Assembly: GCF_002868735.1 (NCBI RefSeq)
Contig: NZ_CP025613.1
Location: 496,001-560,000 of the forward strand
Direction of reading: 5' to 3'
DNA from: Niveispirillum cyanobacteriorum
Lineage (GTDB): Bacteria > Pseudomonadota > Alphaproteobacteria > Azospirillales > Azospirillaceae
DNA length: 64,000 nt
A program made the position numbers and the translations under genes. The notes beneath the pieces are model-generated. The model saw only the letters and a program-made list of their open reading frames with translations, ran no database searches and was not told the DNA's origin. Shown here piece after piece: positions 1 to 64,000 of the stretch; the first letter of the stretch is position 1, and each line of letters starts with the position of its first letter.

Positions 1-584
1 GCCGTTGCGCGCGCCGACGGTGCGACGAACAGCGGCGCGCGGGTCCAGGCGAGCGGGTCGGCCGTGGCGATCAGGATCGGTGCGGATGCGTCGCCATCGC
101 CGAGTGACGGCGCGACGGTGGCGACATAGGCGCGTGTTTCGGCCGGCAGAGGACGGCCCTTCAGCCAGTCCTCGTAACGTCCAGGACCGGCGTTATAGGC
201 CGCGATCCAGCCGGGCGAGCCATAGCGGTCATACAGCTCGCGGATATAGGCCGCACCCGCGATGATGTTGTCGCGCAGATCGTGAGGATCGGCGCCAAGG
301 CGGTAGCGATTACGCAAACCCGCCCATGTCGCCGGCATGATCTGCATCAGGCCCATTGCGCCCTTGGGCGAGACCGCGCGGGGATCGCCATTGCTCTCGG
401 CCTTCATCACCGCGCGTATCCATGCCGCGGGAAGCGCGAAGCGCTGCGCCGCCTCTGCGATGAGTTCGCCGAAAGGATCGCGGGCGGGCGAAGCGGCGAT
501 GCTCGACGGCTGCGCCAAGACCGGGACCGCGAGCCCGCAACCGCACGTCAGGCCGACAAGGAGAAAGAGTGAGGTCCGCCGCAT
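1..584 (-). CDS. Lytic transglycosylase (C-terminus beyond window edge)
   Basis: This enzyme would cleave peptidoglycan in the periplasm to let the conjugation apparatus through the wall. Translation from the ATG at 584 gives a hydrophobic signal peptide (residues 1 to about 25, ending LAQP), then an SLT/goose-lysozyme-like domain. Catalytic Glu63 sits in KAESNGDP, followed by GAMGLMQIMPATW (75-87) and AYNAGPGRY (129-137), the three signature blocks of family 1 transglycosylases. The frame is open to base 1, so the protein is at least 194 residues. Its start is only 4 bases past the stop of the DUF736 gene, so the two are probably one transcript. The fold is clear; the link to conjugation is inferred from context. 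Confidence 0.9.
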   Translation of the reverse strand, partial: MRRTSLFLLVGLTCGCGLAVPVLAQPSSIAASPARDPFGELIAEAAQRFALPAAWIRAVMKAESNGDPRAVSPKGAMGLMQIMPATWAGLRNRYRLGADPHDLRDNIIAGAAYIRELYDRYGSPGWIAAYNAGPGRYEDWLKGRPLPAETRAYVATVAPSLGDGDASAPILIATADPLAWTRAPLFVAPSARAT

Positions 585-588
585 CGCG

Positions 589-924
589 TCAGTCCTTTCC
601 GTCACGCTTCTGCGGACGGCTCCAGTGCAGCGACCAGGCGCTGCCCGCGTCGTCGTCGCGGAACAGATTGGCGCGGATCGGCTGCGGCAAGGCCGGATCG
701 TCGATCAGGAAAGCAATGTATTCGCCGGCGCGCTCGCCGGTGCGCTTCCAGCCCGCGCCGATCTCCGGGCCATCGTCATTTCCTTGATGGAGGCGATAGT
801 CCGGGGCGTTCTCCGTATCCGACGACTCGGCGGGGACGACAGTGACTTCGCAGTAGAGCGTGAGGGTGTGGACGCGCCCGACAAAGCCGGACTGCTGACG
901 GGTGAAGGTGCCGATCTGCGACAT
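589..924 (-). CDS. DUF736 family protein (copy 1)
   Basis: A 111-residue DUF736 protein, a family almost confined to conjugative plasmids and ICEs; its molecular role is not established. The pattern is typical: N-terminal IGTF, a middle GPEIGAGWKRT block, and C-terminal ANLFRDDDAGSAWSLHWSRP. I prefer the ATG at 924, preceded by a GGAG ribosome site, to the upstream ATG at 936, because the family begins at MxxIGxF. A second, diverged copy is at 6199-6519. The gene lies between the TraF-like peptidase and the transglycosylase and is read in the same direction. Confidence 0.88.
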   Translation of the reverse strand: MSQIGTFTRQQSGFVGRVHTLTLYCEVTVVPAESSDTENAPDYRLHQGNDDGPEIGAGWKRTGERAGEYIAFLIDDPALPQPIRANLFRDDDAGSAWSLHWSRPQKRDGKD

Positions 925-990
925 GATGGTCTCCATGGCGGTGGTGTTGGAAAGCCGTCGGCGGGCACCGCTCCCGACGACGGGAAGCGG

Positions 991-1536
991 TCAGCGCGTC
1001 GTCGCGCGCCAGACGAAGCGGCCATCGCCGTCCTCGTCGGTGTAGAGTGGGCTCGCCTTGCCGATGACGGTGCGCGCCGGAAGCGGGCCGAAATAACGGC
1101 CGTCCAGGCTGTCGCGGACATCGGGGTTCATCAGGAAAACCTGCCCATCGCCGATGCGCCGGCAGCCTTGCCAGACCGGCAGCGGACGGCCGAGCCGGTC
1201 GCGGTCGAGCGCCCGTCCAAGCGGCACGGCGTCGACGGTCACGACGTCCCCGGTGCGGCAGACCTGCTGGCCGGGAAGGCCCATGACGCGCTTCATCAGC
1301 GGCACGTTGCGGCCGATATAGCCGCGCCCGACGATGAAGTCGGAGAGCGGCTTGTCCGGGAGGGCGGCGACCAGATCGCCAACCGTCAGAGGGTGCGGCG
1401 GGGCGAGGTCATAGAGGCCGATCGGCGCGCTGGCCGAGGCGTTCCAGACGAGGCGCGGTGCGATCGGGACGAAGGCGGCGATGGCGACGCCCATCGTCAC
1501 GGCATAGGTCGTCATGACATAGCCGAAGCGGGTCAT
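991..1536 (-). CDS. traF: S26 family signal peptidase, TraF type
   Basis: A 181-residue S26 serine peptidase of the TraF branch, which processes and circularises conjugative pilin in the inner membrane. One N-terminal membrane segment (about residues 6-27) precedes the catalytic serine region SASAPIGLY (Ser36). The general-base lysine is Lys82 in MKRVMGLPGQ, and the family C-terminal block DSLDGRYFGP follows. Length is normal for TraF. The start overlaps the stop of the DUF2840 gene by 4 bases, which indicates translational coupling. The pilin gene itself is not in the window. Confidence 0.9.
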   Translation of the reverse strand: MTRFGYVMTTYAVTMGVAIAAFVPIAPRLVWNASASAPIGLYDLAPPHPLTVGDLVAALPDKPLSDFIVGRGYIGRNVPLMKRVMGLPGQQVCRTGDVVTVDAVPLGRALDRDRLGRPLPVWQGCRRIGDGQVFLMNPDVRDSLDGRYFGPLPARTVIGKASPLYTDEDGDGRFVWRATTR

Positions 1537-2054
1537 AGCCCGATCTCCCGCCGCATGAGCCCTGCCGCATGGCGCTCCAGCGTGTAGGCGCGCGGCTCAT
1601 GGCCCGCGCCGATCCGGTTGCCGACATGACGCCAGTGATCGGGGGCCACGTCGCAGGCGTCGATGCCGAGGGCCTCCACGGCGTCGATGTGGCGAAGCAC
1701 CTGTTCGACCTTGGGCCAGCCCTCGATCTTCAGCAGGATGTCGCCGCCGGGGCGCACGAAGGGCAGCGTCTGGTAGGCTTCGCCTGGCGCGACGGCGCGC
1801 ACGATGTCGATGCGCGAGGTGATCGTGCCGAAGTCGTTGGCGGCCCAACGCACGAAGGCGAAGAGGCTGCCCGGCCGGAAAGAGAAGACGCGGCGGCGGC
1901 GGTCGAGCACCTGTTCATGGGCTTCGTGGCCGAACCTGATCCAGTTCTCGATCCGCTTCTCGACATGCGTCAGCTCGACATGGGTGAGACTGTCGGCGAG
2001 ATGCGCGCGCGGCAAGGGGCCGCCCTGGGCGCGGGAAACCGCGGCGTCGGTCAT
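1533..2054 (-). CDS. DUF2840 domain-containing protein
   Basis: A 173-residue protein matching the DUF2840 pattern found in conjugative elements: an N-terminal THVEKRIENWIRFG block, then FAFVRWAANDFGT and GEAYQTLPFVRPGGDILLKI. Function is unknown. It is coupled by 4-base overlaps to the small protein upstream and to traF downstream, so it belongs to one parA-to-traF transcription unit. No signal peptide or membrane segment is seen. Confidence 0.85.
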   Translation of the reverse strand: MTDAAVSRAQGGPLPRAHLADSLTHVELTHVEKRIENWIRFGHEAHEQVLDRRRRVFSFRPGSLFAFVRWAANDFGTITSRIDIVRAVAPGEAYQTLPFVRPGGDILLKIEGWPKVEQVLRHIDAVEALGIDACDVAPDHWRHVGNRIGAGHEPRAYTLERHAAGLMRREIGL

Positions 2055-2305
2055 GATGGGTCTCCTTCGGCGGTCGGGGGAAATTCGCGCGCGAGCAGCT
2101 CGCGCAGCATGTCGGCGACCGTGACGCCGCGAGCGAACGCGGCGATCTTGATCCGGCCGCGCAGCGCCGGCGTCACGTCGATGGTCAGCCGGGCGGTGTA
2201 GCCGCCGGCGCCGGCATCGCGCGGCGGGTTGTCGGCCGCCTTGACCCAGCGCTCGGGATCGGCGGGCCGGGAGGCGAAGCCATTGCGGGACGAGCGCCCG
2301 TTCAT
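2051..2305 (-). CDS. Small partition-associated protein (ribbon-helix-helix-like)
   Basis: An 84-residue protein whose C-terminal half (YTARLTIDVTP followed by RIKIAAFARGVTVADMLREL) looks like a ribbon-helix-helix DNA-binding fold: a short beta strand and two helices. The ATG at 2305 overlaps the stop of parA as ATGA, and its own stop overlaps the DUF2840 start. Position directly after parA suggests a centromere-binding or autoregulatory partner of ParA, but that is inference; a large ParB is also encoded at 16160-18298. Confidence 0.75.
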   Translation of the reverse strand: MNGRSSRNGFASRPADPERWVKAADNPPRDAGAGGYTARLTIDVTPALRGRIKIAAFARGVTVADMLRELLAREFPPTAEGDPS

Positions 2306-2955
2306 CGCGCCGCCCTCCCGATGCTCAAGCACTCGATCGCGTCCGCCAGCGCCGCGATCTCGCGCGCGGCGGGCGTGCCGTCGTCCAGTTCGGAGACGAG
2401 CTGGCCGGACTGCGCGGCAGCCGCGAAGGCGACGCGCTGGCCGACGGTGGCGGCGAGGACGGGAGGATCGTGATCGGCCAGGGTCGCGGCCGTCTCGCGG
2501 GCGAGCACGGTGCGCGCGCCGCAACGATTGAGCACGAAGCGCGCGACCAGCTCCGGCCGGTAGATGCGCGCCTCGCCGATGAGCGCCAGCATCTCGGCGG
2601 AGGCCCAGCCGTCGAGGGGCGATGGCTGCACCGGGATCAGCACCAGGTCGGCGGCGAGCAGCGCCGAACGCATCAGGCTGGCGACGCGGGGCGGCCCGTC
2701 GATCACGATCATGTCGGCGTCACGGGCCAGTTCCGGCGCTTCCCGGTGCAGCGTATCGCGGGCGAGGCCGACGACGCCGAAGGAGCGAGCCAGGCCCTCA
2801 CGGCTGCGTTGCTGCGACCAGTCCAGCGCCGAGCCTTGCGGGTCCGCGTCAATCAGGGTGACGCGCTTGCCCTGGCTCGCCCAAACGCCCGCGAGGTTCA
2901 GCGCCAGCGTCGTCTTGCCGACGCCGCCCTTCTGATTGAGGAGCGCGACGATCAT
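2302..2955 (-). CDS. parA: ParA family ATPase
   Basis: A 217-residue deviant-Walker ATPase that would drive segregation or maintenance of the excised element. The P-loop KGGVGKTT is at residues 9-16 with the signature lysine at 9. LIDADPQGSALDW is the Walker A' segment and MIVIDGPP the Walker B. It lacks the N-terminal helix-turn-helix of longer plasmid ParA proteins, so DNA-specific autoregulation by ParA itself is unlikely. It overlaps the repA stop and the start of the next gene by 4 bases each. Confidence 0.92.
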   Translation of the reverse strand: MIVALLNQKGGVGKTTLALNLAGVWASQGKRVTLIDADPQGSALDWSQQRSREGLARSFGVVGLARDTLHREAPELARDADMIVIDGPPRVASLMRSALLAADLVLIPVQPSPLDGWASAEMLALIGEARIYRPELVARFVLNRCGARTVLARETAATLADHDPPVLAATVGQRVAFAAAAQSGQLVSELDDGTPAAREIAALADAIECLSIGRAAR

Positions 2956-4082
2956 CGCCGTCCTCCCGGAACGGGAGTGAAAGGGAGCTGCGGGAGGGGA
3001 TGCGTGTCGGCGGCTTCGGGGCGCCGTTTGCCGGCGACGCTGAGGGCCTTCGTGGCCTGCCGGACGAGGTTTTCCACCTCACGGGCGCGCTCTTCAAGGT
3101 TAGAGTCTTTGTTAGACTCTAAGTTAAGGGTGCGATTTTCGCTTTTCGTACCGTGGGTTAGGGCCGGTTTCGGTTCCCGTTGGCACGAGGGTCTGGTTCC
3201 TGATGGCACGCGCCCTCGGGTTCCCGATGGCACGACGCCATCCACAGCTTTTCCACAGGTGGGCTGTGGCTCGAAGGCGAGCAGCGTGCGGCCGCCGCCC
3301 TCGATCTCGAGGAACAGCGTGTAGCCGGGGAGCGGCTGGCGCCGGATGATGTCGCGCAGCTCGAAGGCGAAGCGCTTGAAGGGGGAGAGCGCGCCTGATT
3401 TCTGGTGGAGGTGGCGGAAGTCGAAACGCCAGCCGTTGCGCTGGCGGCCGCCGTGCTTGCGGACAATTCGATAGAGCCAGCGGTCGAGACCGCCCGTCAG
3501 GCCGAAATAGGCGCGGTCGATCGTCAGCACGAGCGCGTCGTCGAGGACGGCCTGGTAGAACCAGTCGGGCAGGATCAGCTCGATCCCATCGGGCTTGCCG
3601 TTCCGGTCGGTGCGCTCCTTCCACTCGTTGATCCAGGAGAAGCGATGTCGCCGGCCCTCGGCGGGCTGACGGATCGAGGTGCAGATCGTCGTCGATTGCA
3701 GCCGGTCGAGCGCGGCCTTGAGACGCTGATAGTCGCGCAAGGACGTGCCGCGGCCGATGAATCTGAGGATTTCATAGGGGGTGGCGACCAGCAGGCGCGA
3801 GGTGCGCAGGCCCGCGTCGCGCGCCTCGACGATCTGGCTCGCCGCCCAGATCAGGATGTCGGCGTCCCAGATGGTCGCCATGCCATGATCGGGCACGGCC
3901 TCGACGCGGATCGACACGCCCCCGGCGCAGAAGTCGATCGGCGCGGTGCGATGGGACTTGGAGAGGGAGAAGAAGGGATAGGCCATGAGATCCTGCGCAT
4001 CTCGGGCAGCGAACTCGCCAGGGAGCGCCCGAAACAGGTCGAGCTGTTCGCGCTCCGAACGGGATTGCCGCCGCGCCGCCAT
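2952..4082 (-). CDS. repA: Replication initiator protein A (RepA-like)
   Basis: A 376-residue initiator of the family found with ParA on alphaproteobacterial plasmids and ICEs. Recognisable blocks are LMAYPFFSLSKSHRTAPIDF near the N-terminus, ATIWDADILIWAASQI, and a winged-helix region ending FDFRHLHQKSGALSPFKRFA. Such proteins support transient replication of excised ICEs. The C-terminal tail (from about residue 265) is low-complexity and includes two copies of VPSGTR. These are encoded by three near-identical direct repeats at 3172-3234 that look like iterons, so the origin may lie inside this gene. Confidence 0.85.
   Translation of the reverse strand: MAARRQSRSEREQLDLFRALPGEFAARDAQDLMAYPFFSLSKSHRTAPIDFCAGGVSIRVEAVPDHGMATIWDADILIWAASQIVEARDAGLRTSRLLVATPYEILRFIGRGTSLRDYQRLKAALDRLQSTTICTSIRQPAEGRRHRFSWINEWKERTDRNGKPDGIELILPDWFYQAVLDDALVLTIDRAYFGLTGGLDRWLYRIVRKHGGRQRNGWRFDFRHLHQKSGALSPFKRFAFELRDIIRRQPLPGYTLFLEIEGGGRTLLAFEPQPTCGKAVDGVVPSGTRGRVPSGTRPSCQREPKPALTHGTKSENRTLNLESNKDSNLEERAREVENLVRQATKALSVAGKRRPEAADTHPLPQLPFTPVPGGRR
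3172..3234. repeat. Three iteron-like 16-bp direct repeats inside repA
   Basis: GGTTCCCGTTGGCACG (3172-3187), GGTTCCTGATGGCACG (3195-3210) and GGTTCCCGATGGCACG (3219-3234) start 23 and 24 bases apart, about two helical turns. Regular spacing on one face of the helix is the pattern of initiator-binding iterons. They encode the repeated SGTR segment of RepA, so coding constraint is an alternative explanation. Confidence 0.55.
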
Positions 4083-4100
4083 TCGGGGGTTCGTCGGCGG

Positions 4101-4382
4101 TCAGCGTGGGCGCCGGGCGGCCTGGGCCAGCGGCGCCGGCGTGTGACGCCTCGCGGGAAGGATCGAACCGCGCGGATCGGAGGTCGAGGTGACGGCGCCG
4201 CGCGCGGCCCAGGCTTCGAGATCGTCGACGGCATAGACGACGCGGCCGCCGAGCTTGCGATAGGCCGGGCCGGTGCCGTAGGTCCGATGCTTTTCGAGGG
4301 TCCGGGCGGACAGGCTAAGAAACGCGGCGGCTTCCTTGGTGCGCAGGAAGCGCGGCGGGAGAACGGCGAGATCGGGTCGCAT
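4101..4382 (-). CDS. AlpA/excisionase-like helix-turn-helix protein
   Basis: A 93-residue MerR-like winged-helix protein of the excisionase/AlpA class. The DNA-binding unit runs from FLRTKEAAAFLSLSARTLEKHR through GPAYRKLGGRVVYAVDDLEAW (about residues 12-58). Proteins of this type control integrase genes or bend attachment sites during excision; in this ICE family they lie just before repA. The C-terminal tail (about 65-93) is Pro/Arg/Ala-rich and probably disordered. It is 18 bases from the repA start and likely in the same operon. Confidence 0.8.
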   Translation of the reverse strand: MRPDLAVLPPRFLRTKEAAAFLSLSARTLEKHRTYGTGPAYRKLGGRVVYAVDDLEAWAARGAVTSTSDPRGSILPARRHTPAPLAQAARRPR

Positions 4383-4522
4383 GGATGGGGCCTCCGTGAG
4401 CTTCGTGAAGGCCGCTGGAGATCAGCGGCGAGCGAAGGCCACGATGGCGAAGCAGGACCGGCGCGATGCAGGGCGAAGTTGGGGGGGGCTAAAATCGCCC
4501 ACCGGCTATCGCGTCGGCGCGA

Positions 4523-5297
4523 TCAGTCCGGCCGGCGGTGTCGCAGTAAGGCGCGATAGCCGCCGGCGATCATGGCGCGCGCGTCCCGCAGCAGGGTTTT
4601 GATGGCGTGGCGGGCGGAGGCGTCCTGCCACGCCTGGCGGTCGAGTCGGGCGATGTGGAAGATGACCTGCGCGATTTCCCGCTGGGTCGCGCCATCGCGA
4701 TAGCCGTCGAAGCATTGCAGCATCCGGCGCAATCGCAGGCGATGTTGTGCCGTCAGCCGGGTATCCGGCGGGATGGCCCGGCCGTGAAGGGTGGCCAGCA
4801 GACGGCAAAGGGATCGGACACGATCGAATCCCTCCCGACCCAAAGGAATGATGGCGGCAAGGGGTCGGTCGACCGGCGTGGCCGTCTCGATGACGAGCTG
4901 GACACTTTGGCCGTCACCGAGATCGTAGAGAAGGATGTCTTCGTCATGGTCTCCGATGCGGTAGGCGGCATCGAAGGTCGGTTGCGGATCGGTGTCCTCG
5001 GCGAGACCCGCAGGGGCCGGCCCCAGAAAGATGGCGCTCGTATCGTTCGCGGGCAGCCAGGCGATGCGGGCTTCAGATGGCGGGGCCTGCGGGTCCGCGG
5101 GGAAATCGCAACCCCCATCGGCGCCGGATCTTGTCGGTCAGCGTCTGGATGTCGGTCTTTCCCTCGCTCAGCTCCCGGTAGTCTTCAACATAGGCGTCGT
5201 TGCGCCGGAGCCACTCCCAGGCGAGATCGGACGGGCTCATCTCGGCGATGTGCTCATAGGCGGCGGAGGAGCGCCAGCCTGCTGCATTGGGTGTCAT
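4523..5297 (-). pseudogene. DUF6499-DUF2285 protein, interrupted by a one-base frameshift
   Basis: The ATG at 5297, with a GGGAGGA ribosome site, opens a DUF6499-type N-terminal domain (WRSSAAYEHIAEMSPSDLAWE) that reaches a stop at 5073 after RWGLRFPRGPAGPAI. The continuation of the family (ADPQAPPSEARIAW, then EDILLYDLGDGQSVQL, then the DUF2285 domain) is intact in the next frame down to 4523. The shift is at a run of four C (TTTCCCCGCGG, about 5092-5102 on the plus strand) where three would restore RFPADPQ. It may be a true frameshift, a sequencing error, or a +1 recoding site. Family members are regulators of ICE transfer. Confidence 0.75.
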
Positions 5298-5411
5298 CGC
5301 GATCCTCCCTTTGCGTAAGTGATTGTGGAGGAAGAAAGGATTCTCGACAGGGCCGCCCGATGGAAGCTCGGCGGTGGGCAAAGCGCGATGCCAAGTCGGC
5401 ATCGCGGCGGG

Positions 5412-5699
5412 TCAGTGCCGAGGGCGGGTCAACTCGCGGTAGCCCTGTTCCGTCATCCAGCGCGCCCGCGCCAGGTGCGAGTCGTGAACATGGCGGCAAC
5501 GCTCTGGGTCGTGCGCGGGATCGAGGCCGAAGATGGCCTGGACGGCTTCCTGCCAGGCGGCGCCGTCGCGGGCTGAGTCGATCAGACGCATGTAGAGAGC
5601 CATGTGCTCACGGTCGTAGGCCGTGAGCGACTGGCTGACCGGCGGCTCGTCGAGGAATGAGGGCGTTAGCTGTCCCATAGAGCGACTATAATCGCTCAT
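5412..5699 (-). CDS. DUF2285 domain-containing protein
   Basis: A 95-residue stand-alone DUF2285 protein; the family pattern LTAYDREHMALYMRLIDSA, QAIFGLDPAHDPERCRHVHDSHLARARWMTEQGYR is complete. DUF2285 proteins are helical, putatively DNA-binding, and occur as pairs in ICEs, matching the interrupted copy next door. The ATG at 5699 follows directly on a CGACTAT-containing inverted motif (5679-5694). The gene lies downstream of the XRE regulator at 5761-6015, read in the same direction; a regulatory pair is plausible. Confidence 0.82.
   Translation of the reverse strand: MSDYSRSMGQLTPSFLDEPPVSQSLTAYDREHMALYMRLIDSARDGAAWQEAVQAIFGLDPAHDPERCRHVHDSHLARARWMTEQGYRELTRPRH
5679..5694. promoter_or_regulatory. 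Inverted CGACTAT-type motif before the DUF2285 gene
   Basis: AGCGACTATAATCGCT has 5-bp arms (AGCGA/TCGCT) and shares CGACTAT with the larger palindrome at 6058-6074. It lies immediately upstream of the ATG at 5699 and could be an operator for the adjacent XRE regulator. Confidence 0.45.
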
Positions 5700-5760
5700 C
5701 CGAGGTTCGTTAACAGCATCGTGGGAAATTCTGTGCGCCGCCTGAACAAATGGCGGGCGC

Positions 5761-6015
5761 TTAACGCCTCGGCGGCAAGTCTTTGCGGTCGTGAAGCAAC
5801 AGCACGCCTTCGCCCTTGTCGGTCGAGAGCAGGACGATCCCCGCGGCCTCCAGCGCCCGGCGAACGAGATCGCGCGTCGACTCATACACCTCGAGGTCGT
5901 TTTCGGATTCGAGACGCTTGAGCGCGGTCAGCGATGTCCGGGCCTCGTCAGCGAGCGTCTCCTGTGTCCATCCCAGCAACGCGCGTGCGGCCCGTGATTG
6001 TCGGGCGGTGATCAT
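5761..6015 (-). CDS. XRE family transcriptional regulator
   Basis: An 84-residue Cro/CI-type regulator. The helix-turn-helix is at about residues 6-45 (SRAARALLGWTQETLADEARTS then LTALKRLES). The C-terminus holds a short beta segment (GIVLLSTDKGEGVLLLHD) seen in small ICE-borne XRE proteins. I chose the ATG at 6015 because the family begins MITxxQxRAAR; an upstream ATG at 6039 is possible. A perfect 7-bp-arm palindrome lies 43 bases upstream, so autoregulation is likely. In related ICEs, XRE plus DUF2285 genes control transfer. Confidence 0.88.
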   Translation of the reverse strand: MITARQSRAARALLGWTQETLADEARTSLTALKRLESENDLEVYESTRDLVRRALEAAGIVLLSTDKGEGVLLLHDRKDLPPRR

Positions 6016-6057
6016 GAATGACCACCTCCCACCGGCCAATAACTACTTGCCAGAACT

Positions 6058-6074
6058 ACGACTATTTTAGTCGT
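6058..6074. promoter_or_regulatory. Palindromic operator candidate upstream of the XRE gene
   Basis: ACGACTATTTTAGTCGT is a perfect inverted repeat with 7-bp arms and a 3-bp centre. The same CGACTATTTT half-site recurs twice at 9111-9173 and a variant at 5679-5694. Confidence 0.55.
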
Positions 6075-6161
6075 TCTTGGCGTCGCGGGGGCTGCTGGAA
6101 ACCTGGTCGCCCGTCTCCTCCGGTCTTCGGCGGCGTCACCGATTCGCGCGCGGGCAAGGCA

Positions 6162-6189
6162 AAGGCCCCGGCCTGTCGGCCGGGGCCTT
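6162..6189 (-). terminator. Rho-independent-type hairpin after DUF736 copy 2
   Basis: AAGGCCCCGGCC and its perfect complement form a 12-bp stem with a 4-base loop, 9 bases past the stop of the DUF736 gene at 6199. The T-tract on the minus strand is short (TTGCCTTG), so termination strength is uncertain. Confidence 0.65.
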
Positions 6190-6198
6190 GCTGGTGGG

Positions 6199-6519
6199 TC
6201 AGTCCGCCCGGCGGTTCGGGCGGGACCAGATCAGCGAGTAGCCGTCGCCGTCCTCGTCGTCGAAGAGGTTGGCGTAGATGGGGGCGTTGAAGCTCGGATC
6301 GTCGAGCTTGAGGCCCAGATAGTCGCGGCCCTCGTTGGAGCGCTTGGACCAGGCGGCGCCGATCTCGACGCGGCCGACCAGAACCCGGTGGCTGGGGGCG
6401 TTTTCGCCGGTGGCGCGCTGGTCGGGGACGATGCGCACGCCCTTGGCCTGGACGCTGAGGGTGACGATTTCGCCGGTGAACTCGTTGCCGGTCTTCTTGA
6501 AGGTGCCGATGGTCGCCAT
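6199..6519 (-). CDS. DUF736 family protein (copy 2)
   Basis: A 106-residue DUF736 protein with the standard opening MATIGTFKKTGNEFTGEI, the middle GRVEIGAAWSKRSNEGRDYLGLKLDDP and the closing ANLFDDEDGDGYSLIWSRP. It is much closer to the family consensus than copy 1 at 589-924, which has an extra acidic insert and a longer C-terminus. It appears to be a single-gene transcript: a GC-rich hairpin follows and about 570 bases without a gene precede it. Function unknown. Confidence 0.9.
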   Translation of the reverse strand: MATIGTFKKTGNEFTGEIVTLSVQAKGVRIVPDQRATGENAPSHRVLVGRVEIGAAWSKRSNEGRDYLGLKLDDPSFNAPIYANLFDDEDGDGYSLIWSRPNRRAD

Positions 6520-7092
6520 TTCAAATCTCCGTTTCCGTTATCGAGCCCGCACCATTGCGGCCTCGATGGCGATCGACAGGCCGGAGGCGATCGACGGCGC
6601 ACCCCGCAGGGGCCTGACAGCAAAGGAGGAGCTTTCTTGTCTCGCGAGGAATGACGGCGAAGCCGGCAGGGGAAGAAAGTTGTGACGCCGCTGTTGCGCC
6701 ATAGGCGATCGAGGCGCAGCCGGCCTTCGGCCAGATCAAGCCATTGAAGAGGCCGTTTGGAGCGGGCTGGTGACGGGAAGAAGCGGAGAGGATGGCGGCT
6801 CTCTCGAAACCGGCGCCAAGACCTGCCGGATGTTCGCCGGCGCATCGCCCCTCTTGGCGGCGGGCCTTGCGGTCCTGCGTTGTCCGGGCCTGCCGCGGGC
6901 GGAAACCCTCCGCCCTTCCGTGTCGGTCGGCTGCGCCGCGACCGGCGTTCGGTTCGGGCGCTTCCGATGGGATGACCCGCGCTGCGGCCATCAGCGTGAT
7001 CCGGGTTCGTCGCCCGCATCGCCGCCCCCTCAAGCCGACACGGACGGCGTGGTGTCGCCCCTATTGTCCCGCCGATACCGGCTGCGGAATGG
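6520..7092. other. 573-bp region without a convincing gene
   Basis: Open frames occur on both strands but none shows family resemblance, a ribosome site or consistent codon use. The segment is flanked by two minus-strand ICE genes and would contain the promoter of DUF736 copy 2. Its length is unusual in this tightly packed element; an origin of transfer or a non-coding RNA is possible but not shown. Confidence 0.5.
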
Positions 7093-7533
7093 TCAGGCTC
7101 CGGCGGGGCTCCGGCCGACCGGGCCAGCGGCCGCCATGCCCGTAACGCGCGCGAACGCGGTGACGCCGACTGCGACCGCACCGATGACGGAAAACACCAA
7201 CTGCCAGGTTTCCGACGGCATGGTGTGCTTCACGATGCCGTGCGTGGCGTGGTAGCCGGCGAGGGCAGCGGGCGCGACAAAGGCGAGCGCGATCAGCAGC
7301 CGAGCCCAGAGCGGGCGAACAATCCCGAGCAGGATCTGGCCAAGGCCGAGCGTCAGCCCGGCCGCGACCACGCCGATCAGGATCGCGCCCATCCAGCCCG
7401 CGCCCGTGTGATAGGCCCAACCGCCGGTGGTGAGGCCAGCGAAGAAGGGCAGCGCGAAGACGGCGAGCGTGAACAGAAGCCAGCAGAAGAAGCCGATGGC
7501 CGCGATGGAAAGGATGATGCCGAGAAGGATCAT
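7093..7533 (-). CDS. Multi-pass membrane protein, unknown function
   Basis: A 146-residue very hydrophobic protein with about four membrane segments: residues 2-32, 44-70, 76-95 and 108-135. No catalytic motif or signal peptide with a cleavage site is visible. Similar small membrane proteins occur between DUF736 and DUF2493 genes in related ICEs, but I cannot assign a role. The C-terminal tail (AAAGPVGRSPAGA) is probably cytoplasmic and disordered. Confidence 0.75.
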   Translation of the reverse strand: MILLGIILSIAAIGFFCWLLFTLAVFALPFFAGLTTGGWAYHTGAGWMGAILIGVVAAGLTLGLGQILLGIVRPLWARLLIALAFVAPAALAGYHATHGIVKHTMPSETWQLVFSVIGAVAVGVTAFARVTGMAAAGPVGRSPAGA

Positions 7534-7675
7534 GGCGGTGTCTCCGAAAGAACGATTCTGACGGTCGCGCCTTCCACCACCACCACGGCGCGTCGGGGAT
7601 CATAGCAAAATATCGACGCGGACGGGAGCCGAAACCGACAAGGTTTCAGCCCCGTGGGCGATGATCTTCGCCCCT

Positions 7676-7843
7676 TCATGGAGCGAAGGGGTCGATTTCG
7701 CGGACGATCTGCGAGAGGTCGCCGTCATATTCGCTGGCGGGCGTGACCGAGAGCGTGCCGTCGCCGGCGCGGAAGATGACGATGACCGCCATCAGGCTGG
7801 TGGCGAGGCTGAAGGCGAAGGCGTGGGCGTCGTTGAAGGACAT
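7676..7843 (-). CDS. Small hypothetical membrane-anchored protein
   Basis: A 55-residue protein starting MSFNDAHAFAFSLATSL with one probable membrane helix (about residues 8-25) and an acidic C-terminus (ASEYDGDLSQIVREIDPF). The ATG at 7843 is chosen because upstream sequence in this frame has no protein-like character. It lies alone between the membrane-protein gene and the DUF2493 gene on the same strand. Function unknown. Confidence 0.6.
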   Translation of the reverse strand: MSFNDAHAFAFSLATSLMAVIVIFRAGDGTLSVTPASEYDGDLSQIVREIDPFAP

Positions 7844-8077
7844 CGATCCGGCTCCTGTTTCGAGCGGAGGACCACCCCCGCTGACAGGCGCCCGACGTGT
7901 CGGACTGAGAGCTGCAATCACCGCGCAGGCGGAGCCGGAGCGGCGGCACGCAAGGCGTAGCCGACCCTTCACGGGTTGATGGCGTCAGGCGATCAGTCTG
8001 ACCGAGGATCAGCGCAAAGAAGCGGGGAGTGGTGCTCTGCGGCAGGAGCCGGTGTCCTGCCGTGGAGACGGCGGCGC

Positions 8078-9004
8078 TCACGCGCCGCCGGTTCCGAACC
8101 GATAGACCGGGATGCCGAGCTTGCGGGCCTTGTCGGCGAGATTGTCCTGGATGCCGGTGCCGGGGAAGATGAGGATGCCGATCGGCATGACCGCCAGCAT
8201 GGCGTCGTTGCGCTTGAACGGTGCAGCCTTGGCGTGTTTCGTCCAGTCGGGTCTGAAGGCGACCTGCGGCACCTTGCGGGTTTCCGCCCAACGCGCGGCG
8301 ATCTTCTCGGCGCCTTTCGGGGAGCCGCCGTGCATCAGCACCATGTCGGGGTGCTTGGCGTGGACCTGGTCGAGCTTGGCCCAGATCGGCTTGTGATCGG
8401 TGGTGTCGCCGCCGGAGAAGGCGATCTTCGGGCCTGCGGGCACGAGCACTTCGGTTTCGCTGCGGCGCTTGGCGGCAAGGAAGTCGCGGCTGTCGATCAT
8501 CGCGGCGGTGAGGCGGCGATGGTTGACGCGCGAGCCGGTGCGCTGAGACCAGGGTGAGCCGGTGGCGCGAAGATAGTGGTCGGCGGCGCTGTCGCGGAAG
8601 ACTTCTAGGCTGTCGCGCCGTTCGATCAGCGATTGCCCAAGGTCGATCAGGCGTTCGAGCTGGACGGATTTGACCTCCGAGCCATCCTGTTCGCGCTGGA
8701 GCCGCTTCTGCGCCTGCTCGTTGTCGTCGAGTTTGCGGTCGGCCCGCTCGACGGCGCGGTGGAACGTATTGACGGTGGACCAGAGGAGATCGTCGAGGTC
8801 GGGATCGAGGCTCGTATCTGCCACGGTCGAGATCAGGGCGTCGAAGATGTCGGCGACGGCGCCTTCGATGATGCGGTCTTCCGGCACGGGCCTGGGATCG
8901 GCTTCGTCTTCGGAGGGCCGGTAGCCGTAGAGTTGAAGCTCCTGCGCAATCTGGTCGGTCGGGGATGCGGCGTGTTCGGGTTCGTAGTCGTCGTGCTCGC
9001 TCAT
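8078..9004 (-). CDS. DUF2493 domain-containing protein
   Basis: A 308-residue protein. The C-terminal half (about 180-308) is a DUF2493/SLOG-like Rossmann domain, related to DprA and lysine-decarboxylase-like nucleotide binders: IAFSGGDTTDHKPIWAKLD, VLMHGGSPKGAEKIAARWAE, and ILIFPGTGIQDNLADKAR, a GG-S/PGTG nucleotide-binding pattern. The N-terminal half is helical and acidic and includes a predicted coiled coil (DNEQAQKRLQREQDG). The ATG at 9004 is preferred over upstream frames that cross a structured non-coding repeat. Role in the ICE is unknown; a DNA-processing or nucleotide-sensing function is inference. Confidence 0.85.
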   Translation of the reverse strand: MSEHDDYEPEHAASPTDQIAQELQLYGYRPSEDEADPRPVPEDRIIEGAVADIFDALISTVADTSLDPDLDDLLWSTVNTFHRAVERADRKLDDNEQAQKRLQREQDGSEVKSVQLERLIDLGQSLIERRDSLEVFRDSAADHYLRATGSPWSQRTGSRVNHRRLTAAMIDSRDFLAAKRRSETEVLVPAGPKIAFSGGDTTDHKPIWAKLDQVHAKHPDMVLMHGGSPKGAEKIAARWAETRKVPQVAFRPDWTKHAKAAPFKRNDAMLAVMPIGILIFPGTGIQDNLADKARKLGIPVYRFGTGGA

Positions 9005-9110
9005 GGGATGCTCCGTCGGTTGGACCGCGACCGTCGCGGCCTTCATGGCGACGAAGCCCACGGGCGGGACGGGCTGGCAGTCCGAGCAAAGCGAGGGCCT
9101 TGATGGCCAA

Positions 9111-9173
9111 GGCCGACTATTTTGTCTCGCGATGGAAAGCGGCCCGCAGGGCCGCGCCGGAAAATAGTCGGCC
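9111..9173. repeat. Nested inverted repeat (cruciform-type)
   Basis: Outer arms GGCCGACTATTTT (9111-9123) and AAAATAGTCGGCC (9161-9173) are perfect 13-bp complements. Inside is a second hairpin, GCGGCCC (9139-9145) with GGGCCGC (9149-9155) and a 3-base loop. It lies in the roughly 297-bp stretch without a gene (9005-9301), upstream of the DUF2493 gene. Both outer arms contain the CGACTATTTT motif of the XRE operator candidate at 6058. Confidence 0.7.
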
Positions 9174-9301
9174 GCCGCCATTGTCGGCCTGGCCCGTTTG
9201 TGGGCCGATCGCCCTCTCGAAGGCCGAGGCGCGGTCCTCTCCGATGGTTGACGCAAGCCTGCGGGCATGATGACGGCAGCCGTGACGTCCGTCGCGGGCG
9301 G

Positions 9302-10342
9302 CTAAGCCGCCTGAGCCATGAAGCGGGCGACGTCCTGCGGCGCGAGCTGCACCCGCAGGCTGGCGCGGAGCGCATCGAGCCCGAGGCGCCGGAGATCTTC
9401 GTTGAAGTCCTCCAACACCGGCGAGAGCACGATGGCCTCGATTCCGGCCGCGTTCGCCCGTTCGACCAGGTTGTCCCGTGCGCCGTCGCCTGCCGGGTCG
9501 TTGTCGCGCAATATATAGAGTCGGCGCAGCGTCTCGGGGAACAGGATGGCGGCCAGATGGGCTGCGGACAGCGCCGCCGCCATCGCCATGTGCGGTATCG
9601 TCTGACGCGCCGACAGGACGCTTTCGATGCCTTCGCCCGCAGCCATCGCCTCGCCGGCGATCCCGAAGCGAACGGCATGGCCGAGCAAATCGCCCATCGC
9701 CTTGCGCTGCGTTTCGATCGGCGCCTTGTCGGAGCCGTCGGGGGCGAGCCAGGTGCGATGCGCGCCGGTGATCGCGCCCCTGAGATCGGTGACGGCGGCG
9801 ATCATCGCCGGCCAGGTTTCGGTCGGGCCGTGGTCGTCGGGCCGATAATAGCAGCGTGGATGGAAGCGAAGGTTTCCGGTTCCGTGCAAAGCCGTAATGC
9901 CGCGATGGCGAAGATATGTCTCTACGGGGGTGCCGCTGATCGGCTGCGACATGGCGAACAATCGCCTTGCCGCTTCGGCCGAGCCCGACGGGGCAGGCGT
10001 GCCCGGTCGCTTCTTCGTCGCCGGCGCGGGTTTCGGACGCGGCAGGCTGAGAAAGCTGCGGGCTTCCTCGACGACATCGGCGAAGTCGGCGAGGCCGCAA
10101 CTCTCCCGGATCACGTCGAGCAGATCGCCATGCTCGCCGGTGGCGGCGTCGGTCCATTTGCCCGCCGGCCCCTTCGCCGTCTCCTTGAGCCGGACGAACA
10201 TCGAGCGGCCGGGCGTGTTGCGCGCATCGCCGACCTGCCAGTAATTGCCCTGACGATGGCCGGCGTCGAGATAATGGCGGCACACCGCCTCGGCCTCCCG
10301 GCCGAGACGCTGCGCCAGATCCGAAGCGTCGAGACGGGTCAT
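9302..10342 (-). CDS. Toprim domain-containing primase-like protein
   Basis: A 346-residue protein of the DUF7146/toprim type carried by plasmids and ICEs. The N-terminal part (about 1-110) resembles a zinc-ribbon-less primase lead domain (GNYWQVGDARNTPGRSMFV). The toprim fold follows, with the acidic motif AAGEGIESVLSARQ and the metal-binding RDNDPAGDGA. Such proteins probably prime DNA synthesis on transferred single-stranded DNA. The ATG at 10342 overlaps the upstream stop as TGATG; a GTG at 10345 is an alternative. Coupled to the methyltransferase-helicase gene. Confidence 0.85.
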   Translation of the reverse strand: MTRLDASDLAQRLGREAEAVCRHYLDAGHRQGNYWQVGDARNTPGRSMFVRLKETAKGPAGKWTDAATGEHGDLLDVIRESCGLADFADVVEEARSFLSLPRPKPAPATKKRPGTPAPSGSAEAARRLFAMSQPISGTPVETYLRHRGITALHGTGNLRFHPRCYYRPDDHGPTETWPAMIAAVTDLRGAITGAHRTWLAPDGSDKAPIETQRKAMGDLLGHAVRFGIAGEAMAAGEGIESVLSARQTIPHMAMAAALSAAHLAAILFPETLRRLYILRDNDPAGDGARDNLVERANAAGIEAIVLSPVLEDFNEDLRRLGLDALRASLRVQLAPQDVARFMAQAA

Positions 10343-13300
10343 CACGCCGCCTCGCGTTCGCCGATGCGCTGGACCGGATAGCGGCCCAGCACGCGCTCCA
10401 GCACTGCGGGACCGGCGCTATCGGTCGGCACGAACATCCTGAGCTTCCAGGAGATGATCTCGTGGAACAGTCCGTAGGCGGTGAGCCGCTCGCGCATCGT
10501 GTCGGTGAAGCCCGACAGTTCGATGCGGTTGGCGCCCATCACACGGACGCGGCGAAGCTGAAGCCCCTCGGCCAGATCGAGGATGGTGCGGCCATCCACC
10601 AGCGCCATGAAGGCGTCGGCGGGCGCGAGCGTGGCTGCGCCGGTCGTGGTCGCATTGGCCGCCCAGGCGGGCGAGACCTTGCGGCCGACGATCCGGTCGC
10701 CCTCGTCGGTCTGGAGCCGATAGACGCGGGTGGACTCGTTCGGCAGCCGCTTCCAGATCGGCAGCAACAGGCCGACGACGATATGGATCGTGCTGTCGGA
10801 GAAAGCCGGCACGTCCGCGACCTCGGCGTTCCAGGCCGAGGCGAAGTCGTTCCGTTCCGCCTCGGTCCAATGGGTCTCGCCCATCATCTTCACCGGAACG
10901 GTGTGTGATTCCATCGGCCGGATCAGCCGGACGCGGCGTTCGATCTCGCCATCGTCGAGCATGACCGAGGTGGCGGGGATCTGCACCGCGGCGCGGCCCG
11001 ACCGTTCGTTGACCAGCAGCCTGGCGCCGGATTCGCCGAGATGGGCGAGCGCGTCGTCCAGCGTGACCGGGCGGTTTCGGGTCCGCTGCGCGATGGTGAG
11101 GAGCCGGGTCTCGGCGCCCGTGCCCGGATGCGTATAGATGGTCTGGCGGCCGGTGACGGTGAAGCCTTCCGCCGTCAGCGTCTCCAGCCCGACATCGTAG
11201 ATGCCAGCGGCTATGGCCCCCTCGATCTTGGCGGTGAGAAGCTGCTCAAAGGCGGTGAACAGGATGCTCTGAAGCTCGATGGTCAGGGCCAGCAGCCGAT
11301 TTAGGAAGGTGGTGATCGGGGGCAGTTCGTCCTTGATGCCGTTCGCGTCCACCAGCTTCAGGCCGGTGGCGGACTCGAAGCGTTCGAGCGAGCAGCCTTC
11401 GACCTTGCCGCGCACCAGCAGGAGATAGAGCTGGCGGAGCGCATCGCGGGCGTAGGGGCTTTCCAGATTGTCCTCGGGGCGGAACAGGCCCTGGCCGCCG
11501 GTCTGGCGCTGGCCGCGGGTGATGGCGCCCAGCGTGTCGAGCCGCCGGGCGATGGTGGAGAGGAAGCGCTTCTCCGCCTTGACGTCCGTGGCGATGGGCC
11601 GGAACAGCGGCGGCTGCGCCTGGTTGGTCCGGTGCGTGCGGCCGAGTCCCTGGATGGCGGCGTCCGCTTTCCAGCCGGGTTCGAGTAGATAGTGGACGCG
11701 CAGCCGGGTGTTCCGCGCCGAAAGCTCGGCGTGATAGCTGCGGCCGGTGCCGCCGGCGTCCGAGAAGATCAGGATGCGTTTGCTGTCGTCCATGAACGCC
11801 TGGGTTTCGGCGAGATTGGCGGCTGCGGCGCGGTTCTCGACGACGAGTCGGTCGCCGCCCGAAGGCGTGCTCTTGCGGACGATGCGCCGCGAGCGGCCCG
11901 TCACCTCGGCCACCAGATCCGTGCCGAAATGCTGGACGATCTGGTCGAGCGCGCCGGGCACGGGCGGCAGCGAGGCGAGCTGCGCGATCAGTTCGTCGCG
12001 GCGCGCGACGGCTTCGCGGCTTTCGACGGGCTGGCCGTCGCGATAGACCGGCCGCGACGAGAGGTTGCCCTCGCTGTCGGTGAAGGGCTCGTAGAGCTGC
12101 ACCGGGAAGGAATGGGCGAGGTAGTCGAGAACATATTCCCTCGGCGTGATGTCGACGCGAACGTCGTTCCATTCCTCGGTCGGCAGGTCGGCCAGGCGGC
12201 GTTCCATCAGCGCCTCGCCAGTCGAGACGATCTGGATGACAGCGGCATGGCCGGCTTCCAGGTCGCCGCTGATCGACCGGATCAGGGTCGGCGTCTTCAT
12301 GCTGGTGAGCAGATGGCCGAAGAAGCGCTGCTTGGCGCTCTCGAAGGCCGAGCGGGCGGCGGACTTGGCCTGCCGGTTCAGCGTGCCGGACGTGCCGGTG
12401 ATGTTGGCGGCCTCCATCGCCGCATCCAGATTGTTGTGGATGACGGCGAAGGCCCCGGCATAGGCGTCGTAGATGCGGATCTGCTCAGGGCTGAGCGCGT
12501 GTTCGACCAGCTCGTATTCCACGCCGTCGAACGAGAGCGAACGGGCGGTGTAGAGGCCGAGAGCGCGCAGGTCGCGGGCCAGCACCTCCATCGCCGCGAC
12601 GCCGCCGGCCTCGATCGCCTCGATGAACTCGGCCCTTGTCGAGAATGGAAAATCCTCGCCGCCCCACAAGCCCAGCCGCTGGGCGTAGGCGAGGTTGTGG
12701 ACCGTGGTGGCGCCGGTCGCGGAGACATAGACGACGCGGGCGTTCGGCAGCGCGTGCTGGAGGCGCAGGCCGGCGCGGCCCTGCTGCGAGGCGGCGACGT
12801 CGCCGCGTTCTCCCTTGCCGCCACCGGCGTTCTGCATCGCGTGCGCCTCGTCGAAAATGAGGACTCCGTCGAAGTCGGAGCCCAACCATTCGACGATCTG
12901 CCGGACGCGCGAAACCTTCTCGCCGCGGTCATCGGAGCGTAGCGTGGCATAGGTCGTAAACAGGACGCCTTCCGGCAGCGTGATCGGCCGCCCCTGCGGG
13001 AAGCGCGACAGGGGCGTGACCAGCAGGCGTTCCATGCCGAGCGCCGACCAGTCGCGCTGCGCGTCCTCGATCAGCTTGTCGGACTTGCTGATCCACACCG
13101 CCTTGCGGCGGCCCTGGAGCCAGTTGTCGAGAATGATCGCCGCGGACTGGCGGCCTTTGCCGACGCCGGTGCCGTCGCCGATCATGAAGCCGCGCCGAAA
13201 GCGAGCGGCGTTCTCCGCATCTTCGCGCGCGGCGGTGACGATGTCGAAGGTGGCGTCCACCGTCCACGACCCGGCGAGATGGTCCGCGTGCGCTTCGCCC

Positions 13301-14688
13301 GCATAGATCACGGTCTCAAGCTGGGCGTCCGACAGCAGCTCATGGATGTTGGGCGGCAGGCTTGGCCGATAGCTCGGCTTGGGCGGAGCGACCGAAGCCA
13401 TTGCGGCCGACTGCACCAGCCGGGTCGGATGGCCCTGGGCGCCGGCGATACGGATCGCCTGCAATCCGTATTCCTCGTAGATGCTCTCGGATAGACGGCC
13501 GCCTTCGCCGGCGAGCCAGTCCTGGGTCTCGTAGGCGAGCGGCAGGCCCTCCGGTTCGGCCATCGGTGCAGTCGCCGGGACAGCCTTGGCGGCGCGGTTG
13601 ATATAGCCGCGCACGCTGCGAGGGGTGGCAGGCGCGATGGCCGGGACCACGACGGAGGGATCGACGGCGAGCCGTTTCGGCGCCTGCTCGTCGATCCAGC
13701 CCAGCAGCGTGGCGACGTCCGGCGCGATTCCGGGCGTCGCCGGAAACACGACGGGATCGTCGGCGGGCCGCTTGTCGATGACGGTCAGGCGCGTCTCGAT
13801 GGTGGTGCCGTGTTTGGCATAGACGAGGCCGTCGATGACCGCGGAGAAGACGACGCGCCCGCGCGCCTGCAACCGGATGAAGGCGTCCCGCCAGGCCGGA
13901 TTGTCGGGTGCGAAGCTGGCGCCGGTGATCGCCACGAGCCGGCCGCCGGGGGCCAGACGCGCCAGGGCCGAGCCGACATGGCGGTAAGCGGCGTCCGCCA
14001 TGCGGCCCTCGACATTGGCCATGACCGAGAAGGGCGGATTCATCAGCACGACGCTGGGCATCACGGCGGGATCGAGATGATCGTCGATCTGCGCCGCGTC
14101 GAAACGAGTGACGGAGATGGCCGGGAAGAGAAGCGACAGCAGATTGGCGCGGGTGTCGGCCAGCTCGTTGAGAACGAGCGCGCCGCCCGCGATTTCGGCG
14201 AGGATGGCGAGCAGGCCGGTGCCCGCCGACGGCTCGAGCACCCGGTCGGCCGGAGTGATGGCCGCGGCGTGGGCGGCGACCAGGCCGAGCGGGATCGGCG
14301 TCGAGAACTGCTGGAAGGTCTGGCTCTCCGCCGAACGCCGCGTATGCGTCGGCAGCAGGTTGGCGATTTTCGACACCGCGGAAAGGCGAGCCGCCGGAGA
14401 CCCGGCTTTGCGGAAAAGCGCACGTCCGTGTTTACGGAGGAATAGGACGGCCGCCGCCTCGCAGGCGTCATAGGCCGTCTTCCAGTCCCAGGCTCCGGTG
14501 GCGTCCGACGCGCCGAAGGCGGTCTCCATCGCCGCACGCAGGGCGGCGGCGGCGACGCGCTCGCCGCGTTCGAGATGAGGCAAGAGCTGGCCGGCGGCCG
14601 CGAGGATGGCGGCGGCGGGTTCGGGATTCGAGCCGAGCGGAAGCGGCGCGGCGGCGGTCGCCGCCGCCGATGCGGAAATCATGGTCAT
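10342..14688 (-). CDS. Giant methyltransferase-helicase fusion, strawberry-notch type
   Basis: A 1448-residue protein. Residues about 125-260 form an N6-adenine methyltransferase-like domain (motif I LEPSAGTG at 151-158, catalytic NPPF at 217-220). Residues about 450-1050 form an SF2 helicase of the strawberry-notch family (Walker A GDGTGVGKGRQ 504-514, DEAH box FDEAHAMQN 612-620, motif VI QGLGRTHRTNQ near 1025). A large C-terminal region without a known motif follows. These proteins are common on alphaproteobacterial plasmids and ICEs; a role in protecting or processing transferred DNA is inferred. Its leader shares sequence with those of parB and ardC. Confidence 0.9.
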   Translation of the reverse strand: MTMISASAAATAAAPLPLGSNPEPAAAILAAAGQLLPHLERGERVAAAALRAAMETAFGASDATGAWDWKTAYDACEAAAVLFLRKHGRALFRKAGSPAARLSAVSKIANLLPTHTRRSAESQTFQQFSTPIPLGLVAAHAAAITPADRVLEPSAGTGLLAILAEIAGGALVLNELADTRANLLSLLFPAISVTRFDAAQIDDHLDPAVMPSVVLMNPPFSVMANVEGRMADAAYRHVGSALARLAPGGRLVAITGASFAPDNPAWRDAFIRLQARGRVVFSAVIDGLVYAKHGTTIETRLTVIDKRPADDPVVFPATPGIAPDVATLLGWIDEQAPKRLAVDPSVVVPAIAPATPRSVRGYINRAAKAVPATAPMAEPEGLPLAYETQDWLAGEGGRLSESIYEEYGLQAIRIAGAQGHPTRLVQSAAMASVAPPKPSYRPSLPPNIHELLSDAQLETVIYAGEAHADHLAGSWTVDATFDIVTAAREDAENAARFRRGFMIGDGTGVGKGRQSAAIILDNWLQGRRKAVWISKSDKLIEDAQRDWSALGMERLLVTPLSRFPQGRPITLPEGVLFTTYATLRSDDRGEKVSRVRQIVEWLGSDFDGVLIFDEAHAMQNAGGGKGERGDVAASQQGRAGLRLQHALPNARVVYVSATGATTVHNLAYAQRLGLWGGEDFPFSTRAEFIEAIEAGGVAAMEVLARDLRALGLYTARSLSFDGVEYELVEHALSPEQIRIYDAYAGAFAVIHNNLDAAMEAANITGTSGTLNRQAKSAARSAFESAKQRFFGHLLTSMKTPTLIRSISGDLEAGHAAVIQIVSTGEALMERRLADLPTEEWNDVRVDITPREYVLDYLAHSFPVQLYEPFTDSEGNLSSRPVYRDGQPVESREAVARRDELIAQLASLPPVPGALDQIVQHFGTDLVAEVTGRSRRIVRKSTPSGGDRLVVENRAAAANLAETQAFMDDSKRILIFSDAGGTGRSYHAELSARNTRLRVHYLLEPGWKADAAIQGLGRTHRTNQAQPPLFRPIATDVKAEKRFLSTIARRLDTLGAITRGQRQTGGQGLFRPEDNLESPYARDALRQLYLLLVRGKVEGCSLERFESATGLKLVDANGIKDELPPITTFLNRLLALTIELQSILFTAFEQLLTAKIEGAIAAGIYDVGLETLTAEGFTVTGRQTIYTHPGTGAETRLLTIAQRTRNRPVTLDDALAHLGESGARLLVNERSGRAAVQIPATSVMLDDGEIERRVRLIRPMESHTVPVKMMGETHWTEAERNDFASAWNAEVADVPAFSDSTIHIVVGLLLPIWKRLPNESTRVYRLQTDEGDRIVGRKVSPAWAANATTTGAATLAPADAFMALVDGRTILDLAEGLQLRRVRVMGANRIELSGFTDTMRERLTAYGLFHEIISWKLRMFVPTDSAGPAVLERVLGRYPVQRIGEREAA

Positions 14689-14730
14689 GGTGGGAACCTC
14701 TTGGAGAGCGGGAAAGGGCGAGCCCGCGCG

Positions 14731-14786
14731 GCGCTCTCTCTCGACCGCACCGGCTCAAACCCGTCCCGGCGGCCCTCTCACTCTCA
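14731..14786 (-). promoter_or_regulatory. Shared leader element, copy 1 (before methyltransferase-helicase gene)
   Basis: Contains CTCTCTCTCGACC (from about 14734), ACCCGTC (from about 14759) and CCCTCTCACTCTCA (14773-14786) on the plus strand, in the same order as at 18307-18383 and 20363-20440. It lies 40-100 bases upstream of the start at 14688. The stem seen in the other two copies is less clear here. Confidence 0.6.
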
Positions 14787-14800
14787 AGGCGCCTGCACGG

Positions 14801-14834
14801 AAAAAGCGCCCGACCGTGAGGTGGGGCGCTTTTT
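14801..14834 (-). terminator. Rho-independent terminator
   Basis: AAAAAGCGCCC and GGGCGCTTTTT form a perfect 11-bp stem with a 12-base loop, ending in five T on either strand. It lies just past the minus-strand gene ending at 14842 and separates it from the leader of the methyltransferase-helicase gene. Confidence 0.85.
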
Positions 14835-14841
14835 GAGGGGA

Positions 14842-15138
14842 TCAGATCCAGAGCCCGTCCGCGATCTCGGAGGCGACGAGCGTGCGGGCCTTGCGGATCA
14901 GGTCATCGCCGCAGGTATCGACATGGCCGAAGAACCGCGCGCGAGCGCCGTTCGCGGTCCAGTCGGCATAGGCGCAATATTCCCGCGCCTCGGATCGAAA
15001 CGCCCGCATGTCGCTGGCCCAGTGAGGCTTGGGCTCGACGACGACGGTGAGGCCGCCTCGGGTCTCCAGCCAGGGCAGAGACCGCTCATGCGGCGGATGC
15101 TGGCGATCCGCCGCGAAGATGGCGTCGATGTCGGTCAT
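14842..15138 (-). CDS. Hypothetical ICE protein (98 aa)
   Basis: A 98-residue soluble protein of unknown function. It has a DRQHPPHERSLPW segment near the N-terminus and a central ARARFFGHVDTCGDDLIRKAR block. The ATG at 15138 overlaps the stop of the upstream gene (15135-15137), so the two are translationally coupled, and a strong terminator follows. It is the last gene of a three-gene set of small proteins (15811 down to 14842) typical of ICE accessory modules. Confidence 0.75.
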   Translation of the reverse strand: MTDIDAIFAADRQHPPHERSLPWLETRGGLTVVVEPKPHWASDMRAFRSEAREYCAYADWTANGARARFFGHVDTCGDDLIRKARTLVASEIADGLWI

Positions 15139-15398
15139 GGCGCCTCTCCCGTTTCGGGCCGCACGAAGCCTTCGGGATCGTCGGGATCGGGCGGCAGATA
15201 GGCGTCGTAGGGATTGCCGTCGGCGAGATGGCCGAAGGGCGCGAAGACGTAGTCGCCGTTGTCCCGCCCCACGGCGCAGATGACGTAGCGCGGGCTGCCC
15301 GTCACCGCGTCGAGGCATTCCATAAGGGCGAGATTGCCGTCGCCCGCCGCGCGCAGCAGGGTCTGGAAATTGCTCCGGGCATAGGAGGGGATGCTCAT
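15135..15398 (-). CDS. DUF6117 family protein
   Basis: An 87-residue protein resembling DUF6117: SNFQTLLRAAGDGNLALMECLDAVTGSPRYVICAVGRD then FAPFGHLADGNPYDAYLPPD. Members are small ICE and plasmid proteins of unknown role. It overlaps the next gene and the previous gene by 4 bases each. No motif suggests enzymatic activity. Confidence 0.75.
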   Translation of the reverse strand: MSIPSYARSNFQTLLRAAGDGNLALMECLDAVTGSPRYVICAVGRDNGDYVFAPFGHLADGNPYDAYLPPDPDDPEGFVRPETGEAP

Positions 15399-15811
15399 AG
15401 CGGGCCTCCCTCGCCGGAGAGGGTCTGGGCAAGCCAGCCATCGGTGTAGATCCAGTCCACGGTCTCGCCGGTGGCGAGGTCGAGGACATGGGCGCCGCCG
15501 CCGAACCCGTCGAGACGCGGCCGCGAGCAGGTGTTGGCGTATTGGAAGCCCCATCTGCCGGTGAGGCCGAACTCGGCGGCGCAGCGCTTCACGAACTGGA
15601 TGAGGCGCTCGGGATCGCCGGTCACGTCGTCGCGCATCCAGAGTTCGGTGCCGCCGTATTGCGGCTCGATCGACAGAAGGAAGCCCTCCGAGGGCGGTTC
15701 CTCCGACGCGCCTTCCGCGGACAGCGTATTGTAGAGATCGAGCGCACGGGCGGCGTTCTCGGGCGTGCCGACGTCGAGCAGGCACGAGAAATGCGTGAAA
15801 TAGTTGGCCAT
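15395..15811 (-). CDS. Hypothetical ICE protein (138 aa)
   Basis: A 138-residue soluble protein that opens MANYFTHFSCLLDVGTPENAARALDLYN and contains LWMRDDVTGDPERLIQFV and GRWGFQYANTCSRPR. It resembles small single-domain proteins of unknown function on proteobacterial plasmids. It is the first gene of the coupled trio ending at 14842, with its start 22 bases inside a short spacer that also carries the terminator of the neighbouring gene. Confidence 0.75.
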   Translation of the reverse strand: MANYFTHFSCLLDVGTPENAARALDLYNTLSAEGASEEPPSEGFLLSIEPQYGGTELWMRDDVTGDPERLIQFVKRCAAEFGLTGRWGFQYANTCSRPRLDGFGGGAHVLDLATGETVDWIYTDGWLAQTLSGEGGPL

Positions 15812-15832
15812 GACAGGCTCCTGAAACGAGAA

Positions 15833-15854
15833 AGCCCGGCGCGATGGCCGGGCT
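15833..15854 (-). terminator. Hairpin terminator candidate
   Basis: AGCCCGGC and GCCGGGCT form a perfect 8-bp stem with a 6-base loop between the gene ending at 15878 and the start at 15811. The minus-strand continuation is TTTCTCG, a weak T-tract. Confidence 0.6.
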
Positions 15855-15877
15855 CGGTTGAGGGATGATCGAAGGGG

Positions 15878-16099
15878 TCAGTAGCCGAACCGCCAGGATG
15901 GCCAGGGCTGGCCATCGTCGGCGGCGGCGACGGCTTCCGGCAGATAGCCGGCATCGCCTTCGACCAGGGTTGGATCGCGCACCGGCGTTTCGTCGATGAC
16001 GGTGACGCAAACGACGAGACCGTCTTCGACCTCGACGTGGACGGGCACGAGATACTGAAAGACGACGCGGCGCGTGCCGGACGGGTCGGGTTCAATCAT
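15878..16099 (-). CDS. Hypothetical ICE protein (73 aa)
   Basis: A 73-residue acidic protein: RRVVFQYLVPVHVEVEDGLV suggests beta strands, ending QPWPSWRFGY. Unknown function. It has a separate hairpin on each side (15833-15854 and 16123-16148) and so may be transcribed alone. Ribosome site GGAGAC precedes the ATG. Confidence 0.65.
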   Translation of the reverse strand: MIEPDPSGTRRVVFQYLVPVHVEVEDGLVVCVTVIDETPVRDPTLVEGDAGYLPEAVAAADDGQPWPSWRFGY

Positions 16100-16122
16100 G
16101 GAAGGTCTCCTTGCGAAGATGC

Positions 16123-16148
16123 GGGGAAGCGACCTCTCGCCGCTCCCC
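16123..16148 (-). terminator. Hairpin after parB
   Basis: GGGGAAGCG and CGCTCCCC form a stem with one mismatch, 12 bases past the ParB stop. There is no clear T-tract, so this is a moderate candidate. Confidence 0.45.
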
Positions 16149-16159
16149 CGCCGTGAGGG

Positions 16160-18298
16160 TCATTCGGCCGCGATCGTTAGGGCGTCCTCGTCCTCGATCT
16201 CTTCGGCATCCTCGTCGCCGTCCTCGCTGAGGAAGGCCGGCAAGGCGGCCTCGTCGTCGGCGTCGGCCTCCGCGCCCGGTTCGATGACCTCCCCGTCATG
16301 GGGATCGATCAGGCGCAGCGGCTCGGGCAGCCAGGCGGTGTCGGCCAGCAGGCGCTCGGCCTCCTTGGCCATGTCGCCCTTCTTCAGATGGTCGATGAGC
16401 TGGGCGGCCCGTTCGCCGGCGCCCTCCCGGACGGCTTCGAGGATGCGGGGCTTGGTGACGCGGCCGAGATAGTTGCCGACCGTCGGCCGCCAGCCCGCCG
16501 CCACCATGTCGAGGCCAGTGGCGCGCGCCAGCCGGTCGGCCTGGGCGAGGCGGACATCCAGCCCATGCTGGCTGACGCCCGATCCGTAGGGGTTCGGCCG
16601 CTCGAACAGCGCGTTCACGCCGAAGCTGACGCAATGGGCGAGCAGATCGAGGCGCGTGCCCGGATCGAGATCGGTGAGCCAGTCCCACAGCGCCTGGTCG
16701 TCGGCTGGAACGTGATCGCCCCAGCGCCCGTGCCGCTCGGCGATCTCGTGCGCGGCCGCGCTGTCCTTCAGCTCCTCCGGTTGGGCGGAGAAGAAGACGT
16801 GGCGGACGCTGGCCTCGAGGCAGCCCGTCGGCGCGGGTCGCCGGAAGGTATCGCTGACCAGCTTGTGCAGCAGCATGGTCATGGCGACGTCGGGATGCTC
16901 GGCGAGCGCGTTGCGCAGCGCCAGCGTGCGATGCGCGGTCAGCTCGATGACGAGGCGCTCGGGCAGCGGCTTGATGCCGTCCTCCTCGTCGTCTTCCGGC
17001 TCCGCGGCCTGGCCGCCGACGGTGACGACGGCGCGTTGAACGGCGGGCGTGGCCGAATGGCCGGTGTCGCCGTCCGCCTCCGTCGTATCGTCTCCATCGG
17101 GATCGACTGGGCGCTCGTCCTCGGGGCGGACATAGCCGCGGTCCACCGACAGCGAGCCGTCGGCGTCGAGGCTGACGAAGACGCCGGCGATGGCGATGTT
17201 GGCCGGATCGTAGATCGCCGGGCGCTGCTCGAAGGCGTCGAGCGCCTGCTCGATCTCTCCGAGACGCGCGTCGATCTCGTCAGGCAGCTCGTCGGCTTCG
17301 GCATATTCGGCCTCGAGCCGGTCATACTCGTCACGCAGCCCCTCGCGGGTGGCGCGCTCCTCGTCAGTCAGGTCGACCGCCGTTCCGACAAGCTCCCGAA
17401 GCCCGTGCTCGTGGCCGTAGGGAAAGCTCAGGGCGGCCTCGACCCACTTCCAGCCTTCGCCTGCGATCTCGTCGGCGGCGGCCTTGAGCTTCTCGGCCAC
17501 CAGGCGGTCGAGCAGGGCCGGGTCTTGCAGCCAGCCGCCGTCGTCGGACTGGAAGAGGTCGCGCAAGACGATGCCGCCGGCCGCTTCATAGGCTTCGACG
17601 CCCACGAAGACGGCCCGCCTGTCGGAAGCCCGCACCGTGGTCTCGGTCAGCATCCGGCGGATGTGATAGGGCTCTTTCTGCCAGCCATCCTTGATCGCGT
17701 CCCAGACCTGTTCCTGGCGGGCGTGGTCGGAACTGACGGTGAAGGCCATGAGCTGCTCGAGCGTCATGCCGTCGTCGGCGTAGATCTCGAGCAATACCGG
17801 CGAGACGGAAGCGAGGCGCAGGCGCTGCTTCACGATATTGACGCCGACGAAGAAGGCGGCGGCGATGGCTTCCTCGGTCATGCCCTTCTCGCGCATGGCC
17901 TGGAAGGCGCGGAACTGATCGAGCGGATGCAGCGGCGCGCGTTCGATGTTCTCGACCAGCGAGACCTCATCGACCAGGATGTCGCTGTTAGCGTCGCCGA
18001 CGACGCAGGGCACCGGCGCAGTCTTGGCCAGACGCTTCTGCTTCACCAGCAATTCCAGCGCGCGATAGCGGCGGCCGCCGGCGGGCACCTCGAACATCCC
18101 GGTCTCGGCGCCATCGGCGTCGAGGACGGGACGGACATGCAGGCTCTGGATCAGGCCGCGCCGGGCGATGGACTGGGCCAGCTCCTCGATCGAGACGCCG
18201 GCCTTGACGCGCCGGACGTTGGACTGGCTCAGCACCAGCTTGTTGAAGGGAATGTCGCGCGCCGACGACAGGATGATCTTCTGAATGGCAGTCGCCAT
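16160..18298 (-). CDS. parB: Large ParB/RepB/Spo0J-type nuclease-domain protein
   Basis: A 712-residue ParB-family protein, more than twice a chromosomal ParB. The N-terminal ParB domain (about 12-120) has NKLVLSQSNVRR, GLIQSLHVRPV and the GGRRYRAL box. The helix-turn-helix part follows (LHPLDQFRAFQAM then GMTEEAIAAAFFVGVNIVKQRL). The remainder is an ICE-specific C-terminal extension with an acidic segment and an acidic tail (EDGDEDAEEIEDED). These ICE ParB-like proteins may act in DNA binding or regulation rather than partition. The ATG at 18298 is chosen by family start; its leader carries the shared element. Confidence 0.88.
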   Translation of the reverse strand: MATAIQKIILSSARDIPFNKLVLSQSNVRRVKAGVSIEELAQSIARRGLIQSLHVRPVLDADGAETGMFEVPAGGRRYRALELLVKQKRLAKTAPVPCVVGDANSDILVDEVSLVENIERAPLHPLDQFRAFQAMREKGMTEEAIAAAFFVGVNIVKQRLRLASVSPVLLEIYADDGMTLEQLMAFTVSSDHARQEQVWDAIKDGWQKEPYHIRRMLTETTVRASDRRAVFVGVEAYEAAGGIVLRDLFQSDDGGWLQDPALLDRLVAEKLKAAADEIAGEGWKWVEAALSFPYGHEHGLRELVGTAVDLTDEERATREGLRDEYDRLEAEYAEADELPDEIDARLGEIEQALDAFEQRPAIYDPANIAIAGVFVSLDADGSLSVDRGYVRPEDERPVDPDGDDTTEADGDTGHSATPAVQRAVVTVGGQAAEPEDDEEDGIKPLPERLVIELTAHRTLALRNALAEHPDVAMTMLLHKLVSDTFRRPAPTGCLEASVRHVFFSAQPEELKDSAAAHEIAERHGRWGDHVPADDQALWDWLTDLDPGTRLDLLAHCVSFGVNALFERPNPYGSGVSQHGLDVRLAQADRLARATGLDMVAAGWRPTVGNYLGRVTKPRILEAVREGAGERAAQLIDHLKKGDMAKEAERLLADTAWLPEPLRLIDPHDGEVIEPGAEADADDEAALPAFLSEDGDEDAEEIEDEDALTIAAE

Positions 18299-18306
18299 GA
18301 TCGTTA

Positions 18307-18383
18307 CTCCGCGACGGGCGGCCGAGAGCCTCTCTCTCGACCTCCGACCCGTCACGAAGCCAAGCGCAGCCCTCTCACTCTCA
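18307..18383 (-). promoter_or_regulatory. Shared leader element, copy 2 (before parB)
   Basis: Contains CTCCGCGACGGGCG (18307-18320), CCTCTCTCTCGACC (about 18329-18342), ACCCGTCACG (about 18348-18357) and CCCTCTCACTCTCA (18370-18383). GACGGG pairs with CCCGTC, so the transcript could fold into a stem just before the parB start. The order and spacing match the ardC leader. Confidence 0.65.
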
Positions 18384-18458
18384 GGAGGGCCGCGCCGGGC
18401 GGGCGGAAAGGCGTGGAGCCGGAAACCCGCCTCTCCGCTTTTCCGGTTTTCAGGATCA

Positions 18459-19406
18459 TCACACTCCGCAGAGGCCCTCGCACTCGTTGGGCCAGAGATC
18501 GAGCTGGCCGCGATCGGCATTGGTCGACAGGTCGACCTGGTCGAGCGGCACCGCGGAACGGTGGAGATAGACATCACCACGAATCCCCCGGAACCCGGTG
18601 CGAATGGAAGCGTCGACCGATACCGCGTCGGCCCAAGCCTCGGGATCGCGGTCGCGCATCCGCCGCCAGTGATCGTCGGAATGGAACGGGCAACCGATGC
18701 AGGCGCTCTTGGGTGGCAGGGGGTAGTCGTGCCGATCCAGCCAGCGCAGGCAATCCTGGCGGGTCATGCCTTGCTCGATGAGCGGCCAGCGGTTGATCTG
18801 CCACGGCTCGAACGAAGGCTTCATGCGTAGTACCTCGTCGAGCGAGATCCCTATCCACTGTTCGGCGATGGGAGCCGTTGGCGAGCGCCGGCCGGCGATG
18901 CCGAGCAGCTCGCGGACCTTTCGGCGGATTGGCGCGATCTTGTAGTCGCCGGTGCATTGGCGGCGGATCATGCCGACCCCGACCCGTTCGGTCGGCACGA
19001 TGCGGGAGCCGACGGCGACGAGATCACCGTTCTCGTCCTCGTCATAGACGGGCAGCTCCGCGCCTGCCGGCGTCACTGTGCGGGTGAAGGCCGGGATGGA
19101 GGCCCACCGCGCGCCGCGCGCGCCGGCGAGAAGGTCGGCGCGCAGGTCCCCGGCCGAGACGATATGGACGGGGAAGGGCAGGACGTTGGGCGATCGCAGC
19201 CAGGCGAGATGCTCATAGACGGCCCTCGGCTCCCAGCCGGTATCGGCGAAGATCGCGCAATCCGGCATGGGGCCGATCTCGCCATGCGCGGCCATCAGGG
19301 CGAGCGTGGTGGACTGGACGCCGGCGCCCAGGCTGAGAACACGCAGGCGGATGGACGCCTGCTGTTCGGGGGATGGCGCCAGTGCGGGGAAGACGGGGGC
19401 GTTCAT
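18459..19406 (-). CDS. Phosphoadenosine phosphosulfate reductase-like PP-loop protein
   Basis: A 315-residue adenine-nucleotide alpha-hydrolase-fold protein. The PP-loop SLGAGVQSTT is at 25-34. Later Cys-containing blocks RRQCTGDYKIAPIRRKVRELLG and KSACIGCPFHSDD could bind an iron-sulfur cluster or zinc, as in PAPS reductase/DndC-like enzymes. Length is longer than CysH. It is common in alphaproteobacterial ICEs; sulfur metabolism or DNA modification are both possible and the substrate is not known. The ATG at 19406 overlaps the ardC stop. Confidence 0.82.
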   Translation of the reverse strand: MNAPVFPALAPSPEQQASIRLRVLSLGAGVQSTTLALMAAHGEIGPMPDCAIFADTGWEPRAVYEHLAWLRSPNVLPFPVHIVSAGDLRADLLAGARGARWASIPAFTRTVTPAGAELPVYDEDENGDLVAVGSRIVPTERVGVGMIRRQCTGDYKIAPIRRKVRELLGIAGRRSPTAPIAEQWIGISLDEVLRMKPSFEPWQINRWPLIEQGMTRQDCLRWLDRHDYPLPPKSACIGCPFHSDDHWRRMRDRDPEAWADAVSVDASIRTGFRGIRGDVYLHRSAVPLDQVDLSTNADRGQLDLWPNECEGLCGV

Positions 19407-20356
19407 CACGCCGCCTCCCGTTCGTCGTCGGTCATGCCGACATCCGCGCCCGGCAGGAAGCCAAGCAGCCAGTCGGCCGCCTTGCTGGCCTGGGATGCGG
19501 CGCGCACGATGGCGCGATTGTCCTCGCGCAGCACCTCGAGCCAGGAGCCGATGTAGTCGGCATGGCGGACGGTGGGCGTGATGCCGAGCGAGGCGCAGCA
19601 GAAAGCGGCGTTGATCTCGGCGACCAGCTCCTCGAAGGCGTATTTCTTCGAGCCGAAGCCGCCGGTGAGGTCACGGCCGAGCCGGGAGGTATGGCCGGTC
19701 GCGTGCCCCAGCTCGTGCAGGGCCGTGCGGTGCCAGTTGATCGGCTCGAAATACGCATGGGGCGGCGGCACCTGCACAAAGTCGTGCGCCGGGACATAGA
19801 AGGCGCGGTCGCCGCCGATACGGAAGTCGATGCCGGTCGCCCGGATCAGAGTCTCGACCCGCGGCTCGATGAGGCCGGGCGGAGGTGGTGGGGCCACAAT
19901 GGCGACATCCTCCGGCAGCCCCTCGCATTGCGCCGCGTTGAACACCGTGAAGCGCTTGAGGAACGGGATCGCGGCGGCTTCTTCGCCGGTCTCGCGGGCG
20001 CGGCGCTTCTCGTCCTCCGGCGTGAAACGGTCGGCATAGACGACGGTGGTGCCGTGTTCGCCGCGGCGGACATTGCCGCCAAGCGACAGGGCCTGGCGGA
20101 AGGTGAGCCAGCTCTGGCCGGGAAAGCCGTGCTGGATCACCGCGCCCCAGAGGATCAGCACATTGATCCCCGAATAGTGCCGCCTGGTCGCGGCGTTTCT
20201 CGGCATGGCGAGGGGCGCCTTGACCGAGGCCGATCCCCAGGGCTGGACCCAGGGGAAGCGGCCTGCCTCCAGCTCGGCGATGATCTTGCTGGTGATGTCG
20301 TCGTAAAGGTTCGCCCGGCCGGAGCCGGCACGCCCGTTGCGGTCGTTCCTGAACAT
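19406..20356 (-). CDS. ardC: ArdC-type antirestriction protein, zincin metallopeptidase domain
   Basis: A 316-residue ArdC-family protein that would protect incoming single-stranded ICE DNA from host restriction. The N-terminal ssDNA-binding domain (about 15-140) has the family pattern RFPWVQPW, GINVLILW and WLTFRQA. The C-terminal zincin domain carries HELGH (214-218) with the downstream glutamate region FEELVAEINAAF. It is the first gene of a minus-strand pair with the PAPS-reductase-like gene, and its leader contains the shared element. It is divergent from the defence operon. Confidence 0.92.
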   Translation of the reverse strand: MFRNDRNGRAGSGRANLYDDITSKIIAELEAGRFPWVQPWGSASVKAPLAMPRNAATRRHYSGINVLILWGAVIQHGFPGQSWLTFRQALSLGGNVRRGEHGTTVVYADRFTPEDEKRRARETGEEAAAIPFLKRFTVFNAAQCEGLPEDVAIVAPPPPPGLIEPRVETLIRATGIDFRIGGDRAFYVPAHDFVQVPPPHAYFEPINWHRTALHELGHATGHTSRLGRDLTGGFGSKKYAFEELVAEINAAFCCASLGITPTVRHADYIGSWLEVLREDNRAIVRAASQASKAADWLLGFLPGADVGMTDDEREAA

Positions 20357-20362
20357 CGCGGT

Positions 20363-20440
20363 TCTCCGCGACGGGCGCCGGAGACCTCTTCTCCAGCCCT
20401 CAACCCGTCACGGAAATCCCGTCCGCACCCTCACTCTCCA
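20363..20440 (-). promoter_or_regulatory. Shared leader element, copy 3 (before ardC)
   Basis: Contains CTCCGCGACGGGCG (about 20364-20377), CTCTTCTCCAGCCC, ACCCGTCACG (about 20403-20412) and CCCTCACTCTCCA (20428-20440). GACGGG and CCCGTC can pair. It is the closest relative of the copy before parB. Confidence 0.65.
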
Positions 20441-20530
20441 GGGGGCGTTGCGGGGTTCTCCCCGCAGAAGGGGTCGGTCGAGACCCCGGCTCGGCCGCAG
20501 GGGAAGGCTTTCCCCCTATCCGGGCTTCCC

Positions 20531-20567
20531 TTGAAAACTGTCAGAAATTCGCATATATTTCCGACAG
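20531..20567 (+). promoter_or_regulatory. Promoter and operator of the defence operon
   Basis: TTGAAA (20531-20536) and TATATT (20554-20559) are separated by 17 bases, a near-ideal sigma-70 promoter. An inverted repeat, CTGTCAGAAAT (20538-20548) with ATTTCCGACAG (20557-20567), one mismatch, overlaps the -10. This is the arrangement of an AbiEi-type autoregulatory operator. The ribosome site AGGAGAA follows directly. Confidence 0.7.
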
Positions 20568-20577
20568 GAGAAAGACG

Positions 20578-21171
20578 ATGACACGGCTGACCGAACAGAT
20601 TCTGGCACATGCGACGGGACTGCCCGAAGGCGCCCCCGTGTCCGCCAAGAGCCTGCTCCACCTCGGAAACCGGGCGGCTGTGGATCAGGCATTGTCGCGT
20701 CTGTCCGAGCGCGGGCAGCTCATCCGCGCCGGTCGTGGCGTCTATCTGCGTCCCATCGCCAGCCGGTTCGGCACGCGCGCACCTTCGGTCGAGCAGGCTG
20801 TCGAGGCCCTTGCGACCCAAAAGGGGGAGATCATCGTCTCGAACGGCGCCGCCGCGGCGAACGCCCTTGGCTTGACGACGCAGGTGCCCGTCCGCTCGGT
20901 CTATCTGACCTCCGGGCGCAGCCGGAAAATGCACCTCGGCAAGCAGGTCGTGGAATTGCGGCACGCGCCGCGCTGGCAACTGGCCTTGGCCAACCGCCCG
21001 GCGGGGGAGGCCGTGCGGGCGCTGGCCTGGCTCGGCCCCGAAAGGGCGGAGGCCGCGCTCACGACATTGAAGCGGAAGATGCCGCCCGGCGTGTTCGGCG
21101 AACTGGTCGCCGCCGCGCCGCAGCTTCCGACGTGGCTCGCGCAGAGCGTGGGAAGGGTGGCGTATGGCTGA
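20578..21171 (+). CDS. abiEi: AbiEi-type antitoxin (DUF6088-like)
   Basis: A 197-residue type IV antitoxin. The N-terminal winged helix (about 1-60: GAPVSAKSLLHLGNRAAVDQALSRL, then GQLIRAGRGVYLRP) is typical of AbiEi proteins, which bind operator DNA and counteract the AbiEii nucleotidyltransferase without direct neutralising contact. The C-terminal domain (about 70-197) matches the antitoxin domain (SNGAAAANALGLTTQVPVRSVYLT). The stop overlaps the AbiEii start by 8 bases. It lies beside a strong promoter with an inverted repeat, so autorepression is likely. Confidence 0.85.
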   Translation: MTRLTEQILAHATGLPEGAPVSAKSLLHLGNRAAVDQALSRLSERGQLIRAGRGVYLRPIASRFGTRAPSVEQAVEALATQKGEIIVSNGAAAANALGLTTQVPVRSVYLTSGRSRKMHLGKQVVELRHAPRWQLALANRPAGEAVRALAWLGPERAEAALTTLKRKMPPGVFGELVAAAPQLPTWLAQSVGRVAYG

Positions 21172-22180
21172 CATCTTCCTCCAGCTTTCGGCCGAGGATC
21201 GGCGCGATGCGTTGGGCGTCGCCGCCGACCGCTCGGGCCGTCCTACCCATCTTCTCGAAAAGGATGTGTGGGTGGTGTGGGCGCTGGCGACCCTCTACGC
21301 CGCGCCGCTCGGTGAACATCTGGTGTTCAAGGGCGGCACGTCGCTGTCGAAAGCCTATCAGGTCATCCGCCGGTTTTCGGAGGATGTGGATCTGACCTAC
21401 GACATTCGGGCGATTGCGCCCGATCTGGTCGGGGACAATGGCGAGGGCCTGCCGAAAACCCGGAGCGAGGAAAAGCGCTGGTCCAGCGAGGTCCGCCGGC
21501 GGTTGCCGGTCTGGGTCGCGGAGGCCGTGCAGCCCGTGATCGCGACCGCGCTGGCCGCCGAAGGTCTGGCGGCGGTTATTCGTGTCGAGGATGACAAGCT
21601 CTTTATCGACTATGAGGCGACCGCGGCAGGGTCCGGCTATGTCGCGCCCAGCGTCATGCTGGAGTTCGGCGCCCGCTCGACGGGCGAACCGGCGAGCCTG
21701 CGCGACGTCGTCTGCGATGCGGCCGGTCTGATCGACGGGCTGGTATTCCCGACGGCGCGGCCGCGCGTCATGCACGCGGAGCGGACCTTTTGGGAGAAGG
21801 CGACCGCCATCCATGTCTTCTGCCTCCAGGAACGGCTGCGCGGCGACCGCTTCGCACGACACTGGCACGATGTTGTCCGGTTGGATGAAGCCGGCTTCGC
21901 GGAAGCTGCTTTCGCTGATCGCGAACTGGCCAACGCTGTCGCCCGCCACAAGTCGATGTTCTTCGCGGAGAAGGCCGCCGACCGCACGCCGATCCACTAC
22001 GCAGCGGCCGTCAACGGCGGCTTGCAGCTCGTGCCGGCCGGCGATGGCGCGAAGGCGCTGAAGGACGACTATGCCCGCATGGTCGAGGATGGGCTGCTCT
22101 TCGATGACGCGGAGCCGTTCGAGGCCCTCATGGCGCGGTGCGCCGATATAGCCGCGCGCGCGAACAGCGCGGCCAAATAA
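21164..22180 (+). CDS. abiEii: AbiEii-type nucleotidyltransferase toxin
   Basis: A 338-residue nucleotidyltransferase of the AbiEii/MenA class, toxins that block translation by modifying tRNA 3' ends. The signature KGGTS is at 56-60 and the metal-binding SEDVDL at 72-77 (Asp75, Asp77). The C-terminal helical part contains ERTFWEKATAIHVF. Translationally coupled to the antitoxin and 23 bases before the SIR2 start, with no terminator between. AbiE is an established abortive-infection module. Confidence 0.88.
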   Translation: MADIFLQLSAEDRRDALGVAADRSGRPTHLLEKDVWVVWALATLYAAPLGEHLVFKGGTSLSKAYQVIRRFSEDVDLTYDIRAIAPDLVGDNGEGLPKTRSEEKRWSSEVRRRLPVWVAEAVQPVIATALAAEGLAAVIRVEDDKLFIDYEATAAGSGYVAPSVMLEFGARSTGEPASLRDVVCDAAGLIDGLVFPTARPRVMHAERTFWEKATAIHVFCLQERLRGDRFARHWHDVVRLDEAGFAEAAFADRELANAVARHKSMFFAEKAADRTPIHYAAAVNGGLQLVPAGDGAKALKDDYARMVEDGLLFDDAEPFEALMARCADIAARANSAAK

Positions 22181-22203
22181 GAAACTGGGGGGATCGGGGG
22201 TAT

Positions 22204-23526
22204 ATGAGCGAAGTCGGAGACGAACGAAAATTCCAGTTTCTGAGGAACGGCGATGCCGATCCATCGGAACTCGACTGGAACAAGGGGATCGAGAGCGCCC
22301 GCCAGGCGATTTCCGAGGCCATGAACGCCAAGAATATCGCGTTTCTGCTCGGCGCTGGATGTTCCTCCCTGATGAGGGGCGAAAAGGAACTCGGCATTGC
22401 GACCATGGCGCCCCTGGCCAAGGAGTTCTGCGGGGAAACCCTCGAGGCGCGGGCTGCGGGATTCTACGGTGATCCGCCGGTCGTCGGCGCTGCCCCGGCG
22501 CCGTGGCGGCTGACCAAGGGCGAACTCGACTATCTCGATGCGCTCGGGGTCGACCTGGCGAAGGACTACAGCCGCAACCTAGAACGCTTGATGGAGGTGC
22601 TATTCGCGCAGCGGTTCGTGCTGCGCCAGAGCGAGAATCCCGATCTTCATCCCTACCGCGCTGTTCTCGACGGCATCATCAAGAAGGTCCAGGACTTCCT
22701 ATGGACCCGTGTCACCCAAGGGGCCTTCGCCACGGAGGGCGACACCACCGTGCGCGACCTCTACGAGCGGTTCTACAAGAAACTGGTCCTGCGAGATCGG
22801 TCCTTGCCCCGGCCGTGGGTGTTCACGACCAACTACGACCATTTCAGCGAATTGGCGATGGATCGGCTGGGCATTCCCTATGCCAACGGCTTTTCCGGCG
22901 TCGTGGAACGTCGCTTTAACCCGGCGATCTTCCGCTATGCCCTGGCCGAGCAGCTCGACGTTGCCAGCCGCAAGTGGACCGCCGTCGACGCCTTCGTCTA
23001 TCTCTGCAAATTGCATGGTTCGGTCACTTGGACCGAGGACGATCATGGCCTGTTCCCGATCAAGGAGGTCTGGCCGCCCGAATCCACGAACCAGATGCTG
23101 ATCTATCCGACGCCGGCGAAGCAGAACTCTTCGCTCGGCTCGCCCTACGCTGACCTGTTCCGGGAATTTCAGGCCCGGATCGTGCGCGAGCAGAGCGTTC
23201 TCATCACGGCGGGCTACGCCTTCGGTGATGAGCACCTGAACAACATCATCTACCAGGCGCTGACGATCCCGACGTTCCGTCTGGTGATCTTCGCGGCGCC
23301 GGATACGGGCGGCGAGATCGCCAAGCTGCGGGCGCTGCGCGACCCGCGCATTTGGATCATTGGAGGCGACGGTCCTGCCGAGGGGACGAGGGCGCACTAC
23401 TTCGACATGATCGTCGAGCATTTCATGCCGCAGCGTCCCAGCGACAGGATCGATGACGCTGTTCGCAAGGTGTTGTCCGAACTGGCGCCGAAAAGGGACG
23501 ACGAGACGAAGGATGGCGAGGCATGA
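22204..23526 (+). CDS. SIR2 family NAD-binding defence protein
   Basis: A 440-residue SIR2-like protein. The NAD-binding motif is FLLGAGCSS (48-55), followed by FTTNYDHF (about 207-214), LHGSVTW (270-276) and the C-terminal ITAGYAFGDEHLNNII. SIR2 proteins paired with HerA deplete NAD on phage infection; that pairing is an established defence class. The ATG at 22204 with a GGGGGGATCGGGGG leader is preferred over a start at 22138 that overlaps abiEii. The stop overlaps the HerA start by 4 bases. Confidence 0.9.
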   Translation: MSEVGDERKFQFLRNGDADPSELDWNKGIESARQAISEAMNAKNIAFLLGAGCSSLMRGEKELGIATMAPLAKEFCGETLEARAAGFYGDPPVVGAAPAPWRLTKGELDYLDALGVDLAKDYSRNLERLMEVLFAQRFVLRQSENPDLHPYRAVLDGIIKKVQDFLWTRVTQGAFATEGDTTVRDLYERFYKKLVLRDRSLPRPWVFTTNYDHFSELAMDRLGIPYANGFSGVVERRFNPAIFRYALAEQLDVASRKWTAVDAFVYLCKLHGSVTWTEDDHGLFPIKEVWPPESTNQMLIYPTPAKQNSSLGSPYADLFREFQARIVREQSVLITAGYAFGDEHLNNIIYQALTIPTFRLVIFAAPDTGGEIAKLRALRDPRIWIIGGDGPAEGTRAHYFDMIVEHFMPQRPSDRIDDAVRKVLSELAPKRDDETKDGEA

Positions 23527-25568
23527 GCCACGACGATCGCAAGCGCGCGATCGGCAAGGTGGTCTCGGTCGCGGCCGACCGCTTTGTCGTGGAGATGCAC
23601 GTCGGCACCGACAACTTCACGGTCGTTGGCTTCGACGGCGTGCATTATGTGGCGCGGCTGGGATCGTTCCTGATGATTCCGTCGCAGTCGGAATATGTCG
23701 TGGTCGAGGTTGTCGGCCTGCGTGAGCGCGATGCGAGCACCCCCTCCGAGCGAGGCGACTTCGATCGGGCCGGCTCCTCAAAATATCTGGACGTGGTGCC
23801 GGTCGGCATGTTGCCGATGCGTGGCGGCGCGTTCCGTTTCGGTGTCTCCGTTTTCCCGTCTTTGTATGCGGACGCACTCTATGCACTGGATGGGGAACTC
23901 GATCGCATCTTCGAGACCGAGGCGGCCGTCGAGCCGTCAGTCGGCCCGGATGGCGGCGCCTGCGAACCCGAAGGGGCCACGCGCTATCGGGTTCTGCCCA
24001 TCGGCAAGTCGGTGGTGTTCGAGAACTACGACATCAAGGTCCGGCTGAACGAGTTCTTCGGCGGTCATGTCGCCGTTCTGGGCAATACCGGCAGCGGTAA
24101 ATCCTGCACGGTTGCCTCGGTCTTGCAGTCCCTTTTCAGCAAGCCGGAGGAGCATCACGCCCGCGGCGCGACCTTCGTCGTCTTCGACGTCAATGGCGAG
24201 TATCACGCCGCTCTGGCCGCTTCCGCGAAGGAGGGAGCCATCGGGGTCGAGCGCGTCGTCCTCGACGGCACGGCGGCGGGCTTCCGTATGCCGCATTGGT
24301 TCCTGGAGATGGCAGAATGGGAACTGCTCTTGCAGGCCAGCGAACGAACACAACTGCCGGTCCTTCGGACGGCGTTAGGTCTGACAAGTCTCTTTCATGC
24401 CAATACGCCAGAAGCTCTGGCGCTGCGCGAGCACTTTGTCGCCACCTGCATCATTGAGTGCTTTCGAGGGGCAGATGGCGACTCCCCCGTATCGAAATTT
24501 CAGCGCGTGGTCTCCCTTCTCCAGAAGTATCCGACAAACGACCTGAATATGGCGCTTCTGAACCGCTTTAATCCTAATTTTCAGTATGGAAATTTTTCAG
24601 GGAACAACCAATCGGCGTTTCTGGACGAAGTGAGAAAAAAGCTCCGGGAGGATGCACCCTTACCAGCCTATAATCGGACGCCATTCTCTTTTGATGAGCT
24701 GCACGAGTGTCTCGACTTCGCGATCCTCTATGAGGAGGCTCACGGCAATCGCCAAATCCGGGACTACTGCTCGTCCATGGTCACGCGGCTCAGATCCCTC
24801 CAAGAGAGAACAGAATATGCCTTTCTGCGTCACGAAGGAGCTGACGTTGACGCGGCTGTAAGCGATCTGGAGTTTTTGACCAAAATCGTCGGTCTGGAAA
24901 GGGCGGCCGGAGAATCTTTCACCAAACGCAATCAGGTCATTATTATTGATCTCAATTCCGTCGAAGATGAAATCGTTGAGCTGGTCAGTGCGGTCATCGC
25001 ACGCATGCTTTTTCGGTTTCTTCGCCATGCGGAACCGAGAAACCGCTTCCCGATACACCTACTGCTCGAAGAGGCTCATAGATATGTCGCCTCTACGCCT
25101 TCCCGCTTTTCCATCGACGCCACCAAGATTTTCGAGCGCATCGCCAAGGAGGGACGCAAATACGGCATGTTCGTGCTTCTGGCGTCTCAGCGCCCGAGCG
25201 AGCTGTCCAAGACGGTCCTCAGCCAGTGCTCCAACTTCCTGGTTCACCGCATCCAGAATCCTGACGATCTCTCCCAGATTCGCCAGATGACGCCGTTCAT
25301 TTCAGAATCGGTCCTGAAGCGGTTGCCGTCTTTGCCTCGGCAGCACGCGCTGGTGTTCGGAACCTCGGTCAATCTCCCAACGACATTCAAGGTGCGGGAG
25401 GCATCGCCGCGGCCGCACAGCGACGATACCGCCGTCGTCGATTTGTGGTTCCACGAGGAAGGTCGAGCCGCTGACATTCACCTCGCGCGCCGTCCGGCCG
25501 CCGCCGCCGCGGCGGCTAAAGGGGAGCCGATGGCAGCAAACGCAGCGCCGGACGATGACATCTTCTGA
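23523..25568 (+). CDS. herA: HerA-type hexameric ATPase (DUF87)
   Basis: A 681-residue HerA/FtsK-fold ATPase, predicted hexameric DNA translocase and partner of the SIR2 protein. It begins with a HAS-barrel-like beta domain (about 8-110). Walker A GNTGSGKS is at 187-194, Walker B with the acidic pair LLLEEAH at about 512-518, then the arginine-finger region KYGMFVLLASQRPSELSKTVLSQCSN. The stretch about 24370-25120, between Walker A and B, has much lower GC than its flanks, suggesting recombination within the gene. Overlaps the SIR2 and exonuclease genes. Confidence 0.9.
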   Translation: MSHDDRKRAIGKVVSVAADRFVVEMHVGTDNFTVVGFDGVHYVARLGSFLMIPSQSEYVVVEVVGLRERDASTPSERGDFDRAGSSKYLDVVPVGMLPMRGGAFRFGVSVFPSLYADALYALDGELDRIFETEAAVEPSVGPDGGACEPEGATRYRVLPIGKSVVFENYDIKVRLNEFFGGHVAVLGNTGSGKSCTVASVLQSLFSKPEEHHARGATFVVFDVNGEYHAALAASAKEGAIGVERVVLDGTAAGFRMPHWFLEMAEWELLLQASERTQLPVLRTALGLTSLFHANTPEALALREHFVATCIIECFRGADGDSPVSKFQRVVSLLQKYPTNDLNMALLNRFNPNFQYGNFSGNNQSAFLDEVRKKLREDAPLPAYNRTPFSFDELHECLDFAILYEEAHGNRQIRDYCSSMVTRLRSLQERTEYAFLRHEGADVDAAVSDLEFLTKIVGLERAAGESFTKRNQVIIIDLNSVEDEIVELVSAVIARMLFRFLRHAEPRNRFPIHLLLEEAHRYVASTPSRFSIDATKIFERIAKEGRKYGMFVLLASQRPSELSKTVLSQCSNFLVHRIQNPDDLSQIRQMTPFISESVLKRLPSLPRQHALVFGTSVNLPTTFKVREASPRPHSDDTAVVDLWFHEEGRAADIHLARRPAAAAAAAKGEPMAANAAPDDDIF

Positions 25569-26448
25569 CCATCTGGAGACCCTGGCGCAGACACTGGAGG
25601 CCACGGGAGATTACCGGGTCATCCGGCGTCTCAAGCCGCGCCCTCGCACCGTTCCGCCTCCAGGCACTCCGCTGCGCCTTGGACTGGTGGTCGATGTGGA
25701 GACCACGGGGCTCGATCCTCAGCGCGACGAGATCATCGAACTCGCCATGACGCCATTCTATTACGGCTTGGATGGCGCCGTTTTCAGCGTGGGCGACAGC
25801 TTCCAAGGGTTGCGTCAGCCGAGCGAGCCAATCGCCCCGGAAATCACCGCGATCACCGGCATCACGAATGAAATGGTGGCCAGCCAGGTCATCGATCCCG
25901 CCGAGGTCGCCAGATTCGCGGCACCGGCCTCGCTCGTTATTGCACACAACGCGGCGTTCGATCGCCGCTTCCTCGAACGCTTCAGCGATGTGTTCTCGAC
26001 GAAGCCGTGGGCATGTTCGCTCAGCCAGATCGATTGGGCAGCGGAGGGATTCGAGGGCACGAAACTCGCCTATCTCGCTCAGGCCGCGGGCTTCTTCTAC
26101 GACCGTCACCGCGCGATGCACGACTGTCTTGCTACGGTCGAGTTGCTGGCAATGCGGCTGCCCCGATCTGGCGTTACGGGTCTCAGCCGCCTCCTGGACG
26201 GCGCTCGTGCCGTTTCGTGGCGCATCTGGGCGGAGAACTCGCCCTTCGACCTCAAGGATGTTCTCAAAGCGCGGGGATACCGTTGGAACGGCGACCCCGG
26301 GCCGCAGCCGCGCGCATGGTATATTGACGTTCCCGAGGTTCAGCGCGAGGCCGAGCTGCGGTTCTTGAGAACGGAAATCTATCGGTATGAGGTCGATCCC
26401 CCGGTCCGACGGATCGATGCGTATGATCGGTTTTCAGACCGAATCTGA
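25555..26448 (+). CDS. DEDDh 3'-5' exonuclease
   Basis: A 297-residue DnaQ-superfamily exonuclease. Catalytic residues visible are D47 and E49 (VVDVETTGLD), D136 (HNAAFDRRF) and H185/D190 (HRAMHD), a complete DEDDh set. The C-terminal domain (about 215-297: AENSPFDLKDVLKARGYRWNGD, then EAELRFLRTEIYRYEVDP) is a separate fold seen in stand-alone proteobacterial 3'-5' exonucleases. It starts 14 bases inside herA, so it is translationally linked and is the last gene of the operon. Its role with SIR2-HerA is not established. Confidence 0.88.
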   Translation: MTSSDHLETLAQTLEATGDYRVIRRLKPRPRTVPPPGTPLRLGLVVDVETTGLDPQRDEIIELAMTPFYYGLDGAVFSVGDSFQGLRQPSEPIAPEITAITGITNEMVASQVIDPAEVARFAAPASLVIAHNAAFDRRFLERFSDVFSTKPWACSLSQIDWAAEGFEGTKLAYLAQAAGFFYDRHRAMHDCLATVELLAMRLPRSGVTGLSRLLDGARAVSWRIWAENSPFDLKDVLKARGYRWNGDPGPQPRAWYIDVPEVQREAELRFLRTEIYRYEVDPPVRRIDAYDRFSDRI

Positions 26449-26466
26449 ACGCCGTCGAAGGCCGAG

Positions 26467-26904
26467 CTATTGCTTGCCTTGGCCGTATCCATTGCCGCCC
26501 TCGATGCTCCCGCCTGCCTTCAGCAAGTCCCCGATGGAGCGCCCGCCGATCCGGCAGGTGGCCACCACGCGGTCGTAGGACTGGCGGTTGGCGACGCACT
26601 CCGCATTCCGACCCATGGCGACCTTTTCCAGCGCGGCCTTGGCGGCGGGGCCGGTAGGGGAGTGGAGTTCGGGCGCGTAGAAATCCTCCAGCCGGATCTC
26701 CACCCAGTTGGCCGGCCCTTGACCGACGGCTACGCACAGGGAGTCGCCGTCACCGACATAGACCACGGGACCGGAGAAGTGCGCGCCGCGATGGAGATAG
26801 GACGGCATTGGGCCACGGTCGGGAATGGCCTTGCAGGGATCGGCCTTGGCCGCTGTCGCCGTGGTCAGCGCCGCCAGCACGGCCAGCCCGATTTCGATAC
26901 GCAT
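26467..26904 (-). CDS. Secreted thermonuclease-like (SNase) protein
   Basis: A 145-residue staphylococcal-nuclease-fold protein with a signal peptide (residues 1 to about 22, ATAAKA). Motifs are VYVGDGDSLCV, WVEIRLEDFYAPE (Arg and Glu of the active-site region) and ESY-like NRQSYDRVVATCRIGG. These are common beside the integrase of trb-type ICEs, where they may act on extracellular or periplasmic DNA. It converges on the exonuclease gene with an 18-base gap and lies 40 bases past the integrase stop region on the same strand as the integrase. Confidence 0.8.
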   Translation of the reverse strand: MRIEIGLAVLAALTTATAAKADPCKAIPDRGPMPSYLHRGAHFSGPVVYVGDGDSLCVAVGQGPANWVEIRLEDFYAPELHSPTGPAAKAALEKVAMGRNAECVANRQSYDRVVATCRIGGRSIGDLLKAGGSIEGGNGYGQGKQ

Positions 26905-26944
26905 AGTCGTTTCTCACTTCCGTTTTATATGGTGCGCCGGAGGC

Positions 26945-28186
26945 TCATGCCGCCGCTTTCAGGCGCTTCTTGGCGAGCATGGCGCGGACGAACTTGTCCC
27001 ATTTCGCCATGCCGGCGCGCTTTTCCACCATGTAGTGCCAGCGGTCATAGTGCTTGGAGCTGACGTCCTGCAAAGCATGGTTCTGGAGGCGGTCGCGGAT
27101 TTCCTTCGAGATCCCCGCCTTGCCGGCCAGCGTCTTGAAGGTCCGGCGCAGGTCGCGGTTCGTCACATAGGGAATCACGCCGCGGTCCCGCTGGCGCCAC
27201 ATGAACGAGTAAAGCGTGCCGTGGCTGACAGGCTTGGACGGGTCCGTGGCCGACGGGAAGAACCAGCCGTATTCGTTGACGTTGATGGATGCGAGCAGCT
27301 CCGCGGCCAGCTCCGGCACCGGAACGGCATGGGGCTGGTCGTTCTTGGTCTTCGACCAGTCGATGATCTTTTCCTTGGCATCCCACTGATCGATGTGAAG
27401 GCTGGCAATCTCCTGGACGCGCTGGCCGGTCAGCATGATGATCCTAACGGCACGGGTATAGGGCGGATGAACCGGCGTGTCGGGGCATTCCAGCCAGCGA
27501 TAGAGTTGCACGAACTCGTCCTCGTCGAGCCAGCGGGTGCCTTTGACCTTCGGTTCGGTCGGAATACCTGTCGCCGGATTGAAGGGGATGCGAAAGCGGC
27601 GAGCCGATTGCTGCCGATAGTCGTTGTCGGACTTCATACCCCAGCCAAAGGCCGCGTGCATGTAGGAGCGCACATGGTCGGCCATCGACTTGGCGCCGCG
27701 CTCATAGATCGGGCGGATCAGTTCGACGATTTCCTCGGCCTCGATGTCGCGGGCCAGGCGGTTGCGCCCAAGGGTGTTGGCGATCTTGTTGAGGCCCTTC
27801 TCGGTCTCCTTCCAGGAGGGCTTGCCAGCAGCTTTGAGTGAAGCGACGTAGCCCTCGAAGAGGTCAGCGACAGTGCCGGGGCGGGTGTCGCTTGCGATCT
27901 TGATGCTCCGGCCTTTCTGGATCACGTCGGCATAGTCGCGCTTGAAAACCTCGCGGGCCTGGGCGAGCGACATTGAGGGGTAGGCGCCGATCTTCTTCTT
28001 GGTGCGTTTGCCGTCACGCCATTGCTGCGCCATCCAGTCGGCCGTGACGCGCTTCGGCATGGGCTTGAGAACGAGGACGAGTCGGCCGGTGCCGCGCCCC
28101 TCGCCATCGGCAAGGTTCTCTTGCTTGCGGCTGATCTCGACGCGCTTCAGCGCATGTCGGATCGCGGTGTCGGTCAGGGCTGGCAT
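26945..28186 (-). CDS. int: Tyrosine-type integrase
   Basis: A 413-residue phage/ICE integrase. An Arm-type N-terminal DUF4102-like domain (about 1-95) is followed by a SAM-like core-binding domain and the catalytic domain from about 215. Catalytic residues are R256 (TGQRVQEI), K281 (SKTKND), R347 (RDLRRTF), H370 (QNHALQDV) and Tyr380 (KHYDRWHY). The box usually written HxxR reads RxxR (Arg344), an odd but family-compatible replacement. The gene is divergent from nothing and ends the ICE, with the probable attachment site about 190 bases upstream in radC. Confidence 0.93.
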   Translation of the reverse strand: MPALTDTAIRHALKRVEISRKQENLADGEGRGTGRLVLVLKPMPKRVTADWMAQQWRDGKRTKKKIGAYPSMSLAQAREVFKRDYADVIQKGRSIKIASDTRPGTVADLFEGYVASLKAAGKPSWKETEKGLNKIANTLGRNRLARDIEAEEIVELIRPIYERGAKSMADHVRSYMHAAFGWGMKSDNDYRQQSARRFRIPFNPATGIPTEPKVKGTRWLDEDEFVQLYRWLECPDTPVHPPYTRAVRIIMLTGQRVQEIASLHIDQWDAKEKIIDWSKTKNDQPHAVPVPELAAELLASINVNEYGWFFPSATDPSKPVSHGTLYSFMWRQRDRGVIPYVTNRDLRRTFKTLAGKAGISKEIRDRLQNHALQDVSSKHYDRWHYMVEKRAGMAKWDKFVRAMLAKKRLKAAA

Positions 28187-28354
28187 GCGTTCCTCCTTGT
28201 CCGCAACTGGGATCGGTCGAGGAGAAACGGGGATCGTTTGCGGGGATCGGAAAGCCGTTTTCTATCCCTTCAACCGCCCCCAATTTGCCAAAACCGTCCC
28301 CACTACGCAATGCCAAAAATGGGCGATTTCTCTAGTGTTTCAACGGGATTGAGC

Positions 28355-28395
28355 GTGATCCTGCGGGATCTAAATCAGTGAGTGGGGTGGTTATG
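28355..28395. other. Probable ICE attachment junction in radC
   Basis: RadC translation on the minus strand runs normally to ILVHNHP and then changes to TH-stop, losing the conserved SGDPxPS. The point of change, about 28378-28390, is where ICE sequence meets chromosomal sequence. The core repeat would probably include the HNHP codons (plus strand GGGGTGGTTATG); its partner copy is outside the window. Confidence 0.6.
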
Positions 28396-29061
28396 AACCA
28401 GGATCACGGCACTGGCGCCCAGTTCCAGGGCACGGCGCACCACTTCACGCGGGTAGACCGGCGTATGGTCCACGGTGCCGCGCTGCTGCACCTCGTCGGC
28501 GATCAGGGTGTTCTTGCGGTCCAGAAACAGCAGGCGGAACTGTTCCACCGGTTCATGGGCCATGGCCCCGGCGCAGTAATCCAGCAGCTTCTGCCAGGAT
28601 GACAGGATGGGCTGCCCCATCACCTGCTGGCGCGCCATGCGAAGGCCGATGGCCCCGACCACGCGGATGTGGGCGATGGTAGCATCGGAGAAGTTGAACC
28701 GGTTGCGCAGCGCCTCCGCCGATGCCTGGGTGACGGCCCAAAGGCTGCCGAATGCCGACATTAGTTCCTTGGCCAGCGGCTTCACATCCCGCCGGGGTAT
28801 AGCCTGGAACAGAAGCAGTTCCAGCAGTTCGTAATCCTGCAGCGCGTCGGGTCCAGACGCGATGAAGCGCTGACGCAGCCGGTCGCGGTGTCCGTGATAA
28901 TGCGGCGTTTCCTCCGCCGGTTCTGGCTTTTCCGCCGCAGCCGGCTTTACGGGGGTGGGTTTCCCGGCCAGCAAGGCGGCCAGCAGGTCATCGTCGGGCG
29001 GCGGCGATTTTACTGCCGCCTCATCCATCCGTGTCGCCTTCCCCGTCCGCTTCACTGCCAT
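28375..29061 (-). CDS. radC: RadC family protein, C-terminus replaced by ICE insertion
   Basis: A 228-residue RadC with its start at 29061 and an N-terminal Ala/Pro-rich linker (about 1-55). The helix-hairpin-helix-like region [30 protein letters not shown] and the JAB domain follow, with [16 protein letters not shown]. The zinc-binding motif HNHPSGDxxPSxxD is cut after HNHP, removing the conserved serine and aspartate and everything after. The residual protein is unlikely to have a complete metal site. Normal RadC has another 40 or so residues. The insertion beside an integrase is the most economical cause. Confidence 0.85.
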
Positions 29062-29087
29062 CCCACCACACCCATGATGTGTAAGAC

Positions 29088-29128
29088 CATCACCGCTCAC
29101 TTTCCTACAAGTGTAACAGCGGTGATGG
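29088..29128. terminator. Inverted repeat between map and radC
   Basis: CCATCACCGCT (29088-29098) and AGCGGTGATGG (29118-29128) form a perfect 11-bp stem with a 19-base loop, 31 bases past the map stop and 27 before the radC start. It could end map transcription or regulate radC. The T-tract is weak. Confidence 0.5.
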
Positions 29129-29158
29129 TGGGATGCCAGACGGGAAGAGGGTGGGGAA

Positions 29159-29977
29159 TTACGCGTAAGGCGGCTTGGTGTAACCGGCAGGGGACAGGGT
29201 GAAAATCTCGAACCCATCCTTGGTGACGCCGATGGAGTGTTCGAACTGTGCCGACAGGCTCTTGTCCCGCGTCACGGCGGTCCAGCCATCGGATAGGACC
29301 TTCACCTCATACCGACCGGCATTGATCATCGGCTCGATGGTGAAGAACATACCTTCCTCCAGTACGGCACCCCGGCCCTTCTGGCCGTAATGCAGCACTG
29401 ACGGTGCATCATGGAATACACGGCCCAGACCATGGCCGCAAAAATCGCGGACAACGGAGAAACGGAAGCTTTCGGCATAGGACTGAATGGCGTGGCCGAT
29501 ATCACCCAGGGTCGCGCCCGGCTTGACCACCGATATGCCGCGCATCAGCGCCTCATAGGTCACATCAACCAGACGCTTCGCCTTCACGCCGACATCGCCC
29601 ACCATATACATACGCGACGTGTCGCCGAACCACCCATCGACGATGACAGTGACGTCGATATTGGTGATGTCGCCATTGACCAGACGCTTGGGGCCCGGAA
29701 TGCCGTGGCAGACCACATGGTTGATGGAGATGCAGGACGCCTTGGTATAGCCCTTGTACCCGACAGTGGCCGACGTGCCGCCATTGGCTTCCACAAAGGC
29801 TAGAATCTTGTCATCCAGCTCTTCCGTAACGGCACCGGGAACGACGAAGGGCGTGATGTAATCAAGCGTAGCGGCAGCCAGACGGCCGGCCTTGCGCATG
29901 CCTTCGAAATCCGCGGGCTTGTGCAGCTTGATGGAGCGCTTGTCTTCGTATTCGTCGGCGAGTTCGGCCTGGGTCAT
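29159..29977 (-). CDS. map: Methionine aminopeptidase, type I
   Basis: A 272-residue type I methionine aminopeptidase, which removes the initiator methionine from nascent proteins in the cytoplasm. The dimetal-site residues are visible in [30 protein letters not shown] (two aspartates), [16 protein letters not shown] (histidine), [11 protein letters not shown] (glutamate) and QFEHSIGV (glutamate). The N-terminal extension (about 1-25) before RKAGRLAA is a little longer than in E. coli. Normally an essential gene; it lies directly upstream of radC on the same strand, as in several alphaproteobacteria. Confidence 0.95.
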
Positions 29978-30179
29978 CGGTATCGGTACTTTCAGGAAAC
30001 GGAATTCACGGTTCAGCCGGGCACCTTACACGAACCGGTGCCCGGGCCGCAAATCCGGCGTCCCAATGCCTGGGACCTCCATCAAGCATGGATCGGGAAC
30101 GGTTCACGCCTTGCCATGGCGGCATTGCGTACCCACCCCCTGCCATGTCGACGCGTGATGCGCTATGGTCGCTTCCACC

Positions 30180-30875
30180 ATGAATGAAGACGACCTGATC
30201 CTTCCGCCGCCGCCGGCACCGCCGCCCCCTTGCGCCACCTGTGGCAAGCCCGAAGATTTGTGCCTGTGCGCCGCCCTGGTGCCGGAACGCACACGCCTGC
30301 AATTGCTGGTGCTGATGCACCCGCAGGAACAGGACGTGGAACTAGGCACCGCTCGCCTGCTGACCGGGCAGATTGAAAACAGCGTATTGAAGATCGGCCT
30401 ATCCTGGCCGTCGCTGTCCAAGGCATTGGGCCGGCAGGTGGATGCCAAGCGCTGGGGCGTGCTGTTCATGGGCAGCAAAGAGGAAGTGGCCAAGGTGCCG
30501 CGCGGCGGGATCGCCGTGTTCGGGCGCAAGGATGTGGCGCCTGACAGCGACCTGATTCTGTCCGACCTGGAAGGTATCGTCCTCATCGACGGCACCTGGG
30601 CCCAGGCCAAGACCCTGTGGTGGCGCAATGCCTGGATGCTGAAGCTGCGCCGCATCGTCATCCACCCCGATTTCCGCTCGGCTTACGGCAATGTCCGCAA
30701 GGAACCGCGCAAGGAGAGCGTCTCCACGCTGGAAGCCGGCGCCTTCGTCTATGGCAAGCTGGAAGGCGATCCGGGTCTCCAGGAACGCCTGCTGAAGCCG
30801 TTTGACGAGCTGCTGTCCCGCTGGCGCAAGCACAAGCGCCGTCCGGTGAAGGCGGGCTTGCCGCCGCCAGTGTGA
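30180..30875 (+). CDS. tapT: DTW domain tRNA-uridine aminocarboxypropyltransferase
   Basis: A 231-residue DTW-domain protein; members install acp3U in tRNA using S-adenosylmethionine. The N-terminal zinc-binding cysteines are CATCGKPEDLCLC. The defining motif appears as DGTWAQAKTLWW, followed by RSAYGNVRKEPRKESVSTLEA. The ATG at 30180 is preferred over an upstream ATG at 30165; both are in frame. It is divergent from map, with about 200 bases between for both promoters. The gene symbol follows the E. coli enzyme and assumes the same activity. Confidence 0.85.
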   Translation: MNEDDLILPPPPAPPPPCATCGKPEDLCLCAALVPERTRLQLLVLMHPQEQDVELGTARLLTGQIENSVLKIGLSWPSLSKALGRQVDAKRWGVLFMGSKEEVAKVPRGGIAVFGRKDVAPDSDLILSDLEGIVLIDGTWAQAKTLWWRNAWMLKLRRIVIHPDFRSAYGNVRKEPRKESVSTLEAGAFVYGKLEGDPGLQERLLKPFDELLSRWRKHKRRPVKAGLPPPV

Positions 30876-30911
30876 GCCTTCTTGGGACGCGGGCAGGTCT
30901 CTCCGCCCGCG

Positions 30912-31076
30912 TCAACCCGGCCCGAAGAATTTATAGGACAGCCCGACCAGGGCGAAGATCAGCAGCCAGACCACGATCTGGGGCAACAGGCCCTGGCGGG
31001 GGAACCGCGCGCCGCGCAGCACCAGGATCAACACCAAAACCGAAGAGATAAGGGCCAGGATCTGGTTCTCTGTCAT
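30912..31076 (-). CDS. Small membrane protein (54 aa)
   Basis: A 54-residue protein with two membrane segments (about residues 5-21 and 31-48) joined by a basic turn (RGARFPRQG). The ATG at 31076 has a GGAAG ribosome site 5 bases upstream. Similar two-pass mini-proteins occur in Rhodospirillales; function unknown. It converges on tapT. Confidence 0.65.
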   Translation of the reverse strand: MTENQILALISSVLVLILVLRGARFPRQGLLPQIVVWLLIFALVGLSYKFFGPG

Positions 31077-31296
31077 ACTTCCGATATGGGACGTCCGCAT
31101 CAACGCCGCAAGGGCTGGCACGTCGCTTGCTGATTATCCCGCACCCTTCCCCGCGCGGGCGGGGTGTCCGGGACAAAGGCATGCGGGAACTACCGCCGGA
31201 CGCCAAGGGTAACCGCTTCTTTCCGCTGCCTGGGTGCCGGCAAAGCCTGCCCAGGGGCATGGGCAAATTTTGCCTGGTGATGGGAAGGATCGTTCC

Positions 31297-32142
31297 ATGG
31301 ATATCCAGGGTTCAAGCAACAGTAACCGTGTCCGCTGGCAGCCAACCACCGGTGCAGCAGGCACGTCCGGTGTATCAGGTAACACGATCGGATCGGCTGA
31401 CGCCGGTGAGAAGGTGGGCTTTCACGGCGCGCCGACCGGTGAGAGCATGCAGGTGGGCGGGCTGACGGCCACTAACCACTCCATGGTGGAGGGGTTGGCG
31501 GCACTGGAAATGCCCAGCCGTGAAAGTGTTGCCGCCGATACTCAGACGGTGGGGGATGAATTGCGCATGGCGCTGGCCGTGGCCGGCATCAAGAGTGCCC
31601 CACCGCTGGCCTTTCGCATCGATACATCCGGGAATGTAAAGGTCGATGGCGACGATCCGCGCGCGGCAGAAGTGAACAAGGTCCTGTCGCGGGAACCGGA
31701 GCTGCAGAACCGCCTGCGCAAGCTGGTTGGTGATGCTCAGATGATGGAACATGCCGACGCGGTGGAGGGCTATTACAGTCAGGTCAATGCTGGCGCCGAC
31801 GCGGAGGGCGCCTCCAAGCGTCTGGTGGCGGCAGGTCAGAAGATCAGCGGTGCGACAGGCTTCACGCTTGATGCCGACGGCAAACTGTCCTTGGAATGCG
31901 CCGGCATGGGTAAGGAACTGATGCCACCGCAACCGACGCAGGTGTCGGACGAGGAAAAGATGTGGCGCGAAATGATGCGCCTCACCGACCGCACCCGTCG
32001 CACCGGTGTCGTCGCCGCCGCCCAGGATGCCGAAGCGGCGGAAAAGAAAGACCGCGACCATCGGGAAAGCAACGGCGGCAAGCCCTCCGATCAGCCCAAC
32101 CTAGCGCAGGGCAGCAACAGCGCCGCGAAGGCGGCGGCCTGA
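31297..32142 (+). CDS. Hypothetical protein (281 aa)
   Basis: An unrecognised soluble protein from the ATG at 31297 (MDIQGSSNSN), with a ribosome site GGAAGGATCG. The N-terminal 60 residues are Gly/Ser/Thr-rich and disordered. The middle, about 80-215, is helical with a RIDTSGNVKVDGDDP segment and a related TLDADGKLSLE segment that look like two copies of a short beta-hairpin unit. The C-terminus (about 230-281) is charged and low-complexity. No signal peptide or domain is visible; the composition resembles secreted or flagellar-associated linkers, but no function is claimed. Confidence 0.7.
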   Translation: MDIQGSSNSNRVRWQPTTGAAGTSGVSGNTIGSADAGEKVGFHGAPTGESMQVGGLTATNHSMVEGLAALEMPSRESVAADTQTVGDELRMALAVAGIKSAPPLAFRIDTSGNVKVDGDDPRAAEVNKVLSREPELQNRLRKLVGDAQMMEHADAVEGYYSQVNAGADAEGASKRLVAAGQKISGATGFTLDADGKLSLECAGMGKELMPPQPTQVSDEEKMWREMMRLTDRTRRTGVVAAAQDAEAAEKKDRDHRESNGGKPSDQPNLAQGSNSAAKAAA

Positions 32143-32658
32143 TCAGGCGTCGGGGGTGGGGCGGTCGTCCAGGATCAGTTGCAGAAATGCCAGATCCAGC
32201 CAGCGCCCGAACTTCATCCCCACCTGCGGCATCAGGCCGGTACGCTGAAAGCCCAAGGCTTCATGCAGCGCGATGGAACCCTGGTTTCCCGCCTCGATGG
32301 CGGCCACCATTACGTGCTTGCCGATGGACCGGGCCCGCTCGATCAACGCCTGCATCAGCGCCTTGCCGATCCCACTACTACGCCGGTCTGTCCGGACATA
32401 GACGGAATGTTCCACCGTGTGTCGATACCCATCGAACGCCCGCCAGTCCCCGAACGACGCGTAACCCAGCACGTTACCGTCACTATCCACCGCCACTAGC
32501 ACCGGGTAACCCAGCCGACGCCGGTCTGCCATCCAGCCCACCCGGTTGGCCACATCTACCTGCACCTCGTTCCAGATCGCCGTCGTGTTGACCACCGCGT
32601 CATTATAGATGCCGGCGATGGAAGGGGCGTCGGCATCAACGGCGTCGCGGATCTGCAT
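32143..32658 (-). CDS. GNAT N-acetyltransferase, phosphinothricin acetyltransferase type
   Basis: A 171-residue acetyltransferase of the Pat/Bar family. It begins IRDAVDADAPSIAGIYNDAV and has TTAIWNEVQ, LGYASFGDWRAFDGYRHTVEHSVYV, and the acetyl-CoA loop RRSSGIGKALMQALI, then EAGNQGSIALHEALGF. Length and pattern are normal. Members acetylate amine or sulfoximine groups, often of antimicrobials; the substrate here is unknown. The ATG at 32658 is chosen by family start. It converges on the hypothetical gene with no gap. Confidence 0.85.
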   Translation of the reverse strand: MQIRDAVDADAPSIAGIYNDAVVNTTAIWNEVQVDVANRVGWMADRRRLGYPVLVAVDSDGNVLGYASFGDWRAFDGYRHTVEHSVYVRTDRRSSGIGKALMQALIERARSIGKHVMVAAIEAGNQGSIALHEALGFQRTGLMPQVGMKFGRWLDLAFLQLILDDRPTPDA

Positions 32659-32809
32659 AGGGGCGTCCTTCAACAAGCGGCGATATCCGCCGCCATGGCG
32701 GGCTCGGGGGTAGGGCGTACCTGGAATTGCGTGTGATCGCCGTCTGACGGACAACCACACGCTTGCCATCCTGCCCCACCTTCGGCTAGGTTCCCCATCC
32801 CTATAAGGG

Positions 32810-32894
32810 CTCGCTTGGCGGAATGGTAGACGCCACAGACTTAAAATCTGTTGTCCTCCGGGGCGTACCGGTTCGAGTCCGGTAGCGAGCACCA
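32810..32894 (+). tRNA. tRNA-Leu (anticodon TAA)
   Basis: A complete class II tRNA: acceptor stem GCTCGCT/AGCGAGC, D arm around GGCGGAATGGTAGACGCC, anticodon loop CTTAAAA (anticodon TAA), a variable arm, T arm GGTTCGAGTCC, and an encoded ACCA end. Confidence 0.95.
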
Positions 32895-32994
32895 ACTTGA
32901 TCTGATTATTGTTGTGACGGAAACCATATGTTATGGGGGCCGCATAGCATATCGACGCTCACCAGCATATATCGGGGTTTGGCCTTGGCTGCCG

Positions 32995-33318
32995 TCACAT
33001 CCAGTCAATGCGATTGATCAGCCGCCTGTAGTTGAGATCGAACGTCGTCAGAATCGTCGGGTCCCATTCGAAATCGACATCCGGCACCTTCTCGCCGCTG
33101 ACCAGCTCAGCCAGCAGCTTGCCGGCAAAATCTTCGTCATGGATCGCCGTGCCGACCGGCACCCTGAAGTAGTTGCGGCTATCGTCACGGGCGCTCAGAA
33201 TCTGCGGGATGTTCGGCGTGTCGAGCCTGCTTAAGCAGGGTAGACTGTCGCGAATCTCAAAACGGTCGAGCGTCAGCGATGGCTCAGCCGACGGATCCAG
33301 CGCGTTTCGGCATCCCAT
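32995..33318 (-). CDS. Hypothetical protein (107 aa), possibly a remnant
   Basis: An unrecognised frame with codon use like its neighbours. It contains SRNYFRVPVGTAIHDEDFAGKLLAELV and DFEWDPTILTTFDLNYRRLINRID, which look protein-like. A second frame upstream (33273-33470; PLYNPEYWRWDAETR) overlaps its start and could be the original N-terminus after a frameshift. The region beside tRNA-Leu is a place where gene remnants collect. Function unknown. Confidence 0.4.
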   Translation of the reverse strand: MGCRNALDPSAEPSLTLDRFEIRDSLPCLSRLDTPNIPQILSARDDSRNYFRVPVGTAIHDEDFAGKLLAELVSGEKVPDVDFEWDPTILTTFDLNYRRLINRIDWM

Positions 33319-33585
33319 CGCCAGTATTCCGGATTATATAGAGGAACATTGTCAAGTAACATGACCTCGGCCAGCTTTCGGTCTCGGTTCCGGCAAAAGC
33401 TCCACAATCTGGCCGCGGTCAAGGCGCTCCCATAGCAAGCAGGAGGGCGATCAGGCGAGACCTGCTTCACCTCAGCCGTCTTGTCGTCCGGTGGATCAGC
33501 TTGACGCCCAAAGGCTTATCCAGGGAGCCTGTAAGCGGAGTAGAGATTGCTGCCATCCGGACGACACGGGCGGGCGGCGTGGGCG

Positions 33586-35382
33586 TCAGAAGCCGAGGGA
33601 TAGAGATATCCCGCCAGACAGGCTGTTCTGGCCGTTGCCGGCAGAGCGTCCGCGAACCCCGAGATTGACAGCGGACTGTGTGGTCACCGGGATGGTTGCC
33701 GTGAGGCCGTAGAAGAAGGCATCATCCGACGCACCGACCTGCTGGCTTGTATACCAGACAGGGGCGCCGTGGGGCAGGATGGCAACCTTCTGCGTATGGT
33801 TCAGGACATCACCAGCATAGCCAAGCTCCAGCGCCGGAATGATGCCGCGCCATGCTTCACCGCTGCTGAAGCGTACACCCACGGCCGCCTCCAGCGTCTC
33901 CAGTTTCTGTCCGGCATAGGTTACCTGGGTCGAACGGTCCCCGCGCTCCGCATAGCCATCCACTGAAATACGATCATACCGCAACGATAGGAACGGTGCG
34001 ATCCGTAATGGGCCGGGCAGCGCGTCCACGCCGATGCGTGTTTCCGCAGTCAGGAAATCACTGTCGGTTCCACCTTGTTCGATGCGCAGCGCCGGACCCA
34101 GCATTACCTTGCGTTCGATATCAGACAGATTGGCCCTGCCGATGGCAGCAGTGAAATCTGCGGCAATCCGGCCATGCTGAAGTGTGGCAAAGCCCTGCAA
34201 TGAATAGCTGTCGATAGACAGGGCGCCCCGGTCATCGGCGAAATCACCGTTGCCATGGTGCCAGGACAGGTAGGAACCAGCGGTCAGCGCAGAGCTGAAG
34301 CCCCGTTCAAACCCGGCTTGAACGATAGTCCCATCGGCTTTGCCCTGACGGGTCGCGTCACCGTCGACAAGCTGTGTTCCGCCAATCAGACGCCATCCCG
34401 GTACGGGATTACGGCTGGCTGCATCCATCCGTTCACGGGCCAACTGGCCCGTTGCACGGTTGGTGGTCAGCAGCATGTGCGGCAATTGTGCAATCTGCAA
34501 AGGTGCGCGCAGCATGGCCAGGGTCGCATCCCCTTCGATCTCATGCACGACGCCTGTGAAATGGACGCCGTCGGCATAGAGATAGGTGCGGTTGGCATTG
34601 GCTTCGACATAATCCTTCGGCAGGCAGGTGAAAGATTCCAGCGCGAAGCCTCGGCAAGCGCGGCTGGTAGTGTTTGTGATCCCAAATTCTGCCGGGGCTG
34701 TCTCGATCTCCGCGATCAAGCCTGCCATATCGACATAGAGGACATTCAGTCCACGAGAGGCCAGGGCGGCATCATACCGCTCATTATATTGATCGAACTT
34801 GGGAACGCTGGTCGTCGCGACGGTGCCCGCCCCGGCCTTGATCAGATTGTCGATCTGATCGGCCAGCCCCTCGGCAGCGACACGCAGCACTTCCAGATCG
34901 GCGGGCGTGTCGGTTGGTCCGTTGAACTTGGTGGAGAAGACGTCATTGCCGCCACCCTGAATAATGACCAAGCTATTCCGGGTCAGCTTGCCATCATTGG
35001 CCATGAAGTCAGCAACCTGTTCTGTGACAGGCCGGCGGGTCAGATTTCCCGGTGCGTCAGGCCGCTGCAAGGCGACGCGCGCCCCGCCCTCGGCATAGTT
35101 GCCGCCGCCCATTGCGTGGGGCTTCAAGTCCAGGCCCAATCCCTTGGCCACAATCTCAACCCAGACATCATCGGGGTTGGTGGTGAACTTGCCGGCACCG
35201 GTCGGCGCCTTGGTCGCGTAATTGCCGCTGTCCGATATGCTGTCGCCGAAGACGATGACCCGATCATATTCGGCCGCCTGCGTGACTGCCGCATTTCCCA
35301 GCGTGAGGATCAGGGCGACGCCCGAAACGCTACGCCGAACTGCGCCGGCCCCCGAAGGAATGGTTGGCCGTAAATTGTTCAT
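33586..35382 (-). CDS. GDSL esterase/lipase autotransporter
   Basis: A 598-residue EstA-like type Va autotransporter. A signal peptide (residues 1 to about 37) precedes a GDSL passenger with catalytic Ser48 (VFGDSIS), the oxyanion block MGGGNYAEGGA, QGGGNDVF (Asn) and the Asp/His pair YADGVHF. A 12-strand beta-barrel occupies about 330-598 and ends in LGF, the outer-membrane signal. The enzyme would be displayed on the cell surface and hydrolyse esters or lipids. It is divergent from the two-component system at 35548-37622, which may control it. Confidence 0.9.
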   Translation of the reverse strand: MNNLRPTIPSGAGAVRRSVSGVALILTLGNAAVTQAAEYDRVIVFGDSISDSGNYATKAPTGAGKFTTNPDDVWVEIVAKGLGLDLKPHAMGGGNYAEGGARVALQRPDAPGNLTRRPVTEQVADFMANDGKLTRNSLVIIQGGGNDVFSTKFNGPTDTPADLEVLRVAAEGLADQIDNLIKAGAGTVATTSVPKFDQYNERYDAALASRGLNVLYVDMAGLIAEIETAPAEFGITNTTSRACRGFALESFTCLPKDYVEANANRTYLYADGVHFTGVVHEIEGDATLAMLRAPLQIAQLPHMLLTTNRATGQLARERMDAASRNPVPGWRLIGGTQLVDGDATRQGKADGTIVQAGFERGFSSALTAGSYLSWHHGNGDFADDRGALSIDSYSLQGFATLQHGRIAADFTAAIGRANLSDIERKVMLGPALRIEQGGTDSDFLTAETRIGVDALPGPLRIAPFLSLRYDRISVDGYAERGDRSTQVTYAGQKLETLEAAVGVRFSSGEAWRGIIPALELGYAGDVLNHTQKVAILPHGAPVWYTSQQVGASDDAFFYGLTATIPVTTQSAVNLGVRGRSAGNGQNSLSGGISLSLGF

Positions 35383-35547
35383 ATCCTACTCCTGCGATGA
35401 TGACACTGCCGATACGCAGTGCGTCGATGCCGGATGGATAGCGGTGGCGCGTAGCCGCTGACTTAACCGTGTGAAACGGATTGTATCGAAACGTAACAGC
35501 GCCCTTTGACGGCTTGAGCCAAAAAAGGGGAAGGGGGATAAGGTCCC

Positions 35548-36288
35548 ATGACCAGCAGCAAGCCCGATCCACGGACCTTCATTGCCATCGTCGAGGATGA
35601 CGAGGAGATCGCCGATCTTGTCGCCGAGCTACTGGGCCGCGAAGGGTTCGAGGTCGCCATCTGTCCCGATGCTGCCGAACTCAATCGGCAGATCGGCCGG
35701 CGGCGGGTCGATCTGGTGGTTCTGGATCTGATGCTGCCGGGGGAGGATGGGCTGTCGATATGCCGCCGTCTTCATATTGGCCCGATTCGGATCCCGGTCA
35801 TCATGGTCACCGCTAAGGGCGAGGATATCGACCGGGTGCTGGGGCTGGAAATCGGTGCCGACGACTACCTGCCCAAACCGTTCAACCCGCGCGAACTGGT
35901 GGCACGGGTGCGGGCGGTGCTGCGCCGCACCCGCGACGCTCACCGGCCACAACCCGTGATCGGTCGCTGGTATCGGTTTACAGGCTGGTCACTGGACGCG
36001 GCATCACGCACCCTGACCGACCCTGGCGGGCAGGATGTTGAACTCACGGGTGGGGAGTTCGACCTGCTGTTGGCGCTGCTGGATCATCCGCAGCGGCTGT
36101 TGAGCCGCGATCAGTTGCTGGACTGGACGCGCGGTCGGGATGCCGCACCGTTTGACCGCACCATCGATGTGCAGTTGAGCCGGCTGCGCCGAAAGCTGGG
36201 GGATGATCCGAAGGCACCAGCCATGATCCGCACGGTGCGCGGTGGCGGATACTTGTTTGCGCCGCGTGTGGAAACAGGGGGCGGGTGA
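35548..36288 (+). CDS. OmpR-family response regulator
   Basis: A 246-residue regulator. The receiver domain has the acidic pocket EDDEE (16-20), phosphoacceptor Asp60 (LVVLDLMLPGEDG), MVTAKG and YLPKPFNPREL. The winged-helix DNA-binding domain follows (about 135-240: LTGGEFDLLLALLDHP, IDVQLSRLRRKLGDDP, VRGGGYLF). It overlaps the kinase gene by a few bases and lies 165 bases from the divergent autotransporter. Confidence 0.93.
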   Translation: MTSSKPDPRTFIAIVEDDEEIADLVAELLGREGFEVAICPDAAELNRQIGRRRVDLVVLDLMLPGEDGLSICRRLHIGPIRIPVIMVTAKGEDIDRVLGLEIGADDYLPKPFNPRELVARVRAVLRRTRDAHRPQPVIGRWYRFTGWSLDAASRTLTDPGGQDVELTGGEFDLLLALLDHPQRLLSRDQLLDWTRGRDAAPFDRTIDVQLSRLRRKLGDDPKAPAMIRTVRGGGYLFAPRVETGGG

Positions 36289-36290
36289 TC

Positions 36291-37622
36291 ATGCGCCTTT
36301 TCGACAGCCTGGTCTTTCGGATCGCGGGCCTGTTCCTGCTGGGGTTGCTGGTGTTGCAGGGCGCGATCCTGGCCGTCATCGTCTGGCCAGATGGACGCCC
36401 GGTGATGTTTCGTCTGGTAGACCCGCTGGAAGTGCGTCGCATCGCGGAAGCGCTGGAAAGCGCGCCATCGTCGCTGCGTCCCTTGATCGTTGCGGCGGCT
36501 GGGAATGCTGGCACGATTGTCGAACTGCTGCCCGGCTTTCCACAGGACAAGGACGGCGCGCCGCGCACAGCGCCGAAGCTGGAAGCACGCTTCCGCCTGT
36601 ACGCGGATGAACTGAGTGGTCGGACAGTGCAGGTTCAGGTCCGGGACGATGATTGGCGGACACCGGCCATACCGGTTCCACGCGGGCCGATCCGGGTGCT
36701 GGTCGGACTATCGACCGGGGAGGTGCTGGCTGTGGAACGGGCACCATTGCTGCTGCAGCTGCTTCTGTCCCGCTATCTCTACATCGCTTTTGTGGTGGCT
36801 GTGATTGTCGGCCTGATCATGTTGACATTGCTGCGCCAGGTGGTATGGCCGGTCGAACGGCTGGCACGGGCAGCTGATGCGTTGGGTCAGAATATCGACA
36901 TGCCCGATGCACCCGTTTCGGGTGCGCGAGAGGTTCGGGCACTGGCGCAGGCGTTCAACCTGCTCAAACACCGGATCGGCGGGCTGATGGCCGAACGCAC
37001 GCGGATGCTAGCGGCCATCGCCCATGACCTGCGGACCTATCTTACCAGGCTGCGCCTACGCGTGGATTATCTGACCGATGAGAAGCATCGCCGACGAGCG
37101 GTGAATGATCTGGAGGAGATGGGGCAATTGCTGGACGATGTGCTGCTGTTCGCGCGCATCGATGCGGGTGCCGATACGCATGACATGCTGATCGACGCCC
37201 GGGCGGAGACGGCGGACTATGTTGAACGTCGCCGGGAGACCGGGGACACGGTCTCCCTGACAGTAAGCGATAAGCCTTTGCTATGCCGGTGCAGCCCTCT
37301 GGCCTTTCGGCGAATTCTGTCAAACCTGCTGGATAACGCGGTTCGCTATGGTACGCGCGCCGAGGTGGACCTGCGTACCGGCGATGGCGGCATCTTCGTC
37401 ATGGTGCAAGATGATGGCCCCGGTGTTCCGACGGAAATGATCTCACGCCTGACGGCGCCCTTTGAGAGGCTGGATGTTTCCAGGGGACGGCGGGGTGGCG
37501 GGGCAGGTCTTGGCCTGTCCATCGTCAAGGCCTTGGCCGAAATTCATGGTGGTGATCTGACCATTGCCAACGGTCCTGCCGGTGGTTTGCGGGTGACGGT
37601 CCGTCTTCCGAGCCAGCCCTGA
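36291..37622 (+). CDS. Sensor histidine kinase
   Basis: A 443-residue EnvZ-like inner-membrane kinase: first membrane segment about 7-30, periplasmic domain to about 150, second segment about 160-185, HAMP, then the H-box AIAHDLRTYLTRL with His245. The usual proline after the HDLRT core is Tyr here. N-box NLLDNAVRYG, G1 DDGPGVP and G2 GGGAGLGLSIV are intact. A GTG at 36285 is an alternative start. Paired with the upstream regulator. Confidence 0.92.
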   Translation: MRLFDSLVFRIAGLFLLGLLVLQGAILAVIVWPDGRPVMFRLVDPLEVRRIAEALESAPSSLRPLIVAAAGNAGTIVELLPGFPQDKDGAPRTAPKLEARFRLYADELSGRTVQVQVRDDDWRTPAIPVPRGPIRVLVGLSTGEVLAVERAPLLLQLLLSRYLYIAFVVAVIVGLIMLTLLRQVVWPVERLARAADALGQNIDMPDAPVSGAREVRALAQAFNLLKHRIGGLMAERTRMLAAIAHDLRTYLTRLRLRVDYLTDEKHRRRAVNDLEEMGQLLDDVLLFARIDAGADTHDMLIDARAETADYVERRRETGDTVSLTVSDKPLLCRCSPLAFRRILSNLLDNAVRYGTRAEVDLRTGDGGIFVMVQDDGPGVPTEMISRLTAPFERLDVSRGRRGGGAGLGLSIVKALAEIHGGDLTIANGPAGGLRVTVRLPSQP

Positions 37623-37696
37623 AGGTCTGTCGAAAAATACTTAGCTGTTTAGCTTTCTATCTTGACGGCGGGCCGGCTGTGTTGATAGATAGCCGT

Positions 37697-38035
37697 ATGG
37701 CTAACCTTGATGTGATCTTTAACGGCCTCGCCGACCCTACCCGCCGGATGGTTATTGCCAGACTGGCGGCGGGGCCAGCGTCGGTATCGGAACTGGCGGC
37801 ACCCCATGAAATGGCGCTGCCCAGTTTCTTGAAACATTTGAAAGTCCTGGAAACAAGCGGCTGGATCACTTCCGACAAGGCCGGACGGGTCCGGACATGT
37901 CGTCTGCGACCAGAGACAGTGAAAATGGCAGAGGACTGGCTCAGCCAGCAACGATCCCTATGGGAAGCGCGGCTTGATCGGCTGGATGCATTCCTGGTGA
38001 CGATGAATGAAGAAGGAAATCAAAGCGATGTTTGA
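37697..38035 (+). CDS. ArsR-family transcriptional regulator
   Basis: A 112-residue winged-helix regulator with the ArsR pattern: [28 protein letters not shown], the recognition helix [15 protein letters not shown] and the wing [13 protein letters not shown]. It has no metal-binding ELCVCDL motif and belongs to the subgroup adjacent to SRPBCC (AHSA1-like) genes. The ATG at 37697 is chosen by family start. It overlaps the SRPBCC gene by 8 bases. Confidence 0.88.
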
Positions 38036-38492
38036 TCCGAAGGTTGATCTTGTTCTGGAACGATTTGTGAGCGCCAACCCGACCCAGCTCTGGCGGGCCT
38101 GGACCGAGCCGGCCCTGTTGAAACAGTGGTTTGCGCCCAAGCCCTGGACCGTGGCCCGCGTAGCAATTGAAGCCCGTGCGGGCGGCATCTTCTCCATCGT
38201 CATGGCGTCCCCAGAAGGGGTTGAAATGGACGAAACGCCCGGCTGCGTGCTGCTGGCCGATGCAGGTCGCCGTCTGGTCTGGACCGATGCCGTCGGACCT
38301 GATTTCCGTCCGAACGCAGAAAGCTTCATGAGCGTCGATATCACGATGGCGGCGGAAGGGACGGGGACCCGTTACCGCGCGCTGGTGCGCCATAAGTCGG
38401 AGGCGGATCGGCAGAAGCATGAGGAGATGGGCTTCCACCATGGGTGGGGCACTTGCCTGAATCAGTTGGAGACACTGGCGGGCACCCTCTGA
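38028..38492 (+). CDS. SRPBCC domain protein (AHSA1-like)
   Basis: A 154-residue START/Bet v1-fold protein: [43 protein letters not shown], and a C-terminal [16 protein letters not shown]. Members bind hydrophobic ligands or act as Hsp90-activator-like domains; function here is unknown. The ATG at 38028 has a GGAAATC ribosome site; an in-frame ATG at 38007 is an alternative. Regulated by the ArsR protein by position. Confidence 0.85.
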
Positions 38493-38552
38493 CTTTCGTA
38501 ACGGCAGCCGATCAGAAGCCTTATCTGGTCGGCTGATCGTTGCGACAACCGT

Positions 38553-38806
38553 ATGACGTTCATCAGCATCGACCATCCGCGAATGATCGAGTTGGAGCAT
38601 GGCGGCGATCACGACGATGATCCCGCTCGGTTCTGCATGCTGGCGACTTTCGACGAACAGTCCGATGGCAAAACAGTTCTGACCTTGCGTCAGATGCGTC
38701 CGACACGGGCCCGTCGCGATTCAACGGTTGGCTTTGGTGCCGTGGAATATGGAAGCCAGACTCTGGACAAGCTAGCTGCACATGTCGCGGTCTGGGATGG
38801 CGCTCC
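38553..38806 (+). pseudogene. SRPBCC-family gene fragment (C-terminal part)
   Basis: The frame from 38553 reads RMIELEHGGDHDDDPARF, then LATFDEQSDGKTVLTLRQM and FGAVEYGSQTLDKLAAHV, the C-terminal half of a second AHSA1-like protein. There is no N-terminal half and no family start. It runs into the 3' end of the convergent tetR gene. It is a decayed or truncated paralogue rather than part of the intact gene upstream, which already has its own C-terminus. Confidence 0.65.
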
Positions 38807-38824
38807 TGTGGTCAGGTTGCTGGC

Positions 38825-39436
38825 TCACGGGGCGGCGGCTGCCATGGCGCCAGACAATCCCTTGATCAGGGCCTCAATCACACTGAGAACCTCGGTGTGG
38901 TTACTGCCTTCTGCAACCTCCATTGCCGCCCGCTCGAACATCGCTGATAGTATGGAGGCCAGAACGGGCAGGGGGAGCGAGGTGATGGCACCTTCCATCA
39001 TCGCTTCTTGCAGGCCGAGGCGCAAACTGGCGTCGCCGTTCTGCGCCTCTATCTGCCGCATCTGATCGCGTCCCAAAACAGCGGGTCCATCGATCAACAG
39101 TAAACGCACCCGGCCCGGCTCCCGCATGGCCTGGATATAGGCCATCGCCCCGGCCAGCAAGCGTTGAAGGGCGGACATGTCCGGCGCGTCGACAGCTTCG
39201 ATCGCTGCGGCGACAGCTGCCGATTCGGCCTCGATGACGGCCTGGAAGATTGCTTGCTTGTCCTGAAAATGATGATACAGGGCGCCCCGCGTCACCCGTG
39301 CACCAGCGACGACTGCCGGTGTGCTCGTTGCCGAAAACCCATTCTCTATGAAGAGTTTACGTGCCGTTTCCAGCAGCCGTGCGCGCATCTCGGTGGTGCG
39401 GACGGGGTTACTGCGACGTGACGATTTAATTTGCAT
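38825..39436 (-). CDS. TetR-family transcriptional regulator
   Basis: A 203-residue TetR regulator. The DNA-binding domain is at about 12-60 ([47 protein letters not shown]); the C-terminal ligand domain is helical. The ATG at 39436 lies within a repeated TACAGACTG element, the probable operator, shared with the divergent VOC gene. Likely represses the VOC gene and itself. Confidence 0.92.
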
Positions 39437-39481
39437 ACAGACTGCCTGTTTGTTAATGACTTGCGTACAGACTGTATGTTT
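39433..39481. promoter_or_regulatory. Two-copy TetR operator candidate
   Basis: GCATACAGACTGCCTGTTT (39433-39451) and GCGTACAGACTGTATGTTT (39463-39481) are direct repeats 30 bases apart, each with partial internal dyad symmetry (ACAGAC/TGT). They lie between the divergent tetR and VOC starts; the first overlaps the tetR start codon. Confidence 0.65.
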
Positions 39482-39500
39482 ATCACAGGAGAAGCAAAGC

Positions 39501-39926
39501 ATGAAGATCACCAGCTACTATCCCGTCCTGATGGTCGCCGACGTAGGGGGCACTGCCGCCTTCTACAGGGATCATTTTTCGTTCACCGTCCTGTTCGAGG
39601 CGGATTGGTACATCCACCTTCAATCCACCCTCGACCCGACCGTCAATCTCGCCATTCTCAAGTGGGATCATGAGACGATCCCGGAAGCTGGACGCGGCAG
39701 GGCGTCCGGCCTGTTACTCAATTTCGAGGTCGAGGACGTCGACAGCTTCTATGCCTACTGTCAGGAGAAGGGGCTTGCGATCCTGCTGGCATTGAAGGAC
39801 GAGGAGTTCGGGCAGCGTCATTTCATCACGCAGGACCCGAACGGCACCCTGATTGATGTCATCCGCCCCATTCCGCCAACAGAGGCGTTCGCCGATAATT
39901 ATGTGCCCGGCGCAATACCGGGGTGA
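39501..39926 (+). CDS. VOC-family (glyoxalase/bleomycin-resistance fold) protein
   Basis: A 141-residue single-domain VOC protein: [21 protein letters not shown], then [18 protein letters not shown] and [18 protein letters not shown]. The metal-binding residues are only partly conserved. The ATG at 39501 has an AGGAG ribosome site. Divergent from tetR and probably under its control, an arrangement typical of genes induced by a small hydrophobic compound. Confidence 0.88.
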
Positions 39927-40148
39927 GCAAGGGCAGGGTGTGGAGATGAGGCTGTCCATGTTCCCTGAGGGGCGTTGTGCGGCCATGTCACCCCTACACA
40001 GTATGCGGCTGATGAACAGGAAGCTGGTTCTCGTAAATCGGCCATTTGTGTGCTGGTTGCCCGATGGTGCGCGACGGTTGGCAATCCGCATCTTCATACT
40101 GACTTTGACGAACGTTTTCGTTCCAATCCTCAGGGACAATGCATACTG

Positions 40149-42578
40149 ATGCCGATGATCTTTAACTGGTTGGTCATTGCAGGACGAACCTTGGTGCGGG
40201 AACGAAGCGTGGCGGCACTGAATGCCGCCGGTCTTACACTGGGCTTTCTCACCTGCATCATGATCGCCGCCTATCTGCGTGCAGAGATCGGGTTTGATCG
40301 GGTCTGGCCGCAGGTCGACCGGATCATAAGGGTTGGCTTTGATTTTCCGGTTACGGGGCAGAAGAGTTACAGCACCCAGACCAGTTCTGCCCTTCTTGCT
40401 CCGATGATGCAGGCGGAACTCCCCGGTCTGGATGTCGTGGCACGGTTGAGACCCTCCCGTGTCGTCGCGAAGGTGGATGATCGGATATTCGCGGAGGTTC
40501 TGGCCTTTGCCGACCCGGAAGCGTTCAGCCTTTTCACGCTGCCGGTTCTAGCCGGTGATCCTGTGCTTGCCTTGGCTGAACCCAACCGCCTGGTTCTGAC
40601 AGTATCGACAGCTAGGCGGCTGCTGGGGACGGGGGAGCTGGCACCGGACGCCATCGTGACCATTGATGGTGTCCCGATGCAGATCGGGGCCATTGTCGGG
40701 GACTGGCCAAGGAGCAGCTTTCTTGATCTGGGCATGTTCGCTTCCTGGTCCAGCGCGCCAAATCCCGCTTTGCGCGACGGCGAACGAGATAACTGGTTCA
40801 ATCTTGGTACACACAGCTTTGCCCGCCTGAATGACGGGCAAAGCCCCTCTGATATTGAACCGGCGCTCGCCGATCTCCTGGAACGTCATGTTCCCACAGG
40901 CCAGCGACCGGATAATGTGCGCAACGTTGCGGAGTTCGCGAAAGCCCGGGTGGACCGATTGTCATCCATCCATCTTTCCGAGACGGGCAATGCCGGGCTG
41001 GGCGTCCGGCCACCGGGCAGCATGATCGCGGTGACAGCTTTTGCAGTAACCGGTTTGGTGGTTCTGGTGATGGCGGGTTTGAACTTTGCCATGCTTACGG
41101 CGGCCCTTGCTGGACGCCGCCGCAAGGAGGCGGCTGTCCGGCGGGTTTTGGGTGGTACCAGTCAGAACCTGCTGTTCCAGTTCCTTCTGGAAGGCATTCT
41201 CATGTCTGTTGCCGCCCTTATCCTGGCCTTGGCGGTGGCCGAGTTGATAATGCCGTCGCTGGGCGCGGCGCTGGGCCGCGACTTGTCCTTGTCAGAATTG
41301 ATGTCGCCCACAGGGGTCGCCGTCATGTTCGTGAGCAGCCTTGTCGTCGGCGTCATAGGTGGAATTGTGCCAGCCACCAGTTTGGCCTCTACCGCGCCCG
41401 CTTCGGCCCTGCGGTCGAACGGTTCGGGCAAGGCTCCCGGTCAGCGTTGGAGCGTGCTGATCTGTTTACAGTTTGCTATTGGCATAGGATTGGGGATCGC
41501 GGCGATGGTTGTGCAGTTGCAGACGCATCATCTTCAGACATTGGCGCCCGGCTACAATGCGAATGGCCTTGTAATCCTCTCAGGCCTAGAGAAGCCGGTA
41601 GCCAAACAGGCCTGGACTGTGTTGCGGCAGAGCCTGCTGAGCTATCCCGGCATCCTGGATGTGACAAGCTCCAGTACCGTGCCAGGGGTTACAACTCAGG
41701 CGACAACCGCCATCCGGCCGACCCAGCAGCCGGATGTCCCGGCTGTGGATGTCAAGCTGATGCAGGTCGCCGACAGGTTTGTTGAAACCTATGGGGTGGC
41801 TCTTCTGGCCGGTCGCTCCCTTGAGGAAAGCCGCGATGCCAATAGTGATGCGGTGATCCTTAATCGCTCTGCCGTACTTGCATTGGGTTTGCGACATCCG
41901 CAGGAGGCGTTGGGTGTCCAGGTGTCCACCGTGGCGGGGCATCGTGCTACCTATGTCGTTGTCGGCATTATCGAAGACATGCAGATGCGGCCTGGCCGCG
42001 AGGCTGCAAACCCGGCGATGCTGGTGCTAAATTCCGATGCTGGCAATTTCGTGACGGTCCGCGTTGCCGACAATAGGGTGGCGGAGGCACTTGCCAGTAT
42101 CGATGCCACCTGGGTCCGACTTGTGCCCGACCTGCCGATCCGGCGCAGTCATCTAAGCGATCAGTTGATGTTGCTGCATGGGTCAGAGGCGGTGCAGGCA
42201 AAAGTCCTGACGATCTTCGCCGGGCTGGCGATCATCGTTGCCTGCCTGGGACTGCTGGGCATCTCGGGCTTGGCCGCACGCCGGCGCAGTCCGGAGATAG
42301 CATTGCGCAAAGTTCTTGGTGCTACCGGTAATGATATTCTACGGTTGATGCTGTGGGATATGCTGCGCCCCATCCTTCTGTCTGCGGCTATCGCCTGCCC
42401 ACTGTCCTGGCTTGCTATGGACTGGTGGCTTGCAGGCTTTGCGTCCCGTATCACACTGGAGCCTGCACTGTTTATGTTCGCCGTGACCGGGGCTGTGATC
42501 CTGGCCTTGCTGACCGCACTCTACTATGGCGCCCGCGCGTCGTTAGTGCGGCCCGCGATCATGCTGCGCACGGACTGA
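40149..42578 (+). CDS. ABC transporter permease, MacB/FtsX type (no adjacent ATPase)
   Basis: An 809-residue permease with duplicated architecture: one N-terminal membrane segment (about 18-40), a MacB-like periplasmic domain, three FtsX-type segments (about 290-430), a segment near 440-465, a second periplasmic domain, and three final segments (about 690-805) including RRSPEIALRKVLGATGNDIL. The repeated RRxKEAAVRRVLGGT/ RRSPEIALRKVLGAT motif is the FtsX signature. No ATP-binding gene lies on either side, so the partner must be elsewhere. It converges on a histidine kinase 10 bases away. The ATG at 40155 is an alternative start. Confidence 0.85.
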   Translation: MPMIFNWLVIAGRTLVRERSVAALNAAGLTLGFLTCIMIAAYLRAEIGFDRVWPQVDRIIRVGFDFPVTGQKSYSTQTSSALLAPMMQAELPGLDVVARLRPSRVVAKVDDRIFAEVLAFADPEAFSLFTLPVLAGDPVLALAEPNRLVLTVSTARRLLGTGELAPDAIVTIDGVPMQIGAIVGDWPRSSFLDLGMFASWSSAPNPALRDGERDNWFNLGTHSFARLNDGQSPSDIEPALADLLERHVPTGQRPDNVRNVAEFAKARVDRLSSIHLSETGNAGLGVRPPGSMIAVTAFAVTGLVVLVMAGLNFAMLTAALAGRRRKEAAVRRVLGGTSQNLLFQFLLEGILMSVAALILALAVAELIMPSLGAALGRDLSLSELMSPTGVAVMFVSSLVVGVIGGIVPATSLASTAPASALRSNGSGKAPGQRWSVLICLQFAIGIGLGIAAMVVQLQTHHLQTLAPGYNANGLVILSGLEKPVAKQAWTVLRQSLLSYPGILDVTSSSTVPGVTTQATTAIRPTQQPDVPAVDVKLMQVADRFVETYGVALLAGRSLEESRDANSDAVILNRSAVLALGLRHPQEALGVQVSTVAGHRATYVVVGIIEDMQMRPGREAANPAMLVLNSDAGNFVTVRVADNRVAEALASIDATWVRLVPDLPIRRSHLSDQLMLLHGSEAVQAKVLTIFAGLAIIVACLGLLGISGLAARRRSPEIALRKVLGATGNDILRLMLWDMLRPILLSAAIACPLSWLAMDWWLAGFASRITLEPALFMFAVTGAVILALLTALYYGARASLVRPAIMLRTD

Positions 42579-42588
42579 AAGCCGACGT

Positions 42589-43944
42589 TCAATCGGGTTT
42601 CCGGGTATCCGGTGCCACCGGTAACCTGATCTTGAACAGTGCGCCGCCATCCGCCGCCGCATGGCAAGTCACCTGACCACCATGGGCATCAATGATCTGA
42701 CGTGTGATGGCCAACCCCAGTCCTGTGCCTTGCCAGGAACTGTTGCCGCGCCAGAATGGCTGGAACACTCGTTCCCGGTCCTGCGGTGCAACACCGGCCC
42801 CATGATCCGATACTTCTACCAGCACGGCTTGGCCATCCTGCTCCACCCTTACGGAAACCTGGCCGCCATCTGGTTCCGCGCGTAACGCGTTGTCGAGCAG
42901 GTTGGCAATGGCAGAGCGCAGCGAGTCCCCTTCGCCAATCACATGGATGGGATCGGGAGGCATCAGAACCTCCACATCGCGGCCCGACAGCATGGCCAGT
43001 GGCGCCAGATCTGCGGCGGCATCGACAACCAGGGCCGACAGGTCCAGGCGGGTGCGCGCAATCATCAATGCGTCTTGCAGACGGGCGGCGGCCAGTAACT
43101 GATCCACCAGCAATGTCAGCCTTTGGACATCACGGCGCAGCGCCCGCACCTCCGGCGCGTCATCCATGGACCCAACGCGCGCAGCGATGACCGCTACTGG
43201 GGTCCGCAGTTCGTGTGCAGCGTTGGCTGTCAGCAGACGCTGGTTCGCGATCCCCTCATGAAGCCGCGCCAGCAGCAGGTTGATGGCGTTAGCAATTGGC
43301 ATCGCCTCTGCTGGAATGCCGTCCGTGGAAAGCCGTTTATCCAGCGTGGCCAGATTAATCGCGGCGCTGGCGGCGGCGGCATGGCGCAATGGCCGCATAG
43401 CGCGCGACATGACCAGTGGAGTGACTAACACGGCGGCTAGAAGAGCAGGTGCAAACATGGCGACAAGTTGTGGGAACAGGATGCCAAAGAAGGTCGGTGC
43501 ATCGTCGAAGCCGATCCTGTTGCCTGCTGTAACCACCGTGATCGGCAGGCTGGCACCTGTGAGTGATTCAGCGTGAGCGATGCGGCCATCCATCATGCGG
43601 AACTCACCCTCACCGGGAATAGCGATGCCTGTTAGCAGTGACGGCATCTCTGGGCTGGATCCAGGTAGCAGCCGTCCTTGATACAGGGCTCCATAGGCAA
43701 AGCCCGACCGACGGGCGGCATAGTCCAGAAGCGGCTGTGATGCCACGATCCGCGCGCCATTGGTCCCCGCAGCAACCGATGCCGCAACATGACGACCGGC
43801 AGTGGCCGCCGCCAACTCATCATAAGAAACATAGGGCGAAAACAGCATCCATATCAGCGTCCAGCCGATGACGGCCAGCATCTGTGCCAGGGCGATACCC
43901 CAGGCCAGCCTATGGGCCAGACGAGGCGCCCGTCGTCCGCTCAT
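42589..43944 (-). CDS. Sensor histidine kinase
   Basis: A 451-residue QseC/TctE-like kinase with two membrane segments (about 14-36 and 155-180), HAMP-like linker, H-box NAAHELRTPVAVIAARV, N-box NLLDNALRAEPDGG, G1 SDHGAGV and G2 GTGLGLAITRQI. It overlaps its response regulator by 4 bases and is the last gene of the AraC-regulator-kinase operon. Confidence 0.92.
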   Translation of the reverse strand: MSGRRAPRLAHRLAWGIALAQMLAVIGWTLIWMLFSPYVSYDELAAATAGRHVAASVAAGTNGARIVASQPLLDYAARRSGFAYGALYQGRLLPGSSPEMPSLLTGIAIPGEGEFRMMDGRIAHAESLTGASLPITVVTAGNRIGFDDAPTFFGILFPQLVAMFAPALLAAVLVTPLVMSRAMRPLRHAAAASAAINLATLDKRLSTDGIPAEAMPIANAINLLLARLHEGIANQRLLTANAAHELRTPVAVIAARVGSMDDAPEVRALRRDVQRLTLLVDQLLAAARLQDALMIARTRLDLSALVVDAAADLAPLAMLSGRDVEVLMPPDPIHVIGEGDSLRSAIANLLDNALRAEPDGGQVSVRVEQDGQAVLVEVSDHGAGVAPQDRERVFQPFWRGNSSWQGTGLGLAITRQIIDAHGGQVTCHAAADGGALFKIRLPVAPDTRKPD

Positions 43945-44642
43945 CGGTCATCCATGATATATCCGATGCCACGGACCGGTCGGATACTGACGCCTGCATC
44001 CACAGTCTCCAGCCGGCGGCGCAGTCGCGAGACATGAGCGTCCAGGGTATTGTCGCTTGGCTCATCATCCAAGGCGTAGACCTGTCCCACCAGAACATCT
44101 CGCCTCACAACCCGCCGCGCACGAGATATTAACAGTTCCAGTAACGCCATCTCACGCCGCCGAAGCACCAGCAGCTCCCCCCGAACCGTAAACTCACGTG
44201 CCGCAGCACGGTACTCCAATTGGCCGCATTTGATGGGTGGCTGCTGGGCCGTTGGCCGGTTGCGCCGTATAGCCGCCCGGATACGGGCTCGCAACTCGTC
44301 AATGTCAAAGGGTTTGGCAAGATAATCGTCGGCACCCGCGTCCAGGCCCGAGACCAGATCGGGAACCGCGCCGAGCGCACTCAATACAATCGTGCCGGCC
44401 TGGCTCTGGGTTCCGGTTATCTCCGGCAAAAGCGTCAGCCCGTCGCCATCGGGTAGCCTGCGATCCAGGATGACAAGCGTGTAGGTGGCAAGTCGCAGCA
44501 GGGCCGACGCCTCTTCTACCGCAATGGCCCGATCTACCGCAAAACCGGCATTGGTCAGTTCCCGCGCCAAAAGCGCAGCCATTTCAGGTTCGTCTTCGAC
44601 CACGAGCGCCCGCATACCTTCGGAAAATACCATGCTCGCCAT
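43941..44642 (-). CDS. OmpR-family response regulator
   Basis: A 233-residue regulator with receiver motifs VVEDEPE, LVILDRRLPDGDG (phosphoacceptor Asp), VLSALG and YLAKPFDIDEL, and a winged helix (LRRREMALLELLI then AHVSRLRRRLE, VRGIGYIMDD). Start is uncertain: ATG codons at 44642, 44633 and 44615 are in frame; 44642 is the longest with an AAGG ribosome site. It follows the AraC gene by 28 bases. Confidence 0.9.
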   Translation of the reverse strand: MASMVFSEGMRALVVEDEPEMAALLARELTNAGFAVDRAIAVEEASALLRLATYTLVILDRRLPDGDGLTLLPEITGTQSQAGTIVLSALGAVPDLVSGLDAGADDYLAKPFDIDELRARIRAAIRRNRPTAQQPPIKCGQLEYRAAAREFTVRGELLVLRRREMALLELLISRARRVVRRDVLVGQVYALDDEPSDNTLDAHVSRLRRRLETVDAGVSIRPVRGIGYIMDDR

Positions 44643-44670
44643 TGCTTCACAACCTTGCGGGATGCGTTGA

Positions 44671-45501
44671 TCAGCCGGAAAGATTTGTGCCGCTTTCGCT
44701 GCTGTTTCGCCGCATGCCGCGTCCAAGCACACCGGGCGTCACCCCGACGAGCCGGCGCATCCAGCGCGCCATGTGGCTTTGATGGGAGAAACCAGCTTCG
44801 AGCGCGATCTGCACCAGCGGCAGCGTGCCTTCTTCGATCAACTGCCGTGCCCTTTCCACTCGGCGCCTCATGACGAAACTATGGACGGGCTCGCCCAAAC
44901 TGGCACGGAACAAGGTTTTCAGATGCGAGGAACTCATACCCGCCACGGCTGCAAGGGTTGCCAAAGTAAGGTCACCGTCCAAGTTGGCGTCGATATAGGC
45001 GATCAACCTGGAGCGGACGGGTCCGCTCAGGCGGTTGGAGATCGCCGACGGCGCAGCAGGGCAGGGCAGTAGAAGCGCCAAGCGGGCCGCCAGCACCTGG
45101 CCCAAGCGCGCCATGTGACGGGGGCCGCCCGGACCGCCTGCCAGTGCCTCATCCATGATTGCACGCCAGATATAGCCCAGTTGTCGATCCCGTAGTGCGA
45201 GGCAAGGGCCTAGACTACCCTTGCACAGGGGGGGCGATAATTCACGCAGTGCGCGATCAAGCAGATCAGGTCCTATGCGGATGGTCGAGCCCATTTGAGG
45301 TGGGGTGCCCGCTGGAAAGAAGTCGAAACGCAGATCGGAATCATTTCCCTCCCGGATGCGAATGTGATGACAGAGCGCAGGATCCTGTGGTGCCGGTCCT
45401 GCTGTCACGATAACCATTCCGGCGTCACCCAGGCCGAAGTCAGGCAGGAATATACCGGAGGCCGGGGACTGCCCCTGTTTCCGTGTAAAGACCGACTTCA
45501 T
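44671..45501 (-). CDS. AraC-family transcriptional regulator
   Basis: A 276-residue regulator. The C-terminal double helix-turn-helix (about 175-270) includes LATLAAVAGMSSSHLKTLFRASLGEPVHSFVMRRR and LPLVQIALEAGFSHQSHMARWMRRLVGVTPG. The N-terminal domain has no recognisable ligand motif. The ATG at 45501 is preferred over the upstream ATG at 45615 because a GGAGGG ribosome site precedes it. It is first in a probable operon with the two-component pair. Confidence 0.88.
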   Translation of the reverse strand: MKSVFTRKQGQSPASGIFLPDFGLGDAGMVIVTAGPAPQDPALCHHIRIREGNDSDLRFDFFPAGTPPQMGSTIRIGPDLLDRALRELSPPLCKGSLGPCLALRDRQLGYIWRAIMDEALAGGPGGPRHMARLGQVLAARLALLLPCPAAPSAISNRLSGPVRSRLIAYIDANLDGDLTLATLAAVAGMSSSHLKTLFRASLGEPVHSFVMRRRVERARQLIEEGTLPLVQIALEAGFSHQSHMARWMRRLVGVTPGVLGRGMRRNSSESGTNLSG

Positions 45502-45874
45502 GAAACCCTCCGCCGACAGCATGATTGTCTGGTTTGCGGATGCAGGCTCCCACAGCTTCCTTGCAGCAAGCTGACACCATATGTCCCACCATCTGCTTTG
45601 ACCCGTTTGTGCCATGGGGTGCGGAGGGGGGGGAGGTGGGTGGGAAGGGGAGGGGGGTGTAGGAATTACGGCCCATTATGGCGGAGGGGGGAAGGGTGGG
45701 GGGAGTAGGGTGGGGGATTCCGGGGGGTGGCAATTATCCTCAAGGGGCCAAAGGGATTGGGGGGTGGGGGAGGGCCTTGGTGGTGGGAATAAAGTCGGAA
45801 TAGGTTTTTCATCCTTGACTATGATGGGTGCTGATGGGATTTATATTCCTATCAGCGGTCAGGGGTGAGTTCCT
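45502..45874. other. Region without a gene; G-rich strand-asymmetric tract
   Basis: From about 45616 to 45788 the plus strand is dominated by runs of three to seven G separated by one to a few bases, with capacity for several G-quadruplexes. It lies between the araC promoter and the Ner gene and probably spans the left end of the Mu-like element. No gene is supported. Confidence 0.7.
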
Positions 45875-46153
45875 ATGCGAAGTTGTGATCTGGGGGTGCC
45901 GGGGGATGTGCGGGCGCGGTCGATCTGGGTGCAGGGGCGGTTGCGGTTGCGGGCCAGCAGTTTTGCGGCCATCGCCCGCGAGCTGGGTATTTCCAGCCGC
46001 GCCGTGGGGCAGGCCATGTATGCGCCCAACCATCGTGTCGAACAGGCCATTGCCCGCCATCTGAACCTGGAGCCGCGCATCCTGTTCCAGGAGCGCTATC
46101 ACGCCGATGGCACCCGGCTGCATGCCGTGCGCGGCAAGGCGGGTGTGCCATGA
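45875..46153 (+). CDS. Ner/Nlp-type helix-turn-helix regulator
   Basis: A 92-residue Ner-like DNA-binding protein, the lytic-phase repressor of Mu-type phages. The motif SFAAIARELGISSRAVGQAMYAPNHRVEQAIA is the family signature. The gene starts the early operon and overlaps the transposase start by 4 bases. A -35-like TTGACT is at 45815-45820 but the -10 spacing is poor. Confidence 0.85.
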   Translation: MRSCDLGVPGDVRARSIWVQGRLRLRASSFAAIARELGISSRAVGQAMYAPNHRVEQAIARHLNLEPRILFQERYHADGTRLHAVRGKAGVP

Positions 46154-48309
46154 GGGCGGTGCAAGATGGCGTGCCTGCCACGCCCGCGACGCTGGCCAAG
46201 CCGGTGCATCTGGTGGATACGCGCCTGCTGGCCCAGGTGCTGGGCGTGACGGAGCGGGCCGTGCGGTTGCGTGCGGCCAGCGGCAGATGGCCCAGCACCA
46301 CCCGTCCCGTACGCGGCGGGCGGGCCAAGGTCTTTCCCCTGTCGCGCCTGCCCATGGCCATCCGCGAGGCGGTTCTGGCGCATTTCCTGTCCAGTCCGCC
46401 CATTGCATCCGCCGCACCCACCGCCGGGACGGCAGTCCCGCCGGCCAAGATCGTGGCAGCGGCGGGGGCCGGGGAGAACGAGGGCAAAGCCGTGCGCCCC
46501 GGGCGGGCGGTGCCGCCCGTGCCGGGCACGCTGGACGGGTGGCAGCGGCGCTGTATGGAGGCGCGGGCCGCCCTTCTGGTCCATATCCGGGCGCTGGCCG
46601 CCGATGGCGGTCTGAACGCGGCCCTGCGCGTGGTGGCGGGGCAGGCGCGGGCGGGCACCTTGCCGCCGGCCCTGGCCCAACTTGTGCCCGTGGCCAATGC
46701 CCGTGCCGGCAGCAGCGGGGCGCGCAGCCTGTCGGTGCCAACCCTGAAACGCTGGTGGGGCATCTGGCAGCGGGCGGGGTGTGATGCGCTGGTCCTGGCG
46801 CCCGCCGATGTACGGACGGGGCCGTCCCTGCCCATCTGGGCACCGGCCTTTCTGGCGGCCTATCGGCTGCCGTCCAAGCCATCGGTGCCCGATGCGATTG
46901 CCCGCATGGAGGGCCCGGCGCGGCCCAGCGAGGGGCAGGCACGGCGGTTCCTGTCCAGCCTGTCGGCAGTGGAGCGCAACAAGGGCCGCATGGGGCCGGC
47001 GGCGCTCAAGGCCATCCGGCCCTTTGTGCGGCGCGACACCAGCGATCTGGAGCCGCTGGACGTGGTCATTGCCGACGGGTTCACGGCCAAGCAGGACGTG
47101 GCCCACCCCATCCATGGCCGGCCCTTTGCCCCGGAACTGACCGTTGTGCGCTGTGTGGCCACGCGGCGGGTCATCGGCTGGTCGGCGGGCCTGTCGGAAA
47201 GCACCTGGACCGTCATGGATGCCTATGCCGATGCCGCGCGCAAGGCCGGGCTGTGGGCCATCGCCTATACCGATAATGGCGCCGGTTTCCGGTCAAAGCT
47301 GAATACCGGCGATCTGGCCGGGTTGCAGGGGCGGCTGGGTGCCACCCACGCGCTGGGCCGGCCCGGCAATCCCCAGGCGCGCGGCCAGATCGAAAAAGGC
47401 TGGGACCGGCTGTTCATCCGCCCGGCCAAGGTGCTGCCCACCTTTCGCGGTGCCGATATGGACCCGGAGGCCCGGCGGCGCATCGTGAAGCAGGTGGAGC
47501 GCGACATCAACGCGCACGGGCGGTCCGACCTTCTGCAAGGCTGGCCGGACTTCCTGCGCTGGGCCGCCGACTGTGTGGCCGCCTATAATGCCGCCCCGCA
47601 TTCGGGCCTGCCCCGCATGACCGAGGCCGCGACGGGCAAGCGCCGGCATATGAGCCCGGATGAGGCCTGGCAGGCGCATCTGGCGCGCGGTTGGGCCCCC
47701 GTCCGCCTGTCCGATGCCGAGGCGGAAGACCTGTTTCGCCCGCACCTGATCCGCCGTGTGCGCCGGGCCGAAGTGGCCCTGTTCAACAATGCCTATTTCC
47801 ATGCCGACCTGGAGCCGCATCATGGCGAGGAGGTCCAGGTCGGGTTCGATATCCATGACCCCACCCGCGTCTGGGTGCGGTCGCTGTCCGGTGCCCTGAT
47901 CGCCGTGGCCGAGGCGGGCGGCAATGCCCGGCCCTATTTCGACACGGTGCGGGTACAGCGTGCCCGCCGCCGCCTGCGGCCCGTGGAGGTGAAACGGGCG
48001 GAAATCCTGGCCGAGCTGGACGGGGCGGACGGGCCGCCGGTGATCCAGGGGGTGGCAGAACCTGTGCCGGTGGCCTTGGCCGTGGCGACCCCGGTGCCGG
48101 CACCGGTGGCCACAGACGGGGAGCGGCCGGCCTTCTTTGCCAGCGATCTGGCCATGTATGGCTGGTGCGCGGCCAACGAGGCGGCGGTGACGGCGCATGA
48201 CCGCGCCTATCTGGCCGCCGCCATGGCCGACCCCCGGCTGGCCCGCGCCATTGCCGACCATGACCGCCGCCATGGCACCGGCCTGTCGGGGCGGCTTCAG
48301 GCGGGGTGA
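46150..48309 (+). CDS. MuA-type DDE transposase
   Basis: A 719-residue transposase. The N-terminal winged-helix (about 20-75, LLAQVLGVTERAVRLRAASGRWP) and a second DNA-binding part are followed by the RNase H-like catalytic core with Asp309 (VIADGF), Asp375 (AYTDNGAGF) and Glu415 (GQIEKGW), an intact DDE triad. A Mu-type C-terminal beta domain follows (about 540-620, VQVGFDIHDPTRVWV). The length is close to MuA (663). It would catalyse integration and replicative transposition with the MuB-like ATPase. Confidence 0.93.
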   Translation: MRAVQDGVPATPATLAKPVHLVDTRLLAQVLGVTERAVRLRAASGRWPSTTRPVRGGRAKVFPLSRLPMAIREAVLAHFLSSPPIASAAPTAGTAVPPAKIVAAAGAGENEGKAVRPGRAVPPVPGTLDGWQRRCMEARAALLVHIRALAADGGLNAALRVVAGQARAGTLPPALAQLVPVANARAGSSGARSLSVPTLKRWWGIWQRAGCDALVLAPADVRTGPSLPIWAPAFLAAYRLPSKPSVPDAIARMEGPARPSEGQARRFLSSLSAVERNKGRMGPAALKAIRPFVRRDTSDLEPLDVVIADGFTAKQDVAHPIHGRPFAPELTVVRCVATRRVIGWSAGLSESTWTVMDAYADAARKAGLWAIAYTDNGAGFRSKLNTGDLAGLQGRLGATHALGRPGNPQARGQIEKGWDRLFIRPAKVLPTFRGADMDPEARRRIVKQVERDINAHGRSDLLQGWPDFLRWAADCVAAYNAAPHSGLPRMTEAATGKRRHMSPDEAWQAHLARGWAPVRLSDAEAEDLFRPHLIRRVRRAEVALFNNAYFHADLEPHHGEEVQVGFDIHDPTRVWVRSLSGALIAVAEAGGNARPYFDTVRVQRARRRLRPVEVKRAEILAELDGADGPPVIQGVAEPVPVALAVATPVPAPVATDGERPAFFASDLAMYGWCAANEAAVTAHDRAYLAAAMADPRLARAIADHDRRHGTGLSGRLQAG

Positions 48310-48362
48310 GGGGCTGAAGCACCGTTCCTCGCCCCTTTTCAGATCACATCAGGAGCAACGCC

Positions 48363-49082
48363 ATGAAGCGCGTTTTTGCCACCACATCCAATTCCATCGC
48401 CTTTGACGAGGCCGTGCGCGCGCTGGCCGGGCGGGGCGCGCGGGAGGCGTCTTGGCTGCTGCTCTGCGGGGCGGCGGGCCATGGCAAGACGGCGCTGTCC
48501 CGCCATTATGCAGCCGAGGAGGGTGGGCTTTACCTGCGTGCCAAGGCGCATTGGACCCAGGCCGCCTTTCTGGCCGAACTGGCCGCCGGGCTGGGCCAGG
48601 TGCCGGAAGGGCGCAATGCCGCCAATTTCGATCTGGCCGCCCGCGCCCTGACCGCCCAGCCCCGCCCCTTGGTGGTGGACGAAATCGACCATGTGCTGGA
48701 CCGGCGCCAGACGCTGGAATGCCTGCGCGACCTGTCGGATGTGACGGGGGCCAGCATCGTGATTGTCGGGATGGAGGAGGCCGAACGCCGCCTGAAACGC
48801 TTTCCCCAGGTCTATAGCCGCATCAGCCAGGTGGTGCGGACCAAACCGCAGGCCCGCGATTTCGTGGCCGCCATCCTGTCTGATCTGTGCGAGGTGGCGG
48901 TGGAGGATGGGGTGGCGGAGGTGGTGCTGGCCCAGACGGGCGGGCACCTGCGCGAGATCCTGGACGCCATCGCCACCATCGAGGCCATTGGCCGGCGCCA
49001 GGGGGGCGATCCGCTGGTTACCGCCGCCATGGCACGGGCCGTGCCCCTGACCGGGGGCCGCGCGGCGCGGCCGGGGCGGTGA
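48363..49082 (+). CDS. MuB-type transposition ATPase
   Basis: A 239-residue AAA+ protein with Walker A GAAGHGKT (36-43) and Walker B LVVDEIDHV (about 100-108). It would bind target DNA, activate the transposase and provide target immunity. Shorter than Mu B (312), lacking the N-terminal helix-turn-helix, as in B3-like phages. It is 53 bases after the transposase stop, with a GGAGC ribosome site. Confidence 0.88.
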   Translation: MKRVFATTSNSIAFDEAVRALAGRGAREASWLLLCGAAGHGKTALSRHYAAEEGGLYLRAKAHWTQAAFLAELAAGLGQVPEGRNAANFDLAARALTAQPRPLVVDEIDHVLDRRQTLECLRDLSDVTGASIVIVGMEEAERRLKRFPQVYSRISQVVRTKPQARDFVAAILSDLCEVAVEDGVAEVVLAQTGGHLREILDAIATIEAIGRRQGGDPLVTAAMARAVPLTGGRAARPGR

Positions 49083-49085
49083 GGG

Positions 49086-49607
49086 ATGGCCAAAGGCACA
49101 CATGTGCCGCAGCCGGAACTGGACTTGGACCTGGACCTGGGGCAAACCAAACCGGTCTGGGGCAAACCCAGACCGGGCCCGGACCGGTTGGACCGGCTAC
49201 GTCGCCGCGACAGCCTGCCGCTGCTGCCAGACACCTATCAGATCATTCTGCGGTTGGTGGGCGAGGAACGCACCATCAGCTTCATCCGCCGCTTTGGCGG
49301 CACCGACGCCCGGTTTCCCGCGCGCCCGGCCCCAGACCATGCCATGGTGCGTATCCTGGGGCCGGAAAACCTGCGCAGCCTGCGCCGCGAATTCGGGCCC
49401 CTGGAAATCCACTGGCCCGCCGCATCCGATTTTCTGGCCCTGGTCGATGCCAGGTGCCTGCGCAGGCAGGGATGGTCAACACGCGATATCGCCCGCAGGC
49501 TGTACCGCGATCCCAAGACCATCGAACGCTATGTGAAGGGTATGCGGCTTGAAAAACCCCAGCCGATGCAAGCCCCGCTGCCGCTGTTTGATGCCCAGCT
49601 CCCTTGA
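49086..49607 (+). CDS. Early phage protein with C-terminal helix-turn-helix (Mor-like?)
   Basis: A 173-residue protein starting 3 bases past the MuB-like stop. The N-terminal 40 residues are an unusual acidic and proline-rich repeat (ELDLDLDLGQTKPVWGKPRP). The C-terminal part (about 120-155, CLRRQGWSTRDIARRLYRDPKTIERYVKG) is a homeodomain-like helix-turn-helix. Position after transposase and MuB resembles regulators or gp16-like genes of Mu-type phages, but the identity is unsure. Confidence 0.7.
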   Translation: MAKGTHVPQPELDLDLDLGQTKPVWGKPRPGPDRLDRLRRRDSLPLLPDTYQIILRLVGEERTISFIRRFGGTDARFPARPAPDHAMVRILGPENLRSLRREFGPLEIHWPAASDFLALVDARCLRRQGWSTRDIARRLYRDPKTIERYVKGMRLEKPQPMQAPLPLFDAQLP

Positions 49608-49626
49608 GCTGTGAGTGGGACAGTGT

Positions 49627-50094
49627 TTACGCCGATGGGCCGAACTGAATTGCGGGCGGGATCATAGGGTTCGGGTTTGGGGCGATGGTCACCGGCCAGT
49701 AGGCAGCAAAGATAAGCTCATCATCGGCGAAGACATCGACACTGATCGTGCCGTTCGCGTTGAATGTGGGAAACACCCAACGATTTGTCAGAAACTCGGT
49801 TCTGAAACCGCTTTGATCAGTGGCGCGCGGCTCTGTTTCCTGACGCGGAGACATTGTTGTATCAAGGGCAGGATCGTCCAGCGTATCCCCCTTTGCGATG
49901 ATACGAATAGTCTCTGGCATCGGGGATAAAGGATAGGATATCCACGCGCCCAAACAAAGCTGCGGCAAAGCAGCCGGGGCTGTTCCATTTAGTTTGATGC
50001 CCTGCGTGTGCATGCCGACAATCGTCAGCTTGTCATTAAGCTCAACCCGCAGGTCGTCAAACAATATGACACGAACATTGTACCCGTCACGCAT
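49627..50094 (-). CDS. DUF6941-like protein
   Basis: A 155-residue protein resembling DUF6941: VILFDDLRVELNDKLTIVGMHTQGIKLNG, then LPQLCLGAWISYPLSP and FTNRWVF-like beta segments. It appears to be an all-beta fold. It is the last gene of a minus-strand trio, overlapping the XRE gene by 8 bases, and converges on the early operon. Function unknown; coupling to a toxin-antitoxin-like pair is noteworthy. Confidence 0.65.
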   Translation of the reverse strand: MRDGYNVRVILFDDLRVELNDKLTIVGMHTQGIKLNGTAPAALPQLCLGAWISYPLSPMPETIRIIAKGDTLDDPALDTTMSPRQETEPRATDQSGFRTEFLTNRWVFPTFNANGTISVDVFADDELIFAAYWPVTIAPNPNPMIPPAIQFGPSA

Positions 50095-50515
50095 GGACGG
50101 CCACCTTCATTGCCGGGGTGGACCAATATGCGCGATGCACGATCCCTGTCTTCACCGCCGTCTCTGCCGCGGGCGCTGTGGCGCGCGCCGGGGTTTGGGC
50201 AACGGTCCCGCCCACCGGGAAGCGTTGAGAAAAATTCTGCCCAACCGCCGGTTCCCGCGAGGGCAGGGTTACGCGCACAGGCCGGTTCAGCGCGTAGGCC
50301 AGATCGGCCAGCGTTTCCAGCGTCATGTTGGTGTCGCCCGACAATTTGCGCGACACGAAGGATTTCTGTTTGCCCAGCACGCGGGCGATATCGGCCTGGG
50401 TCAGGCCGCGCTGCGCATGCTCTTCCTCAAGCGCCTTGTTCAGGGCATGCGCAATCTCACCCAGCAGGCGGATATAGGTCTGTCGGCGTTTGTCGATCTT
50501 TGACCTAAAGGACAT
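50087..50515 (-). CDS. XRE-family regulator, antitoxin-like
   Basis: A 142-residue protein with a helix-turn-helix at about 18-80 (GLTQADIARVLGKQKSFVSRKLSG, then NMTLETLADLAYALNRPVRV), the pattern of HigA-type antitoxins. The C-terminal 60 residues are Ala/Pro/Thr-rich and probably disordered, longer than usual. It overlaps the upstream gene by 11 bases and DUF6941 by 8. A perfect 8-bp-arm palindrome upstream of the trio is a candidate operator. Confidence 0.8.
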   Translation of the reverse strand: MSFRSKIDKRRQTYIRLLGEIAHALNKALEEEHAQRGLTQADIARVLGKQKSFVSRKLSGDTNMTLETLADLAYALNRPVRVTLPSREPAVGQNFSQRFPVGGTVAQTPARATAPAAETAVKTGIVHRAYWSTPAMKVAVHA

Positions 50516-50942
50516 TTCTCAGTACTCCGCCGGGAATGAATTTCGGCTCATCAAGGGGAAGGTTGTTACGCAGCTGCGTCACTTCCTCGATGAAGGGTGT
50601 GAAGCGGGCGTGAGAAACCAGGGCAGATCGTAGGGCACCGTTCACGGCGACGAAGCAACTTGGGGCCGCAAACCAGCCGAAAATCCGAACATCATGGGTC
50701 TTCAGTTCCCAAACGCCATCAACCATCGGGTCAAGGTTCTTGGCACCCTGGTTATAGACCAGTGGCCGCCCGGTAACGAAATCGTGAAACCGCTGCGTCA
50801 CCTGTTCAATTGGTGGCAGGGCGCCACGATCACCGCGCAATCCGGGTAACACATCCTCAAACCAACCCAGAAACCCCTGTGTGCAGTAGAGCAGCCGTTC
50901 CGGTTGTTCGTCCCTTTCCAGGTCCGTTTCATACCGGTGCAG
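50505..50942 (-). CDS. Possible HigB/RelE-like protein with unusual start
   Basis: The frame from GTG 50852 is open further upstream with coding-like sequence (HRYETDLERDEQPERLLYCTQGFLGWFEDVLPG) as far as a CTG at 50942; an ATG four codons above an in-frame TAG (at about 50951) cannot be used. A CTG start preceded by GGAAGGGTAGGGGG would give 145 residues; GTG at 50852 gives 115 and loses the conserved-looking N-terminus. The C-terminal part (GVWELKTHDVRIFGWFAAPSCFVAVNG) resembles Gp49/HigB-type toxins. Toxin identity is tentative. Confidence 0.55.
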   Translation of the reverse strand: MHRYETDLERDEQPERLLYCTQGFLGWFEDVLPGLRGDRGALPPIEQVTQRFHDFVTGRPLVYNQGAKNLDPMVDGVWELKTHDVRIFGWFAAPSCFVAVNGALRSALVSHARFTPFIEEVTQLRNNLPLDEPKFIPGGVLRNVL

Positions 50943-51334
50943 TACCCCCTACCCTTCCAACATGGCGAGTGTTGCCTTAAAAGGCAACGCCTTCGCCAGA
51001 GGGTGGCCATACCTGAACAGCGTGGCACTGTTGCCCTGATTGCCTTGGGATTGGGTGTCATCTGCCCCGTCGAACCCTGCCATGGGTATATGCAATAGCC
51101 AGAAAAAATTACCAGAAAAACTCGTTCAGGTCGAAAAATCCCACATGGCCCGGCGCGGGAGTTCCTTATTCAAAATAGGAATAATAGCCTTAACCACCCC
51201 GCGCCCGTCCGGGGGGCGGTGGGGGACGGGTCCTGGCAGGGTTGGCGCACCGGACGTGAAGGCCGGCGCCCACCCCGAACATCAACAGGACCGGATGCCG
51301 GCCACAGCCGGCCCCCTTCAAGGAGAGTTGATCC
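50943..51334. other. 392-bp region without a gene
   Basis: Holds the promoter region of the minus-strand trio, the palindrome at 50971-50988, and the leader of the tail tube gene, which ends in an AAGGAGAG ribosome site. GC-rich short hairpins occur near 51290-51310. It is where terminase, portal and capsid genes of a Mu-like phage would be expected; none is present. Confidence 0.65.
50971..50988. promoter_or_regulatory. Palindromic operator candidate upstream of the XRE trio
   Basis: GTTGCCTTAAAAGGCAAC has perfect 8-bp arms and a 2-bp centre, 29 bases upstream of the CTG start. It fits a HigA-type autoregulatory site. Confidence 0.6.
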
Positions 51335-52282
51335 ATGCCCGCTCCGTTCAAATGGGACACCAAGGTCGTGTTCCTGACGCCCGAGGTCACCAAGGGCACC
51401 CCCGTTGCCGTCGCCGCCGGCGATGCGCTGATCACCATGAACGGCGCCATCACGCCGATGGATGGTGGCGAGGTCGAGCTGGCGCTGGATGGGCGTCAGG
51501 CTGCTGCGCGTGAGGCCTATACGACCAACCTGCATCAGAGCGTATCGTTCGAGGTGCCGTTGTGCCCGCCCACGGCGGCGGCCACCGCCCCGCATTGGGG
51601 CCCGGCGGCGCGTCTGTTGAGCCTGAAGGAAACCATCGTCGCCACGACCCGCGTCGAATATGCCCCGGTCATTACGGGCCAGGAGAGCTTCACCTGCCGC
51701 TTCTATCGCGATGGGGAGCTGCGCGTGCTGGCCGGTCTGATGGGGGGCGGGTCCATCCGCCTGACCAACGGCCAGGTGCCGATCCTGACCAGCCAGGCCA
51801 AGGGCATCTATGCCGCCCCGTCGGCGGCCAGCGCCCCGCCCGTGGCCCCCACCTATGCCAGCTATCGTCAGCCGGCCGTCCTGTCGGATGAAAACACGCC
51901 GACGGTGAAGCTGGGCGGTGTCGATATCGCCCTGGAAAGCCTGGAGATCAATCTGGGCAATGATGCGGTGTTCGTGAACCGCCCCAATTATTCCGGGGCC
52001 GAGGTCAACAGCTTCAACCCCACCGGCACCCTGGTCTTCATGGCCCCGCCGCTGGGCACCTTGAATGTCGAGGCCATGCTGGACACCAAGACCAGCCTGC
52101 AGCTGGTCCATTACACCGCCGCCGGCACCCAGGTGGGCTTTACCGCCGATGGCGTGCAGATCGGTCGCGTCAGCACGGTCGACCTGAACGGCAATGTCGG
52201 CTTTTCGGTCCCCGTCCGCTTCACCCGCCCCGCCGCTGGCGGCAATGCCTTCAAGCTGTGGTCGGGTACGGCGCCGGTTTAA
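51335..52282 (+). CDS. Phage tail tube protein
   Basis: A 315-residue tail tube protein (major tail subunit): KWDTKVVFLTPEVTKGTPVAV at the N-terminus, the beta-rich middle VEYAPVITGQESFTCRFYRDGELRVLAGLMG and a C-terminal domain (LGGVDIALESLEINLGNDAVFV). It would stack into a hexameric tube. It is the first gene of the tail operon. No tail sheath gene is present, indicating a non-contractile tail. Confidence 0.8.
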   Translation: MPAPFKWDTKVVFLTPEVTKGTPVAVAAGDALITMNGAITPMDGGEVELALDGRQAAAREAYTTNLHQSVSFEVPLCPPTAAATAPHWGPAARLLSLKETIVATTRVEYAPVITGQESFTCRFYRDGELRVLAGLMGGGSIRLTNGQVPILTSQAKGIYAAPSAASAPPVAPTYASYRQPAVLSDENTPTVKLGGVDIALESLEINLGNDAVFVNRPNYSGAEVNSFNPTGTLVFMAPPLGTLNVEAMLDTKTSLQLVHYTAAGTQVGFTADGVQIGRVSTVDLNGNVGFSVPVRFTRPAAGGNAFKLWSGTAPV

Positions 52283-52481
52283 TTTTCCGTTCCCTCAGGC
52301 GCCGGGCGCCGCCGTCCGGCGGCTCGGGCTTGCGCGACCATGGGGTCGCGGGCGCTCAACGCGCCAGCCACGCTGCGCTTGGCGGATATTGTCCCCGCCC
52401 CCCCCGCCGATCGGCTGTGGCCGATGGGCGGGGGAGGCCCCCCAAAACACCCCATCCATTCCATTCCGAAAGGTTTTCCCC

Positions 52482-53180
52482 ATGGGCCTGATCCTTGCCC
52501 CCCGTCATTACGAATGGCCGGTGCATGTGCCGGTTCCCAATCCTGGCATTCCCGGACAGTTCGAGACCCGCCGTCTGCTGGCGCGGTTCCAACCGCTGCC
52601 CAATTCGGAAGAAGAGGAGCTGCTGACGGGTCTAGCCCGTGCGGGCCGGCAGCGCGACCAGCGGCGCGAGCGTCTGCGCCTGACGCTGAAGGGTCTTTCC
52701 GGCCTGACCGACCGCGAGGGCGAGGAGATCGCCTTTGACGAGGAGGTGATGGAACAGGTGCTGGACGATGCCCGTCTGGTGGCAGCCCTGGACAAGGCCT
52801 ACATGGCGTCCGTTGCGGGGGTGGAGCCGGGCAAGCCCGCCGCCGTCAAGGAAGGCTATGTCCTTGATCAGTCCAACAGTTTCAAGTTTCCCATCGAGGT
52901 GGAGCTACCCGATCCGGCCCGTCCGGGCCGCACCGTCACCCACCGCCTGATGGGCACGTTCAAGGAACTGGGCCTGTCGGCATCGGTCAGCAGCCGCGAT
53001 CTGGCGGGCGATGCCACCTTGGATGTGCAGGGGTTCCAGACGCCGGACGGCAAGCAAGTGCCGTGGGAGCAGGCCAAGAAGGTCGCGCTGGATGATCCGG
53101 CCATCACCAACGCCCTGCTGGTGGCCTATCAGCGCGGTCTGGACGGGGTCGCGGTACAGGCGCGCCGCGAAAAAAACTGA
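52482..53180 (+). CDS. Tail assembly chaperone (G-type, zero-frame product)
   Basis: A 232-residue tail chaperone in the position of lambda G, between tube and tape measure. It contains two related halves: YEWPVHVPVPNPGIPG (residues about 8-23) and FKFPIEVELPDPARPG (about 130-145), each followed by a similar RRLLARFQPL/ HRLMGTFKEL segment, so it seems to be an internal duplication. It ends REKN-stop in a slippery sequence (see frameshift feature). The ATG at 52482 is chosen by position; upstream GC-rich hairpins form its leader. Confidence 0.8.
   Translation: MGLILAPRHYEWPVHVPVPNPGIPGQFETRRLLARFQPLPNSEEEELLTGLARAGRQRDQRRERLRLTLKGLSGLTDREGEEIAFDEEVMEQVLDDARLVAALDKAYMASVAGVEPGKPAAVKEGYVLDQSNSFKFPIEVELPDPARPGRTVTHRLMGTFKELGLSASVSSRDLAGDATLDVQGFQTPDGKQVPWEQAKKVALDDPAITNALLVAYQRGLDGVAVQARREKN
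53171..53177 (+). promoter_or_regulatory. Programmed -1 frameshift site
   Basis: The heptamer A AAA AAC lies directly before the zero-frame TGA at 53178. A -1 slip gives the next codon CTG at 53177 and continues LREAARFWGRRRHG into the downstream frame with no stop until 53569. This is the classic tail-chaperone G/GT arrangement. A GC-rich stretch after it could provide the stimulatory structure. Confidence 0.85.
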
Positions 53181-53569
53181 GAGAGGCTGCCCGGTTCTGG
53201 GGCCGGCGGCGCCACGGCGTCGCCACACCCCGGGCGGATGGCGAACTGATCGCTGACCTTGAACGGTCGGGCATGCCGAAGGAAGCGGCAGAACAGTTCG
53301 CCGCCGATATCCGGGCGGCCGAAGGCACAGGCGCGGACACCTGCCCGGTCCGCCCCGATTGCTGGGACATCGTCATGGCGTGGCGCGTGGTCGCCACCCA
53401 ATGGCGTGTCGCCGCCCTGGGTGGAATGGGGGGCGGCGTCGCGTGGCTGGGCCTGGATTATTCAGGCGTGGCCGCCGGGCTGGCGGGGATGGAAATCCCC
53501 GCCACGCCTGATCTCTGGTGGGGCCTGCGCGTCATGGAGGCGGCGGCCAAGGAGGAGCTGAACCGATGA
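53177..53569 (+). CDS. Tail chaperone T-part (DUF1799), expressed by -1 frameshift
   Basis: The downstream frame encodes about 130 residues, with the DUF1799-type segment ADLERSGMPKEAAEQFAADIRAAE and WDIVMAWRVVATQWRVAALGGMGGG. Expressed as a fusion with the 232-residue G part, it would give about 362 residues, the GT product that binds the tape measure protein. A stand-alone start at 53273 (ATG) is possible but has no good ribosome site. The stop overlaps the tape measure start (ATGA). Confidence 0.8.
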   Translation: MREAARFWGRRRHGVATPRADGELIADLERSGMPKEAAEQFAADIRAAEGTGADTCPVRPDCWDIVMAWRVVATQWRVAALGGMGGGVAWLGLDYSGVAAGLAGMEIPATPDLWWGLRVMEAAAKEELNR

Positions 53570-56500
53570 GCGGTCCCAACACAATCACCATCCAGGTGGA
53601 CAATAGCGGTGCCCTGACGGCCATTGCAGGCACGACGGAGGCGGTGAAGGCGCTGGGTACTGCGGCCCAGCAGACGGCCACGCAGATGCAGGCACTGACA
53701 GGGGCCAACAGTGCCACGGCGTCGGCAACCGCCAACGCGCGCGACGCGGCCACCGGCATGACCAGTGCGGCCGGTGGATCGATGGAGGTCCTGTCGGACA
53801 CGCTGGAACTGGCCGGCGCGGTCGTGGGTGCCGTGGAGGCGCTGGACAAGGCGTTCAAATTGGCGGCCAGCAGCAGCGGCGCCCTGGGTGTTGTCCTGCG
53901 TCGCCTGCCCTTTATCGGCGTGGCTGTCGCCGCCGCCGATTTGGCCGTGACCCTTTACAAGCTGGTGGACAGCCAGGGCACGGCCCGTGCTTCGGAAGAT
54001 TTGTATGCGAAGGCTGTCGAGCAGTCCAACAATCAGCTGCTGACCAGCGAGGAACTGGCCAAGCGTCGGGCCGAGGCCCAGCGCCGTACCGCCATCGAAA
54101 CCATCCGACAGGCGCAGGAAGCCCTGAACGCGGAAAAGAAGCTGGCCGACGAGCGGCTGCGCGCCGCGACCGCCAACGCACAGCTTGAAGCCAAAGCTCA
54201 GGGTAACAGTCAGGCTGATGGCAGCATGGCCAAGGGCAAGACACAGTCAGAGGCTGCCGCCACCCTCGCCAAGGCGCAAAAGGACGTGGCAGCACTGGAG
54301 GCCAAGCTGGCCGATCTGGAGGCGCGCAAGCAAGCCTTGAGCAGCCAGACGGAAAGCCCGGATGCGGCCGCACGGCGTCAGGCCCAGCAGGCCGCTGCCT
54401 TGAAGCGGGCCGCCGAGGAGCGCACCGCCCAGTTGGAGGCCGAACGCCAACAGGCCGAAGACAGGCGCAAGGCCGAAGAGGCCGAAGCCACCCAGCGCGC
54501 CGCCAGCATCAATGCTATGGAGGCCGAAACCCGGACCATGCAACAGGCCCTCCAGATCGCGCAGGAGGAAGCCAAGGGGACAGAGGAGTCCCGCAAGGCT
54601 GTTATCGGCCTGACCCGCGACCGCAAGCTGCATAATCTGGAGCTGGAGCGTCAGGCCGCCCTGTTGGGCAAGAATGTCGCGGAACAGGCCCGCATCAACG
54701 CCACCTTCAACGACCGCGCCACGGTCATCAAGGGCGAGGCGCAGTTGGCATTGGACGGCATCGACAAGGAAGCCGCCAAGAAGAAGCTGGACGAAACCAC
54801 CGCCGCATCCAAGGCCCAGGCCGAGGAGGTGAAGAAGGCCGCTGATCAGATCGCGGGCGGCTGGGCCGATGCCATGTTCAACCAGATCACGGGCAAGGGT
54901 GGCAGCATCAAGAACTGGTTCAAGGGCCTGTTCAAACAGATCGCCACCGACGCCCTGAAGAACAAGATCGCCCTGCCCATCGTGACCGGTGTGGTCGGTG
55001 GGGCCATGGGGGCGCTGGGGGGTGGGGCGTTGGGTGGTCTGTTGGGTGGGGCATCGGCCCCGGCCACGCCGGGTGCGGCACCTTCCCCCGGCGGGGATAT
55101 CCTGTCGGGCCTGTCCGGCATCCTGGACGGGTTTGAAAAGGGCATCACCGATCTGGGATCAAAGCTGTTTGGCACAGCCGGGGTCGATGGGGCCGCCGGT
55201 ACCAGCGGCCTGTTCGGGTCGGGCGGGCAGTTGTTCGGGTCCACGGGCCTGGCCAGCGGCGTGTCGGGTGCCTTTGCCGGCGCCGGCCTTGGCGCCACCG
55301 CCGCCGGCCTGCTGGGGGCCTTGGGTCTGGGCAAGGGCAATACCAAGGGCGGGGCCATCGGCGGGGCCATTGGCGGGGCGGCGGGCAGCATTTTCGGCCC
55401 CTTGGGCACGACCGTGGGCAGCCTGCTGGGCGGGGCCATCGGGTCGCTGTTCGGGGGCAAGCCGTCCAACAAGGAAGGCAGCGCCACCATCGACCTGAAC
55501 AGCGGCAATGTCGCCGTCGGCGGCTTCACGGGCAAGAAATTCAGCCAGGAGAACCGCGATCAGGCGGCGGGCATCGCCGGCGAGGTGTTGAAGATCAAAG
55601 ACGCGCTGGAAAAGGGTTTCGGCGCGCGGATCACGGGCACCCTGGCCGTCGGCGCGGGCGACCGCGACGGGTTGTTTGCCACCGCCATCAACAGTTCGGC
55701 GCGCACCAGCTTCAAGGATGACAAGGCAGGCACCGAACAGCTTTTGGCCTATGTCACGGGCCAGTTCGTGACCGCCATCCGCGATCAACTCTCGCCGGCC
55801 CTGTCCGCCGCCCTGGGCCGGGTTGATTTTAAGGACATGGAAAATGCCCTGGGCGACCTGGATTTCATCCGCAATTTCGAAGACAGCCTGTCGGCCCTGG
55901 GCGAAGGGATGGGCGTGGTCAATCAGGTGACCCGCGCGGCCAAGGCCGAGGTCGATGAGCAGATCCAGTCCCTGAAGGATTTCAAGGAAAAGACCGCCCG
56001 CCTGTTCCCCGACGATGTGGATCGCGCGGCCACCGCCATGCGCGCCTATGTCGAGGAACTGGTCGGCATCACCGACGCCGCCGAACCCATGACCCAGGTG
56101 GAGACGGCCCTGATGGCGCTTCAGGCCCGGTTCGAGGCCTATAAGCCGCTTCTGGAAGAGGTCGGCTATACCGCAGAACAGGCACAGACGGCCATCGCCA
56201 ACGGCCTGCAAAAGGCCAAGGACACGTTGAAGGGCGAGTTCAATGACAGCCTGGACCGGCAATATAACGACCTGACGGGCAAGGGATATGTCAACCAGAT
56301 CAACGATCTGGTGAAAACCCGCGACACCGGCCTGCGCGATGCCACGGCCTTGGGCCTGACATCTGAAAAGCTGGACCGAAATTTCGGTGCAGCGCTGGAT
56401 AATCAGTTCGCGGGCTTGGATAGTGCCGCCCTGAACGATATCAAGGCCCGCTTTGCCGATATGGCCCCCGTGGTGGCGGCCGCCGACCGTGCCCTGGAAA

Positions 56501-58935
56501 AGCTGAACGGCACGGCACAGGATACGGCCACGCAAAGCCAGATCGCCCGCGACCGCCGCGCCCTGGAAATCCAGATCATGGAGATGCAGGGCAAGGGCGT
56601 CGAGGCCCTGGCGGCCCGGCGTGCCGATGAACTGGCCGCCGCTGATGCCTCCCTGCGCCCCCTGATCGAACATCGCCACCGGCTGGAAGATGACGCCAAG
56701 GCAACCGAACTGGCCAATAGCCGTCGCGCGCTGGAAATCCAGAATCTGGAATTGGCTGGCAAGAGTGTCGAGGCTCTGGCCGCCCGGCGTGAGGATGAAC
56801 TGAAGGCCGCCGACGCCTCGCTGCGTCCCCTGATCGAACATCGCCACCGGCTGGAGGATGACGCCAAGGCAACCGAACTGGCCAATAGCCGCCGTGCGCT
56901 GGAAATCCAGAACCTGGAATTGGCTGGCAAGAGTGTCGAGGCTCTGGCCGCCCGGCGTGAGGATGAACTGAAGGCCGCCGACGCCTCGCTGCGTCCCCTG
57001 ATCGAACATCGCCACCGGCTGGAGGATGACGCCAAGGCAACTGAACTGGCCAATAGCCGCCGTGCCATGGAAATCCAGAACCTGGAACTGGCCGGCAAGA
57101 GTGTCGAGGCCCTGGCCGCCCGGCGTGCCGATGAACTGGCCGCCGCCGATGCGTCCCTGCGCCCGCTGATCGAACATCGCCACAAGCTGGAGGATGCGGC
57201 CAAGGCAACCGAACTGGCGACCAGCCGCCGTGCCCTGGAAATCCAGATCATGGAGTTGGAGGGCCAGAGCGTGGAGGCCCTGGCGGCCCGGCGTGCGGAC
57301 GAACTGGAGGCCGCCGATGCGTCGCTGCGCCCCCTGATCGCCCGCCGTCACGCCCTGGAGGATGAAGCCAGGGCAGCGGAACTGGCCCGTGCCAAGCGGG
57401 GCCAGGAAATCCAGATCCTGGAGCTGCAAGGCCGCAGCAGCGAAGCCCTGGCCCTGCGCCGCCGGGAGGAGATGGACGCCGCCGACGCCGCCCTGCGGCC
57501 CATGATCGCCTATCGCCACGCGTTGGAGGATGAGGCGGCGGCCCGCACGGCCGCGCTGGCCCTGTCCGACCGGCTGTTTGCCGCCACCAACGACGCCAGC
57601 ACCCTGACGGGCGCGCTGGCCGCCTTTGACCGCAATGCCAACCGGGAACGGGCAGAGGCGGCGCGCGGCGGGGTCACCAATCTGGTGCAACTGGAACAGG
57701 TTCTGGCCGCCGAACGCGCCCAGATCATCAAGGATTTCAACGATAAGGCCGTAGAGGCGGCCCAGGCCAAGGCCGATCAGGCCCGCGACACCCTGATTGC
57801 CGCCTATGAGCGGGAGGCCGATGCCGCCCGCAATCTGGCCAATTCCTGGCGTGAGGTGGGCAGGGGCATCCGCGCGGCGTTGAAGGCCGATCAGCTTTCC
57901 GACCAATATTCCAGCCTGAACCCGCAGGATCGGGCCACGCTGGCGGAGGATGAGCTGCGCCGGCTGGCGGCCCGCGCCAATGATGCCAGCCTGTCCGCCG
58001 CCGAACGGCTGGAAGCGGCCCAGGCCCTGCCAGAGGCGCGCCGCGCCTTCCTGGATGCTGTCCGCCCGCTTTATGAGGGCACGGAACGCTGGGGCCAGGC
58101 GCTGGACCTGTCCGCGCAACTGCTGGACAGCGTGGCCCTGGCCGCCACCCGTGAGGTGGATATCGCCCAGCAACAGGTGGATCTGGCGCAGCAGCAATTG
58201 ACGGCACTGGGCGTGGTCAACCAATCGGTGCTGACCGTGGCCCAGGCCCTGGCCGACTATCAGGCGGCCCAGGCCCAGGTGGCGGCGGCGCGTGCGGCGG
58301 CCCAGACGGGGGCGCAAACCGTGACCACGGCCCCGGCTTCCCCGGCGGGCGTGCCGGCCAACAGCAACCAGCCGGCCCTGACGCTGGACCGGGTGCGCGG
58401 TGACCTTCTGTCCACGCCCTTCACCACCCATGACCTGAACGGCACCGCCATTGCCCGTTTCACCGGCCCCAATGGCAACAGCATCAGCCTGCTGGCCAGC
58501 GATCTGCAAACACGGCCCGTGGAATATCTGGCGGAAATGGCCCGCCAACTGGGTCTGGCCGGGTATCAGCAGGGCGGCATTGTGGGCAATGGCATCCACG
58601 GCGTCGACAGCGTCCTGGCCCGGTATCAGGATGGCGGGCTGATCGGGCTGGCGGGGGGTGAATTCGTCACCCGTGCCGCCGCCGTCACGCCGGAAACCCT
58701 GCCTTTCCTGCGCGCCATCAATGATAGCGGGCGTCCGCCGCCCATCCTGTCGGGCGTGGCCGATACCAGCCGCCTGGAAGGGCTGTTGCAGGACCTGCTG
58801 GCCCAGACCAGCAGCAGCGGCCGCACCCTGGCCGACCTGAATGCCCGTGGCTATGAGGCGCTGGTCAACCGGCTGGAAGGCCTGCTGTCCCAGGGCCAGG
58901 ATCAGGCCGCCGACCGCCGGAGGGCCGCACGATGA
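53566..58935 (+). CDS. Tail tape measure protein
   Basis: A 1789-residue tape measure. Coiled-coil and Ala/Gln/Glu-rich helix dominates about 180-420; a Gly-rich hydrophobic region (about 460-640) is the membrane-active part; six tandem 56-residue repeats occupy about 997-1332; the C-terminus contains QGGIVGNGIHGVDSVLARYQDGG and GEFVTRA. By the rule that tail length scales with tape measure length (about 0.15 nm per residue) it would predict a tail over 250 nm. The ATG at 53566 overlaps the stop before it, and the gene overlaps the next by 4 bases. Confidence 0.92.
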   Translation: MSGPNTITIQVDNSGALTAIAGTTEAVKALGTAAQQTATQMQALTGANSATASATANARDAATGMTSAAGGSMEVLSDTLELAGAVVGAVEALDKAFKLAASSSGALGVVLRRLPFIGVAVAAADLAVTLYKLVDSQGTARASEDLYAKAVEQSNNQLLTSEELAKRRAEAQRRTAIETIRQAQEALNAEKKLADERLRAATANAQLEAKAQGNSQADGSMAKGKTQSEAAATLAKAQKDVAALEAKLADLEARKQALSSQTESPDAAARRQAQQAAALKRAAEERTAQLEAERQQAEDRRKAEEAEATQRAASINAMEAETRTMQQALQIAQEEAKGTEESRKAVIGLTRDRKLHNLELERQAALLGKNVAEQARINATFNDRATVIKGEAQLALDGIDKEAAKKKLDETTAASKAQAEEVKKAADQIAGGWADAMFNQITGKGGSIKNWFKGLFKQIATDALKNKIALPIVTGVVGGAMGALGGGALGGLLGGASAPATPGAAPSPGGDILSGLSGILDGFEKGITDLGSKLFGTAGVDGAAGTSGLFGSGGQLFGSTGLASGVSGAFAGAGLGATAAGLLGALGLGKGNTKGGAIGGAIGGAAGSIFGPLGTTVGSLLGGAIGSLFGGKPSNKEGSATIDLNSGNVAVGGFTGKKFSQENRDQAAGIAGEVLKIKDALEKGFGARITGTLAVGAGDRDGLFATAINSSARTSFKDDKAGTEQLLAYVTGQFVTAIRDQLSPALSAALGRVDFKDMENALGDLDFIRNFEDSLSALGEGMGVVNQVTRAAKAEVDEQIQSLKDFKEKTARLFPDDVDRAATAMRAYVEELVGITDAAEPMTQVETALMALQARFEAYKPLLEEVGYTAEQAQTAIANGLQKAKDTLKGEFNDSLDRQYNDLTGKGYVNQINDLVKTRDTGLRDATALGLTSEKLDRNFGAALDNQFAGLDSAALNDIKARFADMAPVVAAADRALEKLNGTAQDTATQSQIARDRRALEIQIMEMQGKGVEALAARRADELAAADASLRPLIEHRHRLEDDAKATELANSRRALEIQNLELAGKSVEALAARREDELKAADASLRPLIEHRHRLEDDAKATELANSRRALEIQNLELAGKSVEALAARREDELKAADASLRPLIEHRHRLEDDAKATELANSRRAMEIQNLELAGKSVEALAARRADELAAADASLRPLIEHRHKLEDAAKATELATSRRALEIQIMELEGQSVEALAARRADELEAADASLRPLIARRHALEDEARAAELARAKRGQEIQILELQGRSSEALALRRREEMDAADAALRPMIAYRHALEDEAAARTAALALSDRLFAATNDASTLTGALAAFDRNANRERAEAARGGVTNLVQLEQVLAAERAQIIKDFNDKAVEAAQAKADQARDTLIAAYEREADAARNLANSWREVGRGIRAALKADQLSDQYSSLNPQDRATLAEDELRRLAARANDASLSAAERLEAAQALPEARRAFLDAVRPLYEGTERWGQALDLSAQLLDSVALAATREVDIAQQQVDLAQQQLTALGVVNQSVLTVAQALADYQAAQAQVAAARAAAQTGAQTVTTAPASPAGVPANSNQPALTLDRVRGDLLSTPFTTHDLNGTAIARFTGPNGNSISLLASDLQTRPVEYLAEMARQLGLAGYQQGGIVGNGIHGVDSVLARYQDGGLIGLAGGEFVTRAAAVTPETLPFLRAINDSGRPPPILSGVADTSRLEGLLQDLLAQTSSSGRTLADLNARGYEALVNRLEGLLSQGQDQAADRRRAAR
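56554..57561 (+). repeat. Six tandem 168-bp repeats in the tape measure gene
   Basis: Units start at 56554, 56722, 56890, 57058, 57226 and 57394, exactly 168 bases each. Each encodes about RRALEIQNLELAGKSVEALA then RRADELAAADASLRPLI, EHRHRLEDDAKATELANS. Units 2 and 3 differ by only about three bases, so the last duplication is recent; units 5 and 6 are most diverged. Confidence 0.95.
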
Positions 58936-60416
58936 GCATCATCCATCTGGTTGACTGGACCGTCTGGAACAACCTGACCGGTGCCATCGAGATCTGGCGG
59001 TTTACAGAGGCGCGCGAAGGTTATCGCCAGGGCAGCACGCAATGGCTGCCCAACCTTCTGGCCGGGCCGGTTCTGGGGCAGCATCTGTGCGGCGACAGCC
59101 TGGGCAGCCCCGCCACGCTGGAGGTGGGGGACCTGACCCTGGTCACCACCAACCTGCCGCGCGGCCCCGGCAATGCCCGCTTCCCCGATGATTACAGCTT
59201 TGAAGGCCATCCGGTCCTGATCCGCCGCGGCATAGCGGGCACCACACCCGCCGCCATGACCGTGGTGGTCAATGGCCTGTGCAATGAGGTGCAGCCCATG
59301 AAAACCCGCCTGACCGGCCGGATCAGCGGGCGGGAGGCACGCTATGACCAGCCGCTGTCCCCCCCCTATGCCGGCACGGGCGGGGCCGAGGGCGGGGCCG
59401 ACCGCACGGGCCGCCCCCTGCCGTTCGGCGTGGGGTCGGTGGATGGGGTGGAAGGTGATTATCTGGGTCTGGTGGGTGGCCTGCATTCCTGGCGTCTGGC
59501 CCCCTCGCTGGCCGATGTGCGGGCCGGATGGGTCGGCTGTTCGGCGCTGACCAAGGTGACGGGCACGCCCAGCACGGGACAGTTCAGCGTCACCGCCGCC
59601 ACCGGTCTGGTACAGGTGGGGGGATCGGCGCTGGCCGGTTTCCCCTACACCTGGGATGTCGATTATGACGCGCCGGGCAGCCGCAGCATCGCGCATGGCC
59701 TGCAAAAGCTGGCGCTGCGCGTGCCCGGCACGTCCATCCGCCCCGGTGCCGTCACGGCGCTGGCATCGGCCCTGCCCGATGAGATCGGCTGGTGCTGGAC
59801 CGGCGAGGTGACGGTGCGCCAGGCGCTGACCGATCTGGCGTCCCGCTCGCTTTGCTGGTGGCTGGAGGATGCGGCGGGTCTGCTGGATATGGGGGCGCTG
59901 TCGGTGCCCGCCGGGGCCGTTTCGGTGGCCGATTTCGACCGGCAGACCATTGTGCGCGGTTCCGCCCGCCTGTCATCCGGCTGGCCCTCTGCCGGCGGTT
60001 TGATGCCGTCGCGTATCGACCTTGCCTATGGCCGCTGCCCGCGTGTCCACAGCGCGCAGGAGGTGCAAGGCGCGGCCGATGCCACCCGCCGCGCCTATGC
60101 CACGCTGGAATGGCGGCAGGCCGGCGCCAGCCTGTCCGGCCCCGCCGGGGCGCGGCCCGCCGCCCAACCGCTGCTGATGGAGACCCCGCTGCGCAGTGCG
60201 GCGGCGGCAGCCACAGAGGCGGCGCGGCGGGCGGCGTTCGGCCCGGTGCGGTTCCTGGATCTGCGCGTGCTGGGCGATGTGGTGCCGCGTGGGTCCATCG
60301 TCACCGTCACACTGGATTATCCCGGCCTGCGCAGCCCGAAAAAGGCCCGCATCCTGTCCGTCGTCCCCAGGCCGCGCGGTGGCGCGGCCGATTACCGTCT
60401 TTGGGTGTCGCCATGA
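58932..60416 (+). CDS. Distal tail protein (unassigned, 494 aa)
   Basis: A 494-residue protein following the tape measure by a 4-base overlap. N-terminal HLVDWTVWNNLTGAIEIWRF, TLEVGDLTLVTTNLPRG and a repeated beta-rich C-terminal part (RFLDLRVLGDVVPRGSIVTVTLDYPGL) suggest a tail tip or baseplate hub protein. It has no peptidase motif. Position fits the hub genes of siphovirus-like Mu relatives, but I cannot name it. Confidence 0.7.
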   Translation: MSIIHLVDWTVWNNLTGAIEIWRFTEAREGYRQGSTQWLPNLLAGPVLGQHLCGDSLGSPATLEVGDLTLVTTNLPRGPGNARFPDDYSFEGHPVLIRRGIAGTTPAAMTVVVNGLCNEVQPMKTRLTGRISGREARYDQPLSPPYAGTGGAEGGADRTGRPLPFGVGSVDGVEGDYLGLVGGLHSWRLAPSLADVRAGWVGCSALTKVTGTPSTGQFSVTAATGLVQVGGSALAGFPYTWDVDYDAPGSRSIAHGLQKLALRVPGTSIRPGAVTALASALPDEIGWCWTGEVTVRQALTDLASRSLCWWLEDAAGLLDMGALSVPAGAVSVADFDRQTIVRGSARLSSGWPSAGGLMPSRIDLAYGRCPRVHSAQEVQGAADATRRAYATLEWRQAGASLSGPAGARPAAQPLLMETPLRSAAAAATEAARRAAFGPVRFLDLRVLGDVVPRGSIVTVTLDYPGLRSPKKARILSVVPRPRGGAADYRLWVSP

Positions 60417-61264
60417 CCATCACACCGCTGATCCTGATCGGCCATTCCAACCGCGTGCCCTCTGCCACCATCACCGGTGGTTCCTGGACCGGCAGCCGCG
60501 ATCTGGTGAAGACGCGGCCCACAGGCACCCGCCTGATCGCCACCTCCAACGCGCTGTCGGCCACGAAACTGACGCTCACTTGGGCGCGGCCACAGCCGAT
60601 CCAGATGCTGGCCGTCGTGGGCCATAATGGCAGCCGCAACGGCCTGATGCGCTGGTCCGCCTATGAGGGGGCGACCTTGCGCTATCAGGGGGCTTGGCTG
60701 GACCTGAAGGCCCCGGTGGCCAGCACCTATGCCCTGTCCTGGTACGATTTCGGCCTGTTCACGGGCAAGCCGGAGGATGAATTCTACGCCCGCTATCCCT
60801 CACAGGTCTTCGACTATCTGCCCGCCACCATCGGCGCCGACCGGATCGAGGTGGAATTCGACGATCAGACCAATGCCGAGGCCTTGTCCGTCGGCTTCAT
60901 CGCCGCCATGCAGGTCTGGCAGCCATCGGTGGCGCCCGACTGGCCCATCGCCATCAGCCCGCGCACCGTGTCGGAGCTGGAGGTGACGGAGGGCGATGTG
61001 GAACTGGGCGTGGAAGGCGCGCCCGTGCGCGAAACCCGCCTCTCCTTCGCGCATCTGCCCGAAGCCGACGGCATCCGCCTGAACCGCATCCAGCGTGAAG
61101 CCGGCGAGACGGGGGAACTGTGGCTCGATATCGACCCGCAGGCGCAAGGGGCCATGACCAATTACGACCGCGCCATGCTGTGCCGTCAGGTCGATCCCGA
61201 GGGCGTGACCTTCAGCGAATTCTGGCGCGCGTCCGGCGCGCGTCTGTTCCGGGAGGTGTTTTAG
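60413..61264 (+). CDS. Distal tail protein (unassigned, 283 aa)
   Basis: A 283-residue beta-rich protein starting MTITPLILIGHSNRVPSATITGG, with a lectin-like block KLTLTWARPQPIQMLAVVGHNGSRNGLMRWSAYEGA and YDFGLFTGKPEDEFYARYPSQ. It overlaps the preceding gene by 4 bases. It probably belongs to the tail tip or a carbohydrate-binding appendage; unassigned. Confidence 0.7.
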   Translation: MTITPLILIGHSNRVPSATITGGSWTGSRDLVKTRPTGTRLIATSNALSATKLTLTWARPQPIQMLAVVGHNGSRNGLMRWSAYEGATLRYQGAWLDLKAPVASTYALSWYDFGLFTGKPEDEFYARYPSQVFDYLPATIGADRIEVEFDDQTNAEALSVGFIAAMQVWQPSVAPDWPIAISPRTVSELEVTEGDVELGVEGAPVRETRLSFAHLPEADGIRLNRIQREAGETGELWLDIDPQAQGAMTNYDRAMLCRQVDPEGVTFSEFWRASGARLFREVF

Positions 61265-61296
61265 ACCTGTCTTGACAGGTCCGGCGGCGACCGCCG
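61264..61296 (+). terminator. Tandem hairpins after the 283-aa tail gene
   Basis: GACCTGTC/GACAGGTC (61264-61281, 2-base loop) and CGGCGG/CCGCCG (61282-61296) form two adjacent stems without a T-tract. They may attenuate or protect mRNA before the fibre gene. Confidence 0.5.
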
Positions 61297-61363
61297 CCGC
61301 GCGCACATCCCCGCCTTTTCAGCCTTCTAGGAAATTCTCCATTCAATGACAAGGGGTTAGACA

Positions 61364-62890
61364 ATGTCTCCTTCTCCCGCCCTCGACCGCCTTTCTAACG
61401 GCCATTACAATACCGGTGACTGGAATGCCGCCACCAATCCCGGTGGCATGGGCGGCGACGGCCATCGCCAGGCCCTGGTCCCGCCGAAGCCGCCGCAGAC
61501 AGGGTCGTACCCGGTACTGACTGCCGATATTGCAGAAGTGGCGTCCGGATTGCCGGCGGTGGCCGCGGCGGCTGCTCTGGCAGCGGGCGGCGGCGTCCTT
61601 ACTTTCCCGTTAACCTGGGACACAGGCACCAGCAGTGCGGATCCAGGCGCGGGCCGTATCCGGGCCAACAGCGCCAACATGTCCATGGCGTCCCTGGTTA
61701 TGTTGAGCGCAACTGACAGTTCGGGCCTTTCAATTGCCGCTGCCCTCGGCCAACTGACGGCCAGTAGTTCAGCGACAAAGGCCTTGATCCGGGTCGGCCA
61801 TCGGACCGACGCAACAAAGTACGCGATCTGGTCCGTCACGACGTCCGCCAACAATGGTGCATGGCGCTCCTTCACCGTGACGCCGATCCTCACGACGAGC
61901 GCCAGCCCTTTTAACAACGGCGATCCTGTCGCCCTGTCGGCTGTTTGTGTCGGCGATAAGGGTGATACGGGAAATCCCGGTACGGCAGCCAGCGATACGG
62001 TCGCTGGTATTGTCCGTATTGCAACGATGACGGAGTTCGCGGGGCGGACCGCCACACAGCAGGCTGTGACACCGGCGCATCTGGCCCAGGGTGCGGGTAT
62101 CGGTGGCGTCGATCTGATAAGTGCGGCCAGTTTGTCCCTGCCGGCCGTCGGAGACTACTTCCGGGTGACGGGCACGACCAGCATCGCGGCCCTATCAGCC
62201 CGAGGCGTTGGGCGGCGTGTCCTGTTGCGGTTCATGTCCCCCTTGCAATTGACCCATAATAGCACTTCCTTCGCCCTTCTTGGGGCATCAAACATTGCCG
62301 TTACAACCAATGATCTGGCGGCCTTTGCCAGCGATGACGGAACCAATTGGCGCATGATCTGGTATTCCCGTGCTAGTGGTCAGCCTTTGGCCATGCCGGG
62401 CTCGCTGCTCATTGGCACCCCCACAGTGGTGGGGTCGGCAGTAGGACAGATCGACTTTACAGGGATAGATTCCACTTTCGACGATTACGAGTTGGTCGGC
62501 CATGGGATCAAGTTTTTAAATAACGGCAGCTCTCTGGCTTTCGATTATCGGGTCGGCGCCTCGACATGGGGTGGGCCGCAAAACGGCATGGCGATCCAGC
62601 TGACCAACAGTGCTGGGATCACATCGGGGGCCTGGAGTGGTGCCATCGTTTCTAGCCAGTCAAATGCGGCCGGCAGTATCAGTGGCTTCGTTCTTCGGCT
62701 CCTGGGCGCAAACTCGGCTGAGTCCAAAATTGTGCGGTCCTGGTCTGTCGCCAATACCACCGGCGATCACGGCATGCGCGATTGTGGCGCATGGTTGGGC
62801 ACCAACAGTGCGGTTACCGGCATTCGTCTGTTAGGTTCCTCCAGCATCCTGGCTGGGACTTTCAAACTTTATGGTTTCCGGAGAGCCTGA
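61364..62890 (+). CDS. Tail fibre-like protein
   Basis: A 508-residue fibre. It has a collagen-like stretch GDKGDTGNPGTAASDT (about 198-213) and a fibre-typical TVAGIVRIATMTEFAGRTATQQAVTPAHLAQ block, then a C-terminal domain ending in a beta-rich LLGSSSILAGTFKLYGFRRA receptor-binding-like part. It probably recognises the host surface. It is followed by the fibre-associated gene one base later. Confidence 0.78.
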   Translation: MSPSPALDRLSNGHYNTGDWNAATNPGGMGGDGHRQALVPPKPPQTGSYPVLTADIAEVASGLPAVAAAAALAAGGGVLTFPLTWDTGTSSADPGAGRIRANSANMSMASLVMLSATDSSGLSIAAALGQLTASSSATKALIRVGHRTDATKYAIWSVTTSANNGAWRSFTVTPILTTSASPFNNGDPVALSAVCVGDKGDTGNPGTAASDTVAGIVRIATMTEFAGRTATQQAVTPAHLAQGAGIGGVDLISAASLSLPAVGDYFRVTGTTSIAALSARGVGRRVLLRFMSPLQLTHNSTSFALLGASNIAVTTNDLAAFASDDGTNWRMIWYSRASGQPLAMPGSLLIGTPTVVGSAVGQIDFTGIDSTFDDYELVGHGIKFLNNGSSLAFDYRVGASTWGGPQNGMAIQLTNSAGITSGAWSGAIVSSQSNAAGSISGFVLRLLGANSAESKIVRSWSVANTTGDHGMRDCGAWLGTNSAVTGIRLLGSSSILAGTFKLYGFRRA

Positions 62891-62891
62891 C

Positions 62892-63212
62892 ATGATGGTG
62901 ATTATTGACGGAATGCCACGGCCTGCTACGCCCGAAGAGGTGGCGGACATCCTGGTGAAGCGGGCGGCAGCCGCCGTGCTTCGCGTGCCTGCCACCGTCT
63001 CCCAGGCACAGCTGCGCATCGCCCTTCACCGGCGGGGCCTGCTCGCCGCGGTGGAGGCTGCGGTTCGGGACACCGAAGATGTTGAACTCGCCATTCGGTG
63101 GACCGCGCCAACGGTGGAGCGTAACAGCCCTTTGCTGGTTGCAGTGACGTCTCAGCTTCGGCTGTCTTCGATGGACATTGATCAGATTTTCAGGGAAGCG
63201 GCAACGCTGTAG
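62892..63212 (+). CDS. Fibre-associated or tail-end protein (106 aa)
   Basis: A 106-residue protein: MMVIIDGMPRPATPEEVADILVKRAAAAVLRVP, then LRIALHRRGLLAAVEAAV and SQLRLSSMDIDQIFREA, a helical pattern seen in proteins encoded directly after tail fibres. Chaperone for fibre assembly is the usual guess. The ATG at 62892 immediately follows the fibre stop (62890). Confidence 0.65.
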   Translation: MMVIIDGMPRPATPEEVADILVKRAAAAVLRVPATVSQAQLRIALHRRGLLAAVEAAVRDTEDVELAIRWTAPTVERNSPLLVAVTSQLRLSSMDIDQIFREAATL

Positions 63213-63899
63213 ACAAAAGCTCACGCAGCTCGGCGCCTTCCCCGCCCACTATATCGCCCTCTGACCCCACACCATTCCCGCCCTGTCCCAGCGTTACCGG
63301 CATCCGCCCGCGCGGGTGCCGGCCCTGCACCCCGCATGTTTTTACGGGGAACGCCCTCCAAAGCCCGACCACCCCTCTCCAGCCCGGCTGCGCGACGGCC
63401 ACGGGCATCCCCCCGTTCAACCTGCCCCCCTGGTATCAAATCCCAACATCGAATGGATCAAATCGGGGGAGAGGGGATATGTTGCTAGCCTTAAGCGGGG
63501 AGTACCGCCCAGTGTCATGTCCGGCGCGTTATAACAATACCGGCATAACACGCGGCCCCTTCAGTATATTACTGTTATGCTCCCCCTTCCTATGATGGGT
63601 ACACATGGAGGAGCAGACCGCGACGTGAAAAAAATTCGTCGATCCCTGGGCGGAAGGGCCGGTACCGTAAGGGTTGCCGGCAGCAAGCACACCATGGTGC
63701 GCAGTTGAAAACACTGCCCGCCGGGAGCGGCATGATGCACAACATTCGAGACCGCCTCCAGGGACTGTCCCTCGGGCCGGACCGATCTTACCTGCACCTA
63801 ATCCCCGCCCAACGGGTGAGGCGGGGTACGCGGTCCTTCGGTCCCACCGGGCCGGCCCTCCATGCGGATAAAAACCGAATGGAACAGGGGGTCTCGAAC
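63213..63899. other. 687-bp region without a gene; right end of the element and chromosomal promoter
   Basis: Holds a near-perfect hairpin (63297-63322, CCGGCA/TGCCGG outer stem), a short hairpin with a T-rich loop (63330-63349), an AT-richer stretch with GCATAACA/TGTTATGC (about 63543-63579) that might be part of the element's end, and a CCCCGCC/GGCGGGG hairpin (63803-63826). No gene is supported on either strand. Confidence 0.6.
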
Positions 63900-64000
63900 A
63901 TGACCAAGTCTCAACTGACGCTGCGCGCTGTGCTGCTGGCCGGTGCTGCCCTTGCCACGGCCATGCCGGCTCTGTCGCAAGAACTGATGCTGGAAGAGAT
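63900..64000 (+). CDS. Secreted protein, start only (cut by window edge)
   Basis: The ATG at 63900 with an upstream GGAACAGGGGG ribosome region opens MTKSQLTLRAVLLAGAALA, a typical Sec signal peptide ending AMPALSQ with cleavage expected before ELMLEE. Only 33 residues are in the window, so the product cannot be named. Confidence 0.7.
   Translation, partial: MTKSQLTLRAVLLAGAALATAMPALSQELMLEE

Follow-up and report, generated by a model that had tools for sequence, protein, structure and literature searches.

Five genes that adjoin one another on the plus strand, beside the integrase of a mobile element, raise the question whether they form one composite anti-phage system or are merely neighbours by chance. 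Positions are given within the window, i.e. the whole 64,000-nucleotide stretch of DNA that was analysed. Coordinates and junctions were re-derived from the letters of the window, and the five open reading frames described in the earlier note proved to be real, as did the junctions claimed for them: an 8-base overlap of AbiEi and AbiEii, a 23-base gap between AbiEii and SIR2, a 4-base overlap of SIR2 and HerA and a 14-base overlap of HerA and the exonuclease gene, here called Exo (Table 1). The ATG at 22204 was taken as the start of SIR2; the mechanical reading frame begins at the GTG at 22138. A tRNA-Leu attachment-site repeat was also considered within the window, where the longest repeat is 12 bases and unconvincing.

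Table 1. Features of the locus and its immediate flanks, in window positions.
Feature	Position	Strand	Basis
Putative promoter with overlapping palindromic operator	20531..20566	+	Cassette comparison, promoter scan
Putative AbiEi-type antitoxin/repressor (DUF6088)	20578..21171	+	PF19570, PDLC02226
Putative AbiEii nucleotidyltransferase toxin	21164..22180	+	PF08843, PDLC02289
SIR2-like NADase candidate	22204..23526	+	PDLC04090, best PDB matches, motifs
HerA ATPase	23523..25568	+	PDLC04102, Walker A, structure-database match
Dimorphic segment of HerA, residues 285-400, allele A	24375..24722	+	Cassette comparison
Predicted DEDDh (DnaQ-fold) 3'-5' exonuclease (Exo), PRK09182 family	25555..26448	+	NF006615, residues, fold
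ArdC-like gene, element backbone, outside operon	19406..20356	-	Shared flank
Tyrosine integrase of mobile element, outside operon	26945..28186	-	Shared flank

The adjacent SIR2-like and HerA genes make up the core. Their products score above the Pfam cut-offs for SIR2_2 and DUF87 respectively, and match the PADLOC models with 790 bits (SIR2) and 991 bits (HerA) over nearly full length. The best PDB matches, 8yhx (8yhx/8yho) and 8j4u, are entries in which a SIR2-like chain and a HerA-like chain occur together. The SIR2 motifs GAGC at residue 50, TTNYD (N210) and KLHGS (H271) are present, together with the Walker A lysine K193 and LLLEEAH from residue 513 in HerA; the correspondence of the Asn and His to the SIR2 active site was judged by motif. 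In the excerpts of the V. cholerae study used here, SIR2-HerA is a tested NAD+-depleting defence system in which SIR2 N168A or H227A abolish immunity (PMC11559045). The scores lie far below the cut-offs of the NCBIfam equivalogs NF042942 (137.6 of 500 bits) and NF042943 (220.6 of 800 bits), neither of which was reached, and the pair was therefore filed as a divergent SIR2-HerA subfamily rather than under those equivalogs. The locus thus resembles SIR2-HerA / Nezha (GAO_19) in its adjacent genes, intact motifs and two-chain structure matches, but differs from it in this divergence, in the overlapping DEDDh exonuclease gene and in the AbiE head.

At the head of the row, AbiEi reaches 88.1 bits against PF19570 (cut-off 25) and 222 bits against PDLC02226; AbiEi_4 (PF13338) is also above its cut-off, while AbiEi_3_N (PF17194, 22.3 of 26) and the equivalog TAA_AbiEi (NF047376, 30 of 150 bits) are not reached. 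AbiEii scores 132 bits with PF08843 (cut-off 22.5) and 334 bits with PDLC02289. Its motif GGTSLSK starts at residue 57. Catalytic residues named in the earlier note were right for HerA (K193) and Exo (D47/E49), but the DxD of AbiEii is D74/D76 and not D75/D77. According to the parts of PMC3985639 consulted, AbiE is an autoregulated type IV toxin-antitoxin pair, and AbiEi is an experimentally tested autorepressor in S. agalactiae. The pair studied here is like that system in its overlapping genes, AbiEii motifs and inverted repeats over the promoter, and unlike it in having a DUF6088-type AbiEi below NF047376 and a defence operon 23 bases downstream.

At the tail, Exo matches NF006615 with 432 bits (cut-off 207) and RNase_T above the Pfam cut-off. 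Its active site is complete, as first claimed: D47, E49, D136, H185 and D190 are invariant in all 18 aligned sequences. An AlphaFold2 model (mean pLDDT 85) matches the folds of the DinG exonuclease, PolC, DnaQ, ExoX and ExoI. The family score and the D-E-D-D-h residues place it in PRK09182, and 3'-5' activity is predicted from its sequence.

One strong promoter with an operator had been proposed to drive the whole row. A putative -35 box, TTGAAA (20531-20536), and -10 box, TATATT (20554-20559), match the sigma-70 consensus at 10 of 12 positions (20531-20559), and a palindrome with arms at 20539-20547 and 20558-20566 and one mismatch overlies this match. The promoter scan by itself is at chance level (2 matches against a mean of 1.1, sd 1.0), but the palindrome is kept, with small deviations, in 18 listed cassettes, and it recurs over the promoter in 17 of the 17 listed AbiE loci outside the cassette. 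By analogy with AbiE of S. agalactiae, AbiEi would bind it. Terminator-like sites (7, against a mean of 5.1 expected) all fall within reading frames. The only promoter-like match before the starts of the first four genes underlies the palindrome, and repression would therefore reach the downstream genes, barring an unrecognised internal promoter.

The arrangement AbiEi-AbiEii-SIR2-HerA-Exo was found in 19 of 77 loci gathered by HerA, which also means that the five are not always together. It is spread over several groups of alphaproteobacteria, mostly as a single mobile cassette, and is also carried by the Haematobacter plasmid L080. Most five-gene loci have the element backbone in common on one or both sides, and the cassette occurs as well where little backbone is shared (L008, L028). 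In close relatives (HerA 92-98% identical) AbiE is missing ahead of SIR2-HerA-Exo, or SIR2-HerA stands by itself; remnants of the lost gene survive in some of them. AbiE is absent from L005, L007 and L018, and the last two keep SIR2-HerA-Exo with AbiEii only as a remnant; at 94-98% identity, L006, L015, L031 and L124 lack both AbiE and Exo. Head and tail are both dispensable. The suggestion of a composite rather than chance neighbours holds for a recurring operon, but not for parts that are obligatory or specific to SIR2-HerA.

Exo adjoins SIR2-HerA in 30 of 39 loci (L003-L036, L039, L040, L055, L057, L059). The SIR2-HerA-linked copies occupy separate places in an exonuclease tree (the window clade, L032, L029, L022, L057 and L055/L059), in which some forks are weak and that of L032 is unresolved. 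They lie downstream or, in L022 and L029, upstream of the core. The start of Exo overlaps the HerA stop by 14 bases in the window and by 4 or 7 bases in L032, and follows it after 1 base in L055 and L059; these short junctions represent two or three exonuclease lineages. NF006615 matches occur in 8 of 190 genomes of the class, own genome counted; among genomes that carry this HerA the figure is 32 of 38, adjacent copies counted. SIR2-HerA loci without Exo rule it out as a universal subunit. The SSB-like C-terminal tip of HerA (DDDIF) was considered as a docking signal for Exo and is unsupported, because it is encoded where the start of Exo overlaps HerA, and L018, L032 and L055, whose junctions are different, do not have it; loci with Exo upstream (L022, L029) lack it too.

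The same exonuclease family also stands directly upstream of Gabija on four plasmids (L082, L083, L085, L088), with GajA (PDLC00072) and GajB (PDLC00127) scored for L082 and L088. This is a similar placement directly beside a defence core, but there Exo precedes the core, which consists of an OLD-type nuclease and a UvrD helicase. PDLC00072 was found in 0 of 190 class genomes, where the controls were silent too. None of 13 Exo sites from the class and order samples adjoins SIR2-HerA or Gabija by tblastn. The orders of G162 and G434 were also sampled, with 3 and 4 genomes only. Among the 25 of 44 PADLOC families listed for 68 neighbour proteins from 20 other Exo contexts there were one GajA, one GajB and a TnsB, the single GajA/GajB pair being taken as L089, where it is divergent from Exo.

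Similar questions arise for AbiE. We gathered 18 close loci, on plasmid or chromosome and outside the window-type cassette, with AbiEii at least 54% identical. Twelve plasmid loci were picked from AbiEii match listings before their surroundings were seen, eight of them named in advance; for L167 and L165 the source was the records and genomes collected earlier for Exo-Gabija and SIR2-HerA, and L137 (on the plasmid of L130), L139 (the L028 cassette) and L166 (contig end) were dropped. A downstream partner was defined as a gene in the same direction, at least 100 aa long, that lies no more than 130 bases away. Such a gene follows AbiE in 10 of 18 loci (L128, L129, L131, L135, L144, L153, L160, L161, L165, L167) and is missing from eight (L130, L149, L157, L158, L159, L162, L163, L164); leaving out L165 and L167 gives 8 of 16. 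The distance in L129 (129 bases) and the partner in L161, which the ORF caller missed, were from annotation, which distant loci did not carry. Distant AbiEii (at most 40% identical; interrupted L140 and contig-end L156 dropped) have a partner in 1 of 17 loci (L138), a difference with a Fisher p of 0.003 that is subject to sampling and annotation biases. On viral contigs a partner is present in 3 of 13 loci and absent in 10 (Fisher p 0.14 against the close loci).

The ten partners are varied. Defence matches were obtained in five: Hachiman (L131), two Gabija types (L129, L153), an AbiJ-like pair (L135; first gene PDC-S32 in PADLOC with AbiJ_NTD4 under the Pfam cut-off, next gene AbiJ_NTD3) and another SIR2-HerA, 65% identical (L165). 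Helicase or nuclease domains are found in L144 (PD-(D/E)XK and UvrD genes) and in L160 and L167 (a UvrD gene 91% identical between both); L128 has DUF4238 and L161 no match. AbiE is thus ruled out as specific to SIR2-HerA, since it also heads other defence systems and is often partnerless. AbiE and Exo both recur beside SIR2-HerA elsewhere, but Exo mostly has other neighbours. Co-directional neighbours are common in bacteria generally, and the clustering of defence genes in islands makes chance adjacency more likely.

Within the core, HerA residues 285-400 exist as two alleles, about 30% identical, that are swapped between near-identical cassettes; in allele A the G+C content is 0.515 for residues 285-410 against 0.59 for the whole gene. 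No dependence of Exo on the allele was seen, as alleles A and B each occur with and without it.

Autonomous AbiE, SIR2-HerA and Exo might simply have been piled up between ArdC and the integrase, hitchhiking on one element, with the operon shape a mere side effect of their having been inserted behind a promoter. The shared backbone, the occurrence of every part without the others, the abundance of AbiEii (405 of 72,556 plasmid records, E 1e-5), often partnerless, and the many unrelated contexts of Exo are consistent with such stacking. However, Exo pairs repeatedly with SIR2-HerA, on either side, across junctions of 1-14 bases and in two or three lineages; a second SIR2-HerA stands behind the AbiE pair in L165, and the cassette persists in L008 and L028. 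Stacking of this kind seems doubtful to us. Exo might instead serve the element, in replication, repair or protection of DNA during transfer, and take the end position for expression only. Homologues lie beside DinB (L081) and a replication initiator (L090) on plasmids and occur in phages (102 of 50,697 records, E 1e-5), but Exo is repeatedly found directly beside SIR2-HerA and beside one Gabija clade, and we regard a role in the element as improbable.

AbiE could also be an addiction module without any role in timing, the downstream genes being read through, a possibility compatible with the core and tail of our preferred reading. It agrees with the autoregulated type IV pair described in the portions of PMC3985639 used here, with partnerless AbiE on plasmids and viral contigs, and with the retention of SIR2-HerA-Exo in L007 and L018; against it, the sole match resembling a promoter before the first four starts underlies the palindrome. 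We give it a minor share of our confidence.

We prefer, with evenly balanced confidence, to read the locus as a modular operon against phages, carried by a mobile element and made up of an AbiEi-controlled head, a SIR2-HerA core and an exonuclease tail. SIR2 would, like its homologues, deplete NAD+ inside a HerA-scaffolded complex, and Exo may trim the 3' ends of DNA that HerA has engaged or opened, which would feed or strengthen the response. AbiEi would repress the single promoter through the palindrome over the spacer and -10 box, keeping AbiEii and the three downstream genes low until it is lost or diluted, as might happen when the element enters a new cell or when host expression is shut down by a phage. 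AbiEii would in addition penalise cells that lose the operon. More tentatively, this AbiE subfamily may be an interchangeable regulatory and addiction head in alphaproteobacteria, with one operator over varied effectors (SIR2-HerA, Gabija, Hachiman, AbiJ-like, nuclease-helicase), PRK09182 exonucleases may be interchangeable on SIR2-HerA and Gabija, and HerA residues 285-400 may determine what the SIR2-HerA core recognises.

Related designs are known. In HerA-DUF4297 (PMC12198126, in the part consulted) and, from a similarly partial source, HerA-NurA, a HerA motor is coupled to a nuclease, whereas here the partner of HerA is SIR2 and the nuclease a DnaQ-fold exonuclease. BrxR-type WYL regulators likewise recur as DNA-binding regulators with diverse defence systems (PMC9122601, in excerpt), but in the present locus an antitoxin acts as the putative regulator, and its toxin is encoded in the same row of genes. 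No description of the present arrangements was found in the open-access literature, subscription papers and bioRxiv preprints lying outside the search.

Little is settled about how cells silence dangerous NAD-depleting effectors yet activate them in time, and an antitoxin operator conserved in front of various unrelated defence cores would offer one answer open to testing. If an exonuclease is a recurrent partner, SIR2-HerA would gain a step of DNA processing. The trigger of Sir2-HerA is given as unclear in the review table consulted (PMC12198126); the exchange of two HerA alleles between otherwise almost identical cassettes amounts to a natural experiment for finding that trigger.

Re-reading of the window sequence placed the five open reading frames exactly where the earlier note had put them, with the junctions it had described, in gene order an 8-base overlap, a 23-base gap, a 4-base overlap and a 14-base overlap. 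Pfam and PADLOC were concordant in assigning the products to AbiEi (DUF6088 type), AbiEii, SIR2, HerA and a DEDDh exonuclease (Exo). Exo scored above the NCBIfam cut-off for the PRK09182 family, and the NCBIfam scores of AbiEi, SIR2 and HerA were under their respective cut-offs. The catalytic residues named previously agree with the motif positions in HerA (K193) and Exo (D47/E49), while the DxD motif of AbiEii, numbered D75/D77 in that note, is in fact D74/D76. The number of terminator-like matches was at chance level, every one of them within an ORF. HerA ends in an acidic tail that we take to resemble the SSB C-tip; among the junctions compared across loci, this tail is missing wherever the HerA/Exo junction differs.

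Features of the window operon, its flanks and related loci (L-numbers)
Feature	Location	Strand	Remark
Promoter-like TTGAAA-17-TATATT	window 20531-20559		inverted repeat covers spacer and -10 box
AbiEi	window 20578-21171	+	
AbiEii	window 21164-22180	+	
SIR2	window 22204-23526	+	
HerA	window 23523-25568	+	
HerA residues 285-400	window 24375-24722	+	
HerA C-terminal DDDIF	window 25526-25568	+	coded within overlap with Exo start
Exo	window 25555-26448	+	
ArdC-like gene	upstream flank	opposite to operon	
145-residue ORF	between operon and integrase	opposite to operon	no Pfam match
Tyrosine integrase	downstream flank, beyond 145-residue ORF	opposite to operon	
Broken HerA	L057:10001-12006		frameshift; Exo and SIR2 retained in locus
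TIR effector (PDLC00733)	L029:5625-6791		two genes ahead of Exo-SIR2-HerA
AbiE-SIR2-HerA, then relative (53%) of L144 nuclease	L165:1896-6437		nuclease in place of Exo; cut by contig end
AbiE-UvrD helicase, then Exo-GajA-GajB	L167, R. leguminosarum plasmid NZ_CP090094.1, 614800-627000		Exo-GajA-GajB about 1.7 kb further

The operator is a palindrome, TGTCAGAAA followed after 9 or 10 bases by TTTCYRACA, which overlies the -35/-10-like pair about 10-25 bases ahead of the AbiEi start. By eye, it recurs with small deviations in all 18 cassettes printed and in 17 other AbiE loci printed, a comparison that left out L153 (no AbiEi in the sequence at hand), L166 and the distant loci. S. agalactiae AbiEi is reported to repress its own promoter by binding the inverted repeats there (PMC3985639). 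By analogy, the window AbiEi may bind the palindrome and repress through it.

The earlier note had proposed a search for the five-gene order in other genomes, and the order does recur. A HerA query against genome contigs yielded 77 loci, from the best 80 of 109 relatives, whose gene content was judged with the window proteins as tblastn queries. The full set of five genes, in unchanged order, was present in 19 of the 77 (L003, L004, L008-L012, L014, L016, L017, L019, L023, L025-L028, L034, L035, L040), counting L026, where the contig stops within Exo; L013, L024 and L039, cut by contig ends, were left uncalled. Record titles of the 19 name Rhodobacteraceae, sphingomonads, Rhizobiales families, Parvibaculum and Acetobacteraceae. 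The same five genes are present on a Haematobacter plasmid (L080). Since the flanking backbone is common to most, though not all, of the loci, the majority of the 19 are one spreading cassette, not 19 independent assemblies. L013, an alphaproteobacterial cassette at 94-96%, is on a contig titled Algoriphagus (Bacteroidota), which is probably mis-binned.

Both AbiE and Exo are dispensable. SIR2-HerA-Exo is found without AbiE in L005, L007 and L018, with an AbiEii 3' remnant left ahead of SIR2 in the latter two, and SIR2-HerA without either in L006, L015 and L031, where the beginning of Exo is still present in L006 and L031. In L124, whose genome is of the same family as the window's, SIR2 (97%) and HerA (98%) occur with neither AbiE nor Exo. 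A gene of 1012-1014 residues lies immediately upstream in L005, L006, L015 and L031; the copy of L005, the one scored, is a type III restriction enzyme preceded by a type III methyltransferase. DISARM DrmB lies upstream in L018.

AbiEii relatives are frequent on plasmids (405 of 72,556 records, E 1e-5). At loci chosen before their surroundings were known, AbiEii is directly followed by Hachiman genes in L131 (HamA, with HamB next) and by Gabija genes in L129 (GajA and part of GajB) and L153 (a different GajA, with GajB). In L135 it is followed by a PDC-S32 protein with an AbiJ_NTD3 protein behind it, and in L144 by a PD-(D/E)XK protein, presumably AddB-like, with a UvrD-PD-(D/E)XK helicase behind it. 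At this place L160 has a UvrD helicase, L128 DUF4238 and L161 a 458-residue protein without family assignment. Unlike these, L165 and L167 were drawn from genomes or records already obtained. In L167 the same UvrD helicase as in L160 follows AbiE, and the two accessory parts, AbiE head and Exo, lie within one stretch of this plasmid. L165, where the L027 genome has its second copy of AbiE, continues into SIR2 and HerA 65% identical to those of the window. Because L093 and L122, the loci closest to it by HerA, gave no AbiE match, AbiE would, on the simplest reading, have joined SIR2-HerA at least twice. A tight gene downstream was seen at 10 of the 18 close loci on plasmids or chromosomes (AbiEii at least 54% identical, outside the cassette), on 3 of the 13 viral contigs and at 1 of the 17 distant loci (at most 40%), counts subject to exclusions and selection biases. 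AbiE is thus a free-standing pair, often but not always at the head of a defence operon.

Exo adjoins SIR2-HerA in 30 of 39 loci (L003-L036, L039, L040, L055, L057, L059) and in none of the remaining 38 (window-protein query, E 1e-4, flanks often short). NF006615 matches occurred in 32 of 38 genomes of those 39 loci (minus that of L013, adjacent copies counted), in 8 of 190 genomes of a class sample and in 5 of 82 of an order sample, own genome counted in both. The exonuclease tree comprised 45 sequences after removal of 12 near-identical ones from 57, and those linked to SIR2-HerA are scattered over the window clade, L032, L029, L022, L057 and L055/L059. Exo lies upstream of SIR2-HerA in L029, L022 and L057; where downstream, it starts 14 bases (window) or 4 or 7 bases (L032) ahead of the HerA end, or 1 base past it (L055/L059). 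Several deep forks are weak and the separation of L032 from the window clade is not firm, so the pairing is read as having about four to six origins. On a quick HerA tree of 40 rows, with 19 of 36 inner branches open, Exo presence requires at least 8 changes and AbiE 5.

In four plasmid loci (L082, L083, L085, L088) Exo stands 30-42 bases ahead of annotated AAA ATPase and helicase genes, which are GajA and GajB by PADLOC in L082 and L088 and 64-74% identical to those of L082 in the other two; the four Gabija-linked Exo form one clade (SH-aLRT 99%). In the reverse check, no annotated exonuclease was found ahead of two plasmid relatives of this GajA from outside Alphaproteobacteria (L125, L126). 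By tblastn, none of 13 Exo sites from the class and order samples (two of the same genus, three of one genome) lay beside SIR2-HerA or Gabija; Exo mostly has other contexts. Around 20 other Exo contexts, 138 neighbours were called and 68 scanned against PADLOC; of 44 matching families, the 25 listed were all GajA or GajB (one member each) except for a TnsB. Family matches carry no member names, and the GajA/GajB pair is taken to be that of L089, whose annotated ATPase and helicase genes are oriented opposite to Exo. Among 50,697 phage records, 102 contain an Exo homologue (E 1e-5), with no more than 41% identity in the ten listed. Exonucleases 34-37% identical, annotated as polymerase epsilon subunits, are encoded by phages of Rhizobium and Agrobacterium with genomes of about 200-490 kb (H306-H313, H315).

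HerA itself contains an exchanged module. Residues 285-400, situated between Walker A and Walker B, fall into two classes that share about 30% identity; among 26 relatives binned, class A holds the window-like rows with L020-L022 and L029, and class B holds L023-L028, L030, L032, L033, L035 and L055. The module of L165 is closer to class B (66% to L023). Seven class-B rows (L023-L028, L035) are 91-100% identical to window HerA in each of the bins that make up residues 1-240 and 520-648, 89% at 240-285, 24-36% at 285-400 and 62-76% at 400-520, so that the divergence fades toward the 3' side. G+C is 0.515 over residues 285-410 vs 0.59 for the whole gene. Two deeply diverged alleles have been swapped between cassettes that are otherwise nearly identical. 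By analogy with HerA-DUF4297 (PMC12198126), the segment is probably part of the helix bundle. A role in recognition or phage escape may be suggested.

Taken singly, the components all belong to known kinds. As far as the open-access literature searched shows, the variant of SIR2-HerA with an adjoining Exo gene and the operons with AbiE at their head are new, no earlier description of either having turned up there. In the proposed working, AbiEi would hold the promoter low, and its loss or dilution would release AbiEii and SIR2-HerA-Exo together. On a phage cue SIR2-HerA would deplete NAD+, as is backed by homologues (PMC11559045), while HerA would move DNA whose 3' ends Exo may trim.
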